DNA of 64,000 nt from Plicaturopsis crispa FD-325 SS-3. Taxonomy: Eukaryota; Basidiomycota; Agaricomycetes; Amylocorticiales; Amylocorticiaceae. Positions within the stretch are counted from its first letter, which is position 1. The number at the start of each line of letters is the position of its first letter. The stretch spans positions 1,566,051 through 1,630,050 of the forward strand of contig KN832556.1 in NCBI GenBank assembly GCA_000827205.1, read 5' to 3'. Under the pieces are notes generated by a model. It saw only the letters and a list, made by a program, of their open reading frames with translations. It searched no databases and had not been told where the DNA came from. Position numbers and translations under genes: made by a program. Below are positions 1 through 64,000 of the stretch, one piece after another.

Positions 1-349
1 GGGTGTACCTTTTTATTGTGCGGCACTAACCATTTTGATTTTGGTTTAGGCGCACTGTTCTCGAGATGGTTCACGGATACCGAACGCAATACGGTTTCTC
101 TACACCGTTATGACCGACATCAGCTATGGTACTAGAAAACCATTCACATTTTTTTGGTGCCAGACAACTATATTCTGAAATCGATATGATTCCTGGAGAC
201 CATTCATGCCTCTCACCCTCAATTTGGTTTGCACAAACCGTATTCATGTTACTTCTGTGTCGTAAATGGTACCTCAAAACTATACGACCGGCCGTGAACG
301 ATTTTCAGTGTTAGGTCGTGAACGGCTTTATTAGAAAAACCGTATACAG
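1..349. other. Left-edge sequence, no gene seen
   Basis: No open frame here has coding character. The segment repeats short words such as ACCGT and AAACCATTCA on both strands, so it may be degenerate repeat or intergenic DNA. An acceptor-like ATACAG at about 343-348 could begin the first visible exon of the gene to the right, so part of this stretch may be that gene's intron or promoter. Confidence 0.3.
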
Positions 350-2575
350 TTACACGGCCCGCGGTGCGCAACCTATCCGCATTAACGAGTCCCATCGCGG
401 GTGATCCGTCTACCATAAGAATAAATGTGGCCAACCTCCACGCAATTCTTGCGGCTCCTCCAAGCCAACTACGCATCCTCTTGCCCCGAGTGTTTGCGAC
501 CCTCACCGAGGATGACCAGGATGAAACTCTCCTCCTCAACTATACTGTATGTACATACAGTATTGGACATCTGATGCCGCGCGGACTCAGCATCCGGCGT
601 TCAGGGCGCGCTCAAATCGCGATTTGACACAACGCACCCTCCGGGGTTTCCACTTGGATTCGACGCGTTCACGAAGGAATGTATGAACGCGGGCATCATC
701 AAGTGCATGCTACAGGTCACGCGCAACCTTGACGCGGAGCTCAGTGCGGGCGATAGTTGCGTGATTGCAGGGTATCACGCGACTGATATGCTGCACCATA
801 TGGTTCGTTCTGGCACTATTGCTGAGAGGAAACGATTCACCAAGGAGTTTGTGGAAGAGGGCGGCGTCGATCTCTGCCTCGATGTCAGTCTCTCCCCCAT
901 TTCAGTAATGCCCTCCCTAATTGTGCAACTGCGCAGAAACTCGTGAATCATCCCAAGTGCATACACCGGCACAATGCTACAGTGCTTATGCGCGCCATCT
1001 CCTCCGAGGCATTTCTACCCGACTTCATATCTGCGGAAAAGACCTCCGAAATAATGATCAAAATGTCCCAGTTTATTAACGCTGGACCTGGTTTCTTCAT
1101 CGAGCAGATGGAAAACCGGGCAACGCAGTGGCAAAGCCGCATGTTCATGGGCGGAGCAGTGGTATGTATATGCTGCACTCTATCTACGTCGGTGACGCTG
1201 ACCTTGACGGTAGTCGACAGCGAAATCGATCAAATACGTGCCGAGATACTATGCTATGGCTCAAGAAAGCGCGATTTGGACCTGCCACGCACTGCTGGTC
1301 CATACCACACCTCGTCCGCGGCGGTTTGTGCTCGAGGTGATCCGGCATGACCCTTCGATCTTCGACGAGTTGTTCAGAAATGCACTCGTTCGCCGCCAGT
1401 CGTGGTATCCTGAAGGTCAAACAGACTCAGTCGCGGCTGAAGTGCTAGCGATATTGTTCCACTTCCCGTTGAGTTTCATCGCGGGCGTCAACGAGAAAGA
1501 CGATGAATGGGACGCGATGGCGGAGATTGTCACAATCTTCACGTCGAGAGACAAGTGGGTTGAGATGATCGTCGCTGTGTGGAAACATATCGAAGAGGAG
1601 AACATGAAAGCACTCAAAACGTAGGACGCCTTTCCTTGCTCACCAGTAGCCGGGGACTAACGAGCGTCGCTCAGAATGTTCTCCCGCGTGAGAAAGGACC
1701 ACTACGCACAAGAACCCCCCAGTGAGGAGGATTATCGTACTGTTTTCGAATATCGGGGCTGCTGCCGCATCTCGATGTTGCGCATCATATCTACCCTGAC
1801 CTACTTCCCCAATCCCAACCTCACGGATGCCGCCCTCTTGTCCCTGCTTCGCATAGGCTATCTCGGGAGCCAGAAAATCAAGACTAATATGAGCGATGTA
1901 GACATGCACAGCGAGGCCGACGTCAACCTCTGGATAGAGCGCGCCATGGGCGTCTGTCGCACGCCCATGCACGCCGTGTTTACCGGGGCCAAGTACGATG
2001 CGTCGGCGATCATACCAGAGGAAGTCGTCTCGGGCCCGCTGGCGCTCATACGCATCATGACCGTGCTCGCAGAGCGCAACCAACTATCAACCCCCGCGCG
2101 GAAGAGCTTACCGCCGGCCACCAGCCCGTCGACATCGTTAAATCAGGTGCAGCAGATCACTGCCCCGAATGTGCTCAAGGCGATAGTCAACCTCGCGCTG
2201 AAACGCGTCGTGCTGTGGCGCGAGAAGGGCCACGAACGTATGCGCAGGGGCAGCGACTGGGAGTTCGCAGGTGCCACGTACCAGAACGCGGCAGAGCTCG
2301 CGCTCGCGCTCGTCGCGTTTGACGACGCGACGAATGGGCAGTTCTCGGCCACACTGAAGGCCGCGAGGTCGGAGGTGGTGCTCTGCCTTGGGAATGCTGC
2401 CGAGATGGCGTTGCGGCGAGGGCTGTGGGCTAGAGCGCTGCCGTGGGCGGAACGAGCAGTAGCTGATGGGGAGAAGATTGGGCCACCGGATATTTCTGCC
2501 GCGGTGGTGGCGAAGAATAAACGGAGGGTGGATATGGCAAAATCGGGTCTGGCGATGGGCACGATGTCGGTGTGA
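350..2575 (+). CDS. Unrecognised multi-exon fungal protein with TPR-like C-terminus
   Basis: I do not recognise a named family. Several exons join with plausible short introns. One starts near 620 (FPLGFDAFTKECMN). The next starts after the AG near 939 (KLVNHPKC). Another follows GTATGT..GGTAG at about 1159-1210. A long last exon runs from about 1675 to 2575, after an intron starting GTAGGA near 1620; that junction keeps frame (MKALKT-MFSRVRK). The last exon is helical and repeats Ala/Leu-rich pairs (FAGATYQNAAELALALVAF, GNAAEMALRRGLWARALPW), which is TPR-like. The left exon (about 350-545, RINVANLHAILAAPP) appears to belong too, but its junction and the true start are not resolved. Fungal proteins of this build often carry a MYND finger; I saw none. 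Confidence 0.55.
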
Positions 2576-2781
2576 TCAGGAGTAGATCGTGAATGGAGAA
2601 AACACACTTTAGAAACCATCTAGTTATGCTGATATATTGTACATCTCAGTTCTAACAACCTGTTGTAGCTGTCGATGTCTCCGTTTCGCGAGTCAAAGCG
2701 TCCTGTTTATTATGCGAGCTGGGTGTTTACATGTACAATTGTTGTTTCCACAAGCATCGTCCGTGTAGACTAACTATCTCC

Positions 2782-4845
2782 TCAAGTCTCCTTTGCGTCG
2801 TTGAAAACCCCCTGCAGGTACTTCTCGACGCCCTTAGCATCACGCACGACGGCACCCACGAAGCCGTCTGGTCTCACAATGACTACGCCACCTCCTTCCC
2901 CACCGTACGAGCTCCACGCATGCCCCTCACCATCGACGAGAACGCGGTCGACGCCAGTCACGCCATCCGCTTTTCCGTCGCCCCCTTTCGGTAGCAACAG
3001 AATAGTCTGCACGGTACCCTGAGGGAAGCGCTTCAGAGCCTCGATAATCTCTACGGAGCCGGAGACGCTCTCGAAGATAAGAGCCGTGTGCAGGGTCGCG
3101 CGGAATATCTCGAATAGCGAAGTCGACACACCCGTCTTGGGGTCAACAAGTCCCGGCGCCTCGCACGCGCGCTCTCCGCCACGCACGCGGCCCGCCTGCG
3201 TACCGCCGTATGCTTGTGCCTTGAGCACATCGCTGTTCTCAACCTTGTTTGCCTCGTCGACGACGATCGCGCTCCAACGATAGTTGACGCCGAGCTGGAG
3301 CAGTCGCGCGCTGCGGGACCACGGGGCAGATGAATCAGCTGCTGGATCAGAAATTGTGCTGTTTAGAAGTTCCGTGGTGAGGTCGAGCATCTGGGCCAGG
3401 ACAGGTGTGCGCTCGTCGGTATAGCTATCCAAGAGGGACACTGGCGCGAGATGCTTGGCGACAAGAGATAGTTTCCAGCAGAGGTTCATCTGCGCAAGTA
3501 TAATCGCGTACATCAGCACTAACGGGACGGGGGTCAAAACGTCCTGAACATACAGAGTCGAGAACGGACGAATTCATGCCCTGGCCACCGGTAGGGCTAT
3601 GAGTATGTGCGGCATCTAGTACTGAAATCAATTGCTTGTCCTTCCGAGGGTGAGATCACCGTACCTCCCGCAACGAACACCCTCCCACTCTGGAATGCCT
3701 TCGTCATCCGAATATTTGGACGCCAGTGGGCAGCCGATACGACTTCCTTTAGCACTAAATCCTTTCTCCCCGTTATCCTGGTCAAATTCTCCCACAGTGC
3801 GTTGTGATCTTCAGCGCATTTGGTATAGTCGACACCCTCTCCCCGCAGAAGGATGAAGAAGGTGTCGTCCTCATGAGCGTGCTCTGTGGGACGCAGACCC
3901 ACCATCCTCGTTTTCTCGATCCACATGTGCCAAAACTGCAATGGCGGGTACATCAAACTGTATCGGATGGGAGCTACAAGTTTAACAGGCTACTCACCTC
4001 ATGGTCCAAACCGGTGAGACGGATGTCCCCAATAACCAAGCTTTCGTCACGCGACTCCCCGAGGAAGGGAATTCCTAGCTGCTTGCGCACGACGCCTTCC
4101 AATTCCGCACACCTGATGTTAGCTTGTTTCCTCGGCGGTCCATCCAATACACACATACGCACTTTTTGCGCCATCGGTCCCGATGAGCCAGTCAAATGTC
4201 ACCGTCTCCGTACTCTCCGTACCGTCGGCGGTCTTGACCAACTGCGCGACGACGTGATCGGCGTCCTGCGTAAACGAGCGCAACTCAACGCCACGCTCCA
4301 CTCGCACGCCGTATTGCTCCAACTTCTCCCGTATGATCTTCATTGCACGGCCTTGCCCTAGGACTATCGGGGCTGACTGGACGGCGTTGAGTCGGAACAT
4401 GTGGATCAACACATCTAGTACTCACGAACGGCGTTGCTGGTGTACTATCGACATTCTCAGCCAACGACCATGTCTTGATGGGCTCCGTGCCCTCGGGGAG
4501 GGCATACTGGCGCATGGGCAGTAGCGGACCAGAGGCCGCTAGAATTTCAGGGAGAATCCCGAGACTTTTGTACGCCTCAAGCGTACGAGGCTGTTGAGTA
4601 TACAGTCATCAGCCCAAGATCTGACGCGATAGCAAATGTCACTGACCTGAATCCCGGCACCACGTTCACCCTCGAAATATTTCGGCGCCTTGTCGACGAT
4701 TCGAACGGGGACACCATTCTGTGCGAGATTTAGGGCTGCGACGAGGCCGGAGGGCCCCGCACCAACCTATGTATGTTTGATCAGTCCTGAAGGACCCTAG
4801 GAAAGGAGCGAGACGCACAACAAGGACACTCTGAGGAGGAGACAT
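2782..4845 (-). CDS. FAD-dependent aromatic monooxygenase (phenol 2-monooxygenase type)
   Basis: Flavoprotein hydroxylase of the FAD_binding_3 family. Known members use NADPH and O2 to hydroxylate phenols in the cytosol. The start at 4845 gives MSPPQSVLV, then after one intron the Rossmann motif VGAGPSGLVAALN. The middle exons carry WLIGTDGAKS (the DG motif). The third FAD motif is split by an intron: RVFVAG joins DAAHTHSPTGGQGMN. The last exon (2782-3537) has the thioredoxin-like C-terminal domain of phenol hydroxylases, which serves in dimerisation, and ends the protein naturally. All three cofactor motifs are intact, so the enzyme is probably active. Substrate is unknown; relatives act on phenol, salicylate and related aromatics. 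A ring-cleavage dioxygenase lies 2.5 kb away. Confidence 0.85.
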
Positions 4846-6003
4846 GTCAGTATAATATATCGGTATTCCCCAGGATGAGATAAGTACCTTTTATACCAGT
4901 AGTGTCCATACTTCTGTTACTCGTGGCGGTGCTGATGCCGTGAGACGCGTCATGAACATCTGAATAGTTTTCGGCGGTACACGGACTCGTTCTTCTATGA
5001 ATCTCTGAGAATGGGGCGAGTCCTTCTGCTCAGCGTAGGTACGTGAATCCCGACGTGGGTATAGACCTACACATTGATCCGATCGCCCGACCTGTTCGTC
5101 GAACGTAACCCACCTTGCTGTACCTGTGACCGGTGTCGAAAACGATTCCCAGAGCTACGATTCCCAATGGCGATGGCAATGGCAGGACCCAGAACATGAT
5201 CCGTCCAGGCCGCATACTACGGACCGCTCCCGTAGTGTATATGACACAAGCAGGGTGCAGAAGCGAATAGTAATCGTAGGAAACGGAGCTGCTGATTCGA
5301 CTTGCTGCTGACACGGAGACTGCCTTTCGCTGCGCGATATTCCAAATCATCAGTGTATGCCGTAATATGCATTATGATTCAACTGACTGCACTTACTGTA
5401 CCACTGTCTGCGGAAGCATAAGTACGCTGTCAATTTCTGTAGATTTTTATAGATTGATGTTGCCGAAGACGTTGGACAACTTAGCAATGCTGTCAGCGTA
5501 GATTCAGATCATGCGTCAAGGTCTGCCCAAGCCTTAAGCGATGCTCGCCAAGGTAGACGGAACAGCGTGACAAGCAATATTCGCGTCGCACGACCTAGTA
5601 CCCATCCCTACACATTTCAGCAGCATCCTGCTCAGTTTAAGCAGCTTCAAGTCACTTAGTAGTGATGATGATGGTTTCATAGGCCAGTCACCGCGTAGGC
5701 TCACGGTTGTGTTGCGACAGCTTTCATTGCTAGAAGGAAAACCTGTAAAGCTGATGATACTAATAGTAATAGTGAATAAACGTTCAAACAACGAGTAGTG
5801 CGACTTCACCTTGAATGAACTCATTGGGGCCTCTCAGCAGCCCAACCGAGATTTACAGCTGTGCCGGAGTGAGGGTCCCTAGAGTAAGCTTTTGAAGTTG
5901 ACCTAACTCGAAGCTTATCACATACCCTAGTGAGATCTTAAGCACGGGGTTGCAGATAGTAGAGGCTGTACGACATGCATCGATACACGAACAATAGCCG
6001 CAT
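4846..6003. other. Intergenic, no convincing gene
   Basis: This lies between the start of the monooxygenase and the 3' end of the Yippee gene. A minus-strand open frame at 5030-5350 contains a short hydrophobic stretch (MFWVLPLPSPLGIVALGIVF) and could be part of a small membrane protein, but no supporting exons or family match were seen. A second minus frame at 5534-5824 has no coding character. Confidence 0.4.
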
Positions 6004-6603
6004 TTATTCGTCCAATTTCCACGCATTTTCTTTAATAAGCTTCTCTCTCTCGAGCAAATACTTTCCTGCGCATTGCAAGCGTGGATTCAGTACGGTAGTA
6101 TAGATAAGAGGGACATCGTATTACCTTCTTTATACTTCTGAGAGAAATCAGCGGCTTTGTGGTAGTACCAGCCCAAACGATCATTGCAGCCTAGGCAGAA
6201 GACGTCTGCGACGGTGTGGACGCCGGTCCTGTACAATGGGCATGATTTTCAACTGACAGGTCTTACGCAGTGCAAGTGACTCACAGCAACGGCCGATCCT
6301 CTTTCTTTCCCAGTTTCACGTTGGTCGCAGAATGCATAAGGCTGACGAGATGCGTCGTAAGTCAAACTGCAGGCAGCGAGCTAAACACAAGGACTTGCAA
6401 GCCTCGGCCATCTCTTCCAGAGAACGCTTTGCTGATAATCTCGTCCTGTAGCGCCTATTTGATACGCATGTAAGTGTTTCGCTTAGGGATAGTTGGATAT
6501 TACTAACGATAACAGCTGCACACTGGGCACAGGAAAACGTTGGATGCCCTTCGTAGGTCGAAACAACGAGGGCTTTCGTGTCTGATGTTTTTGCCGACGA
6601 CAT
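6004..6603 (-). CDS. Yippee-family zinc-binding protein
   Basis: Small Yippee-fold protein of about 124 residues in five exons, close to the usual family length. Exon 1 is 6508-6603 and contains the first zinc knuckle CAQC. The joined exons read KAFSGRDGRGF, then LMHSATNVKLGKKEDRPLL, TGVHTVADVFCLGC with the second CxxC, and a last exon ending KENAWKLDE. The strings NVKLG..EDR and TGVHTVAD are family hallmarks. Yippee proteins are widely conserved, nuclear or centrosomal in animals, and in some systems act as substrate-binding subunits of ubiquitin ligases; the role here is unknown. The frame is only restored if intron 2 is spliced as a GC-AG intron (6342-6398). Confidence 0.88.
6342..6398 (-). 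other. GC-AG intron in the Yippee gene
   Basis: The 57-nt intron begins GCAAGT and ends CGTCAG, with a TGACTTAC branch-like site. Using it joins GRDGRGF to LMHSATNVKLG in frame, as the family requires. No GT donor nearby does so. Confidence 0.8.
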
Positions 6604-7386
6604 GCTACCCTAGAAAGCAGGAGATGACTAGAGATTCCTAGCGCAAGCGGGTCTCATGCTTGATCCAGTGTAGCCCGAACGAGACGGTGAAGAGAAAGAG
6701 ACGCATAGAGGCCACGTGGTAATAGAATTTCGTTTCGTGAGTAACGGCCATCCAATACTTCCTGAGTTCCTTCTCGACGACTACTTAGAACGCGCCACTG
6801 GATTCTTACGCCTTACTCTCAGTACTTGCGCAGCATCCGGCCTCCTCGTTTCAACATCCTCTAAAGGGGAGGTGTTTCTGAGATATTGCAAAAGCAGTGC
6901 TATGTGAGTTATATCAAAACCTGCACCTCGCCTTCCTGACACCAGTTCTTCCGCAGTTGAAAGAATCAGCATTTCTTGGCATCTACGGTCGCCGTCACTG
7001 AGTGCTCGGTAGTCAGTGTTCAACCAGCAAGAAGCACTATACGTTTGTGCATGTGCACCGGGGCAGCCAATCACAAACTTGGTATTTCTCAGGATGTCAT
7101 GCCTGCACTCCACTCAATCTGATTCTTACTGCCCAGATTGGCAAGAAATACCGAGACACTGCAAAGGAAAGGAAAGACTCGCTATGTCGAGTGCCTCTCA
7201 TACGCACCTCACGCTACAGGCCGCCGCATTGATTATGACAACGGAGGCTGCGGACGGAAGAAAGAACACGGCGGCGCCCTATTGACGACACATTGCGAGA
7301 GCACTTGGGGGCCTGTATTAAAGCAGACAGATTGAATATGCGCTCACTACCATTGGACCTCGACGTACTTACCGCACGAACAAACG
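6604..7386. other. Intergenic, divergent promoter region
   Basis: Upstream DNA shared by the Yippee gene (minus) and the intradiol dioxygenase (plus). Several short open frames occur on both strands, but none joins into a recognisable protein. Confidence 0.45.
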
Positions 7387-9068
7387 ATGCACTTCTCCGT
7401 ATTTGTCTCCCTTGCTCTGCTGCTTGCTTCCGCCTCCGGTGAGCTACCTCACAATGCAATGCCGACTACTTCACTGACGAGTTTGACCTACAGCTCACCC
7501 CGGAGAGCCTCACGAAGAGATTAGCCAGTCTGAGCTTCTTCGCCGTCAGGTGATTTTAGGAGTGGCATACTCTCTTGACCGCTCATCCATATCGTCTATC
7601 ATTTTCTAGTCCGAGGCAACGAAGAGGCAACTCGTTGCTCGCAATTGCGCGTCCTCTGTGTCCGCCTATACCGAGAAGCGCAAGGCGAAACGCAGCCTGA
7701 AGAGGGCTGCCGCTCTCGGTCAAAGGGACCGTTCTACTATACTGCCGTCTACTACTGGTTCCGCGGAGCCGCCGCATTTCTCCACTATCCAGAATGTTCG
7801 TGATGCTTTTTCTCGTCTGTGCCCCTTTCCTACGTGCTGACTGACCATTATCCACTCTGTATTGTACAGTTCACTTGCGTCACTGCCCCCGAGGTGATGG
7901 TCTTTTCAGCGGTCTACCTCGCTCCCACTCATGTCGTCCATATATAAACAGGTCACTGAGGGACCCTACTACATAAACAATGAGCTCGTTCGTCAAGACC
8001 TCACCGAGACTCAAGCGTCAGCCATACGCGTTTCTTGAACTGCCTGCCTTCTGACGTGACGTCTCATCTGTTTTAGTGGTGTAAAACTCGTCTTGGATAT
8101 CGGAGTCATCGACGTGACGACATGCCAACCCCTCGACTCCGTCTTCATGGAAATTTGGGCAGGTGCGTTGGCATAACTGATATATACATGTATTCTGGAA
8201 TTTACGACTCGACTCATCAATTTGTAGCAAACGCTACTGGCGTGTACAGTAGTTACGCCGCACAGCTTAACACCAGCGGCCTCCCGCCTCCCACCACATC
8301 AGGCAGTATGACCGTGATCCCTACGGGTGCCCCACAGCAGAGCCTTCCGCTAGAGCGAAATGAAACATTCCTCCGTGGCGGCTGGATCACGAATCCTAAT
8401 GGCGTCGTCGAGCTCACTACTATATACCCGGGATACTACGAAGGCAGAACCCCCCATATCCATGTGACTTCTCACTTGAACTGGTCTGTCGCGGATAATG
8501 GGTGCGTTAATCATCATTGAATCAGGATGCTGGCAACTGACATTATTTATTACCAGAACTTTGATCTCGCACGCCGGCACGGTTATTCACATCGGACAGT
8601 TCTTCTTCAATGAGACATGGAACGACAAAGTTTTCGCCACGGATCCGTACACGCAGAATACCAACAACAGGACCCTCAACTCGGAGGACAGTATCCTCGC
8701 CCAAGAGAACGCAGACGGCAACAACGCATTCCTTGAGTGAGTCGCGCTCATCGTGGTGTATATGACATGAAGCTCACGAGTGCGATAGTCTTTACCAGCT
8801 CGGTGACGATATTACGGATGGCGTATTGGGCTACATCAGTAAGTGCCACACTTTTTTCCCAGCCCAGCAGGGACCTCATGTATCTTCATCAGCTGTCGGC
8901 GTGAACTCCTCTGCATCTTACAATATCACGAACACGAACTACTTGAACTCGACTGGTGCGGGAACGAGCAGCGGTGTCTCGACCAGCAGCGGCACATTCA
9001 CGTCGTTCAGAGGCAGCGCGAGCGCTGCAGCGTCCGCAGTTTTCGGCCACGTCGACGACGTCTTCTAA
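7387..9068 (+). CDS. Secreted intradiol ring-cleavage dioxygenase
   Basis: Non-haem Fe(III) enzyme that opens catechol-type rings between the two hydroxyls. Exon 1 encodes a clear signal peptide (MHFSVFVSLALLLASA) and is followed by a short Arg/Lys-rich pro-region. The core exons give VTEGPYYINNELVRQD and YPGYYEGRTPHIHV; with upstream Tyr residues these supply the two Tyr and two His iron ligands. The downstream exon has HAGTVIHIGQFFFNE. After about residue 300 the protein ends in a Ser/Thr/Gly-rich tail, as in other extracellular fungal intradiol dioxygenases. At least eight exons join cleanly. Secretion suggests action on lignin- or plant-derived catechols outside the cell rather than in the cytosolic pathway. 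Confidence 0.92.
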
Positions 9069-9452
9069 GTTATGCTACGAGCATCGTGTGGAGGGGGATT
9101 TGACTCAGGCCATCACTAGGTGCCGATACTTACGAAGTCGCATTTGGGCCTTTCAACATAACCTCTCTTTCTTGTACGCAACATGCAAATTTGATACATT
9201 GGATAAAGGTGCTTGAAGTCGATGAAGACTTGGATCTCGTTGAAGCAGTCGACTCATATTGGACTGTACTATAAAAAATACACAGATATATTCCTCGTTA
9301 GATCGGCATGAGTAGAAGTCAACGTACGACGGTTGTACGGTGCGAAGAGATTGGTATATCACAGGTTCAAGATGGGGATGTCAAGAACCAAGAAAGAAAC
9401 CGAAAGTAAAACCGAAAATCGCTGAACAACGGATTAAAAAATGAGTCGGACT
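9069..9452. other. Intergenic between convergent genes
   Basis: This is the 3' flank of the dioxygenase (plus) and of the large disordered-protein gene (minus). It is AT-richer than the flanking genes. No gene seen. Confidence 0.5.
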
Positions 9453-12400
9453 TCAACGAGCAAAGCTAGTCAGCGCCATGCACCCCGCCCACGCCATTTC
9501 TACAACAGCCAGGCCAATGGGGCTGAGGAGCACCTGCTCCTCGAATTCGTTGTCTAGTGGCACATCGAGTAGACCCATTGGTACGCAGAGCCCGAGCTTC
9601 GTGAGGCCCTCGGGGATGAACTCGATCCCCTTGTCCCGCCCATGGCAGATCCCGATGACGAATTCGTCCTGCCGTCGAGGACGGGAGAGCCTCGAAGGGA
9701 CGGCACGCATCGCTTTCTCCGCTGCAGCGGTCGGGCCAACAATGGATAACCCTATGTCGGGGAGGCGCACCCCGGTTCCAGTCAGGTCGTCGTAGCTAAC
9801 AAGCTGTGAGCATATGCGGAATGTCGTAAGCACGATGTTTTGGTCTTCCGAGGGGATGGAATGTGAGGCGCCACTGGAAGTCGAGTGCTTCGATTTCTTC
9901 TTGTCGGTATCCCGCGCCTCATCGCCCTTCGGCGCCTCCTTGTCGAAAGGAACATAGTATACAAGCAGGTAACGCCTGTCCCCATCAATGCGGGGCGCCT
10001 CGTACACGTCGTCTCCGTCGACGGATTGAGGATCCGGCTCTCCAAGCCACATGGGCAGCAACATGTATAACGACTCCTCGGGGACTTTCGAGAAGACGTC
10101 CGAGTCATTCCGACTATGCTTTGGGGCGGCTTTGTGTTTCGATGAGGAGGCCTTGTTTTTCTTCGTCTCACTGGGAGTTGGCAGAAGGCCGACGGCCTGA
10201 AACGAGTCGCCCACGCCGCTGACTTGACGGTCGGATTCTTCCTGCACGGAGCGCGGAGCGGTTCGCAACCACGGAACCGGAGGACCATCTGGTACTTGGT
10301 TGTTCCGCCGTCGACTCGTAATCCAGCTGAGTTTCTGAGGGGGCGAGGTGGGTCGGTGTCGACCTTGGTATTGCGAGAAGTGCTCTGCGTCAAGAGAGCT
10401 GAATGCCTCTCGGTGAGGCGTTCGTGTTGGGGGTCGATCTTCGTCGGATAGATCGAGATCGAGAGAGTCGCGGCGACGACGACGCGGGGGGCGCGAATGA
10501 GAGCGAAAGGAGGGCGGGACGACAGTCCCGCTACTTTCGGTATCGATAGAAGCACGTGCACTATGGTCAGGGTCGGACTGCTGTCTACTCATGGATGTGG
10601 ACGGTAAGGGTGCCGACGGAGATGGTGTGAAAGCTGGGGGAGGGACTGGAGGGGAACTCAGATTGGCCATGGGGAAAGTGTTTGCGCTACTGCTCGCGAT
10701 TTCGTCGTCAACCGTGCTGCCACTGGCCGTCTCCTTTCCCTTAGATGAGTTCTTCGGCTTGTCGTACTGCCACATGGACCGTTTCGTACCCTCATCCCTC
10801 TCATTTCTACCGGCGCTAGGCGGCCTCCTGCTCCTACTTTGTGCCCGCCGATCATTTAGAAGGCCATGGTCCATCAATTTACTCGTCGTGCTCGTGCTCG
10901 TGAACTGGACTTGTACCTTCCTACGCGCAAGCATGATAGCGTTGTGAATGCGAAGCGGGGGTCTTTCTGGCCGGCGACGGGGTTTCCATGTTCGTAGTAT
11001 AGAAAAGGCCGCCGCCTGCGAATGCTTGTGTACGATGATTGCTGGTCCGCCGGCCTTGTTCCCTTTGGAAAACGGGTCCGGAATGTTGTCTATGTTGAGC
11101 CGCCGTTGCTCTTTCTCAGCCGCTGAACACAGGTGTCAGTTAGGGTCGCATAACATCATGTGTTGAGACTCACTGATGAGATGCGTGAAGTTGACCTTGA
11201 AGCGCCCCACATATACACAGCGCCAAAGGTCCTGTGAGATGCTGGTCGTTCCGACCGCGCTCGCCGCCGCTTTCTTCTTATTTGATCGATCACGGCCAGC
11301 CACTACACTATTGCCCGTGCCGTCTGCCTTCTCCCGTTGAAAACTCCAATCCTGTTTGCGCTGACCGTATTGTTCATCATACTTGTTGATATGCTTTGCG
11401 AATGTGTCCTCCATCGTGCCCGTGGTCGCATTGCTCAACCGTCGCCTGAATGCCATGAAATTTGAAGAACCCCTAGGGGGCGCGGCTTGCGCAATGGATT
11501 GAGCGGTAGATGGGCGACGGTTCATATCACCTAGGATATAGTCCATGTCAAAATCGACATCATCCTGAGCAGGCTGCTCGCGCGCGATCCAGTCCCCGCG
11601 AATGCTAGGCTCACTCCGAGGAACAACCTCGGTGGCCGCGCGCGAGGTGTGGAATTGTCGCAAGTCATCGTCCAAGCTCCTGCTCGGCCGGCGAAGCGTA
11701 GTCAGACTCCCTTCGCGTTCACGGTCTCGATTGGCGGGCGGTACAATGTCCATGGGGAGACTGTCACGGCGTTCACTTTGAAGCCACGCATCGTTGTGCT
11801 CTCGGTGCCCTTCACCTTCGTTGTATTCGGTCTGGGAGTTGTACACATATTCATCGTCGTCCAGTTCTTCGTCTGTGAAATGCAACGAAGGAGTGCGGGA
11901 GACAGAAGAGCCGCGAGATGATGATGCGATAGCGGCACCCCCGAAGGTGTGTACTGACGCAGTGTCTGCACGACCGCGGGGGACATCTTCGTGGTGAAGC
12001 GCGGGATCATATAGGGACGGTTGCGGTGTGGGATGTGCAAGAGCGGTCGGGCTAAGTGTTGTTGTAGCTGTGCTTGACGAGGAGACGCCGAAGCTGTAAC
12101 TATTTAAGCCAGCATATAGATCGTCTGAATCCAAATAAGCTGTATAATATGGCTGCTGCCGTTCGGTGGTCGGCTCCGCAACAGATGATTCTGCAGCTGG
12201 ACGGATGGTCGGATTGGATGGCTGCTGAGAGCCCGAGAGCGACGATGACGACGGAAGTGGATGACGCTGCGAAGTGCGTGCAGTAGTTGATCTGCAAGGG
12301 ACAAGGCTATGTAAGAGGCAGACTGGATGCGTGTGCTCAGTACGTACTGTCCACTGATACTCCGCTTTCTACTCCCGTTTACCGCCAGATCATCCTCCCT

Positions 12401-12730
12401 GGATGGACCCACGATCTGTCTGCCAAGGAGGATTTTGATTCCGGGCGGAGAGCGCTCATTCTCGTCCTCGTGGGAGCCCTCCTTGAGCGGAGACGATGTA
12501 GAGGCCTCCATTGCGGCCGGAAAGGCGCCAAGGGGCGCAAGCGGTGTGCGCGACCCTTCTAAGCCAGTAGGAAGGGCGTTGTTGGGTAAACTCGATCTAC
12601 GAACGGTGTGTCCGGACGACGATACCGACGAGGAGGACGATTGGGTCTGTGGCTGTGGTGAAACGATGTGCTTTTCGGATTTCCTGAGGTGCTCTTTGGA
12701 TGATTTGTTGCGCCTGGAGAATATCGACAT
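9453..12730 (-). CDS. Large conserved, mostly disordered basidiomycete protein
   Basis: I do not recognise a named family. The ATG at 12730 gives MSIFSRRNKSSKE. Exon 1 ends near 12349 at a GTACGT donor, and exon 2 (about 12293-11175) continues in frame through YYTAYLDSDDLYAGLNSYSF to DLWRCVYVGRFKVNFTHLIS. A third exon follows (about 11121-9453): RLNIDNIPDPFSKGNKAG, AIIVHKHSQAAAFSILRTW and a folded-looking C-terminal third (YMLLPMWLGEPDP, RYLLVYYVPFDKE, DEFVIGICHGRDKGIEFIPE, LTPIG-like LSPIGLAVVEMAWAG). Long Ser/Pro/Arg-rich linkers separate these islands. Total length is roughly 1,000 residues. The order of islands suggests a regulatory or scaffolding protein; I considered a folliculin-interacting-protein relative but could not find its diagnostic N-terminal motif. 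Confidence 0.7.
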
Positions 12731-13843
12731 GAAAGACGGAGCCAAGCAGCAAAGAGACACGAAAACGCAAAGAAAAACGGAACTTTGAGGGAACTGTGAA
12801 GAGGCAAGGGAGTATAAGAGGCGGTCGCGAGATGACCGGATTTGCAATTGATTATATTCGGAACAATGTTTTTTTACCGCACGTGGCATTTGCCTTGTCC
12901 CCGTTTCAGCGCTTTTTCCGCTAAGTGCCTTTCTCTCCTTGCGGTTGGCATATCTCCCTGCGAATAAACACACAGCAGACGGACTGCAGACGGGCGTCCT
13001 GTCCGGTGTCTCGCAGCTGCAAGTGCACTTGCATCTAGACATCATCGACGCTTGGCGACAAGCACTAACGTATCGGCGATCAAACCACAGCCACCCCCGC
13101 GACTTTTGTCGCTTTTCCCGCTCGCGTGCACTCAACGTGCACCAGCGGCAGGATCATCGCACCGATGGACGAGCGATTGGCTGCGATTGGCGAATGTTTT
13201 GACGTCGAAGCAGGTCTCTCGACAGTTAAGCATTTAAGTATAGGTCGTCCTGTCATTAAATTTACCAAGGTACTTCAGTACCACTTCTGCCGCAACTCAC
13301 TATCGCATCCAATATATGTTGTCTAGGGTTAACCGCCCGGCGTGCGCGTGGCCTTGCATCTTCATTGCGTCCTCGTGTGCCCAGTGCCTATGCAGGGACG
13401 ACGGGCTGCAACATGCGACCGTCGATTGCAGTTTGGATGGGGCCGACCAGGTAGTACACGAAACGAAACTGTGATAGAAAATCCGGTACACAAGATATCA
13501 ATGTCTGTTCAAAATAGAGGACTGCAGAGCTGGGTGTAGGGTCAATAGGTGAACAGATCAAGATAGGCGTTGTCATTTGGAAGACAGCAGTGGCCTACTA
13601 GTACTATGCTCCATTTGACCGCCACTCCGAGTCGGACGCAAGACGAGGGAGGGCAAGCTGCGCGGCGCGATAATCAATGTGGCGGCTCCTCCTCCGCTCC
13701 CTGCATCAGCCGACGAAAGCAAACGGGGAAGGGATTTGTGATTCCATTGGCGAGCTCATAAGTTGCCGAGAGAGTTGAACGCGGCGCCGGCCTGCTCAGA
13801 GCAGAATGATAAGGTCCGCGCATACTCTTCGGAGAAGGAAGCG
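12731..13843. other. Intergenic, no gene seen
   Basis: This lies upstream of the large disordered-protein gene and downstream of the RdRP. A TATA-like TATAAGAGG lies near 12813, about 85 bases before the ATG. The short open frames at 13000-13760 do not join or resemble proteins. Confidence 0.45.
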
Positions 13844-16800
13844 TCAAGCTGGTTGTCTGAATGGCGGCTTCATGATATAGTGGGAGTTGAAATCCTCAAT
13901 CGAGACCTTGCTGTCCTCCGTCGCAGCCGCTTTGAGCAGACAAAGCTCCCGCATTGCGACGTCCCACGGGAAACGACTGCTGCCGTTGTAGCTTGTCTCG
14001 CAGTCGTATAAATACGCGTACGACGCCTTGAGTCGCCGAGTCTCCGCCTGCGACAGCAGCAGGTCCGATTGATCTGGCCCCTCTGCGAATTTGGCCGACA
14101 GGTCGCGGAGGACGTCCTGGCGGTTGTTGATGCGTTTCTGGGTGAACGAGCCCCGTATCCGCTCCTTGTGCTCGTAGTAGATCTTCCTGACATGTGATGC
14201 AATCTTGTCCAAGTCTCGCATGCGACGGTTGGTTCGGTCTCCGGATGCGAATGCTCGCTGCGCGATCTCCTTCGCCTCTGCCCAAGGGGCAGTCAGGACT
14301 GCGTCGGGTACTTGCCGTTCGTTGAGGATGGCCGAGAAACGGGTACCAATCACGGCATCTTGGCGTGCACCTTCGTCGTAGGCCGCGTCTTGCATGACAT
14401 CCATGATGAAAACTCCGAGATCGGGGTTTCGTTGTAGGCTGCTTGCTTGTCTCGCGGGGACAATCACAGTCTTGTCGTCCACCTCCCTTTTCACAGTCTT
14501 GCGACCCTCTTTCCATGCCAAATGACCCCTTCCGTACTGTCTGTCAGATGTTTCCGCTGCCTTTTTCAGGGATAGTCCTGTCTTTGGCGAGTCTAGCATG
14601 GTGCAAAACCTAGGATACGATATAATATCAGCTATTGCTACTAATATGTTCTCGCCAACTTGGGCCGCTTACATGTATCCGAGGCGAATAGCTTCCGGGT
14701 GGCGACTGCCCAGGCGGTAAACGGCTACAACAGATCAAGCCGTCAAGTTGAGCATTTCTGAGAAAACACGCTAAGAATCTAATCGTACTTACCTTTCTCG
14801 TGATAATCGGAGTATTGGCCAACTAGTGGCAGGTCATCAACAGGGCCCAAAAGAACCTTCTGGAGTTCTTGGGTCTGAATGTCGACTGGTGACAGGAAAA
14901 TCCTCTGTCGTAACGCTGTGACAGAGTCGGTGCTGCGTGAAAACGATTGGGAAACACATTCAGGCTCGACGGAAAAATGGAGCGGGGCGTTGGTGAAGTG
15001 TTCCACAATCCTTGGATCAGAAATAATATTGCCGGGATCGCCGTCGAAATCACCTCGAGTCAAGTATTAGCAAAACCCAATGATGCGTACCAAAACGACA
15101 CCTACTGGTAGCGAAATATTCCACAGAGCGACGAGGTCCTTTTATAGAGCAGACGATGACGTCTGTGTATCCTGCAAGTTCTGCTTTATCGACAGCCCGC
15201 ACCTAGAAAAGGCGACATTAATGAGGTAACACCTCCTGATATCTGATACTTACTTTTCGAACATCGGTTGGAACCCTGCAAGGATTTCTCGTTATCTGTG
15301 CGCTGGTTATTTGTTGTATTATGGGAAGGACCAAACACCACTTACAAGGACATCGCCAAGAAGGACGTCAGTCAATAGGCCGTCCGCGGTGACGATGTTA
15401 GCATGGGAGCTCTTCAAGTATATCTCATCGGGTTCGAGAATACCAAAAGGATCTGGAGGATGATAATGAGTGAGAAGCACGGTCGTAGAAAATGCATCAT
15501 ACCGGGAACAAGAAAAGCACGATAAGACATAGGAATGGTGATCTTGTACTTGTTGAAGCACTGATCTATGGTGGATTGGACAATCGATTTGAGCTTCTCG
15601 AGGAGAATATGATTCTCCCGAGGCACGAAACCGGCCGCCAGGGGAAGCATGACTGATTCATGCAAGGTCGCAGGGGCACCACTGGTCGTGTCAGGCCACC
15701 AGGCTGTCGAATGTTGTTGCAGTGCACTGTCAAAGCCATCTTCATCTTCGATAACATCGTCATCGTCATCCTTGTCACCGTATCCATTTGCTCTAGCTTG
15801 CCCGATATTTTCACGAGCGCGCCGTGCAGCAAAGACATTGCCGGCACGGGCCACAGCATACCATAGAGCACGTGGGTCGTCCCAGTTCAAGAGGTCGTTG
15901 ACGCGCTCTCGAACACCTTCTCGGAAGAGGTCTGTAAGAACCTCGTGAGGCACACCGTTGTCCGCCAGAATGATGATAATCTCGGGCGAGATAGAGCAGG
16001 CGGCTCGGAGGTGGGACCCCCGCAGAACGTCGACTACAAGCATGGCATCATCTGTCTTCTTGCCTGGTGAATATGCAATCTTGATCTGCGATTTTCTAAG
16101 CCAAGCACGAGGGACTGAAGTTTCGTCGTGTGGATGAAGAAGAAGCAATCCCTGCCAGAAACGAAGGCATTAACACGGAGGATTCTATAGATTCAGAGGT
16201 GATGAGTCACCTTCGCCCCGCCAAGTCGCATTTGTACGGCTGTGGGCAGTGATGACCACCCAAGATTTTTCATCAAAGCTCGCATGAGGGCTCGGTTGGC
16301 AAATCCGCAACCATCTGTCATGTCTGACTTTTCTGGGGACACTAGACTCACATGGAAGTCAGCTAGGTAAATAGTCAACATGCCTGGAGTAAATAAGGCG
16401 TACCGATGTCGTCAATCTCTATGATATCGGAAGGATTCAACTTGCACCCGGGGATAGAATTCGAGAACATCAAGGAGAAGCGAGCGGCCCATTTACACGA
16501 GAGCTGATGTCAAAGATCAATAGGCAAATAAATCCCTAGCTCAGCGCATTGTGTACGTACCTGTTTAGTGTTGCATGCGAGGGGGTTGAAGAAGTATATG
16601 TACTGGAGGAACGGAAGAGGCCCCGACGAGACGGCGCTAGTAGTCGCAGGAAGTACGCGCACATGAGAGGCATCGTCTTCGACAACCACATCGTTGACCT
16701 GGATGCAATATGCACTCGTATCCTTACGGTATAGAAACCGATAGACACGCTCATGAAGGACAAAAGCACGTCCAACGAAGAACATCTCGAGGCCGTTGTT

Positions 16801-17941
16801 GGGACGTCTCAGGTCTTCCTCTCGTATCTTGATGACCAGTAGTCTGTCCGAGCCGAAGGCTCGAGTGCAGCGAGTCGAGACGCCTTTTGTCACCGGCTGT
16901 AGTTCGATGCGATACGGTAAACCATGAGTGATGTGTTCAAGCCGCACTAGTTGCGCGACGAAATGGATGTTTCCGCCGTAGTAGTAAGGCATGTCTGGCT
17001 GGCATCCTAGCGTTCCGCTAGGATCCTTGCGACGTACTTCCAACTCCTTGTCAAAATCAACCCACGGGAACTAGGAGACAATGTATGAGTTACTGTATCA
17101 AAGACATCGCATCCATCTGAGCGTACACTTACCGATGACGCAAATTCCTTCTTCTGTATGACGCCTTTGGTTTTTTTCTTCAGCATAACTGGCCCCACAA
17201 GAGGAGCAGCCTTCGTATTAGAACCGCTCAGCTGGTCTAGATCGCTCGTGGATATGGCGTCGTAACGAAGACGACGCGTTGATATGAGCCTTCCAATTTC
17301 CCATTGGACGCCGAAGGAGATGTCGCTATCGGGAGCCTCGCAATAAGTCCTCATTTGCGAGGAATAGACCTATCAGTTATGAGTGTAAAACGTATCCAAA
17401 CAATTTTACAGATTTCTGGGACGCACTATGATGTAAGGCGGGACACCTCCCGCTTGAACTGGCTCGGCCTTGAAGAATTTCGTTGGGCGCGACGACTGGG
17501 ACGCGCTCAATGACCGCCGCCTTTTGGTGGATATCGCGCTACTTGGCAGCACAAATGTGCTTCCACTAGACTGGGTGGAAGGAGCGGAATGACTTGCATT
17601 GTTATCCGTCTCATTAGCTATTCGCGGAGAATGGTATGCCATAGGCTCGGGTTGTCAGAGATACCTAGACTGAGGACATAGTGGATCCTACACGTACCGG
17701 AAATGGGCATTCGTCTGATCCACTCGTCAATGTCATCATCAGAGTAAGCGCTGCGCTCGTCTTTGTATGCTTCGGCCTGCGATTCAATCGCAATAATGCA
17801 GTCCGAGTCTGCAGCATCACATTCGTCCTGTATATTCGTCGTATATCAGTACTCGTGACGATACAGACGAACACGCCAGCGACACTAACAGGACAAATTG
17901 ATGCCATTGAGACTATAGACGCGTGTGTTGACAATGGACAT
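13844..17941 (-). CDS. RNA-dependent RNA polymerase (QDE-1/RDR type)
   Basis: Cellular RdRP of the RNA-silencing pathway, which makes double-stranded RNA for Dicer. In order the exons carry NPLACNTKQ, MTDGCGFANRALMRAL, QMRLGGAKG, LLLHP, WLRKSQIKI, FGILEPDEIYLKSS and VRKV followed by RAVDKAELAGYTDVIV. The catalytic loop FATSDFDGDPGN is formed across an intron at about 15055-15107 and keeps all three Asp of DxDGD. The C-terminal exons include LDSPKTGLSLK and SRFPWDVAMRELCLLKA. The natural stop is at 13844. The N-terminus is not resolved: exons at 17406-17642 (MAYHSPRIANE) and about 17693-17941 (DDDIDEWIRRMPIS) probably belong, with the start as given or further up. The enzyme looks whole. Probably about 1,100 residues. 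Confidence 0.85.
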
Positions 17942-18396
17942 CCGGTAGTCGCATCTTGGTTGAGGTCCGCTGTATCGAACGCATGAGCAAGCACGCTAGA
18001 GAACGTTGAAGAACACACGCTTCGACTCACTCAACTCGGGCATCTTGCGGCTATAGGTCACCGAGCTGGGCCGCGTCTTGCAATCGCAGAAGCCTCTGGT
18101 ATAACTCGGGGTGTGTGAGGATGTGGGAGGCCGGTCTGTACTTGTCGTCCAGGATTGGATATAAATCCAAGCCTTGACATTCTTGCCACGCCGTCAACAT
18201 GAAGTGCACAGAACTTCCTTGTTTTGGCCTCTCTGCGGACATGTCCGTCCGTTGTGACCATGATTCGCATTCGGTGATGCCGGGATCGATAAGAAAAGCC
18301 CCACAATGTCCGCTGGTCAAAACTCGTCAACGCTCGTCGTACTCGAGAAGGGCTAGAACGTTAGGCATCGTTAAAAGCTCACTTATCCAAGGGAGT
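17942..18396 (-). other. Unresolved possible 5' exons
   Basis: An open frame on the minus strand at 18051-18330 (contains VHFMLTAWQECQGLDLYPI and HPELYQRLLRLQD) has coding-like composition. It could be a 5' exon of the RdRP or a separate small gene. I could not find a junction that keeps frame into the RdRP exons, so it is left open. Confidence 0.35.
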
Positions 18397-19709
18397 TTAC
18401 AATAGATTCAAGACGGCTAGCGCATTTCCACCTCGTACACCGTCCTTTTCCTCTTGACTCCACCCCTTGACGCCATCGATAGCGTCAAGATTCTCTACGA
18501 CACTCCTCCACTTCTCAGTCTCCTTGAGAGGAGGGAAGAACGGATGGTCCGTGCCAAAGAACATCCTTTGGCTGCCCAGATTCTCTTTCAACGCGTGCTC
18601 GGTGCTGCCGTACTTCGCCGCGCGGTTGATAACGCTCGAGACGAACGCGAGCTCCTCGGAACCGTATGCAACCGCATCATAATACAGCTTTCCGAGGTAG
18701 AATCGCGCATCATGCTTGAGACGAGAGGCGACGACGGGGTCGTGCTCGATGCACGATGCAAGGCGCGACGAGAGTTGTGGGAGCGCGCCGCCAGAGTGCG
18801 CGAGCAGGAGTCGGAGTTTGGGAAAACGATCAAGGACGCCAGAAAGGATCAGGCGCGTCGCAGCCTAGAGCGGGCATGAGTGAAGATCAATAGCAAACGG
18901 GGTCTATAGAGCTCACTGTCGTAGTTTCGAAAGGAAACCCCAGCGCGAGCGGAAGGACGTGTCCATTGTCTTTCTCTCCGAACGCTTTCCCGTCGACACC
19001 GTAGTGCGGATGCAAAAACACGACAAGCCCCTTCTCCTCAATAGCAGCCCACACGGGATCTAGCGCATCGTCATCGAGACCCTTGCCAACTCCACGGGTG
19101 CCCATAATGACGCCTTTGAGATGCGGAAGGGCAGCGACCTGTTCGACCGCTGCGATGAGGGATGATGTACTGGCCTCAGCGACGAGCGGGAGCAGGCCAA
19201 AACCGTACAATCGCTTGAGTGCGTTACCAGAGGCGACACGAGCATCGACTAGGGGAGATGATGCGCAGTATTGCTCCAGGTCAGCATTCAACTCTAGCGC
19301 GAGCGCACTGGCATCCGACGCTGGGAGGAAATCAAGCCACGGATTGGCTGAACTGCGAAAACCCACACGATTATTGCTAACACTCGTATTCGACAAGAAA
19401 AAGACTCGCCTGACGACGGAGACGTCGATTCCATGTTTATCCATAAACCGCAGTTTTTCTGCCCTATCCCAATACTAATGCATGCGTTCGTTCAGGTGCA
19501 TTGCGGGTACTGGGACAATGCAGCGGTACCTGGGCGCCCACAGGTCGTCCACCGCTGGGCTCATTTTCCAGTATCAAGAGCCTTTCTTGCGGGGAAGGTT
19601 GTATGGATGTGTAGATACGAGGTATTGTTGTACGTGCACGCAGGACGTCGGCGTAGCGCGGGAGGTAGACATGAGTGTGGATGTCGACAAGGAGCCGTCT
19701 CGTTGCCAT
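18397..19709 (-). CDS. Amidohydrolase-2 / ACMSD-like decarboxylase
   Basis: TIM-barrel metal enzyme of the family that includes aminocarboxymuconate-semialdehyde decarboxylase and 2,3-dihydroxybenzoate or gamma-resorcylate decarboxylases. The start at 19709 gives MATRRLLVDIHTHVYLPRY with the HxH metal motif. Next come FLPASDASALALELN, GVIMGTRGVGKGLDD and VVFLHPHYG (a conserved His). The following exon has LILSGVLDRFPKLRLLLAHSGG and the last has FGTDHPFFPP, the conserved Asp-His. It ends LAVLNLL at 18397. Four or so exons join in frame, and all expected metal and catalytic positions are present. Substrate is unknown. Roughly 400 residues including upstream exons. Confidence 0.85.
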
Positions 19710-20042
19710 TTTGGAATCTCCTGGTCCTGCTCCAGAGACTAGTAGCAACTCGAGCGTTTGAAAGGATTTGGGAAGGATTGCGAGCGACCAAGTGAGCCAG
19801 GGAGTAAAACTCGGAATAGACCAGACAGAATGTTTTCGCTTGTGGCGCACCGACGACGCAACACCTGTTAATCTGCAACCACCACCACCGATTCACTGGA
19901 ACTCCTGCCTCTCGAGTCTCGTCGCTGTAACGTTATACTAAATTGAGCTCAAGCAAGAAACATCTCGTCTTGCGTCAACCTCGCCCGCTTTTACCTTGCT
20001 GTCCAAGGCCGCGAAAGAAGAAATCAGAAAAAAATCGGCAAA
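19710..20042. promoter_or_regulatory. Shared divergent promoter
   Basis: A 333-bp spacer lies between the starts of the amidohydrolase (minus) and the Mei2-like gene (plus), so both promoters must lie in or overlap it. No single element stands out. Confidence 0.45.
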
Positions 20043-22926
20043 ATGAATCGACACCATCCATACGGCGGGGGTGTAGGTGGTTACGAAAATGCTGGTGCTC
20101 GCAGAGGAGGTGCTCCTGCAGGTCCTGGTCCTGACAGATCCTATCGCTTTGAACGAGGTGGTGCCCCCAGCCGTGGTGGTGCTTTCTCTCGGGGTCGAGG
20201 AGGCGGAGGAAATAACCGTGGAAGTTTTGAAGCTCCCTATGGTCAGGGACTGTATGATCAGGGTTCTCCCACTGGCGACGTGGGGGCTGGTCCTTACAGC
20301 AACTATAACGCTGGCCCTCCTCAAGACCCATTTTTTCAGAATGGCTACGGCGGTGGTGCCCCGCCCCAATTCGGTGCCCCGCCAATTGCAGCACAACCAC
20401 CATTAGCGGGTGCTTATAACCAAGGCTATGGATCCTTTGAAGGTGCGCTTGGAAATTAAGTTTTATTGAGCAAAGTCTAGGGAGAATTTGAAACCCCTTT
20501 CCACCACGGCGAATACCTTCTTAAGCCCTCGCAGTCCGTTCTATGAGGCAGTCGCTTTCGCTTTACTGGGGAAAGACAGACGCAGGGAATGAATAGTCCC
20601 ACCTCGGCGTCTACCACTGCTAAGGGTCGCTTGTCGAAACTCAGCGACTTCGATACGTCTACATGAGCGTCGCCCACGGGGTTGTGGTTGAGTCACCTTA
20701 CCAAGGCTGATTTAAGACCTCTATGCAAGTGGTGGACTGATTTGTGTTGCGTCCTCCTTCATTTATACACTTTTCTGCGCCTCCACGATGAAATATCTCA
20801 CAGTTCATTTTTATGTTGTTAGACAGTGGCCCATCACTTGGTGACGATGGCGCGGGGTACAACCGACCAATACAAAAACGCAATGCACGCCAACGAGATG
20901 ATAAGGTCCACGATTCAATAATCGAAGAGCGGCTCCAGCGGGAGCGCCCTTGTCGTACACTCTTTATTCGTAATATTAAGGCAAGCTTTCCCTGTGCAGC
21001 AAGAGTCATCGCTATGATGACTCTGTGAGCAATTCAACATCCAGCTGACCTGAGTTATGACAGTATGAAACGAACAGCGATGATATTCGTCGTCAATTCG
21101 AGGAATACGGAGAGATCAAGACCTTTTTCGACCTTATATCGACACGAGGAATGGTGTTTGTTACATACGTGAGTAGCGCGCAAGACTTCGTCAACACGCA
21201 CGAGGTGAATATTGATGCAAATGTTGTTGCAGTTTGATCTTCGAGCGGCTGAGCGTGCCAGAGATCGCCTGCAAGGTTCGGAAATTAGTGGTCGACCCGT
21301 AAGTTGGCATCGCAAAATGCCATTTCCCAAGTTGACCATGCTCATTATATTAAGATCGACGTTCATTACTCTCTTCCGCGCGACGATCGCTCGAAAGGTG
21401 GCAATGACCAGAGTCAGGTAATTCACCGACGTGACTGCCTATCCAAGCCCCAGCTGATGCCTTGACGTAGATGCAGGGCACGTTGCTCGTCTCACTATAT
21501 GACTCGGTCTCAAACCAGCCTATCGATGATAACGAACTCAGACGAAAATTCCAACAGTTCGGCGACGTCAAGTCTGTGACACCTGTTGGAGACCGCCCTG
21601 AGTACTTTGTTTTCATCGCACCTATTCGTGTATTCTCTGACACTCTCTTCGCCCCTCCTTAGCCAACGATATGTCGAATTCTACGATATACGCGCCTGCG
21701 ACGACTCCTATGAACGGTTAAGAAACCAGAGTCTACAAGATGGCGTCATGGACATAGCATTCGCGTGGGATAAACATGCAGATGATGCTGGAGGCTCCAG
21801 TGGTCCCAAACGGTACGGTTCGTGGCTCGATATCATAATGCACGTACTGAGACGAGTTTCTCTAGCAACAACAACAAGGGCCACGACGGCGGGCGCGAAT
21901 GGGAAGACCGAGGACCCCAGCGCGGCCGGGGTGGACGTGGATGGGGCAGAGGACGGGGTGGACGAGGCGGCTTTGACGACGACTGGGATCGACGCGACAA
22001 CGGCAGAGATCACAATCGGCGAGGACGCTTCGACGATGATTATGGAGGAGGCCGAGAAGGTATGTACAACGACGGATTTGATCAAAGAAATGGTCGAGGC
22101 AACGATGGAGGTGGTTACGGCAATGGGGGATACGGAGGCCCAGCCACATACAACGAGCCACCCAGCAATGGCTATGGGCAAACGAATTCCGTCAGTCCTC
22201 ATAACCTCGAACGGGTCGAAAAAATATCTAACAACTAGCTTTTTCAGTCTGAAAATGAACGCTTGGAACAAGCAAAGAAAGTCCAACAGGTGCGATTATT
22301 TTCTATAGTTATCGTGTCGGCGCGGAACTGATGAATGAACTATCAGCTTCTTGCAGCTCTTAAGCAGCCTCAGACGACCCCAGGCGCACCTGTCGCACCT
22401 ATTCCTCCTCCGCCTGGCCCAGGTGGCATGCCTCCCTACCCACCTACGCACCCAGTGCAAGCCCCCCCGCCGCCGCCGAATCCGTACTACGGTGCGCCGC
22501 CCGCCTCTGCGTTGAGCCGGCCTCCCTACCCAGGTCCCCCGCCACCACCCAACCCGTACGGTCAGCCTCCCCCTCAGCCTTCGACACCCCAGCCGGGCCC
22601 AGGCGCAGCAGCCTCTTTCGGGAACTTGCCGCCGAATATTCTTGCTCTCCTTCAGCGGACAGCGCAGACGCAGCAGTCTCCACCGCCCCCGCCGCCACAC
22701 CAAGGTCCCCCGCCAGGGCAATATGGAATGCCCCCTCCTGGTGGAATGCCTCCGGGCATGATGCAGGGGCCTCCATCCAACGTCCCCCCTGCCCCCGCAG
22801 ACGGCGGCCCTGGATACCAGGAGCTCATGGCATACTTGGTAAGTCGTGCTTCTGTAACGTTATCGAGTGAAGGGTGTATAATAATTAACCTCCCCCATCT
22901 AGCAATCTCAAGCTGCAAAACATTAG
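20043..22926 (+). CDS. Mei2-like RNA-binding protein: two RRMs, RGG region, proline-rich tail
   Basis: Starts MNRHHPYGGGVGGYEN with a Gly/Arg-rich N-terminus. RRM1 carries RNP2 (TLFIRNIK) and RNP1-like RGMVFVTYFDLRAAERA. RRM2 begins GTLLVSLYDSVSN and continues QRYVEFYDIRACDDSYERL. The spacing and the words FDLRAAERA and VEFYDIRAC match the first two RRMs of Mei2-like proteins; the C-terminal Mei2 RRM is absent. A second RGG region (RGRGGRGWGRGRGGRGG) and a Pro/Gly-rich tail end in YLQSQAAKH. The RGG boxes are typical PRMT1 substrates, and PRMT1 is the next gene, convergent on this one. Likely a nuclear or cytoplasmic RNA regulator; target RNAs are unknown. One intron (20981-21063) appears to be GC-AG. 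Confidence 0.85.
20981..21063 (+). other. GC-AG intron inside RRM1
   Basis: RNP2 ends TLFIRNIK, directly followed by GCAAGC, and the next exon resumes YETNSDDIRRQFEEYG after TGACAG. Only the GC donor keeps the RRM intact in frame. The intron is 83 nt. Confidence 0.75.
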
Positions 22927-23358
22927 TCAATGGGTTATCACCATTCGCAAACGCCCTGCCTGCCCAAGCCTCGTGCATCTGAAGGCGAGACGTACGTTGT
23001 CCAGTGTTCTCTTTTTTACTATTCTTTCCTGTCGTATTCTACTTTATTGCTCTCCTTCTGCGCAACTGTCAATATGAATTATTTGCTGGACAAGCTCGGG
23101 ACAGGTGCAAGTCAGTGAACCAAGCTTCATATCGCTTCGAATGGTTGAACACAACACAATATTGTTCATTCATTACTTCTAGATCGGTAGTAACAACAGG
23201 ACACAGACAACAACAGCATTTACACACAACTAGCCGCGCAAGTAACATACCACCCCCACACACATGATTAGTACCTGTCATCCAAAGATATCGATATCGT
23301 GTCGATCGAGAAGGTGCATGAGCGATATATACACAGGATAGGTTGGGGTGAGGCGAGA
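22927..23358. other. Intergenic between convergent genes
   Basis: 3' flank of the Mei2-like gene and of PRMT1. Contains CA-rich simple sequence near 23200-23270. No gene seen. Confidence 0.5.
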
Positions 23359-24994
<1,636 letters not shown>

Positions 24995-25384
24995 CGTATT
25001 TCTCGGTTTATTTTGCGTAGTCTGTGAGCGCACGATGTCGAAAAAGCAAAGGCAGAAGCAAAAGTCAGGAAAATGAGATGCAAAAAAGTTCGCGCTAGGC
25101 TCGCGTCGAGTAGAAAAAAGTTGCGCCCGATCTGATTTGCCACGTGCGCGAGACCGAATCTAGCTGTGGCGGTTCTCGCTACAGCATTGCCCCGCAGCCG
25201 TTCAATTGCGCAGCCCTTGCATCTCTGCCTTGTATCCCTATATAAGCTGGTTCAGACAACAGAACATGCTCGTAGACGACCAAATCCCCCAGAAACAAAT
25301 GGTACGTTTCCTTCGTTTCCTTTGTCGTTCACGTCGCCACGGTATTCATCGAGTCAATAGGGTCACTCAGATCATCAAACCAAC
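24995..25384. promoter_or_regulatory. Shared divergent promoter of PRMT1 and LITAF-like gene
   Basis: 390 bp between two divergent starts. A TATATAAGC lies near 25237, about 145 bp before the plus-strand ATG at 25385, and may be a TATA box. Confidence 0.5.
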
Positions 25385-25919
25385 ATGAATGACAGGACGA
25401 AGGATACCGCTGCCCCGCCGTCGTACGATCTCGCGGTGAGTGAGGCAAGCGGGAGCTCTGGCAACAATTTGCGTAGCCATGGTACGTCGACTCTATACCT
25501 TTGGATGTCTCATTGTAATCAATGACTCTGTTCATGCAGACGAAGTGCCTCAATACAGTGCAAGCCCATACGGGAAGCCCACCGCACCTACTGTTTCTCG
25601 CCCACCAGGCCCACAGACTACACCGACGGTGTACTTCTACACACACCCTGTCACCCGGGAGCAGGTCACTTCGCTGCTGCCGCCCGACCACCCTGAGATG
25701 GTATGCCTCCAGAGAGGATCCCACGACCCCCAAACGAGCTTTGGATTCCTCGGTGCGCTATTGTCTTTTTCCGTGCCTGTCTGTCTTGAGCTAACTCCGA
25801 GAATAGGCATACTGGCAGCAGTGTTTTGGTTCCCTCTCGGTGTCGGGCTGTGTCTCCTCGACCGCCGCATCCGCTGCAAGACCTGCGGGACCATGATTGA
25901 CAGCGGCCTCTGCAACTGA
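25385..25919 (+). CDS. Small LITAF/BRI3-like membrane-associated protein
   Basis: Begins MNDRTKDTAAPPSYDLA, then after an intron DEVPQYSASPYGKPTAP. This is a Pro/Tyr-rich N-terminus with PPSY, a possible WW/Nedd4-binding motif. The C-terminal half has a single hydrophobic stretch, ILAAVFWFPLGVGLCLLD, followed by RRIRCKTCGTMIDSGLCN, a CxxC zinc knuckle. The order (PPxY, hydrophobic anchor beside CxxC) resembles LITAF/SIMPLE or BRI3 proteins of the endosome. The N-terminal CxxC of true LITAF domains is not evident, so the assignment is tentative. A microexon may exist between 25437 and 25539. Confidence 0.7.
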
Positions 25920-26333
25920 TGTAGAGGCTCGATTCGCAAGATGGTCCATCCCTCTCTCTTTGATTCACGTTACATATGCATGCCGCTCGCTCGAGGACAC
26001 TTATATCTACCCATTCCTAATGTACTTCTTTCGCGCCCGGTTTACACGGTGTATACTTAACTACGAATGGCCTGCTGAGCCACTGTGCACTCTATAACAC
26101 TTGATACTCCACTCTGACCAGAACCATGACCGTTCATTGCGGATAAGCACGGTGCTCAGTGCTCAACGCACATTGTACGTCGTCTCGAACCCTCTCTCAA
26201 AGTTCCGAACGCATTACTTTGATTACGATGATACCACAAAGTATTACAGCTGCAGTAAGTCGAGAAAGGTACATATTACCCTCGCTAATGTACAACATTG
26301 AACGTGTTCCAATGCGGAAGGAGGAAAGGAAGA
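25920..26333. other. Intergenic; left edge of a tandem duplication
   Basis: Convergent 3' flanks. From about 26272 the sequence is repeated at about 29080, marking the left end of the 2.8-kb duplicated unit. Confidence 0.55.
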
Positions 26334-28034
26334 TCAAAGACTCGAATCGAGCACAGGACGGTCATGCAAACCACTCAGCAAAAATTCCCCTCGAGCATAC
26401 GGTCGACCTCGACCATCCACATAGATGACATACCGGTACCAGTCGATCACGCTCCGCGCACTTGATAACTGCCACTTGAGGTATCTAAGGCAAGTAATCC
26501 AAACAAACTTCAAGTGCACCATCCTCTGCGCCAACATTTCGACGAAGTGGTGAAACGGCGCGAGGTCATCATCTCTCTCTGCAAGCATAACTTGTCCGGT
26601 CGGAGAGAAATATGCGACGGAGATGCGGAGCGTTTGGAGTTCCCGGAGGCCGCACAGTGCGTCCGCCATGGCGTCCTGGTCAATGAGTACATAGTCAATC
26701 ATGTACGGGCACTACATACTTACCAGGGAAGAAAATACACCGTGCTCTTGCTCTTCTCCATATGCCCATTGTCCGTATTCCTTGTCTGCCAGTTCCAGCA
26801 CCGTGAGACGGGGACAGGATCTCGAAATCGCCTGAACCAACTCGGGCGGTGGGACACAGTCCAATGAGAGGACTAACTCTGTGAGTGCCGGCATCTGCGC
26901 GATCCGATGCGCGACACGGAAGGCAGTCGACAAAGAGAGAGGGTTATAACCACGCCATTCTGATCTCAGAATAAACGGCCTTTCGTCCCAAAACGAGTGG
27001 GGGATGGTGTCCTTCCGTGCTAGCACTTTAAGTGACACGAGGCGCTCGGGTAAGTGATCTAGTATGGCATCGAAGGGGTAGGCCACTTGGGAGAGTGTAA
27101 GAGACGTCAGGTGAGGGAGGGCCTCGGGGAAAGGCATCCGTGCCACATCAAGCCCCTCACACTGTGTGCGCGGGAGATAAAGAAAAGGAGGTATATTAGA
27201 CGACGGATTTTGACGACAGACTGAGAAATCCATGTTGAGCGTCCGAAGGCAGGGCATTCTAGCGACGGTAGTGGGTATGTCGGTCTTATCCCATCCTGGC
27301 GCGTGTCCGGTCATGGTCAATGAGTGGAGACGAGGCCAAGAAGTGTCGGCTAAAGTGCACATCCCACAAAAGTCGCCTAAGACTTCGAGTTCCTCGAGCT
27401 GCGGAGAGAGAGAGTGGAGGTACGACCGGACATTATTGACCTCCTTGTTCGGAGAAGGCTCGGGCGGCAAGTATATCGAAAGTGCAAGTCGTCGGAGGTG
27501 GGTAAAGCGGGAAAGTCCGAAGAGACGTGGGCCATCGAATCGGGCACATTCGATGTCTAGATCGTCAAGTGTAGGTACTGTGCTTGCGGCCCGCAGCAGC
27601 ATTTGCGAAGGGCGCCCAGAGAACTGTAATACCAAGCGTCTGAGCGCAGGGAACGTCGATAAGTTGAAGATGTATCCTCTGAGGCTGATGGTCTTTACGG
27701 CTTCCGAGTCCCGCAGATGAAGGGTCCTACTTGGAGGTCATTAATTAGTGAAGTGCATAGATAGAGAGCAAGCAAGCAGTACGGACTGAATGTATTTTCG
27801 TATGCTGCGGGGATGCATTCGCCTTCTTCTGGAGGAAGATTGGCGAAAAATGATCGGAAGACACTGTTCTCTCAAGCGCTTGCATGTGAGTGAGAGCGGT
27901 AAGAGATTACGAACAGGATTCAGTAGCCTTCCATAGTGGAGGTTTGTCCTTTGCGGTGTCAAGTCAAGGATCGCGTCGATGATGAGCATGAGCGTGTCAT
28001 CGTTAGCAGAGACAATCGAGGCTGGCATGGGCAT
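26334..28034 (-). CDS. F-box/LRR-like protein, copy 1
   Basis: Likely SCF ubiquitin-ligase substrate adaptor of the type expanded in agaricomycetes. The start at 28034 gives MPMPASIVSANDDTLMLIID; the F-box continues LLPLSLTCKRLREQCLPIIF. After an intron with donor GTCCGT the main exon (26712-27690) carries leucine-rich repeats: FPALRRLVLQF, LDDLDIECARFDG, LTELVLSLDC, RLTVLELADKEY. The final exon (26334-26702) has LRELQTLRISVAY. About 480 residues. It appears intact. Copy 2, at 29171-30865, is its tandem paralogue. Its substrate cannot be told from sequence. Confidence 0.8.
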
Positions 28035-28453
28035 TTGCAACGCTTGCCCATCGGGTCGACGATGCTAGGTATCAGTCGTACCGGGTTTACAATCAGTTCG
28101 TCGTCGAAGGTTGGTCGAACAAATGAATGCCTGCATGCGTACAGGGCCGTGCATGACTGCCATCGATGCTCTCCACCGTCGCACGTTTTGGAGGTTAGGG
28201 ATCATATGAGTCGGCATGTTGGCACAAAAGTGCAACAGTGCACTAGCCAGTCTTTTGATTGTCTTCGGTATTGTCAACGACAGACATCGCGAGGAGGAAG
28301 GGCTTGGGAACGCGAAGGATGCCTCCGAGGCGAAGTTGTACCGGAGTTGTATCGGAGCTCAAGCGCTCATGATGGACTCAGGGGCTTTCAACTTTCTCTT
28401 CTGCTCATCGTCTGTTTCCCTTTACTCTGTCACTTTTAGCGCAGGTCTGCCCA
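28035..28453. promoter_or_regulatory. Bidirectional promoter, copy 1
   Basis: 419 bp between the divergent starts of F-box copy 1 and the broken plus-strand gene. It is duplicated with few changes at 30866-31275, so both copies of both genes probably start from near-identical promoters. Confidence 0.55.
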
Positions 28454-29029
28454 ATGCCGGAGGGCCCACGGCCTTCAGCTGCTGGGCCATCTAATACCCA
28501 GAAGAGAACTGCGTCGCCAACGACCTCGCAGACATACCAGCCACCGTCGACCGACCGCGCCCGTAACCGCGACCATGTACCCCACTGGGTACCAGCAGAG
28601 TCCGTCATATTACGGCTATCTGCAAGGCTCTTCTACGTGGCAGAGTCAGCCAAACACACCATGGGGAGCACAGGACACTCAGAATGCAAGCGCGTGGCCA
28701 TCTCAGCCATACCAGTACGCGACCGCGCCCGGTCACTCGCACTACCCGCAGTACGTGTACTCAAACCCACAATCGACTTACCCGCTCCAGCAGAAACAAA
28801 CATACGCGTACTACCCACCTTCACAGGCATCGACGATGCCCACCGTTGCGCCCAAGCGCGCACCCCAACTCCTCCGCCGCTTCCATTTCACAAATACTGG
28901 GACAAGGCACTCGCGGCGTTTTTCACGCGCCTGGGGCTGACGCAGACGCTGCGCGGGCTCGAGGCGGATATGCTGGTCATGAACCCGGATTGGGAGCAGG
29001 GGCAGGTGCCGGGCGCGATGGAAGACCTC
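28454..29029 (+). pseudogene. Truncated, frame-disrupted copy of the gene at 31276
   Basis: Matches the first exon of the intact gene at 31276: same ATG context and MPEGP..PSAAGPSNTQK start. The reading frame is shifted in the Tyr/Gln-rich middle (YQQSPSYYGY lies in another frame) and returns for PLPFHKYWDKALAAFF. The sequence follows exon 1 to the donor at 29030 and breaks inside the intron near 29075. The downstream exons, which carry the conserved C-terminal half, are absent because the next duplicated unit begins there. It is most likely a non-functional by-product of the tandem duplication, though still promoter-linked. Confidence 0.8.
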
Positions 29030-29170
29030 GTGTGTACTATACAAGTGCGCGTGTTTGCCATACACCGTACGCTCTGTTTATATATTGGCCTCGCTATCGT
29101 ACAACATTGAATGTCTTCCTATGCGGAAGGAGGAAAAAAGTATCAAGGATTCGAGTCGAACGCACGACGG

Positions 29171-30865
29171 TCAGAACCCATTCAACAAGAATTCCCCTCG
29201 AGCGTACGGCCGACCTCGACTATCCACGTATATCACATACCGATACCAGTGGATCGTGCTCCCCATATGTATGTGCCACCTAAGGTTTCTAAGGCACGTA
29301 ATCCAGACGAACCTCAATTTCATCATCCTCTGCGCCAACATCTCGACGAAGTGCTGGAACGGCGCCATATTGTCGCTGTCCGCAAGCATCATCTGTCCGT
29401 TTGGAAAGACATACGCAACAGAAATGCGAAGCGTTTGAAGTTTCCGAAGGCCGAGTAGTGCATCGGCCATGGCATCCTGGGCAAGGCGTACACAGTCAGT
29501 CATATCCACGCCCTCGATTCTTGACTAGGCATACATACCTGCGAAGAAAATACACCGCGCTCGTCTCCAAATATCATCTGTCCATACTCCCTGTGCACCA
29601 GTTCCAGCACCGTAAGATGTGGACATGATTTTGATATCTCGTGGACCAGTTCGGACGGTGGGGTACGGTCCAATGACAGGACCAGCTCAGTGAGTGCCGG
29701 CATCTGCGAAGTCTGACGCACAATATGGAAGGCGGTCGACAAAGAGACAGGGTTGTGCCCATACCAACGTGGTATCACAGTGGCCGCTCCTTCATCCCAT
29801 GCCGCGTAGGAGAAGGGGTCCTTCCGTGCTAGCACTTTGAGAGTAACGAGGCGCTCGGGCAAGTGGTCTAGGATGGCATCGTAGGGGTAGACCACATTGG
29901 AAAGTGCAAGGGAGGTCAGATGGGGGAGTGCCTCTAAGAAAGACTTTCGTGTCGAATCAAGCCCCTCCCGTTGTGTGCGCGGGGCATACAGAAAAGGAGG
30001 CAGAGGGAACCATGGACTTCGGTAATAGACCGAGAAGTCCATATGAAACGTCCGAAGACAGGGCATTCTGGCCACGGCAGAAGGGAGATCGGTCTGATCC
30101 CATACCAGTACGTGTCCAGTCATAGTCAATGAGCGGAGACGTGGCCAAGAAGTGTCGGCCAAAGTGCGCAGCTCGCAGAAGTCGCCTGAGACTTCGAGTT
30201 CATCAAGCTGTGTAGAGAGGATGTGTAAGTACGACCGTACATTATCGAGCTCCTCTTGTGGTGGGGGCTCGGATGACAGATGCTTTGAAAGTGTCAGTCG
30301 TCGGAGGTAGGTAAAGCGGGAAAATCCGGAGAGACGTGGGCCATCTAGTCGAGCACACTCAATGACCAGATCGTCAAGTGTAGGTGGTGCGCTCGCGGCC
30401 CGCAGCAGCATTTGCGAAGGGCGCCGAGAAAACTCCAATACCAAGCGTCTGAGCGCAGGGAACGTCGATAAGTTGAAGATGTATTTCCTGAGGTTAATGG
30501 TTTTTCCTGCGTCATTGGAATCGAAGTCGTCTGGCATCTTGTCTCGCAGATAAAGGATCCTTGTGAAGGCAGTTCATCAGCGAAGTGTGTTTACATACGA
30601 GGGCAAACAGTACGAACATAACATATTTTCTTATGTTGCGGGGTTGCATCCCTTTTCTCGTAGAGAAGGCTTCACGAAATATGATAGGAAGACACTGGTC
30701 TCTCAAGTGCTTGCATGTGAGTGAGAGCGGTAAGAGATTACGAACAGGATTTGGTAGTCTTCCATAGTAGAGGTTTGTCCTTTGCGGTGCCAAGTCAAGG
30801 ATCGCGTCGATGATGAGCATAAGCGTGTCATCGTTGATTGAGACAATTGAGGTTGGCATAGACAT
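29171..30865 (-). CDS. F-box/LRR-like protein, copy 2
   Basis: Tandem paralogue of the F-box gene at 26334-28034. The start at 30865 gives MSMPTSIVSINDDTLMLIID, with F-box LLPLSLTCKHLRDQCLPIIF. The main exon (29500-30537) has MPDDFDSNDAGKTINLRKYI and then LRRs: FPALRRLVLEF, LDDLVIECARLDG, LTELVLSLDRT, HLTVLELVHREYG. The last exon ends ARGEFLLNGF at 29171. Differences from copy 1 are mostly substitutions clustered in LRR-facing segments (for example PWFPLPPF versus SSNIPPF), as expected when target-binding surfaces diverge. Intact. Confidence 0.8.
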
Positions 30866-31275
30866 TCTAAGTGCTTGCCCATCGGATCGAGAATGCTAGG
30901 TACCAGTCGTCCCGGGCCTTCAATTAGTTCGTCGTCGAACGTTGGTCGAACGAATGCATGCATGCGTACACCGTGCACGACCGTTGCCATCAATGCTCTC
31001 CACCGTCGCACGATTTGGAGGTTAGGGATTAGATGAGTCCGCATGTTAGCACGAAAGTGCGACAGTGCACTAGCTCGTGTTTTGGTTGTCTTTAGTATTG
31101 TCAACGACAGACATCGCGAGGAGGAAGGGAACGCGAAGGATGCCTCCGAGGCGGAGTTGTACCGGAGTTGTATCGGAGCTCAAGCGCTCATGATGGACTC
31201 AGGGGCTTTCAACTTTCTCTTCTGCTCATCGTCCTTTTCCCCTTACTCTTGTCACATTTGGCGCAGGTCTGCCCA
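30866..31275. promoter_or_regulatory. Bidirectional promoter, copy 2
   Basis: 410 bp between F-box copy 2 and the intact plus-strand gene. It is nearly the same as 28035-28453 apart from small indels. Confidence 0.55.
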
Positions 31276-32958
31276 ATGCCAGAAGGCCCACCGCCTTCAG
31301 CTGCTGGTCCATCTAATACCCAGAAAAAAGCTGCGTCGCCAGCGGCCTCACAGACATCCCCACCGCCAACCGCGACCGCGTACCCCGCTGGGTATCAGCA
31401 GAGTCCGTCATATTACGGCTATCCGCAAGGCTCTTCTACGTGGCAGAGTCCACAAAACACACAATGGACAGCTTCGGATACTCATAATGCAAATGCATGG
31501 CCATCTCAGCCATACCAGTACGCGACCGCGCCCGGTCAATCGCACTACCCGCAGTACGCGTACACAAACCCAAGCTCGACTTACCCGCTCCAGCAGCAAC
31601 AACCATACGCGTATTACCCACATGCGCAAGCATCGACGAAGCCCACCGTTGCGCCCAAGGCGCGTACCCCAACACCATCCCCACTTCCGTTCCACAAATA
31701 CTGGGACAAGGCACTCGCGGCGTTTTTCACGCGTCTGGGGCTTACGCAGACGCTGCGCGGGCTCGAGGCGGATATGATAGTCATGAACCCCGATTGGGAG
31801 CAGGGGCAGGTGCCGGGCGCGTTGGAGGACCTCGTGTGTGCTATACAAGTGCGCGTGTCTGCCATACACCGGTCGCTTTGTACTGACGCACTCCTTGAAG
31901 CGGCTTGGAGACGGCGTTAAAGAAGGAACGGACGAGGAACGAACACTGGAGGAGCGAAAACTGGACTATGTCCAGCTCGAAGGTTCCGCCGAGCCAAGGT
32001 CGCACACGTCAGTGAGTTCCCCGCCAACCGTTCCCTCCATATCGAGTACAGCCGACGCGTAACTATACAACATTCCATATACTTACGCCCATGTGATCAC
32101 CTCAGACGACCAAGGAGATATCTAAATTTCTCGCCCGCAACCGCGCGCGGAACGACGCGTCGAACCGTACTGAATTCCTGCACGCGCGTCCAGACGGAAC
32201 GCCCTCGTGCGCGCGCGTGGACGCCAAGACAATCGACCGCGACGTGCAAATGAAGTACGATATCGCGCAGAACGAAGAGGGGCCGCTCAGGCGTACCATG
32301 CGTCCCCCCGGAGCCAGCGAGGAGCGGGCTCCCAAACGGCGGAAAATAGACGGCGATGGGGAGGAGGAGCCGACTACCGAGTCGCATCCTGCATTCGACG
32401 AGCGTTTGCGGAATATTGAGGCACATGTTGCCGTTCGGTACGGTGAGTCTGTTCTGCTTTCGTGTGCGCAGCGTCCTGACGAAGGCGTCCTCTAGTCCCT
32501 GCGCATCCCCGAACGCTTGCTCTGCGCATTAAGTACCTGGAGGATCATATCGTAAGGCTTGAGAAGGAGTACCCGCCATGGGCTGCTCTGCATTTCAACC
32601 AGCCACGCCGTGGTGTGAGTTTTCGCTCTCTGACCTTCCCACTACATTGTCCTAAATACTGACGGTGACTGGTTGACAGTGGCCGCCTCCACCCCGACCA
32701 ACGCCCATCATCGTGCCCTCGCACCTCACATCTACCGTTGCCCCCGACCCTCCAGCTGCCTCGTCAACTACCAACACCGAATCGGGCTCGGGATCTGTGC
32801 CGCCGAAGGCGGGGGCATCGGGCATGGGTAAGCCCAATGCAGGCGGTCGGACGAAGGCGTCCAGTCTGCATCGCGCAGTCATGGAGAAACTGGAGGTGCA
32901 GAAGGCGATGAGCGACTTGCGTAGGGTCGATGATCCCGGTGGACGTCCATCTTCATAG
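31276..32958 (+). CDS. Conserved fungal protein, Tyr/Gln-rich N-terminus and helical C-terminus
   Basis: Starts MPEGPPPSAAGPSNTQKK, then a low-complexity Pro/Ser/Tyr/Gln tract (SPSYYGYPQGSS, HYPQYAYTNPSSTYP), then a folded segment PFHKYWDKALAAFFTRLG and LRGLEADMIVMNPDWE. Exon 1 ends at EDL (31833). Next exons read RLGDGVKEGTDEERTLEERK and, after GTGAGT, TTKEISKFLARNRARND, DAKTIDRDVQMKYDIAQNE, ERLRNIEAHVAVRY and TLALRIKYLEDHIVRLEKE, followed by WAALHFNQPRR. The coiled-coil plus WAALHFNQP ending recalls MBIP-type proteins, but I cannot be sure. Complete, roughly 440 residues. Copy 1 at 28454 is a broken duplicate of exon 1. Confidence 0.7.
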
Positions 32959-33495
32959 CACCCACTCAATTATACATTCATGCTCTTAACGTGGCACTTA
33001 GCGGCGCGCGTCAGCTAAACGCCGCGGCACAAGATGAGAGTTCAAAGAGGTTAATAAATGAAGACAGAGATGATGACATGTGCAGGTAGGAGGACCGAGA
33101 CTGAGTGTACTAAAATGCAAGACAACGTGCCGAGAGCAAAGCGGATATGAATGAGGCGGACGGGGAGCTAGGGATGAGAGGATTGGGATATTTGTTTTCA
33201 GACGGAGCCGTTACACGTGCATGCTACAGATCAGAGAACGTTCGACGACGGGACACGACAGAGACACAAAAATGTAAACAGCAGACAGGAAGTAGATATA
33301 ATATCACAGACGAAGCGCGGCGGGCGAGACACAAAAGGAAGAAATAATAAGGGGCCAGGGGGAACGCAATATGTAGGGGGAAGTAGGTAGAAAATGTACA
33401 TGGGAAAAACCAACCAAATGTACGACGCACTCGATACACAGACCTGAAAGAATGGATACGGAGCGGCACCGCAATGACACCAGAGTATGACCCTA
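32959..33495. other. Intergenic between convergent genes
   Basis: 3' flanks of the 31276 gene and CCR4. Purine-rich on the plus strand. No gene seen. Confidence 0.5.
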
Positions 33496-35906
33496 TCAGC
33501 GGTGGTTCGAGGACCCGGGGAACACGACTGGCCGCGCCTGCGCCGCCTCTCGTGGCGGCTTCACTCGGAACTCGCTGACGATGCATACGTGACTGCAAAA
33601 AAAATGGCGGTCAGAAAAATGTAGAAATCGGGAAATCGGCATGTGCACTACGTACTCTGAAGGGAAGTGTGCATTCGGGAAGCCCACTTGTTTCTCCAAA
33701 TACCCCTTGTCCACTTCACCCAGCACCGCATTGACCGCAAGGCTAGCACTCGAATACCAGATGTAGTCGATTGCGCCCTGGAAACTTGGGGTGTAGTTTG
33801 TCAACAAGTTGTCGCCCGTCTCGCCGGTGCCCGCGTAGGCGTTCTTCAGACCGAATTTGTGCTTCACGCCATCCGACGTGTAGCTCCCATACATATGCGA
33901 CATGAAATCGGGGTGATCGGGTGGCGCGTCGCCAGACGACAAGAACTCGTACACGCCAGAATCCTGCACAGAGTTGAAGTCCCCGCTCACGATCAACGGG
34001 ATTTTCGTGCCGTCCGTGTACACAGGAGGCGGGCGCCGTGGCGGAGCATCTGGATCTGACGACGGTGTCGGCGGGGGCATCGGCGGGTACTTGGCAAACC
34101 GCGCAGCCATACTCTCGATCTCGTCCATGAGCAGAGCGACCTGCACAAGCTTCACGTCGCGATAGGCGGGATCCCAATGAACGTGAGTATTTGCAATAAT
34201 GAGGCGCGTGCCGGTCTCCTTGTTTTCGAGCATGCAGATGACCGCAAGATGATCTTTGCCCAACACGCGGTTGAACATGTCGTCCGTCTTCTTGAAATCT
34301 TGCCGCTGCATGGCAGCCGCGCTGTACTCGAGCGTCTGTCTCTCGACTAGAGTGTACCTAAGATATGTCCAATCAGCGACGGCCGTCCAGCGATATTAAT
34401 TAACCCATTCAAGGAGGGAAACGCACTTTGATTTCTTGAAGAACGTAGCACACCCGTCCACCTGCCTCCGATCCAGCTCTTTCATAGTCTTATACCGGGC
34501 CTTCGGACTGAAGACGCCCTCATAATCCTGACTACCCAAGTGCTTTACGAAGTAGTCCTCGTACTGCGCAATGTCTACCTCCTGCAAGCACAAAAAGTCC
34601 GCGTCGTAGTTCATCACCTCCGTCAAGATGAGCTCCTTCCGGTAATCCCACGAGAGTGCCCACGATGGTGTGTACCCATACAACCGCTCCGTCGCACATC
34701 GCTCGCATAGTATGTTGTAACACAGCACGGTGAACGTCTCGACGCTCGGGTCGGCGGCGAACGCGTCGCGCTCTGCCTGAGAAATAAGCTGCGTCCATTT
34801 GCGTTCGGGAGGAGGTGCCGGAACAGGACACGAATCCCGAAGATAGGATATGAGTGCGGGTGTTCCATCCTTCTGGACGATGGCCTTCAAAGACTGGTCC
34901 AACGGGTTCCCTTCAATGCCCAACGTCTTCAGTTGGTGCAAAGTGCCGAGCTCGCAAGGAAGAGTAGATAAGTGGTTGTCGAAGAGGTAAAGCTCTTTGA
35001 GGTTCGTAAGCATTCCCATCTCCGGCGGTACGCTCGTTAAACTGTTCCCCGAAAGATCAAGGAGCTCCAGATGCCGAAGCTTCGAGATTTCGGGTGGAAC
35101 AGCGGTGAGGGCATTGTGATTAAGGTAGAGGTTGACGAGGAAGTCGAATGAGAACAGTCCAGATGTTGGGGGTATGCTCTTGATGTTCACACCGCCCATA
35201 TCTAACGAATTCCATGTGTTCCCAGGTGGTCGGGCAGCAATGGGCTGTGCCGCTTGTGCGACGGGTGCGACAGTGGAGGAGGGATGATCTGCTACGGCAC
35301 CAGACGCTTGTGGAGAATCACCTGCAGCACCGTTGATGTTGGGCTCCTTCGTCTCTGGTGGCGGTTTGACGACGTTCGGGTTCGTGATCGGGATAGCGGA
35401 CTTTGCAACTGTCCGCGACGCCATTGCGCTAGCACGAGCGCGATGATGTGGCGACCGTGATGATCGTACCAGCTGAACGTGGCTTTGTTAGGTTATTCCG
35501 TTCAAAATACGAACAAGATACAATGACGCACCTCACACTTCAAGAGCTGCTGCTGCCAGTGAGGAGTTATGATCTGGCTTGCAGCACTCCCCGGTGATCC
35601 CTGACCCATGATATGCTGTTGGTGCGCATGCCCGTTGGTTGGAGATGGAAAGTGTGAAAGCGAGTTCTGGTGGTGGTGTTGCATGGACGGATGTCCGTTG
35701 AGTGCATGGGGGTGCTGAGCGGGATGGTGCGGCTGCATGTGGTTGACATTTCCGTTGGTGTATACAGCGTAGCCAGGGGATGTGGGTGGGGGGCCGATAG
35801 CGCCGCCTGGCCCGAGGATGGCGTGGTGAGGTCGGTTCCAGGGAGACTGGTCGTGGTGAGTTGGTAGTTTCTGGGCGATGCCCGGGGATTGTTGAGGGTA
35901 GTACAT
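33496..35906 (-). CDS. CCR4: CCR4 deadenylase (CCR4-NOT complex catalytic subunit)
   Basis: Mg2+-dependent 3'-5' poly(A) exonuclease of the CCR4-NOT complex. Exon 1 from 35906 (MYYPQQSPGIAQK) is His/Gln/Pro-rich. Then come a Pro-rich linker and four or five leucine-rich repeats (LELLDLSGNSLTSVPPEMG, LKELYLFDNHLSTLPCELG) that bind the NOT/CAF1 scaffold. The exonuclease-endonuclease-phosphatase domain follows: VLCYNILCERCATERLYGY, FLCLQEVD with the catalytic Glu, ANTHVHWDPAYRDVK, SGDFNSVQDSGVYEF and DYIWYSS. The last intron (GTACGT..TTTGCAG) joins FPSDH to VCIVSEFRVKPP. All catalytic residues seen are intact, and domain order is that of fungal Ccr4. About 660 residues. Confidence 0.92.
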
Positions 35907-36398
35907 CGCATTTGCAGTCGAACGACGCTCTATAGGGAAAAAGCAAAAGCAGCAGCAGAAAGGCTCGGTGAGCAGACTCTCAGTGACTTATGCAGAGCGA
36001 GCGCAGAGCCGCTGCGGGCGGAAGCAAGGAGCGGAACAGGCCCAGGAGACCAAGCAGATAAGAATAATTTGAGTACGGATATAAGGCAGTCGTTTCGCCG
36101 TGTAGAAACGCAGTCGTATGTGTTTTTGGAGATGGACGTTGAGAACAAAGAACGAAAGGCGGAGTCGGTCGGTGTCGACGACGTACGCACAGGAGCTCAA
36201 AGAGGAAGGTGACTAATACGAGCGTGGGAAAGTGAATACCTCCCAGTCCTAGACTCCGGGAGACTAATTTGGTCTGCGGCCGTATGCGCCGGCCGGCTGT
36301 TATTGAAGAACATCGTTCGACCCATCTCAGACACTCGAAACCTATAATACAATAAAATCTGATCGATATAATCCTATACCCTCTTGCTTTCCCCCATC
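35907..36398. promoter_or_regulatory. Shared divergent promoter of CCR4 and MVD1
   Basis: 492 bp between two divergent starts, with no gene inside. Confidence 0.5.
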
Positions 36399-37698
36399 AT
36401 GGCTGTATACCAGGCTACAACGTCGGCGCCAGTGAACATCGCCTGCATAAAGTGAGCGACATCGCCTTGTCGCAGTACATGTCCTAACAGATTGCAGATA
36501 CTGGGGCAAGCGCGATACCAAGCTCATATTGCCCACCAACTCTTCCCTATCCGTGACGCTCGACCAGGATCATTTGAGATCCACAACGACCTCGCGCGCA
36601 GATCCGTCCTTTGAAAAGGACACGCTCTGGCTTAACGGCAAGGAGGATGAGATCAAGCCCGGAGGCAGGCTTGCTACATGCATATCCGAGATGAAGCGCT
36701 TGCGACGAGAGCTCGAGGAAAAGAACCCAAACGAGCCAAAGGTACGTGTACTCGTCTATCTGAACGAGGATTGAATTTTGACACTAGCACAGCTGTCGAC
36801 TTTCGCAGTTCACATCGCGTCGTACAACAACTTCCCGACCGCTGCAGGTCTCGCTTCATCTGCTGCCGGCTTTGCCGCCCTCGTATCCTCCCTCGCAGCG
36901 CTATATGCGCTCCCCGCTACGCCCTCAGAGCTTTCCCTCATCGCCCGTCAAGGATCCGGCTCCGCCTGCCGTTCTCTTTTCGGCGGCTACGTCGCCTGGG
37001 AACAGGGTGTACGCCCCGACGGCTCTGATTCCTTCGCCGTCCAGGTCGCGCCGCGCTCCCACTGGCCAGACATCCACGCCCTCATCTGCGTCGTCTCCGA
37101 CGACAAGAAGGGCACCTCCAGCACCAGCGGCATGCAGCGCACCGTCGAGACCTCCGAGCTGCTCAAGCACCGCATCGCCCACGTCGTCCCCGCGCGCATG
37201 AAGGCCATCTCCGACGCCATCCTCGCGCGCGACTTCGAGTCCTTCGCCCGGCTCACCATGCAGGACTCGAACCAGTTCCACGCCGTCGCGCTCGACACCG
37301 ACCCGCCCATCTTCTACATGAACGACGTCAGCCGCGCGATCATCGCGCTCGTCACGGAGTACAACCGCGCGAGCGGGAAGCTCAAGGCCGCGTACACGTT
37401 CGACGCGGGCCCAAATGCGGTCATCTACGCGCCGAAGGAGAATCTGAAGGAGATCGTGCGGTTGATCGTCAAGTACTTCCCGCAAGCAGAGGCTTTCAAG
37501 GATCCGTTCAAGATTTTCGGTGCGGACGGTGTCGGCGAGGGTGGGGTCATCGAGGGATTTAACGAGGCCGTCGCGAAGAAGTTTGAGGTGGGCGCGGTCA
37601 AGGGACTCATCCACACGCAGGTCGGAGATGGGCCGAGGGTGCTTGGTCCGGAGGAGGCTCTGCTCGGTGCTACCGGCTTGCCTCTCACTAAAGCGTAG
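36399..37698 (+). CDS. MVD1: Diphosphomevalonate decarboxylase
   Basis: GHMP-kinase-fold enzyme that converts mevalonate 5-diphosphate to isopentenyl diphosphate using ATP, the last committed step of the mevalonate pathway to ergosterol. Exon 1 (MAVYQATTSAPVNIACIK) joins YWGKRDTKLILPTNSSLSV across a short intron; this is the family signature. A second intron at about 36740-36791 precedes LSTFAVHIASYNNFPTAAG and LASSAAGFAAL, the ATP-binding loop. SGSACRSLFGGYV and TFDAGPNAV follow. The end at 37698 is natural. About 400 residues, normal for the family. Intact. Confidence 0.95.
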
Positions 37699-39494
37699 AC
37701 GACAATCTAATGGTGTGTGTTGTATCATCTAAGGACGTATATATTATCTGTGGCAATATAGAGGGTACATTGACTGGCAAAATGTGTACGAGGTCGAAAC
37801 GCGCTAGCCGTCTACCTCTTCCCGACCACGACGAACGCCTTTCGTAATTTCCGCCGCCTTTCGCCATTTCTCAAAACTCTCTCGCTCGTTTCGACGGCGG
37901 GCTTCCGCGCTGCGCTCATTCGGCGGACGACATCTGCACGCGTCGCTGGATACAACTTCATGTCCCTCGTCAATCCACTCGGCGTCAACTTGCGCAGCGG
38001 CGTCGGATTCTCAGGATGTCGAGCGGCGGCTTGCCCACGGCGCGGCGACTCTGCAAACGCATATGGCCCGACGACGGGCATGCGAAACTCCAATCGGAAA
38101 GAGCCAAGCACGGTACGTCGCGTCCCCTTTGTAGCGAACGAGAAAACTCCGCACGCGCGCGGGCGACGGAGGTCGTGTTTCCACAGTCTCTCGCGCGGAC
38201 TTTCGACGATTCCTCAAGGATGGTACCTGCGCTGTGCCTATTCGGTAGAGACCGTCTGCGCGCGTCGCTGGACGTCGTTCCCTGCACCCGAGTCCTCACT
38301 CCACTCCCGTTTCTCGCGCGGCGGCGATCGCGACTGGGGGCACACGCACGACAACGCGGATCCCCTGACCTGTCCAGGCCGAAGGAGAACATGCACGGGC
38401 AGTGTATGTCGCGTCACCTTGACGTTGGTGCGGTGGGCTTCGCGTGTCAGCGCGTTTTTCGTGATTTTTCGCAATTTTTCAGCATTTCTTGGCAAATACT
38501 CATTCGTTTCTCACAGGGCTTTTCTCGTCGTGCCTATTCGGTGGAGGACAATTGTACTCGTCGCTAGACGTTTACTTCGGGCACCGCGCTGGCCAGCTCG
38601 TCGCGTCGCGTCATTTCTTGCGCGCCGGAATTTTTGCAAGTTTCATTTTTTCATAGGCGGCTTTCAAGCGCACTCGGAGCCGATGCGCAGCATCATTGCG
38701 ACACGATATCCGTTCTCGCTTTGGCATTCGGAGCGAAACTCCTCGCGCGGCGTCGTTTTTTGTGCGCGGCGGTATTTTGGGCGATTTTGCTCGATTTTCT
38801 CTTTTGTTCGGCGGCTCTCAAGCGCACTCGGAGCCGATGCGCAGCATCATTGCGACACGATATCCGTTTTTGCTGTGGCCTTTGGAGCGAAACTCCTTGT
38901 GCGGCGTCGTTTTTTGTGCGCGGCGGCATTTTGGGCGATTTTGCCCGATTTTCTTTTTTGGTCGGAGGTGCTCAAGCGCACAGGTGGTCGACGGGGAACA
39001 TCATTTCGCGATGTTCCCTGCTTTTTCTATGGCATTCGAAGGGGAACTCGTTGAGGGAGCGCGGTTTTTGCGCGGAAACTCATTTTTGCAATGGATTTGC
39101 ACTTTGCGTGCAATTTTTTTCCACCGCTGACGCGTCTTGATTCACCCCTAGATGATGAGGGATGCATACCGCTACCTGCGAGTGGTTGTGCGGCGTGCAG
39201 ACTCCCCTGCCTTCGCCGGCAAAGTGCTTTTTTGTTCGGAAATTGGAGGTTTCGGTCAACAAAGTCACTCGAAGTGACTTGTGGTGCGACGGCGAGCGAA
39301 CGCAGCACCTGCATAGTGCTACGGGCGGTCTTTTCTTTCACTTCGAGATGTCCCTGCGTAGGTTTCCGTGTGCTCAGCTGAATAAAAACCATAGTTTTCT
39401 CCCGTGGTTGTGCGTCCGCTCGACAGTATGAATGCCCGCGAAATGTATGTATTGCATTGTCGGTGGCTATGGCACGGTTTGCTTCTTCATAACG
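37699..39494. repeat. Repeat-rich gene-free block with degenerate roughly 300-bp repeats
   Basis: No recognisable gene. A word of the form ATTCGG(C/T)GGAGAC..CGCGTCGCTGGA occurs in diverged form near 37918, 38240 and 38536, spaced about 320 and 296 bp apart. From 38664 a 154-bp tandem repeat follows. Long plus-strand open frames (for example 37960-39054) cross the repeats, but their predicted proteins are Arg/Phe/Ser-rich and repeat the same nucleotides in different frames, so I do not call them genes. Confidence 0.55.
38664..38980. repeat. 154-bp tandem repeat
   Basis: The unit begins TCAAGCGCACTCGGAGCC at 38664, again at 38818, and a third partial copy begins at 38972 (TCAAGCGCAC). Both spacings are exactly 154 bp. 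Each unit contains CGCAGCATCATTGCGACACG, GGAGCGAAACTCC and GGCGTCGTTTTTTGTGCG. Confidence 0.85.
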
Positions 39495-40692
39495 TTATGG
39501 AAAGACCAGTACTAGACTCGACATTATTGCCATCGCTGCGAGCAACAGTGAAGGACGTGTAGACGGTAGCGATCCGCCGACGGTTACACCGCCATCGCCT
39601 TCCGCGCCGATGTACTGCTTGCCCAGAGCAGTGATCTTTCCAGACTTATCCATCAAGGCATCTGCCTGCAGAGTTTTAGATATTTCAGTTTCCGTCACGA
39701 ATAATAGACGAAGGAACGCTCGATACCTGATTGACGCCCTGCAAATCTTCCATTGCCCCAAACCACGCATAACGCTCAACCCAGTCCGTCTCGTCCATGA
39801 ACGTCTGCGTTTCATTCAGAAACCGCGCAACCTCGTCATCGCTGCACTGAGCCGTTGCATCGTTGAAATTCTGGCACGCCCATTCAGTCACCCAGATGGG
39901 CTTCTGGAACGCGTCGTGGAAAGACTGCAGGTAACGCTGGAAGTCGGTGGCATTGACATCGTAGTAATCTAGAAAGCAACGGTCAAGATACTGGACACTG
40001 AGCCTCGGTGAAGCTCGAGGGACGTACGGAGGACTATGAAATCGACAGTGCAGCCACCGGCGCACGAAGTGAGAAACTGCTGCAGCCAAGTTAACCCGGA
40101 AGGTGCGCTCGATGGTGCGGGGCTTCCGAGGCGAACACCCAGCGACCGGAGCGGTTCCAGATACGTTTTCCACATCTGCGCACCTTCGTCTGGCGTGAGA
40201 TTGGATTGCCCGGCTTGCTGTGGTCTTGAGAAATCGTCAACAAATCATGCACTTCGTAACAAGGGGTGGAGTGAGTACTCGTTCATTCCTAGTACGGCGG
40301 ACACATGATAATTGGCAATCGTCTGGTTGATCGTAGCGGCGAAATCGTCCTGATTCTTGGATCCCCAGAGCATTGGCACGTATTCTATGTCCGCGCTGGA
40401 CACCGGGTCCGATCCCCAGTTATAATACCTAGTTGAAGGAATTGGCAGCATGTGAGGATACGCAGTGGGAACCAAAGGACTTGAAGCGAAGCACATACCA
40501 CGAGACCTTCCCTGTCGACGTATACTGGGACACGGCATCTACATTGCCATTTGGCCAGCCCAATCCAGCCTTAGACGAGCTTGTGACCGCTCGTCGTGCA
40601 GGACTAGTTGGACTGGCTGCTACGTTCAGTGCTGTCCAGACTGCGATGGCGATAGTCGTGATAGTCGTGAGTTTCGTGAGTTTCGTAGACAT
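39495..40692 (-). CDS. GH128 endo-beta-1,3-glucanase, secreted and probably GPI-anchored
   Basis: Glycoside hydrolase of the GH128 (Asl1-like) family, which cuts beta-1,3-glucan; fungal members take part in wall remodelling. The start at 40692 gives MSTKLTKLTTITTIAIAVWT, an N-terminal hydrophobic signal. The catalytic domain reads SSKAGLGWPNGNVDAVSQY, WYYNWGSDP, YVPMLWGSKN, VLGMNEPQQAGQSNLTP (acid/base Glu), WVTEWACQNFND (nucleophile Glu), ERYAWFGAME. The C-terminus is Gly/Ser-rich then hydrophobic (LLLAAMAIMSSLVLVF), as for a GPI-attachment signal. PIG-U, needed for GPI attachment, lies 2.6 kb away, probably by chance. Intact; about 310 residues. Confidence 0.9.
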
Positions 40693-41036
40693 ATTTCGTT
40701 CGACGTTATTGTTGATCGTGACTCGGTCGAGGTGAAGCCCAATGATCTATGCACACGCTGCGTGCATATAGGGACGACGAAGCAAGGACTGCGCTGCTGC
40801 CTAGGAGTAGTTGTAGGAAGTCATCGGAAAGCTTTGCTTTTCAGTGTGCAGGCACTGCCAGGCACGATGGATCCATGGAGCTTCATCGGGGCGAGCATGA
40901 CGTTGAGGACTTTCGCAAACAGGCACGATTTGAAGATGTAGACACAAGTCCGCGGGAGCAGCCGACGCGACCTCGGAGTTATGGAAGAAAATGGAGACGG
41001 TTGATCTTGGGATCTCATGTGCAACCCCTTTCCATC
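40693..41036. other. Intergenic, no gene seen
   Basis: Between the glucanase start and the tRNA gene. Short open frames only. Confidence 0.5.
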
Positions 41037-41138
41037 GGCTGGGTGGCGTAGTTGGTTATCGCATCTGTCTAACATTCAACGGTTTCCACCAGAGAATACG
41101 ATCACAGAAGGCCCCAGGTTCGAGCCCTGGTCTAGTCA
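41037..41138 (+). tRNA. tRNA-Val(AAC) with 28-nt intron
   Basis: Acceptor arm GGCTGGG pairs with TCTAGTC plus discriminator A. The D-arm is GCGTAGTTGGTTATCGC. The anticodon stem TCTGT/ACAGA is perfect, with loop CTAACA then C. The T-arm is CCAGG-TTCGAGC-CCTGG. The anticodon is AAC (41071-41073, valine). The loop is interrupted after position 37 by a 28-nt intron at 41075-41102, the standard place for nuclear tRNA introns. The internal A and B boxes are present. A run of T follows (ATATTTTGCATTTTTG), serving as the Pol III terminator. CCA is not encoded. Confidence 0.93.
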
Positions 41139-41317
41139 ATATTTTGCATTTTTGCCAATGCCATCCTTTTGTGCTCTGCGGCGCGACCAGCTCAGAGCTG
41201 TCAATGGATAATGGAGCTTAGAATGAGTGGAATCATTAATATTACTTGTGAATACGCAACTGGTCGTAAGTGCAAACATTATAAGAATGTACAGATGAGT
41301 ATGAAACCGTAAGTTGA

Positions 41318-42561
41318 TCACGATCTTCGTCTCGTAAAGACAGCCGCCCACGTCTCTGGAACAAGCGCATCACCGGGATACAGCCGTGCCCTCGCAAGGC
41401 CATCGTCCCTCTCTAACCCCCGGAAAATGTATTCCTCCCCTAGCCAGTCCACCCGCAAAGGGTCCCCGCAATGGCCACCCTCGCGACGAGAACGCCTGCC
41501 CGACGCTCTCAGAATCTCCGACTGTTTCCGTTCCCCGGCGCTCATCCATAATTCGACCTCGAGTCTATCCTGCAGGCCGACGTGCAGCATCCTGAGGGCA
41601 TCATAGCAGGTCCATGCCTTGCTGCGCTCGCTCCGCAGGTCGAACGTCCACGGGAAGTGCTTGCTCACGATGCGCACAACCCGGCACGGCGACGATGTGA
41701 GGGGGATTTCGCGGAAGTTCATTTTTTGGCCGTAGTATGGTGACGACATGGGAAAGATGGGTGCCTCGGGCAGAGGATATCGAACGTCGAAGGCTATCGA
41801 TGCGTGAGGAAGGGCAAGAATGGGATTGATGTGTATTTCGGGGCGGATCCCTAATAGAAATTTAGAACCGTTAGTGGGGTATAATGTACGACAAGCTTAA
41901 CGAACGTACCATGCCGGTGCCGGTGCTTTTCGTTGTTGGGAGAGTTCACTGGGGCACGTGCATGGGGGTTTTCTCGAGGAGCGGGGGATCCAACGGGCTC
42001 TAAGCCTGTAGCGCGATAAACTTGGATTACAGGTTGACCGTAGGGAGGAGGGTTTGCTGGGTGGTTTCTATTGCGAAGGATGCCCCTCACAGGCACTTGG
42101 GCCGGTGTGCGAGGTTCTTTTGGGGCGTAGTGGACAGTGGCGGGAGGGTGTGGCCGAACATTACTGCGCGGGAGGTCGTTCAAAACGGCCATTCTGGCGG
42201 GTGGGCGAGGAGTGGGGCCACGGGGAGCTGTGCGTCGACCGTACGGATCGTAGCGCTTAGCTATAGAAATCGGGGTTCGTCAAGTTTTTTCTCTCGCATT
42301 CAAATGTGACTGTGAGCCCTCACCTTTTGGTTTAGTATACACATCTCTGTCAGGCCTATGCTGGTTCAAATTGATCTTGATCTTGAGATTCCATTTTGGC
42401 AGATGGAACGCGGGACGAGAGATATGCGGCACGATGTGGTCGTTCCACATAGGCCATACGGGGTTTTTGGCGTCGCGGTTGAGGAAATTCATGGCGGAGT
42501 TGTCGTGAGCAGGGGTGTCGTAAACGGCGGGTACCGTCCGTGAAAGATGTTCGCAGTTCAT
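41318..42561 (-). CDS. DUF6699-like protein 1
   Basis: Start at 42561 gives MNCEHLSRTVPAVYDTP. Exon 1 has WNDHIVPHISRPAFHLPKW. After an intron the Pro-rich exon holds MAVLNDLPRSNVRPHPP, and across GTACGT..ATTAG it reads HRHGIRPEIHINPILALP. The C-terminal domain is FPWTFDLRSERSKAWTCYD, RLEVELWMSAGERKQ, RVDWLGEEYIFRGLERD, ARLYPGDALVPETW. This order (N-P-x-L-x loop, FPW, V-W/C-YDALR, V-D-x-L-G..F-x-GL) is that of the basidiomycete domain DUF6699, of unknown function. A clear paralogue lies at 49688. About 330 residues, apparently intact. Confidence 0.75.
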
Positions 42562-43265
42562 TTATGAGGTGTCGCTGTGCTTGAGCCGCTATAGCGATGC
42601 TACGCGCTAAACAAAACGGTGAACGAGCGTCGACGACGGGCTAGCGGACGGTCCATATGTGATGCGTAGTGAAGATCCATCTGCGGACAATACAGTTGCG
42701 CAGGACCAATAGGCATAACCGCAATTATTCGGTGGTCTTTGGCACCTACAGACAACCCCTTCTCGTGTCGGCGCAGGGATACCTGTGACGTCCAGGCGAT
42801 GAAGACAATAGAATACAGTATGAAGCCTCGGCTACTCACCGACTGCTACAGATACTGAGATACGCGCCACTTGGTCCATTCATACGTTAAGCGCATTTAT
42901 TGTGAACAAACCGGGATGCGACTTCTTGTAGAAGATAAAGCTAACTTGAAGTCGCGCGTAGGCGCGTCCGGGCGAAGACAATAAAAATGGCCCGCAGGGG
43001 TGGGCGTTGATTTTATTGTGGGCTGGTACCCATGCCACCTAACAGAAGAAATCAGTGTCTTCCAAGATCATGCAGATATGTGTAGACCAGCGCAGAGGTG
43101 GGGAGCGAACTGAAGGCTGCAACCGACATGACGGCAGGAGGCGCGAACTTCAGACGCGAACGATTCTGAATTGAAGTCGCGTCTTCCGCGCTTGCCTGCT
43201 TACCACTTCGATCTGTACAGTGTATCCACTGCGATTCCTCGCGTTACCTTCGCTTTCACGCCTGG
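42562..43265. other. Intergenic, divergent promoter region, no gene seen
   Basis: Upstream of DUF6699-like 1 (minus) and PIG-U (plus). The word TGAAGTCGCG occurs near 42950 and 43174. Otherwise unremarkable. Confidence 0.45.
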
Positions 43266-45078
43266 ATGCTCACATCAGAGCGTATATTCCCCGCCCTAGC
43301 TGCAGGAAGGCTCCTTCTCTCGCTAATCAGCCTCTCCGACCTCTTCAAATACGACAACCAGCTCTCCTCGCCGCTGACCTCTTACCACCGATGTAAACGA
43401 CTTTGCATCTCCCGTATATCTCGTCTTGGACGCTGAATACGGCTTTGTAGTACAGGAAGGAATATACTTGTTCCAACATGACGTCGACCCATACTCTGGA
43501 GGGTCTTTCTACCACGTATGCAACGCCCTTGAAATCGGGTCCTATGCAGCGATTGACCTCGCGTTTGCTAGTCCCCTCTGTACTTGGCGCTATTCTCGAC
43601 CGTGCTCCCGACATCGAGAGCCGTCGCTGCGGTGCTGTGGACGTTTGCGGATGTCGTAGGGGCTTGGGCCTTGACGCGAATATGGAGAGCGCGTCAACGC
43701 GTCCCGCGTAGCCCCAGAGATAGTTTACTTGCTGCATTGTACGTACCCGTTCGTCAATCCATTCCGTCGAACACCCTCGTTGCTTGAGAATACGCGAAGT
43801 TTCCCTCCGTTCTCCATGTATAGCAATCACTGCATTTGCGAAAGCTGACGTGCAGCCAACAGGTATTTATCAAACCCATATCTCCTACTCTCAAGCCTCG
43901 CCCTATCGACGTCGACGTTTGACAATACGCTTGTGCTTCTCTCCATAATGTTTGCAAGCCAAGGTCAGTCCCCTCTCAAAAATCACAAATACATGTATCT
44001 CATTTGGTTGTAACAGGAAGAGCGTCAGCAGCCCTACTATCCCTCGCTTTTCTCGTGCAACTGTCCCTGTCATCAGTTGTCCTGATTGCACCTATCCTTC
44101 TCCTACTAGTATGCGATCCCATATCGCATCTAGCCGCACCAAGAGCACTTCCCGTCGGCGTGCTCCGGAAAACGGTCCCCCACCTCGCAGAGTTCGTGGC
44201 GTATTCTGTCGCACTGACGCTGCTGTCGACGCTCGTCACCGGGAGCTGGAACTGGATGCCGAAAACGTGGGGCGTCGGGTAAGTGCCATTTACTTCTCCT
44301 AACGTGACCGTTGTTATTCAAGGCTTTCGCTAGATTGACGTTACCCGACCTAACGCCCAATCCCGGCCTGTGGTGGTACTTTTTCACGGAGATGTTCGAC
44401 CACTTCCGGCCGTTCTTCCTCATGGTTTTCTCCGTGCGCCCCCCATCTCCTCCATCCCGTCGTCTCTCATTAACATCCATTGCGCGCATACAGGTGCATC
44501 TGATAATATACATCGCCCCAATATGCATCAAATTCCAGTACGTCCCCGTTCCGTCTTTCTTTCCCACCTCCAAGCACCGGGGAGTAACCGGTAAATATTC
44601 CGTAGGCACGACCCCCTCTACGCGGTATTCGTGCTCCTCGGGGTGCTGGCGACCTTCAAGGCATACCCGACGCTCGCCGACCCCGGGCTCTTCCTCAGCA
44701 TGATCGCCCTCTTCCCCGAGACCTACCCGTGTCCGTCCTTCTTCCCTCTCCTTCTCCCCCGTGATACCCGGTATACTAACCCTAACCCTTATTCCCTTAC
44801 TCCCTCCCCTCCGCTCTCTGTGCGTGTGTTTTGTTCCTCGTTCTCCAGACCTCCGCCACCCCCTCGTCACCGCCCTCCTCCACCTGCACTCCTCCCTCCT
44901 CCTGCCTTTGTTCCACCACCTGTGGCTCGCGCAGGGCACGGGCAACGCCAACTTTTTCTACGCGTCGACGCTCGTGTTCGGCGTCGCGAATGGGTTTGCG
45001 CTGATCGACTGCGTGTATGCGGGGTTGCGGATCGCGCTGGGGAGGGCGGAGGAGGGGGTCGAGATCGTGCAGGAATAA
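43266..45078 (+). CDS. GAB1: GPI transamidase subunit PIG-U (Gab1/Cdc91)
   Basis: Multi-pass ER membrane subunit of the complex that attaches GPI anchors to proteins. The start MLTSERIFPALAAGRLLLSL joins, over five or more introns, to SSPLTSYHRLQEGIYLFQHD, VDPYSGGSFYHSPLYLALF, YLSNPYLLLSSLALSTSTFD, LVLLSIMFASQGRASAALL, a hydrophobic IAPILLLLV segment and WWYFFTEMFDHFRPFFLMVF. The strings EGIYLFQHDVDPYSGGSFYH and FFTEMFDHFRPFF are PIG-U hallmarks. The final exon has GNANFFYASTLVFGVANG and ends VEIVQE at 45078. About 8-10 membrane segments are expected. It looks whole; small introns near 44440-44590 and 44730-44850 are placed approximately. Confidence 0.92.
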
Positions 45079-45428
45079 TATATTATACCTTGTTTTGGTT
45101 TGCTCATCCGTCTCGGGAGGAGTGGTGAGATCTGAGATTTGAGACTTGTGAAGCACTGTATTGAAAGCGGTACAAACAAGAAAACAGTTGAGTGTAGCAA
45201 GGTAAGTACAGGAAAACACGGATATCAGTAGCTAATGATACCCATCCAACTCCATCCGCCCAGCAAAAATAAGTAATTAGATCAACGAACTCCTCCACAA
45301 CGTCAACGGCGCATCTACACGTCCAGGATGCACGAAAGAACACACATCTAGCATCTAGCTGCCCATCTACTCTAGATTCTACACTCGAAGCTCTCGAATC
45401 TATCTTGTGTATGCGCGGTGGTTGGCGT
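45079..45428. other. Intergenic between convergent genes
   Basis: 3' flanks of PIG-U and CCP1. No gene seen. Confidence 0.5.
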
Positions 45429-46967
45429 CTACTGCTTCTGCTCCTCGAGCGTCTTCAGCGTATACGGCTCGGAGGAGAACTGCTTCGGCGGGATGCCGAG
45501 CTCGAAGAGCTTGCTCACGACCGCGGAGAAGCTGCCATGCGTTAGGTTAGGTTAGCATTAGGCATGCGTGGGGGACATAGAAAGAGAAAGAGAAAGAAAG
45601 GACGTACTCTTTGAAGAAGAGGTCCTGATCCTCGGCGTATGCCTTCGCGTACTTCTTGAAGCTCTTGTCCTGCGTCAGCACGTAGTCCGTCCTACCAGCC
45701 AGTCCAGTAACACATCAGCCACCTCCTCCTCCTCCTCCATATATAGATGTGTGCAATCGAGGGACGTACGGGAGCATCATGAGCGAGCCGGTCTTCTTAT
45801 CCGCGAGCTGCTTGGGCCCGCCCCACTTGCGCCAGACCCACTTCTCCTCGAAGAGGAGCTTGTAGTAGTCGTTGGTGAGCGTGATGGGGGAGAACGTCCA
45901 GGGGCCCTCGAAGCCCGAGCTGTTGAATGCTAAGTAAGAGGGAGTGGTGCGGTTGAGTAGGTGGGCGACGTACCGGTCAGTGTGGCAGCGCCCGAGCGCA
46001 TGCGCACCGGAGAGCGCAACAATCTCCTGGTCATTGAAGCCCATACGGTAAAAGATCTACACCCGCATCCATCCATCAGCCCCAGCCTCCCATCAACCAA
46101 CCAATTCAAATAACTCACATTCCGAAGGTGATCAGACCCCTGCGCCGCGTCCGGCAGCCTGCCATCGGGCGTCGCATCCTTCGCGAACCCGTCCACCCGG
46201 CCAGGCCTCCACGCAATCTTCGGGCCCTGCAACTCCTGCACGGCCGCCACGCCGCCGAGGGTCCACAGGTCGCCGTAGCTGATCCACGGGAACTCCGCCT
46301 TGATCTTCTCCATCAGCCCGCGCGCGACGTTCAGCCCCGCGTTCGCGCCGTGCAGGGCCTCGGGCTCGAAGCGCATCGTCGCGTAGTTGCTGTTAAGGTC
46401 AAGGCCGTGGACGTGAGTATAGGTAGGTATGGATGGATGGATGGATAGTTGGGAGAGGGGGGGATACGGACCTGCCACCGGTGTTGGTGTCCTTGTCGTA
46501 GGTGCCGGAACTGTGCCAGGCGAGACGCAGGATCACAGGGCCGTACGACCCATCATCGTATTCCCCAGCCTCGTCCAGCAGCTCGGCAATTTTGTTGTAC
46601 ACCTTTACCCCACACACGCACTGGTTAGCAACACACGCACACTCCCACGCAGCCGCGCCGCTCGCACTCGCACCTTCTGGTAGTCCTCCTTGGTGGGCGT
46701 GAAGCCCGCGCTCGCCTTGGCGGACTGTGCGCTCGACTTGAAGACCGTGCCGAGCGACCTGCGCGCGTCCTCGGAGGAGAGGAGGTAGCCGGCGCCGCCG
46801 AGGGCGACGGCCGCAATACCACCGTACACGAGTGCGTTGTTGCTGGACTTGGGCTTGGGCGGCGTCGGCGTCTCTGTCGAGTACTTACGCACCGACGAGC
46901 GCAGCTGCTGCGCCTTTGGGAAGCGGAGGGCGTTGCGAGCGGGCGCGCGGAGGGAGGAGAAGGACAT
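45429..46967 (-). CDS. CCP1: Mitochondrial cytochrome c peroxidase
   Basis: Class I haem peroxidase that reduces H2O2 with electrons from cytochrome c in the intermembrane space. Starts [20 protein letters not shown], an Arg-rich mitochondrial presequence, then a membrane-like segment ([19 protein letters not shown]) of the sort processed in the intermembrane space. The distal site is [14 protein letters not shown] (Arg, Trp, His). The proximal haem ligand is in [33 protein letters not shown] contains the Trp of the radical site region. Six or so exons join in frame; the last ends [10 protein letters not shown] at 45429. About 380 residues. Intact. Confidence 0.93.
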
Positions 46968-48706
46968 GGTGGGCGTTTGGGATGAAGTTGCAGAAGAAGA
47001 GGGGGAAAAGGCATCTGAAAAACATTATAAATATTAGGGCTGGGTGCGGGGTTCGAGGTCACGATACCCACTTTGTCAACTTTTTAATAATGGTTTCCGC
47101 CAATAAGAACGCTAGGATTTATCCACCCCCGGTTAATCGGCATTTATCATGCTGCTAAGGGGCACACCGCGAGCTCATCGTCTGCGGCGGCGACGACGAG
47201 AGTGACGGGACGGGGAACAGGGAAAAGGTGAGAACAGCGCTTTCCTGAAGGCAGTCTCTATTTAAACTTTCATTATTTAGGTCTCTTCGTTGCGCCCACG
47301 GTGCCAACAGCGGCTCCTGTTCTCATGACATGACGCCCCATGACACTACCTGTCCTCACACATACATTGTGTCGCGTTCAAGGCGCGCAAGGGTATTTAC
47401 AGCTTAGCTTAATGCTCTCCATCGAGAGTACTCGGACGCTGCTAGCGGGAGACCCCTATGTGGTGTGATGTAACCAAAGTCGATCCACGACGGGACCCTG
47501 CAGACGGTTGGCAGCTAGCGCGACGCGGATATCCCTCTTCCATCGTTCCCATCCTCACGATACCGTGACAGCCTTAGAGACGGGGGAAAGAGTGCTTGCT
47601 CGATGTTTACACCAGGCCCCTGTGGCGCTACTAGCGTGCCCCGTTGCAGAGAAAACATAACCGTGCGTTCCCGTTTCTCGGCAAATTATCTTGATTTCGA
47701 CAGCCTAACTCACTGCCCGTACTACGCAGATATCGTTCCCTCAGGGAACTCAAACAAAGCCATAGTCGACTACGTACGGCCGTTACTGGCCAGCCATTTA
47801 CCGCGCAACGCCCTCACGTGACGCGGTCGCGACTTTGTAGCAAATGGAAAAAAAACTCTTGTACGACGCGGTATTCTCAACTACCAACCTGAGCCTGGAC
47901 TCATTGAATATCGAAGAGAATGATCTGGTATCAATACCGTGGACCCCTTGTTTCCTTCTACGACGCACTACGCTCGTCCGCATCCTCCATCTCTACTGGC
48001 GTGTTTGCCGGGTATATAACGAACTTGCGATTGTGACGAGCCAACACTTCCACTTGAAAACCACTCGCTGACATTCTCCCCCCTCCATCCGCAAGCTCTG
48101 CTGCGTCCTCACTCATCCAGTGCACCTTCATTACGATGACCACGGAGTGTCTGCCAGCCGTTCTGCGATGGACGTGGGGACATACATAGCTATCCGCATA
48201 CTAGGCCTCTCGGCATTTCCCCCCTACCCTGCTCTACCCAACGTCTGTACTTTCCAGAATCCTCTTCGCGCCCAAGTCCTTCAGATGGAAAGCATTGCCC
48301 CGCCCTCACGTGACCCCGGCCCCGACTGGGTCGGACAAGAGGAGGAGGGTTGTCCGTGGTCAATGCAGAGTTCGAGCTCCGCGCTGACCTCCCTTTCATC
48401 GTCGTCTCTGCCGCGTGTTCCTCAGTATATAGGGCCTGCGAGCGCTCGAACGCACCTTGTCGTCTCACGAGTGCTCGCAGGTACGGTCTATCTTTTTGTT
48501 CGTAGTTCTTCGTCGTCTCACGAGTGCTCGCAGCGCACCGTTTCGTATCGTTTTAGTCTCCCTCCCACCTCCCTATGCACATTTTCTTTTCTTTCTTCCA
48601 TGATCTCAGCTAGTTCATTTCATTCCTATCTTGCTTCATGTCTTCCGTAGTTAGCTTGAGTCTGTCCCTTCCGCGGGCCAGGCTTGAGAGCTTTAGACAA
48701 CAATTT
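46968..48706. other. Long gene-poor stretch
   Basis: 1.74 kb upstream of CCP1 without a recognisable gene. One 21-bp word containing CTCACGAGTGCTCGCAG occurs at 48460-48480 and 48512-48532. A plus-strand frame at 48120-48650 is Ser-rich and lacks coding character. It may be intergenic or hold an unannotated RNA. Confidence 0.4.
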
Positions 48707-49133
48707 CATTGGTGCCAACTCGCTCTCCTGTCCCGCGCTCTCTCAGTCACCGGATAGTCGTCGTCTTCGGGTCTCGTTCCTCCGCTCATCACTCACTCGA
48801 AAGCTCAGGCATTGATCCCGACTCACAGCCATCGCGCACTTTGGAGATATCGAGATCAGTCAGGAAGAGTCAGTTTTCCATGCTCGAAGCTCTCCCGCCG
48901 CTCTCACCGCTTTCTCACCGCCCTTGGTACTGGGACGCGACTCGAGGCACACGGCCACGTGGACGACGGGCGCCTAATGTGCGCTGATACCCGAGCAGCG
49001 CTGACTCGCATCTCCGATTGGGCTCACTGGCGCGTCCTGCATATATAACGCAGTCCCTTACGGCTCGCCTGCTCCTCAAATCTCCAATCCGCACGCGATC
49101 GCTGTAACGTCCCGTTCGCTGTAACGTCCACGA
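48707..49133. repeat. 427-bp near-identical repeat, left of gap
   Basis: Matches 49235-49662 base for base except for a one-base C-run difference near the right end. It includes the TATATAA promoter element (around 49042) and the first two 17-bp repeats of the DUF6699-like 2 promoter. It lies directly left of the run of N. Confidence 0.92.
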
Positions 49134-49234
49134 NNNNNNNNNNNNNNNNNNNNNNNNNNNNNNNNNNNNNNNNNNNNNNNNNNNNNNNNNNNNNNNNNNN
49201 NNNNNNNNNNNNNNNNNNNNNNNNNNNNNNNNNN
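49134..49234. other. Assembly gap (N run)
   Basis: About 100 unknown bases. The flanks are two copies of the same sequence, so the gap probably sits in or between unresolved repeat copies. Confidence 0.98.
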
Positions 49235-49662
49235 CATTGGTGCCAACTCGCTCTCCTGTCCCGCGCTCTCTCAGTCACCGGATAGTCGTCGTCTTCGGGT
49301 CTCGTTCCTCCGCTCATCACTCACTCGAAAGCTCAGGCATTGATCCCGACTCACAGCCATCGCGCACTTTGGAGATATCGAGATCAGTCAGGAAGAGTCA
49401 GTTTTCCATGCTCGAAGCTCTCCCGCCGCTCTCACCGCTTTCTCACCGCCCTTGGTACTGGGACGCGACTCGAGGCACACGGCCACGTGGACGACGGGCG
49501 CCTAATGTGCGCTGATACCCGAGCAGCGCTGACTCGCATCTCCGATTGGGCTCACTGGCGCGTCCTGCATATATAACGCAGTCCCTTACGGCTCGCCTGC
49601 TCCTCAAATCTCCAATCCGCACGCGATCGCTGTAACGTCCCCGTTCGCTGTAACGTCCACGA
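49235..49662. repeat. 428-bp near-identical repeat, right of gap
   Basis: Second copy of 48707-49133, joined to the DUF6699-like 2 gene, so this is the functional promoter copy. Confidence 0.92.
49570..49576 (+). promoter_or_regulatory. TATA box of DUF6699-like 2
   Basis: TATATAA lies about 112 bp before the ATG at 49688. The same element is present in the left repeat. Confidence 0.6.
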
Positions 49663-49687
49663 TCGCTGTATCGCGATCGCTATAACG
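49624..49687 (+). repeat. Four short tandem repeats ending at the start codon
   Basis: Units of about 14-17 bp with consensus CGATCGCTGTAACGTCC start at about 49624, 49642, 49660 and 49674. The last abuts the ATG. They probably form the 5' untranslated region. Confidence 0.75.
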
Positions 49688-50497
49688 ATGGACCCATGGA
49701 CGACGACGCCCCCCGCGTGGTACCAGCCCAACCAGCCCAGCCCACACGTCTACTACCCCCCGCAGCCCTATCCCGCACCACCACCCGCAGCGGCCCCCTG
49801 GACCTGGCAAGTCCCCACCTACCAACGTAAGTCCACCCCCGCCGCTCTCCTTCCCACACGCGCTTTGTCCCACACGCACACCTTGCTACTCTGCACACTC
49901 ACACCTTGCTAACCCGCCCCCGCAGCCCCCGCAGAGCCCTACCGCCGCTCCCGCAAATACCCCACCCTCAACCCCGCGCTCGCAGCCGACGCCTCGCCCA
50001 TCCGCTTCGACGTGCGCGCGCGCCCCCACGAGTCGATCCCGCGCCTCGAATACGCCCAGACGGCCCACCAGCCCGCCACCGCCACCGCCACCGCCTCGCC
50101 CACCACCTCCATGCGCCTGATCTCGCGCGCGTTCCCGTGGGCGATCGATATCAAGCTGCCCGCGGGGGTGGTGACGTGCGAGATCGTGTGGGCGGCGGTG
50201 CACGATGCCCTGCTCGCCCCCGTCGCGGATTCGGAGTGGGGGTGTCTTTGCATGGGTATGGGCGCGGGGATGGGGGGGAAGGAGGGGAAGGAGAGGCGGG
50301 AGGCGGTGGAGAAGGCTGCGAAGGCGCGGGAGAAGAGGGATGGGGAGAAGAGGATGAGGAGGGTGGATTTTTTGGGTGGGGAGACGGTGTTTAGGGGGCT
50401 GGAGAGGGATGCGGAGTTCGAGAAGGCGAGGTTGCGTGGGGGGCTGGGGAATGTGGAGATTGCGGAGACTTGGGTGGTGAAGATGGGCTCGTCGTAG
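49688..50497 (+). CDS. DUF6699-like protein 2
   Basis: Starts MDPWTTTPPAWYQPNQPSPH with a Pro-rich N-terminus. One intron (about 49829-49924) joins to YRRSRKYPTLNPALAADASP. The domain continues FDVRARPHESIPRLEYAQ, ISRAFPWAIDIKLPAGVVT, EIVWAAVHDALLAPVADSEW, RVDFLGGETVFRGLERDAEF, ARLRGGLGNVEIAETWVVKM. It shares the VD-x-LG-x-x-x-x-FRGLERD signature with the protein at 41318, so the two are paralogues about 7 kb apart. An Arg/Lys/Glu-rich linker of about 35 residues lies inside the domain. About 235 residues. Function unknown. Confidence 0.78.
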
Positions 50498-50924
50498 GCC
50501 AGTTCTTCGGGGTGGCTTTTCTGCCTTTTTTTCTTGCTCTCTATCTGATATGTTTGATACCTTAGTGTGTTGTGCGTGTATGTGTAGAATTTTGTGCTTG
50601 TCCGAGTGGCTCAATGTAATCTCTTCATGAAACTAACATCCTTTCGTCTTCCTTCACCGCTACGTATGCTTTTTCAGACCGCTATTCCCTCCCACTGCCA
50701 GTTGCTAACTACATACCCGACACCGGAACCATCAATATTGTACAGTAGTGAATTTGCAGACCCCCAAGTTCTCGAGACGCGATGTTGCCGCGGCAGTGAT
50801 TCCCCGGCAAGATCACGTGTAAAAATTTCCTTCCGTGTCGCTGCTTTGCACTTTGCACTTTCTGCATCTCCACTTTCGCTCTCCTATATACCTCTCACTC
50901 CTTCCATAACCCCGCACCTCCGCG
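50498..50924. other. Intergenic, LYAR promoter region
   Basis: 427 bp between tandem genes. CTATATACC near 50883-50891, about 35 bp before the LYAR ATG, may be a TATA-like element. Confidence 0.45.
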
Positions 50925-52299
50925 ATGGTCTCTTTCCAGTAAGCCCTCCCCCCAGTCCCATCAAAACCCACATCTAACCCCTCCATTCTCCTAGATGCCA
51001 TGGTACACCCCCCCCTCCCTTGCCCCCCAAAACCCCAATTAACCCAAGCCCATTTTCATTGTTTTTTTGGTATAGCATGCGGCGACGTCGTGAAGAAACC
51101 GAAGCTGGACCAGCACCGCGCGCGCTGCCACGGCGGGTTCGACTGCATCGACTGCAGCACGACGTTCCATACGCCGGGGGAGTATAAGGGACATACGCAG
51201 TGCATCAGCGAGGCGGAGAAGTATCAGAAGGCGCTGTATAAGGGGCCGAAGATCGTGAGTCCCCCTCCCTCCTTCTCTCCTCCTTTTCTCCTCCCTCCTT
51301 CCTTCTTGTAGCGGATTGTAGGACTATAACTGAATACGCGCAGGCACAACAACAACAAAATCAAAAGACCGTTGCACCCCCTCCGCGGAACAATTACCCG
51401 CCCTTAGCGCCTTCTGCGCCACCGCCTGCGCAGGGTGGTGGAGGGTATGGCCGGCAGGGGTGGGGAAGGCCGCCTCGTGTATCCGCTACGGGCGCGAACG
51501 ACACGCCTCTGGGCACACCGAAAAATACGCCTCTGGGCACACCGAAAAATATGTCTCCGCCCGCGCAGACACCTGCACCTCCTGCGCCTAAGCCTGCACC
51601 TTCTGCACCTGCGCCTGTGGAGCATAAGCCGGTAGAGCAGAAAAAGAAGAAGGAAAAGGAAAAGGCGCGGAAATCTGATGTCGTCGCTACTGTGAGTCCT
51701 TGCACTGTCCCTCTCATAACACGTTATTGACTCAGACACCTGTACAGACGAACGACGAGCCGCGTGCCAAGAAGGCGAAAGTCGAGGTCGAGTCGATATC
51801 CCATCCCGAGTCGACATCGATAGCCCAAGCAGAGGCGTCGTCTCCCCCCTCAAAACCGTCGCCTGAAGACGAGGCGAAGGAGAAGGAGAAGGAGAAGCGG
51901 AGGAAGGAGAAGAGGGAGAAGAGGGAGAGACGGAGGTCGGCTGCGACCACGACTGGAGCAGCGGAGGAGAAGCCAAATACCATCGACGAGAAGCCAAATA
52001 CCATCGACGAGACGCCAAATACCATCGACTCGAAGAAGGAGAAAAAGAGCAAGAGCAAGAAGGCGAAACATTCCGCAGCGGAGCCAGACGCGGCGGCAGA
52101 GGAGGAGGGGAAGAAGTCGAAAAAGCGGAAGCACGCGTCGATATCGGAGGATACGCACGAGAAGAAGGACAAGACGAAGACGAAGACGGTCGAGGCAATG
52201 GTTGTCGATGATGAGGCGGACAGGAAGAGGGAGAAGAAGGCGAAAAAGGCGAAGAAAATAAAGAGCGCAGGGGCTGTCGAGGTCGCTGTTGCAGCATGA
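50925..52299 (+). CDS. LYAR-type nucleolar zinc-finger protein
   Basis: Homologue of LYAR, a nucleolar protein linked to pre-rRNA processing and growth. Exon 1 is only 14 nt (50925-50938) and exon 2 is an 8-nt microexon (50995-51002). With exon 3 they encode MVSFQCHACGDVVKKPKLDQ, then HRARCHGGFDCIDC and FHTPGEYKGHTQCISE, which are the C2HC LYAR fingers. The rest is a Pro-rich linker, including two repeats of TPLGTPKN, and a long Lys/Glu-rich tail with three EKPNTID-type repeats and KKSKSKKAKH, suited to nucleolar retention. The end at 52299 is natural. About 350 residues. Its 3' exon is duplicated at 54577. Confidence 0.88.
50995..51002 (+). other. 8-nt microexon of LYAR
   Basis: ATGCCATG is flanked by ..TCCTAG and GTACAC... 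It supplies the last base of Gln and the codons for Cys-His plus one base. Joining 14 nt + 8 nt + exon 3 gives FQCHACGD; skipping it loses the first zinc-ligand Cys and shifts frame. Confidence 0.8.
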
Positions 52300-52733
52300 T
52301 ACTTAGGTGATCCTTGTTATTCGGTGTGTTTTTGTTTTACTCTGTCTCTGCATCTACCGTGTTATACATATGACTGCGATTTGTGTGGTCTAGGATTTGA
52401 ATGTGCACTTTCTACTACTATCACTGCTGTTGCAACAACAATGTTACTTATCCGTGTTGTGTCGTGACTCTGCTCCTGCATATCGTTATCAGCCTCTCGC
52501 ATTTTCCAAGCGCCTTGTCCGCGCAGTAGTATAAGTTCCAGGAGGGTGTCCTCCGAGTCGGTCAGTGAGACGCTGCGCGCCACCAGCACCCAGAAGGTAC
52601 CTATATATCCCCACGTGGCCTGGGGCATTGTACCAGCATCGATCGCAGAAGCCTCCCTCCCTCCCTGTCTGCTACTCGCCATTTCCCAACTCGCTTTCTC
52701 CCCCTTCCATTTCTTCCCTCCTAACCAACCGCC
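52300..52733 (+). promoter_or_regulatory. LYAR 3' flank and ATG3 promoter, copy A
   Basis: Contains CTATATATCC (52601-52610) and an E-box CACGTG (52612-52617) 122 bp before the ATG of ATG3 copy A. The same block recurs upstream of copies B and C. Confidence 0.6.
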
Positions 52734-53383
52734 ATGCACGCCATACAGGTTCGTCCCCGATCGCACCCATACCCTATCCTAGCTAATTTATTATATTTCG
52801 GGGTGGGTGGGTGCAGCAACAATACTGGGCTGTCCGGGATTACTTGAGCCCCGTACGCACGAACCCGTTCTTGGTCGGTCGGACATCAGCTTACTTATCG
52901 TGTGTGTCCTTTTAGGTCCTCAAGGAGAGCAAGTTCAAGGAACACGGGCGTATCACACCTGGTGCGCACCTCCCACTCCCTGATCGCACCTCGTCTGACA
53001 TAGCGTCTCGCCTCGCGAGCAGAGGAGTTCGTCGCAGCCGGCGACTTTTTGGCGTACAAATTCCCCGTATGGTCCTGGTACGTCCACCCCCCCCTCCCTC
53101 CCACTCCCGTTTAGTCTCACAATAGTATACGACACGACACGCAGGGAGAAAGGCGACGCGTCCAAAGCGCGCGAATACCTGCCCGCCGACAAGCAATACC
53201 TGCTCACCCGCGGCGTGCCCTGCCTGCGCCGCGCGACCTCCCTCGCCTACGAGGACGCGGAGCGGCTCCTCTCCTTCTCCACCTCAACCGACGAGGCGGA
53301 CGAGTGGGTCGAGACGCACGCGACGGCGGGCAACTCGGCGGCGAACCCGGGCGATATCGATGATATACCTGACGTGGATGAGG
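52734..53383 (+). pseudogene. ATG3: ATG3 5' fragment, copy A
   Basis: Carries ATG3 exons with their introns: [58 protein letters not shown] and [17 protein letters not shown]. It runs to [12 protein letters not shown] near 53383, then breaks into a copy of the LYAR-ATG3 spacer. The catalytic half is missing. It retains promoter, start and splice sites, so it may be transcribed, but it cannot encode an active E2. Confidence 0.85.
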
Positions 53384-53712
53384 ACTGCGATTTGTGTGGT
53401 CTAGGATTTAAATGTGCACTTTCTACTACTACTCTTGCTGTTGAAACAAATGTTATCCGTGTTGTGTCGTGACTCAGTTCCTGCCTATCGTTATTATCCC
53501 ATCGCGTTTTCCAAGCGCCTTGTTCGTGTAGCAGTATAAGTTCCAGGAGGGTGTCCTCTGTCTGTGAGACAGTGTGCGTGTGCGCCACCAGCACCCAGAA
53601 GGTACCTATATATCTCCACGTGGCCTGGGGCATTGTACCAGCATCGATCGCAGCCTGCCTGTCTGCTACTCGCCATTTCCCAACTCGCTTTCTTTCCTCC
53701 TAACCAACCGCC
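53384..53712 (+). promoter_or_regulatory. Spacer and ATG3 promoter, copy B
   Basis: Starts at ACTGCGATTTGTGTGG, equivalent to 52373. It keeps the TATATAT element and E-box CACGTG (53617-53622), 96 bp before the ATG of copy B. Confidence 0.6.
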
Positions 53713-54526
53713 ATGCACGCCATACAGGTTCGTTCGTCTCCGATCGCACCAAATACCCTATTGCAGCTAATTTATTATATTTCGGGGGTGTGTGCAGCAA
53801 CAATACTGGGCTGTCCGGGATTACTTGAGCCCCGTACGTACCGTACCGTAGAAAGCGCTCAGACGTTCTTTGGTCGCGGACATCAGCTTATCGTCCTTTT
53901 AGGTTCTGAAGGAGAGCAAGTTCAAGGAACACGGCCGCATCACACCTGGTGCGTACCTCCTACACTCTCATCGCACCTCGTCTGACACCCAGCGCCCCGC
54001 ATCGCAGAGGAGTTCGTCGCAGCAGGCGACTTTTTGGCGTACAAATTCCCCGTATGGTCTTGGTACGTCCACCCCCTCCCTCCCCACTCCCTTGCAGTCT
54101 CACAGTCTCACAATGATATATCGTATGGCACCACGCAGGGAGAAAGGCGACGCGTCCAAAGCGCGCGACTACCTGCCCTCCGACAAGCAATACCTGCTCA
54201 CCCGCGGCGTGCCCTGCCTGCGCCGCGCGACCTCCCTCGCCTACACCGACGCAGACGAGGACGCCGAGCGGCTCCTCTCCTTCTCCACCTCCACCGACGA
54301 GGCGGACGAGTGGGTCGAGACGCACGCCACGGCGAGGGACTCGGCGGCGAACCCGGGCGATATCGATGATATACCTGACGTGGACGATGAGGGCGGGGAT
54401 GATGGGGGCGCGGCGGGGGCGATGGGGGGGATGTCGTTGGGTGGAGGTGGGGGAGGGGGAGAGGGGGCGGGGGTGCCGAAGGTGGGGGAGATCCCTGATA
54501 TGGACGATATTCCGGATATGGAGTGA
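53713..54526 (+). pseudogene. ATG3: ATG3 5' fragment, copy B
   Basis: Same exons as copy A but longer, through the acidic linker ([32 protein letters not shown]). It stops at a TGA created where the sequence jumps into LYAR intron DNA. The catalytic domain is absent. The junction GAGTGAGTAG carries a GTGAGT donor that could splice to the LYAR acceptor at 54576, but that join is out of frame with LYAR. Confidence 0.85.
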
Positions 54527-54576
54527 GTAGTTGCACTTTGCTCAGCATCTGTCCCTACAACGCGTTATTGACTCAG

Positions 54577-55113
54577 ACACCTGTACAGGCATACGATGAG
54601 CCGCGTGCCAAAAAGGCGAAAATCGAGTCGATAGCTCAAGCAGAGGCGTCGTCGATAGCCCATCCCGAGGCGTCGTCTCCCCCCTTAAAACAGTCGCCTG
54701 AAGACGAGGAGAAGGAGAAGCGGAGGAGGGAGAAGAGGGAGAAACGGAGGTCGGCTGCAGCGGAGGAGACTACCACTACCACCACCGCGACTACAACTGA
54801 AGCAGCGGACGAGACGCTCAATACTATCGACGACTCGCACGCGAAGAAGGAGAAAAAGAGCAAGAGCAAGAGCAAGAAGGCGAAACATGCAGACGCAGCT
54901 CCAGATGAGGAGGGGAAGAAGTCGAAAAAACGGAAGCACGAGTCGATATCGGGCGACCGTGACGAGGGCACTACGCACGAGAAGAAGGTGGAGGCGAAGA
55001 AAGACAAGACGAAGACGGATGAAGCGATGGATGATGAGGCGGACAGGAAACGGGAGAAGAAGGCGAAAAAGGCGAAGAAAATAAAAGCTATCGAGGTCGC
55101 TGTTGCTGCATGA
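54577..55113 (+). pseudogene. LYAR 3' exon duplicate
   Basis: Copy of the last LYAR exon: TPVQAYDEPRAKKAKIES, KKEKKSKSKSKKAKHADA, ADRKREKKAKKAKKIK, ending AIEVAVAA with a stop at 55113. It is preceded by the LYAR intron end, but no zinc-finger exons lie upstream; ATG3 copy B does instead. Open throughout, with several small in-frame indels relative to the full gene. Confidence 0.82.
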
Positions 55114-55540
55114 TGCATGGTCGACGGTGATCCTTGTTATTCGGTGTGTTTTTGTTTTACTCTGTCTCTGCATCTACCGTGTTATACATATGACTGCGAT
55201 TTGTGTGGTCTAGGATTTAAATGTGCACTTTCTACTACTACTACCCGCGCTGTTGCAACAAATGTTATCCGTGTTGTGTCGTGGCTCTACTCTCTGATGC
55301 CTATCGTTGTTATCCTCTCGCATTTTCCAGGCGCCTTGTCCGCGCAGTAGTATAGATTCCAGGAGGGTATCCTCGGTCAGTGAGACGGTGTGCGTGCGCG
55401 CCACCCGCACCCAGAAGGTACCTATATATCCCCACGTGGCCTGGGGCATTGTACCAGCATCGATCGCAGAAGCCTCCTTGCCTTGCCTGTCTGCTACTCG
55501 CCATTTCCCAACTCGCTTTCTTTCCTCCTAACCAACCGCC
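55114..55540 (+). promoter_or_regulatory. ATG3 promoter, copy C (functional)
   Basis: Copy of the LYAR-ATG3 spacer. CTATATATCC and E-box CACGTG (55433-55438) lie 108 bp before the ATG of the complete ATG3. Confidence 0.65.
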
Positions 55541-57073
55541 ATGCACGCCATACAGGTTTGTCGCAGATCTATCTCTATGTAGTCCAGCTAATTTATTTCG
55601 GGTGTGCGGCAGCAACAATACTGGGCTGTCCGGGATTACTTGAGCCCCGTACGTACCTCGAAAGCCGTTCTGTGGTCGCAGACATCAGGTTACTTATCGT
55701 GTGTGTCGTTTTAGGTTCTGAAGGAGAGCAAGTTCAAGGAACACGGGCGTATCACACCTGGTGCGCACCTCCTACACTCTGATCGCACCACCCCCCCTTG
55801 CTCGTCTGACCCGCATCGCAGAGGAGTTCGTCGCAGCAGGCGACTTTCTGGCGTACAAATTCCCTGTATGGTCTTGGTACGCACCTTCCCCCTCCCTCCC
55901 CACTCCCATGCAGTCTCACAGTCTCACAATGGTATCGGACATGCAGGGAGAAAGGCGACGCGTCCAAAGCGCGCGACTACCTGCCCACGGACAAGCAATA
56001 CCTGCTCACCCGCGGCGTGCCCTGCCTCCGCCGCGCGACCTCCCTCGCCTACACCGACGCAGACGAGGACGCCGAGCGGCTCCTCTCCTTCTCCACCTCA
56101 ACCGACGAGGCGGACGAGTGGGTCGAGACGCACGCGGGGCGCAAGCCCACGGGGGACTCGGCAGCGAACCCGGGCGATATCGATGATATACCGGACGTTG
56201 ACGATGAGGGCGGGGACGATGGGGGCGCGGCGGGGGCGATGGGGGGGATGTCGTTGGGTGGAGGGGGAGGGGGTGCGGGGGAGGGGGTGCCGAAGGTGGG
56301 GGAGATCCCTGATATGGACGATATTCCGGATATGGAGGAGGACGACTTGGAGGCGGGGGATGATGAGGCTACTGCTGCGCCCAAGGCTGTTCCGACTACT
56401 GCGGGCGTCATTGATGCTAGGTGCGTGTCTGTGCGCGATATCGTTGATAATGGAACTTAGTTGTGCACGGCAGCCAAGTCGAGGTTGCACGGGGGAATCT
56501 ACTCCAAGTGCGGACTTACGATGTGATGATCACCTACGATAAATACTACCAGACACCACGTATCTGGCTGATCGGCTACGACGAGGTTTGTGCCCCTCCC
56601 TACTCCCCATCTGACCCCATCCACTGACCACCCGAGCATTTTAGAACCGCACCCCATTGACGCCACCGCAGATATTCCAAGACATCTCCGCGGACCACGC
56701 GCTCAAAACCGTCACGATCGAAGCCTTCCCGCACTCCGCCTCCCTCCAGGCCGCCTCCGTGCACCCCTGCAAACACGCGAGCGTGATGAAGAAAGTGATC
56801 GAGCGCATGAACGCGGGCGTCGTCGAGGAGCAGCTCGCCCAGCGCAAGTCCCCATCCGCCGCGAAGGACAAGGACGGCAGCGCGCAGAAGAAGAAGTGGC
56901 CGTTCGGGCGCAAGGGCGGGAAGGACGATGGTAAGAGCGCCGCGCCTACGTCCCCGGGAGGGGAGGAAGAGGAGGTGGAGGGCATGCGCGTGGACTTTTA
57001 TCTCGTCGTGTTCTTGAAGTTCATCGCGAGCATCGTGCCGACGATCGAGGTGGATTCGACGACGTCGTTCTGA
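55541..57073 (+). CDS. ATG3: Autophagy E2-like enzyme Atg3
   Basis: E2-like enzyme that transfers Atg8 from its thioester to phosphatidylethanolamine during autophagosome formation. Exons read [69 protein letters not shown] and [19 protein letters not shown], then an acidic/Gly-rich flexible region. The E2 core follows: [58 protein letters not shown] and [18 protein letters not shown] with the catalytic Cys of HPCKH. The end reads [26 protein letters not shown] at 57073. A Lys/Gly-rich insert ([17 protein letters not shown]) precedes the last helix. It is the only complete copy of three. Confidence 0.95.
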
Positions 57074-57405
57074 GTGAGGGGGGTAACGTTGGGAATTCTC
57101 GAAGTAATTGAACTAGTACTGCGCGTTATACCCCCTGAAGCTTTGAAGAGGCTCGCTGTTTTTGTTTTCTGTTTCGATATAGGATGTACAACAACATTAC
57201 GCAGATTTAGACTGGCATATCATCTTTTCGTGTACAAGTAAGATCAATAGCTCGTAGGCTATCCTAGCCACTGGCACATTCGCGAGGGATAATGTCGACG
57301 TCAATAAATATATAGCGCGTTCTCCAATGTCCGTGTCGAAAGTTACATGCACCACTCAGCAGCCAATATGAACGATACAATAAGTAAGGGCCACTCCTCC
57401 CACAA
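57074..57405. other. Intergenic between convergent genes
   Basis: 3' flanks of ATG3 and the CUE gene. No gene seen. Confidence 0.5.
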
Positions 57406-58924
57406 TCATTTATGTCCATCCTCGAACGGGTTCTCTGCATACTCGAGCTCGTCATCTTCGTTCGTGGGCCTCGGTGGGGCCTGCGCGGGCGGTGGCTGGT
57501 CGCGCAGAAGTGAAACAGGACGCTTAGGTAGCAGGCCTAATTTTCCTACGAGGGCAGTTCGTGTGAGCATTGCATCAACGAGATAGGATAGGACGACGGA
57601 CCATAGTCGATGTTAGAGCCCCCGGGGGACGTAGGTCGGGAGTTGCTTCCAGCCGGACTGGGAGAGGTGCCGCCAGCTCTAGCCGTTGATGCCTGACCTG
57701 GATACGACAGTCAGCATCTGGGTACGATTACTTCAACTGACGTATACATACCTGGTGCGGGCGCGCTTGCAGAAGGAGCGGCATCGTATCCCTGGACGGG
57801 AACAGGTCGCCGCGTAGGAATTGAAGGTGCAGGCGCGTCGAAATCGGGGTGGTTTGGGTCATATGTCTCGCGCTGTTGCGATTGTACGCTGGTGCCTCCT
57901 GCACCCCATTGAGGCTCGGTACTGCCAGAAGATGAGCCCTGGCCAGAGCTGCTGTCAAAGGCATTTAATTAGCAGCGCTTTCCTATATGATGTCGCTTGA
58001 TGCACTTACCGTTGCTGGTCAAACTCTTGCATCTTCGCCTTCACCTTCGAGAAGATTGTTCCAAACGTCTTCTTCCCCGCTAGATACGCGTCGATGAATG
58101 GGACGAGCAGTGATAAAGCAGACATGCAAACGCACTTTCGGCGATCTTGTTAAATTGATCCTGGATATCAGCCATTGTGTCCCGGTCGGCAGGCTGTCCT
58201 TCAGCCTGTTGTTGCTGCTGCTGCTGGTTGTTCCGGCCAATACGCGACTGACGGTACGTGTCGCGTTGTTGAGGCTGCTGCGCCTGCCAATTGGCCTGTT
58301 GCTGCTGCTCTTCCTCGATCATTAATCGCCGCGCCAGCTGCTCGTCCAGCTCGGTTTGAGACTAGAAGGAGATTGGTGAGTTACGCGAACTAGCAGCATG
58401 ATCACTACACTCACAAGCTCGGGCTCGGGTGCTGCGGTCGATACGAAATCGGGATCGCTCATACCCAGCAGGACGTCGATAGCCCGGTCCTGATTCCCAT
58501 GCACGGACTCCAACACAGATATGCTGCGACATCCGATTCATAAGTAGACCCGCAGAGTTCAAGCATGCACGTACAGGAGGGCGTCATCGAAATCAGGGAA
58601 CATAGATTTCAGCGCAGCGACCTGCGGATGCACATTCGTCCGAGGCTGCTCCGTGCGCGTCTCTAGTGCTGGTGCTGGCGGGCTGCCAGTGGCTACTTCG
58701 GGTCCAGACATGTTTGGAGGGGGTCCACTAGCCGTCACTGGGGGAGGTGGGGACGTGACGATAGCCTGCGGATGTGTGGCATCGGTTTCCGTCTCTACAC
58801 GGCTATTAAAGGGATCTCCTTCTTCGTGTAGACGCGGTGCTTCGGATTCGTGGTCCTGTTGCGTTGATTCGCCAGCGGGAGTGGCAGACACACTGGCATT
58901 GGGTGGGATTTCTTGGGAGGTCAT
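57406..58924 (-). CDS. CUE5: CUE-domain ubiquitin-binding protein (Cue5-like)
   Basis: Starts MTSQEIPPNASVSATPAGES at 58924 with a disordered acidic N-terminus. The CUE domain spans an intron: VAALKSMFPDFDDALL joins ISVLESVHGNQDRAIDVLLG; the MFP and LL signatures are present. Next is a helical Gln-rich segment (LDEQLARRLMIEEEQQQQ, QFNKIAES), then GKKTFGTIFSKVKAKMQEFD, and a C-terminal IDYGKLGLLPKRPVSL formed across a 53-nt intron. It ends YAENPFEDGHK. In yeast, Cue5 links ubiquitinated aggregates to Atg8; here it is the convergent neighbour of ATG3. I did not find a certain Atg8-interacting motif. About 350 residues. Confidence 0.85.
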
Positions 58925-59381
58925 CGTCGTGGTACAGGATCAAGAGACTTGTAATGATGGAGATCGCTTGAGCGCAAGCGCGCGGTAAGTATATCTGCTA
59001 GCTGGCTGCGCTTGCTGGACGCGCCGTCGGACTGCGCCTCATTGCGGCGCAGTTTGGCAATTGCTCCGCGGCTCACAACTTGGTCTCGAATGCATAGCCT
59101 TGGTTTGAAGCCAAGCAAACTGAGTAAACGGGATGCGAGTAAGTACTGTACAGTGTATCTTCTGATAGATAAGATCACTCGAGGGGAAACGAAATATCAC
59201 GCATATGATTGCATCGTCACATTTAAAGCTCTGTGTCAAGGCATTTAAAGGGGCAGGGAGGACAATATGGAAAGCATCCTTAGTCTTCTTCAACTTCTAC
59301 CGCGAATATATCGTCTGTCGTAGATGTTGGATCACCTGTTGGAGGTTGGGGAAAGGAGACAGGACTCACCAGTACAACAGT
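58925..59381. other. Intergenic, no gene seen
   Basis: Promoter side of the CUE gene and 3' flank of the tyrosinase. A further tyrosinase 3' exon could lie near 59330-59370 but cannot be shown. Confidence 0.4.
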
Positions 59382-60520
59382 TTAATCATATGTGTAACAA
59401 AGGAAGCCACCTTTCGTGTCGAGAACACTACCATACGTCGTGGATTCTAGCATCGTGTCCGAGGGGATCATCGTGTCCGTCGTAAAATTCTGCAGCGACG
59501 CGTCGGGGCTGAAATTGTAGAAATTGGCAGAGACATTGTGGTATTGCCAGTCATACCAAATCTGTAACAACAAAATATATGCTTAGCATGTGCACGAACC
59601 ACCGTCGGGACAGAAGTACATACCTTATCGAGGAAAACATGGTGGATCCAGAACAACGGGTCGTTTGGGGACCATTTCGTGTTTGTTACGCAGCCCACGG
59701 CGTCCGACGGGCATTCATCCGCAAGGTCGCCGCCCATGATCAAATGAACACCCCAGCGCGCGCCTTGTTTCCCGTCAATGTAGCTTGACATGCTCTGGAA
59801 GTCACCATCAAAGTCCTCGATCATCTTCCGCACCTCGGGAGCGGAGAACGTGTCGTTCGCTGTGAGATCCGCGATAGGATACAGAGTGCGGTTAAGCGTC
59901 GTATACGGCTGGAGCGTGAAGTTGCGGCGTGGGCGGTGGTAGTTTGGGTAGGAAACGTGCTATGTACATGCATAGCGATCAGCGATGCACATGGACATAC
60001 GCACTATGGAACGTACAAAATTCTTGAATCCACCGTTGGTAATTTGGAAATCCTGCGTCGGGTCACCCCATCCACCCCAGCCACTCTCGGGGTCGTCGTC
60101 GAAAATACTCGCGTGCTCAAAGTCATCGGCATGCTTCGTCCAATTCCAATACGGCAAAGTCCCTTGGAATCCGCACTTATCCTTCAAAACTCCCTCAAAC
60201 GCGTTGATATACCACCGATGCCACGGCAGCCAGAGCCCTTGGTCATGCGTAGGGTCGCTAAGATCCATGTGCATAAAGACCAGGTCGTCGTAGAAGCTGC
60301 TGGACTTGTTCAGCTCCGGCAGGCCTGATGAATCCATCGTAGTGAGGGAGGGGTCGTGCGGTAGGGTCGAAAGGCAATTGATGGATTTGATGAAGTCGGA
60401 TTTTTCAGCGGTGGATAGCACATCCCAATCTTGGCGCACGGCTGGCTTGGAGCAAGTCGGGGACGCGTTTGCAGCCAATGCGCTGAAGATGACTGTTACG
60501 AAAGCAATTCGCAAATGCAT
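59382..60520 (-). CDS. Secreted tyrosinase (type-3 copper oxidase)
   Basis: Short extracellular tyrosinase or catechol oxidase that oxidises phenols at a dicopper centre. The ATG at 60520 gives a signal peptide MHLRIAFVTVIFSALAANAS. The CuA region is FYDDLVFMHMDLSDPTHDQG followed by LWLPWHRWYINAFE. GTLPYWNWTKHADDFEHASI follows. The CuB region is GARWGVHLIMGGD and NDPLFWIHHVFLDKIWYDW. All copper-ligand His motifs are present. Two short introns lie near 59950-60003 and 59563-59623. N-glycosylation sites NVS, NFT and NRT occur. The protein ends at about residue 360 without the long C-terminal shield of classic tyrosinases. The last exon end is approximate. Confidence 0.9.
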
Positions 60521-61613
60521 CGCGTCGATGATCTGGAGTAGCATTGAGAGACAGGTTTGAAACAGAAACGAATGAGAGTTTGCCCACAATGTCTAAGACG
60601 GTTCGATCGGAGGGTACGAGGGGAGAACTTGGTTGTATGCCATTCAAAACATTTCTGCCGCGTTTTATGCCGTCCAGAGACGCGTCTCATTATCTCCAGT
60701 TCGTACGAACGTCGTTTTTCACGTCAGAGTGGACTCCGTACGTCAGCCATGCACGGCCGGAAGGACTTGAGCACCTGAAGCACCGAATCGTCCGTGAAAT
60801 TCGACAGGAGCGACCAAGGCCTCTGCCTTGGCGAGCTCGGAACGAGCGGCGGAATTTACCAGCGTCCTTGTGTAACAAGGGATTAATGATACTGTGGAGA
60901 CGTAAAACCGTCATTCTGGACGATAATAAGTGGCTACTCACCTGCATTGTGGACCACCTGAAGCATCGATAGCAAGGAGAAGCCGTATATGAGGGGACAG
61001 TAGGGCGGCGCTCTGTGCGTTCATCCCCGGAAGGACAGTTTCTGCCACATTTGGTAGCACATACCTTCAACGGATAGGTGAGGGCACACCATTGAAGCGG
61101 ATGCCGGTGACCCATACGGAAAGTGAAGAGAAGATGGGGAGCATGCATATTTATACAGCTTTCATCGACTGTAGAAGTGGTGACGATGTCAATGATAACA
61201 GGATGGATTACGAGACGAGCTGCCTGTGGGCTCCGTACCTGCTAGATGGCTACTCGGCATTGAGAGCTTGGCATTAAAGACGATAGCAGCGGCATGCTTG
61301 TCTTTTACTTCAAGATGGACGTCAAACGCTGACCCTTCCTTGACGAAGAGACAAAACGGAAAGCGGCGGCGCTGAACGACAGAAGAAATGGCAATTTCGC
61401 TGTGATTTTATTAGATCGGAGTTCGCAGATTGGGTTTCGCAGATAAAATCAATTTCGGCTGACTCTCGGCAGTAGCCGCGGCTCGGGAAACTGGCCTTGC
61501 CGCTGCGTCCCTGTCTCCCGCCCTTTCGTTTGCTTTGTACCGTCACGAAACAAGGCGCCTCCTTACTTGGGCTTGACAATTCGCTACATCTACTCGTTAT
61601 CGACGGGATTGAT
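60521..61613. other. Intergenic, divergent promoter region
   Basis: 1.1 kb between the tyrosinase start (minus) and S1P lyase start (plus). Several short frames occur on both strands, none convincing. ATTTATACAGC near 61148 is AT-rich but has no evident gene. Confidence 0.4.
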
Positions 61614-64000
61614 ATGTCTCAGCGCGCTATAGCATCGAACTATGCACGTTCGTTACTCACTCTTGACAACGCGAAGACTGCTCTGTTCGTCTATGTGATC
61701 TTGACGCAGGCCCTGAAGGCTGAGCGCCATTTGGCAGCTCGGGGAGTACCTGGCACATTGCGCGAATTTTGGAAATGGCTATCTCAAGTACGTCCGACTT
61801 ATATACCATGCCATGACCGAAATAAATACATCTATTCTTGCGCAGCAAATAATATATCTTGCGTTGCGCTTGCCGGCCGCGCGGCAGAAAGTCAAGGTGG
61901 AAATGGACAAGGCCAAGCTTGACATCGAGAATAAGCTGGTCCCCAAGGGCGCAGACGTTGTAAGGCACCTTGCGCTGCCGCCTCAAGGGCAGACACCCGA
62001 ATGGATCTTGGAGGAAATGAACAAGATGGATGTGGAACTAGGCGCTGACGCAAATTGGCGTCATGGAAAACTTTCTGGAGCGGTCTATCGTGCGTTCCTC
62101 GCTTAGCTTTATAGATAAACGGCTGACTCGCCGTTTTACTAGATGGCGGTGAAGACCTTGAGAAAGTCATAGTAGCCGCTTTCCAGAAGTATTGCGTCTC
62201 CAACCCTCTCCACCCGGATGTCTTTCCCGCCGTGCGCAAAATGGAGGCCGAGATTGTCTCCATGTGCCTGCGCATGTACAATCACCCCGATGGTGCAGGG
62301 ACGATGACGTCGGGCGGGACCGAGAGCATCATCATGAGTGTCAAGACGCACCGCGACTGGGCGAGAGCTACCAAGGGGATCAAAGAACCTGAGCTGTATG
62401 TAGAACCGCTCCAATTGCTTCAATTTTCTGACAATTGGACGGCAGTATTGTCTCTGAAACTGCGCACGCTGCTTTCGACAAGGGTGCTGCGTACCTTGGG
62501 ATCAAAGTGCACACCATCCCTATGGATAGAGTGACACGCAAAGTTGACATCAAACGCGTCAAACGCGCTATGTACGCATTGTTTTACCCCACAGAATCGG
62601 CATGCACTAATTTAGTACAACCTCCAGTAACGCCAACACGATAATGCTCGTTGGATCCTGTATAAATTTCCCAGATGGGAACCAAGATGATATCGCAGCT
62701 CTGGGTGCCCTTGCTTCCGCCCACAACATTGGCTTGCATGTCGACTGCTGCCTTGGGAGCTTCATAGTACCTTTCCTTGAGCCAGCTGGGCTTTCTGAAG
62801 GCGAGAACAACGGGAAGAAATATAAACTCGAACCTTTCGATTTCCGTGTCAAGGGTGTAACGGCCATCAGCTGTGATACGCACAAAGTGCGTCAGAATGC
62901 TTTCATAGAAAACAGAATTGTACTGACGCTGTCTTATTTATAGTACGGCTTCTCTCCCAAGGTCATTTACTGCGGTGGACATATACATGTTTTTGGCGCT
63001 GACGTCGTGCTCCCTAGGGATCCTCAGTAATCATGTACCGCGATGGCGAATTGCGGCGCTTCCAGTACTATGTGAACCCTGGCTGGATCGGTTCGTATCT
63101 GCTCTCTGGATCATCGATGGATCGAGCAATGCTTATTTTAACGCTATCTCCTTCAGGCGGTGTCTATGCTAGCCCAAGTCTATCAGGTTCTCGGTAGGCA
63201 ATGTTTCCACTGTCTACTTCTCCTTCTGAGATCATACATCATGCATCATCTGATACACCTTTTAATAGGCCTGGGGCTCTCATCGCAGGGACATGGGCAG
63301 CAATGCAATACATGGGCACAAAGTACGTTCTGCCGTATGTGTTTGTTTGCTCGCGCGCACTCACGCTTTCTTCCCTACAGCGGATATCTCGAGTCGTGCC
63401 GTACCATCGTGACATGCGCGCGGACGATCGCGAATACCATCGAGACGTCCATCCCCGAACTATATATTTTAGGATCACCTCCAGCATCTGTCATCGCCTT
63501 CGCGTCGAAGCACCCGGCCGTGAACGTTCTCGAGGTGGGCGATGCCATGGCACAGCGCGGTTGGCACCTCAACGCGTTGTCCAAACCTGCCGCGGTACAT
63601 ATCGCTTGCACGGTACGCACATGCTCACATTCGCATCCTGCATTCGCGCGCTGACATACATGGCACGATTCTCCCTCGTGACGTCCACGCCACTCAATAA
63701 CAGAGACTCACGGTACCCCTCGTGGACACCTTCATTGCGGACTTGAAAGACGCAGTGAAGGAAGCCAAGACTAAACCGACCGGAAAAGGCAGCATGGTCG
63801 CTGTATACGGTATGTTTCTCCACGCCGTTTCATCTCTTCGGCATCCGTGGGCTGTATGTGTGCATCTTCGGATCGCTAAAGTCAAATCACCGTGGCTTCT
63901 CCTTTGTGGCGCTGGCGTGGGTTCTCGGAGTCCCGAAATGCTACCTATACAGTTCCTTGTCTTCTCTCGCCTTCTTTGCCCAGGCATACGCGTTGACACC
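61614..64000 (+). CDS. DPL1: Sphingosine-1-phosphate lyase (partial at right edge)
   Basis: PLP-dependent ER enzyme that cleaves phosphorylated long-chain bases to a fatty aldehyde and phosphoethanolamine. [20 protein letters not shown] starts a luminal/anchor region. [16 protein letters not shown] joins [100 protein letters not shown] and [23 protein letters not shown], which holds the PLP Lys of DTHKYG. Later exons continue through [13 protein letters not shown]-like and [20 protein letters not shown] to [20 protein letters not shown]. The frame is open past 63800 and the 3' end lies outside the window. An in-frame ATG further up (61497) is possible; 61614 better fits the family. Confidence 0.9.

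Follow-up and report, generated by a model that had tools for sequence, protein, structure and literature searches.

The window analysed here, a 64,000-nucleotide stretch of the Plicaturopsis crispa FD-325 SS-3 genome, carries between positions 52372 and 57073 three head-to-tail units, each composed of a spacer and exons 1-5 of ATG3. Along the DNA the order is LYAR1, a 3'-truncated ATG3 copy (ATG3-A), a second one (ATG3-B), a 5'-truncated LYAR copy (LYAR2) and ATG3-C, all on the forward strand, and the outermost genes, LYAR1 upstream and ATG3-C downstream, are both whole. LYAR1 (50925-52299) was modelled with GT..AG introns as five exons (50925-50938, 50995-51002, 51076-51254, 51344-51691 and 51736-52299) encoding 370 aa, with a zf-LYAR match (PF08790, E 1.8e-13). 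ATG3-C (55541-57073) was modelled as seven exons (55541-55555, 55613-55648, 55715-55760, 55822-55876, 55947-56420, 56474-56585 and 56645-57073) encoding 388 aa. Atg3 is the E2-like enzyme of Atg8 lipidation (PF03987; PDB 2DYT, 3VX8), and ATG3-C covers the profile almost completely (E 2.5e-57, residues 34-383, profile positions 1-192 of 193). It can also be aligned, over two or three stretches, with Atg3 chains of solved structure, and a 13-residue segment was aligned to SVHPCRH, which holds the HPC active site, of the 3VX8 and 8FKM chains.

Regarding the two fragments, each modelled with exons 1-5, ATG3-A (52734-53472; 159 aa) is truncated at about 53382, where 130 ATG3 codons are followed by 29 unrelated ones and a TGA at 53472; its PF03987 match spans profile positions 1-74 of 193 (E 2.1e-12). 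ATG3-B (53713-54526; 179 aa) is truncated at about 54522, with 178 ATG3 codons and a TGA (54526) at the junction, and matches positions 1-57 of 193 (E 9.5e-13). Both stop before the second half of the profile, and by codon counts and profile coverage the catalytic half with the active-site Cys is not present in either. The initial annotation had described three ATG3 5' halves lying head to tail, with the E2 catalytic half confined to the last; self-BLAST recovered the same arrangement, each copy having its spacer, ATG and introns, and the SVHPC segment was found in ATG3-C only. An ATG start, an open frame and four introns between exons 1-5 are present in each of the three copies, and all eight introns of A and B have GT..AG ends. 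Apart from the truncation, no frameshift, internal stop or broken splice site was seen in A or B, so a decayed pseudogene status was rejected for both. The retention of all four introns in each fragment indicates, as had been claimed, copying at the DNA level, and a retroposed (processed) origin was ruled out.

Between ATG3-B and ATG3-C lies LYAR2 (54523-55113), a feature that the initial annotation did not describe. Comparison with LYAR1 and the gene model show that it comprises intron 4 and the last exon (54577-55113), having lost the first exons and the start codon. The LYAR1 3' UTR and the ATG3-A spacer occupy 52300-52733, a putative promoter region according to the spacer alignment and the positions of a CACGTG and a TATATAT motif. 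A second spacer copy, also a putative promoter by the copy alignments and the junction comparison, precedes ATG3-B (53391-53712), and the LYAR2 3' UTR and ATG3-C spacer lie at 55114-55540. Scanning 52300-52740 for bacterial-type promoters and terminators, a method unsuited to a fungus, gave no match. In self-BLAST, A and B are 83% identical, B and C 86%, and LYAR1 plus A against LYAR2 plus C 80% over 1775 columns. In the alignments of the three copies the introns differ by 17-26% and the spacers by 8-10%, and one spacer/UTR stretch of C (55127-55218) is identical to its counterpart in A (52307-52398).

Both junctions fuse unrelated sequences. At junction 1 (53377-53390), where the self-BLAST matches overlap at 53383-53389, ATG3 exon 5 runs into the LYAR 3' UTR; at junction 2 (54518-54528), placed by comparison with LYAR, exon 5 runs into the GTGAGT donor of LYAR intron 4. 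Read by eye with the parental sequences side by side, the joined partners have about 1 bp in common at both, which fits non-homologous tandem duplication and contradicts the earlier suggestion of unequal exchange between repeats. The head-to-tail orientation, the retained introns and the non-homologous junctions are those of a tandem partial duplication at the DNA level. Partial tandem duplication of genes, with truncated pieces left behind, is a known class of structural variation, with which this array shares its orientation, introns, intragenic junctions and whole outer genes. The array differs in that a single gene pair would have undergone two nested events, and in that its fragments keep their frames and show protein-level constraint. 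From the layout we infer that the array probably arose through two tandem duplications, one nested in the other and about 1.8 and 1.0 kb long, which would yield the observed arrangement. In the first step, a segment of about 1.8 kb, reaching from LYAR intron 4 into ATG3 exon 5, would have been copied in a head-to-tail LYAR-ATG3 pair; in the second, about 1.0 kb from the LYAR 3' UTR to ATG3 exon 5 would have been copied inside the first product. Such duplications would spare the outer LYAR and ATG3 and leave between them 3'-truncated ATG3 and 5'-truncated LYAR copies.

As the nested order predicts, A and B are mutually nearest at synonymous sites and in introns. The order is not favoured by nonsynonymous sites (divergence 0.015 for B/C, 0.018 for A/B and 0.020 for A/C) or by the spacer (8.2% for B/C, 9.2% for A/C and 10.2% for A/B), where A and B are not nearest. 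With regard to a possible mosaic origin of copy B, informative sites are clustered (83 neighbours of the same kind against 49 expected, with 0 of 5000 shuffles as high), but several of the clusters lie in doubtfully aligned, gapped introns, and no conclusion was based on them. Gene conversion restricted to exons was rejected as the main cause of the low exon divergence, given a synonymous divergence of 0.13-0.19 and exons of 15-55 nt alternating with introns that differ by 17-26%.

One could argue that the array is an assembly artefact, for instance two dikaryon haplotypes placed end to end. The only run of N in the window, 101 letters at 49134-49234 and read as an assembly gap outside the array, has on either side a copy of a 428-bp repeat, the two being 99.8% identical (1 difference). 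This has the look of overlapping contig ends left unmerged, 1.7 kb upstream of LYAR, so this assembly does make such errors. Against this, the array contains no N and its junctions no overlap, and three distinct ATG3 5' halves exceed the two haplotypes of a dikaryon. Besides, searches of the same genome with ATG3 DNA, ATG3 protein and LYAR-to-ATG3 DNA gave 3, 8 and 3 matches, all at the array, and no further ATG3 or LYAR-ATG3 locus was found among the best candidates scored. We therefore regard an artefact as highly improbable, and the earlier statement that this is not simply an assembly duplicate stands, the copies being too different in their introns and, at three, too many. A viral contig collection yielded no relative, and no report of truncated ATG3 copies was met in the literature searched.

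To contextualize the fragments, a second tandem duplication in the same window (26270-31881, forward strand) offers a parallel. Its adjoining units (26270-29077 and 29079-31881; 81% alike) resemble the ATG3 array in their spacing of about 2.8 kb and in having a 5' gene fragment with upstream sequence before the second copy. Unlike ATG3-A and ATG3-B, this fragment (P1, 28454-29077) has two frameshifting indels, of 1 and 19 nt, and over 603 sites it shows 37 nonsynonymous, 29 synonymous and 1 stop-making difference. Its nonsynonymous share exceeds that of ATG3 with P values of 0.009 (against B/C) and 0.044 (against A/C), or 0.094 and 0.043, respectively, when counted by codon position, a modest contrast.

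We then counted the substitutions unique to one copy over the 130 shared codons of a codon alignment, which contains three exon indel events. Synonymous and nonsynonymous changes numbered 7 and 3 in A, 4 and 1 in B, and 8 and 2 in C. Of those on A and B, 11 of 15 are synonymous, against a neutral expectation of 74% nonsynonymous (P = 0.004 for A, 0.017 for B and 1.4e-4 for both together); these counts are small, and one change in A (codon 137) touches the junction. In the nucleotide alignment, whose exon counts differ slightly from those of the codon alignment, unique changes were rarer in exons than in introns both in A (8/383 versus 27/227, P = 9e-7) and in B (5/383 versus 10/227, P = 0.027), with 9/383 versus 32/227 in C; the exon:intron ratio differs from that of C neither in A (P = 1.0) nor in B (P = 0.49). 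In 5000 runs each of a neutral simulation, A stayed free of stops and frameshifts in none and B in 0.26%; when synonymous rates were used and the indel rate was halved, these values rose to 0.44% and 3.5%. Protein-level constraint is thus seen on the A and B branches, and may date from before or after the truncation. With A and B open and changed mostly at silent positions, and P1 frameshifted, the two copies were probably translated during much of the time since they diverged.

These results bear on several explanations for the open fragments. That A and B are neutral debris, open by luck, we consider very unlikely: local duplications of at least 1 kb are common nearby (four in 264 kb, the array included) and the mildest simulation settings leave B open in 3.5% of runs, but the substitution tests and the simulation speak against it, as do the two frameshifting indels of P1. 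Another explanation joins ATG3-B and LYAR2 in a single fusion gene, in which an N-terminal part of Atg3 would be spliced onto the Lys-rich tail of LYAR. This would account for both staying in frame; the native LYAR2 acceptor is kept, and a weak donor at 54482 is in frame with the acceptors at 54577 and 54589, with which it would make introns of 95 and 107 nt, respectively. However, that donor corresponds to exon sequence in ATG3-C; the strong GTGAGT donor at 54523 does not match the phase of either acceptor and would need the one at 54546, giving a 23-nt intron; and the two further in-frame pairs that a donor at 54447 offers (188 and 197 nt) do not surpass it in strength. ATG3-A would also be left unexplained, and a fusion gene seems to us hardly credible.

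A far more serious candidate is inherited constraint, in which the copies diverged as whole genes or alleles and were truncated recently, A and B being inert leftovers that have yet to decay. The starting point could have been a complete LYAR-ATG3 tandem repeat, later trimmed by two deletions, or else strongly divergent alleles that non-homologous exchange brought together. LYAR2 speaks for it, since its frame is open despite the lost start and all eight indels separating it from LYAR1 are multiples of three, and so does the exon:intron ratio of A, which matches that of the whole gene C, as would be natural had A once been whole. In addition, an allele diversity of 0.13-0.20 is on record for one wood fungus, Schizophyllum commune (PMC9187340). 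The substitutions in LYAR2 are less telling: its dN/dS is 0.34 (0.23-0.53) over all columns and 0.21 (95% interval 0.11-0.40) over columns picked by protein identity, a choice that biases the value, but columns picked by DNA identity gave 15 nonsynonymous to 12 synonymous changes (9 to 7 with a stricter cut), a nonsynonymous share about equal to that of P1, so LYAR2 lends no clear support. This explanation further needs four events (two full duplications plus two deletions at similar positions) or else a species of extreme diversity, and the sole hint of diversity, a weak one, is the single difference in 428 positions between the contig ends flanking the gap. We hold inherited constraint to be a real possibility, short of probable; if correct, the locus would be a clean case that open frames in gene fragments alone do not prove function.

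The reading that we tentatively favour, itself not quite probable, is that nested duplications made the array and that A and B are still produced as short proteins kept by selection. Having retained spacer, start, introns and frame, with their own substitutions mostly silent, they would yield proteins with the N-terminal segment, the E2 fold up to its midpoint and an acidic motif similar to E123IR; selection on these products would have preserved the fragments. Against this proposal, the half of the E2 fold that remains may be unable to fold by itself, and the frame of LYAR2 is kept too, as expected if all pieces diverged inside whole genes. If the fragments are made and selected, duplication at one locus would have created co-regulated competitors of the core autophagy E2, a simple path from gene debris to regulator. 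The simplest role would be a slight influence on the binding of Atg7 or Atg12-Atg5. A stronger version, in which two catalysis-dead N-terminal Atg3 proteins with their own promoter copies were born truncated, selected, and adjust Atg8 lipidation through competition for Atg7 or Atg12-Atg5, in step with the active enzyme, appears unlikely. The loss of half the E2 fold, the active-site Cys and everything after the flexible region counts against such a putative decoy role, which the initial annotation had put forward. In its favour, A and B still contain the N-terminal segment, along with acidic-hydrophobic motifs similar to E123IR of yeast; according to PMC6689050, E123IR binds Atg7, Atg12-Atg5 and the Atg3 core.

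The array reported by the initial annotation, with three 5' copies of ATG3 of which only the last belongs to a complete gene, was borne out on a 2.46-Mb contig of the 33.2-Mb, 49-contig genome. It opens with LYAR1, a whole five-exon LYAR gene with a zf-LYAR domain (50925-52299), and continues through a first spacer to ATG3-A, a shortened copy in which ATG3 sequence (52734-53382) is followed by 29 unrelated codons and a TGA at 53472. After a second spacer comes the shortened copy ATG3-B (53713-54522), with a TGA immediately past its junction, and then LYAR2 (54523-55113), which consists of LYAR intron 4 and the last exon and has no LYAR start. A third spacer leads to ATG3-C (55541-57073), a complete gene of seven exons and 388 residues. 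ATG3-C covers 192 of the 193 positions of the PF03987 profile and aligns to solved Atg3 chains, active-site segment included, while in ATG3-A and ATG3-B the match is confined to the first part. All three spacers, which are putative promoters, share CACGTG and TATATAT 96-132 bases upstream of the start codon. The initial annotation named LYAR in its title and left the truncated LYAR2 undescribed, yet LYAR2 is the key to the geometry.

One could argue that the copies are an assembly error, since a visible flaw lies near the array: a run of 101 N (49134-49234) with an unmerged 428-bp overlap whose two copies are 99.8% alike, with one difference. The appearance of this region (48707-49662) is that of two contig ends joined without merging, which would make it a false duplication lying before the next gene. 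The array itself contains no N. Its copies, whose spacers are 8-10% and introns 17-26% divergent, number three, against the two haplotypes of a dikaryon, in agreement with the earlier view that it is not simply an assembly duplicate. Own-genome searches, in which only the best candidates were scored, found no further copy. The array is most likely real and well preserved, a nested partial tandem duplication whose 5' fragments are intact.

The layout is accounted for by two duplication events. The first would have duplicated in tandem the segment from LYAR intron 4 to ATG3 exon 5, giving a whole LYAR, a truncated ATG3, a truncated LYAR and a whole ATG3; the second would have duplicated, within that product, the segment from the LYAR 3' UTR to ATG3 exon 5, adding the extra spacer and ATG3-A. 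This nested order is likely rather than certain, because synonymous sites and introns make A and B the nearest pair, whereas nonsynonymous sites and spacers do not. The retained introns exclude retroposition and support copying at the DNA level, as previously proposed. Regarding the unequal exchange proposed alongside it, both junctions share about 1 base in our side-by-side reading of the parental sequences, so the likely cause is non-homologous joining and not crossing-over between repeats.

An array of this kind is known; the interesting part is the constraint on the fragments. By Nei-Gojobori, dN and dS were 0.018 and 0.129 for A/B and 0.020 and 0.191 for A/C (130 codons each), and 0.015 and 0.162 for B/C (177 codons, the longer stretch that these two share). 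Three-branch arithmetic, rough as it mixes the two lengths, gave approximate dN/dS values of 0.15 (A), 0.13 (B) and 0.08 (C). Across the 130 shared codons, and against a neutral expectation of 74% nonsynonymous, we counted 7 synonymous and 3 nonsynonymous substitutions private to A (P 0.004; one of the three, at codon 137, touches the junction), 4 and 1 private to B (P 0.017), and 8 and 2 private to C; A and B together gave P 1.4e-4. Exon indels were of 12, 9 and 3 nt in the codon alignment; aligning A with B pairwise leaves a gap of 8 nt, which equals the difference between the cut points chosen for the two ends. Pairwise intron gaps were not multiples of 3 in 6/10 (A/B), 4/5 (A/C) and 8/9 (B/C) cases. 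Under neutral simulation, A stayed open in 0/5000 runs and B in 0.26%, rising to 0.44% and 3.5% with the mildest settings.

To contextualize these values, a second tandem duplication in the window, of a 2.8-kb unit whose copies at 26270-29077 and 29079-31881 are 81% alike, likewise places a 5' gene fragment before a second copy, but its fragment is frameshifted. Two indels, an insertion of 19 nt and a deletion of 1 nt that combined restore the frame downstream, set this fragment (28454-29077, plus strand) apart from the second copy (whole or partial, from 31276). The two also show, over 603 sites, 37 nonsynonymous and 29 synonymous differences and 1 that creates a stop. Its nonsynonymous share exceeds that of ATG3 (P 0.009 vs B/C, 0.044 vs A/C; by codon position, 0.094 and 0.043), a comparison that is a guide and not proof because the genes differ in nature. 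The same region holds a minus-strand open frame whose resemblance to LRR families falls short of the Pfam cut-offs.

If, in line with the two-event history, the fragments were truncated from the outset, their separate changes postdate truncation and selection would have acted on the fragment proteins. The constraint would instead be inherited if the copies had diverged as whole genes or distant alleles and been cut recently. LYAR2, lacking the start of LYAR, could tell these histories apart. It retains an intact frame, and 8/8 of its indels are multiples of 3, which leans towards inheritance; however, codon repeats in LYAR2 favour such indels anyway, and its 15 nonsynonymous to 12 synonymous differences (columns picked at the DNA level) resemble those of the frameshifted comparison fragment. 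An in-frame ATG3-B/LYAR2 fusion gene is conceivable, though only with splicing from weak donors.

Regarding function, in yeast Atg3 residues 1-18 form the N-terminal membrane helix, residues 85-159 are flexible and contain E123IR (129-142), an element with Atg7, Atg12-Atg5 and the Atg3 core as binding partners, and the active-site Cys234 lies in the second half (PMC6689050); PMC12005411 also gives domain roles. By phmmer, B residues 126-130 (IDDIP, also in A) align to yeast 131-135, where the alignment is weak, and the 3VX8 chain aligns to ATG3-C, also weakly, at DDIPDMEE, of which B retains DDIPDME. A and B could thus retain a partner-binding motif, which makes the proposed decoy role possible; half an E2 fold may be unstable.

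LYAR1 and LYAR2 share 92 identical 3' UTR bases (52307-52398 and 55127-55218), against 17-26% divergence in the array introns, and spacer divergence is lower than that at synonymous sites. A conversion tract would suffice as an explanation, as would selection acting on UTR and promoter.

Local direct duplications are common around the array, with four of at least 1 kb, the array included, in 264 kb (the window plus 20 further stretches, partly N). They recur on the contig: besides the array and the second duplication in the window, two others lie in the 200 kb upstream (in stretches L015, from 665, and L018, from 1207; 69% and 80% alike), with units of about 1.3-1.5 kb and copies 447 and 774 bases apart. 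Within the window, 38597-39074 holds an overlapping short tandem repeat with a spacing of 142-154 nt and 78-90% likeness.
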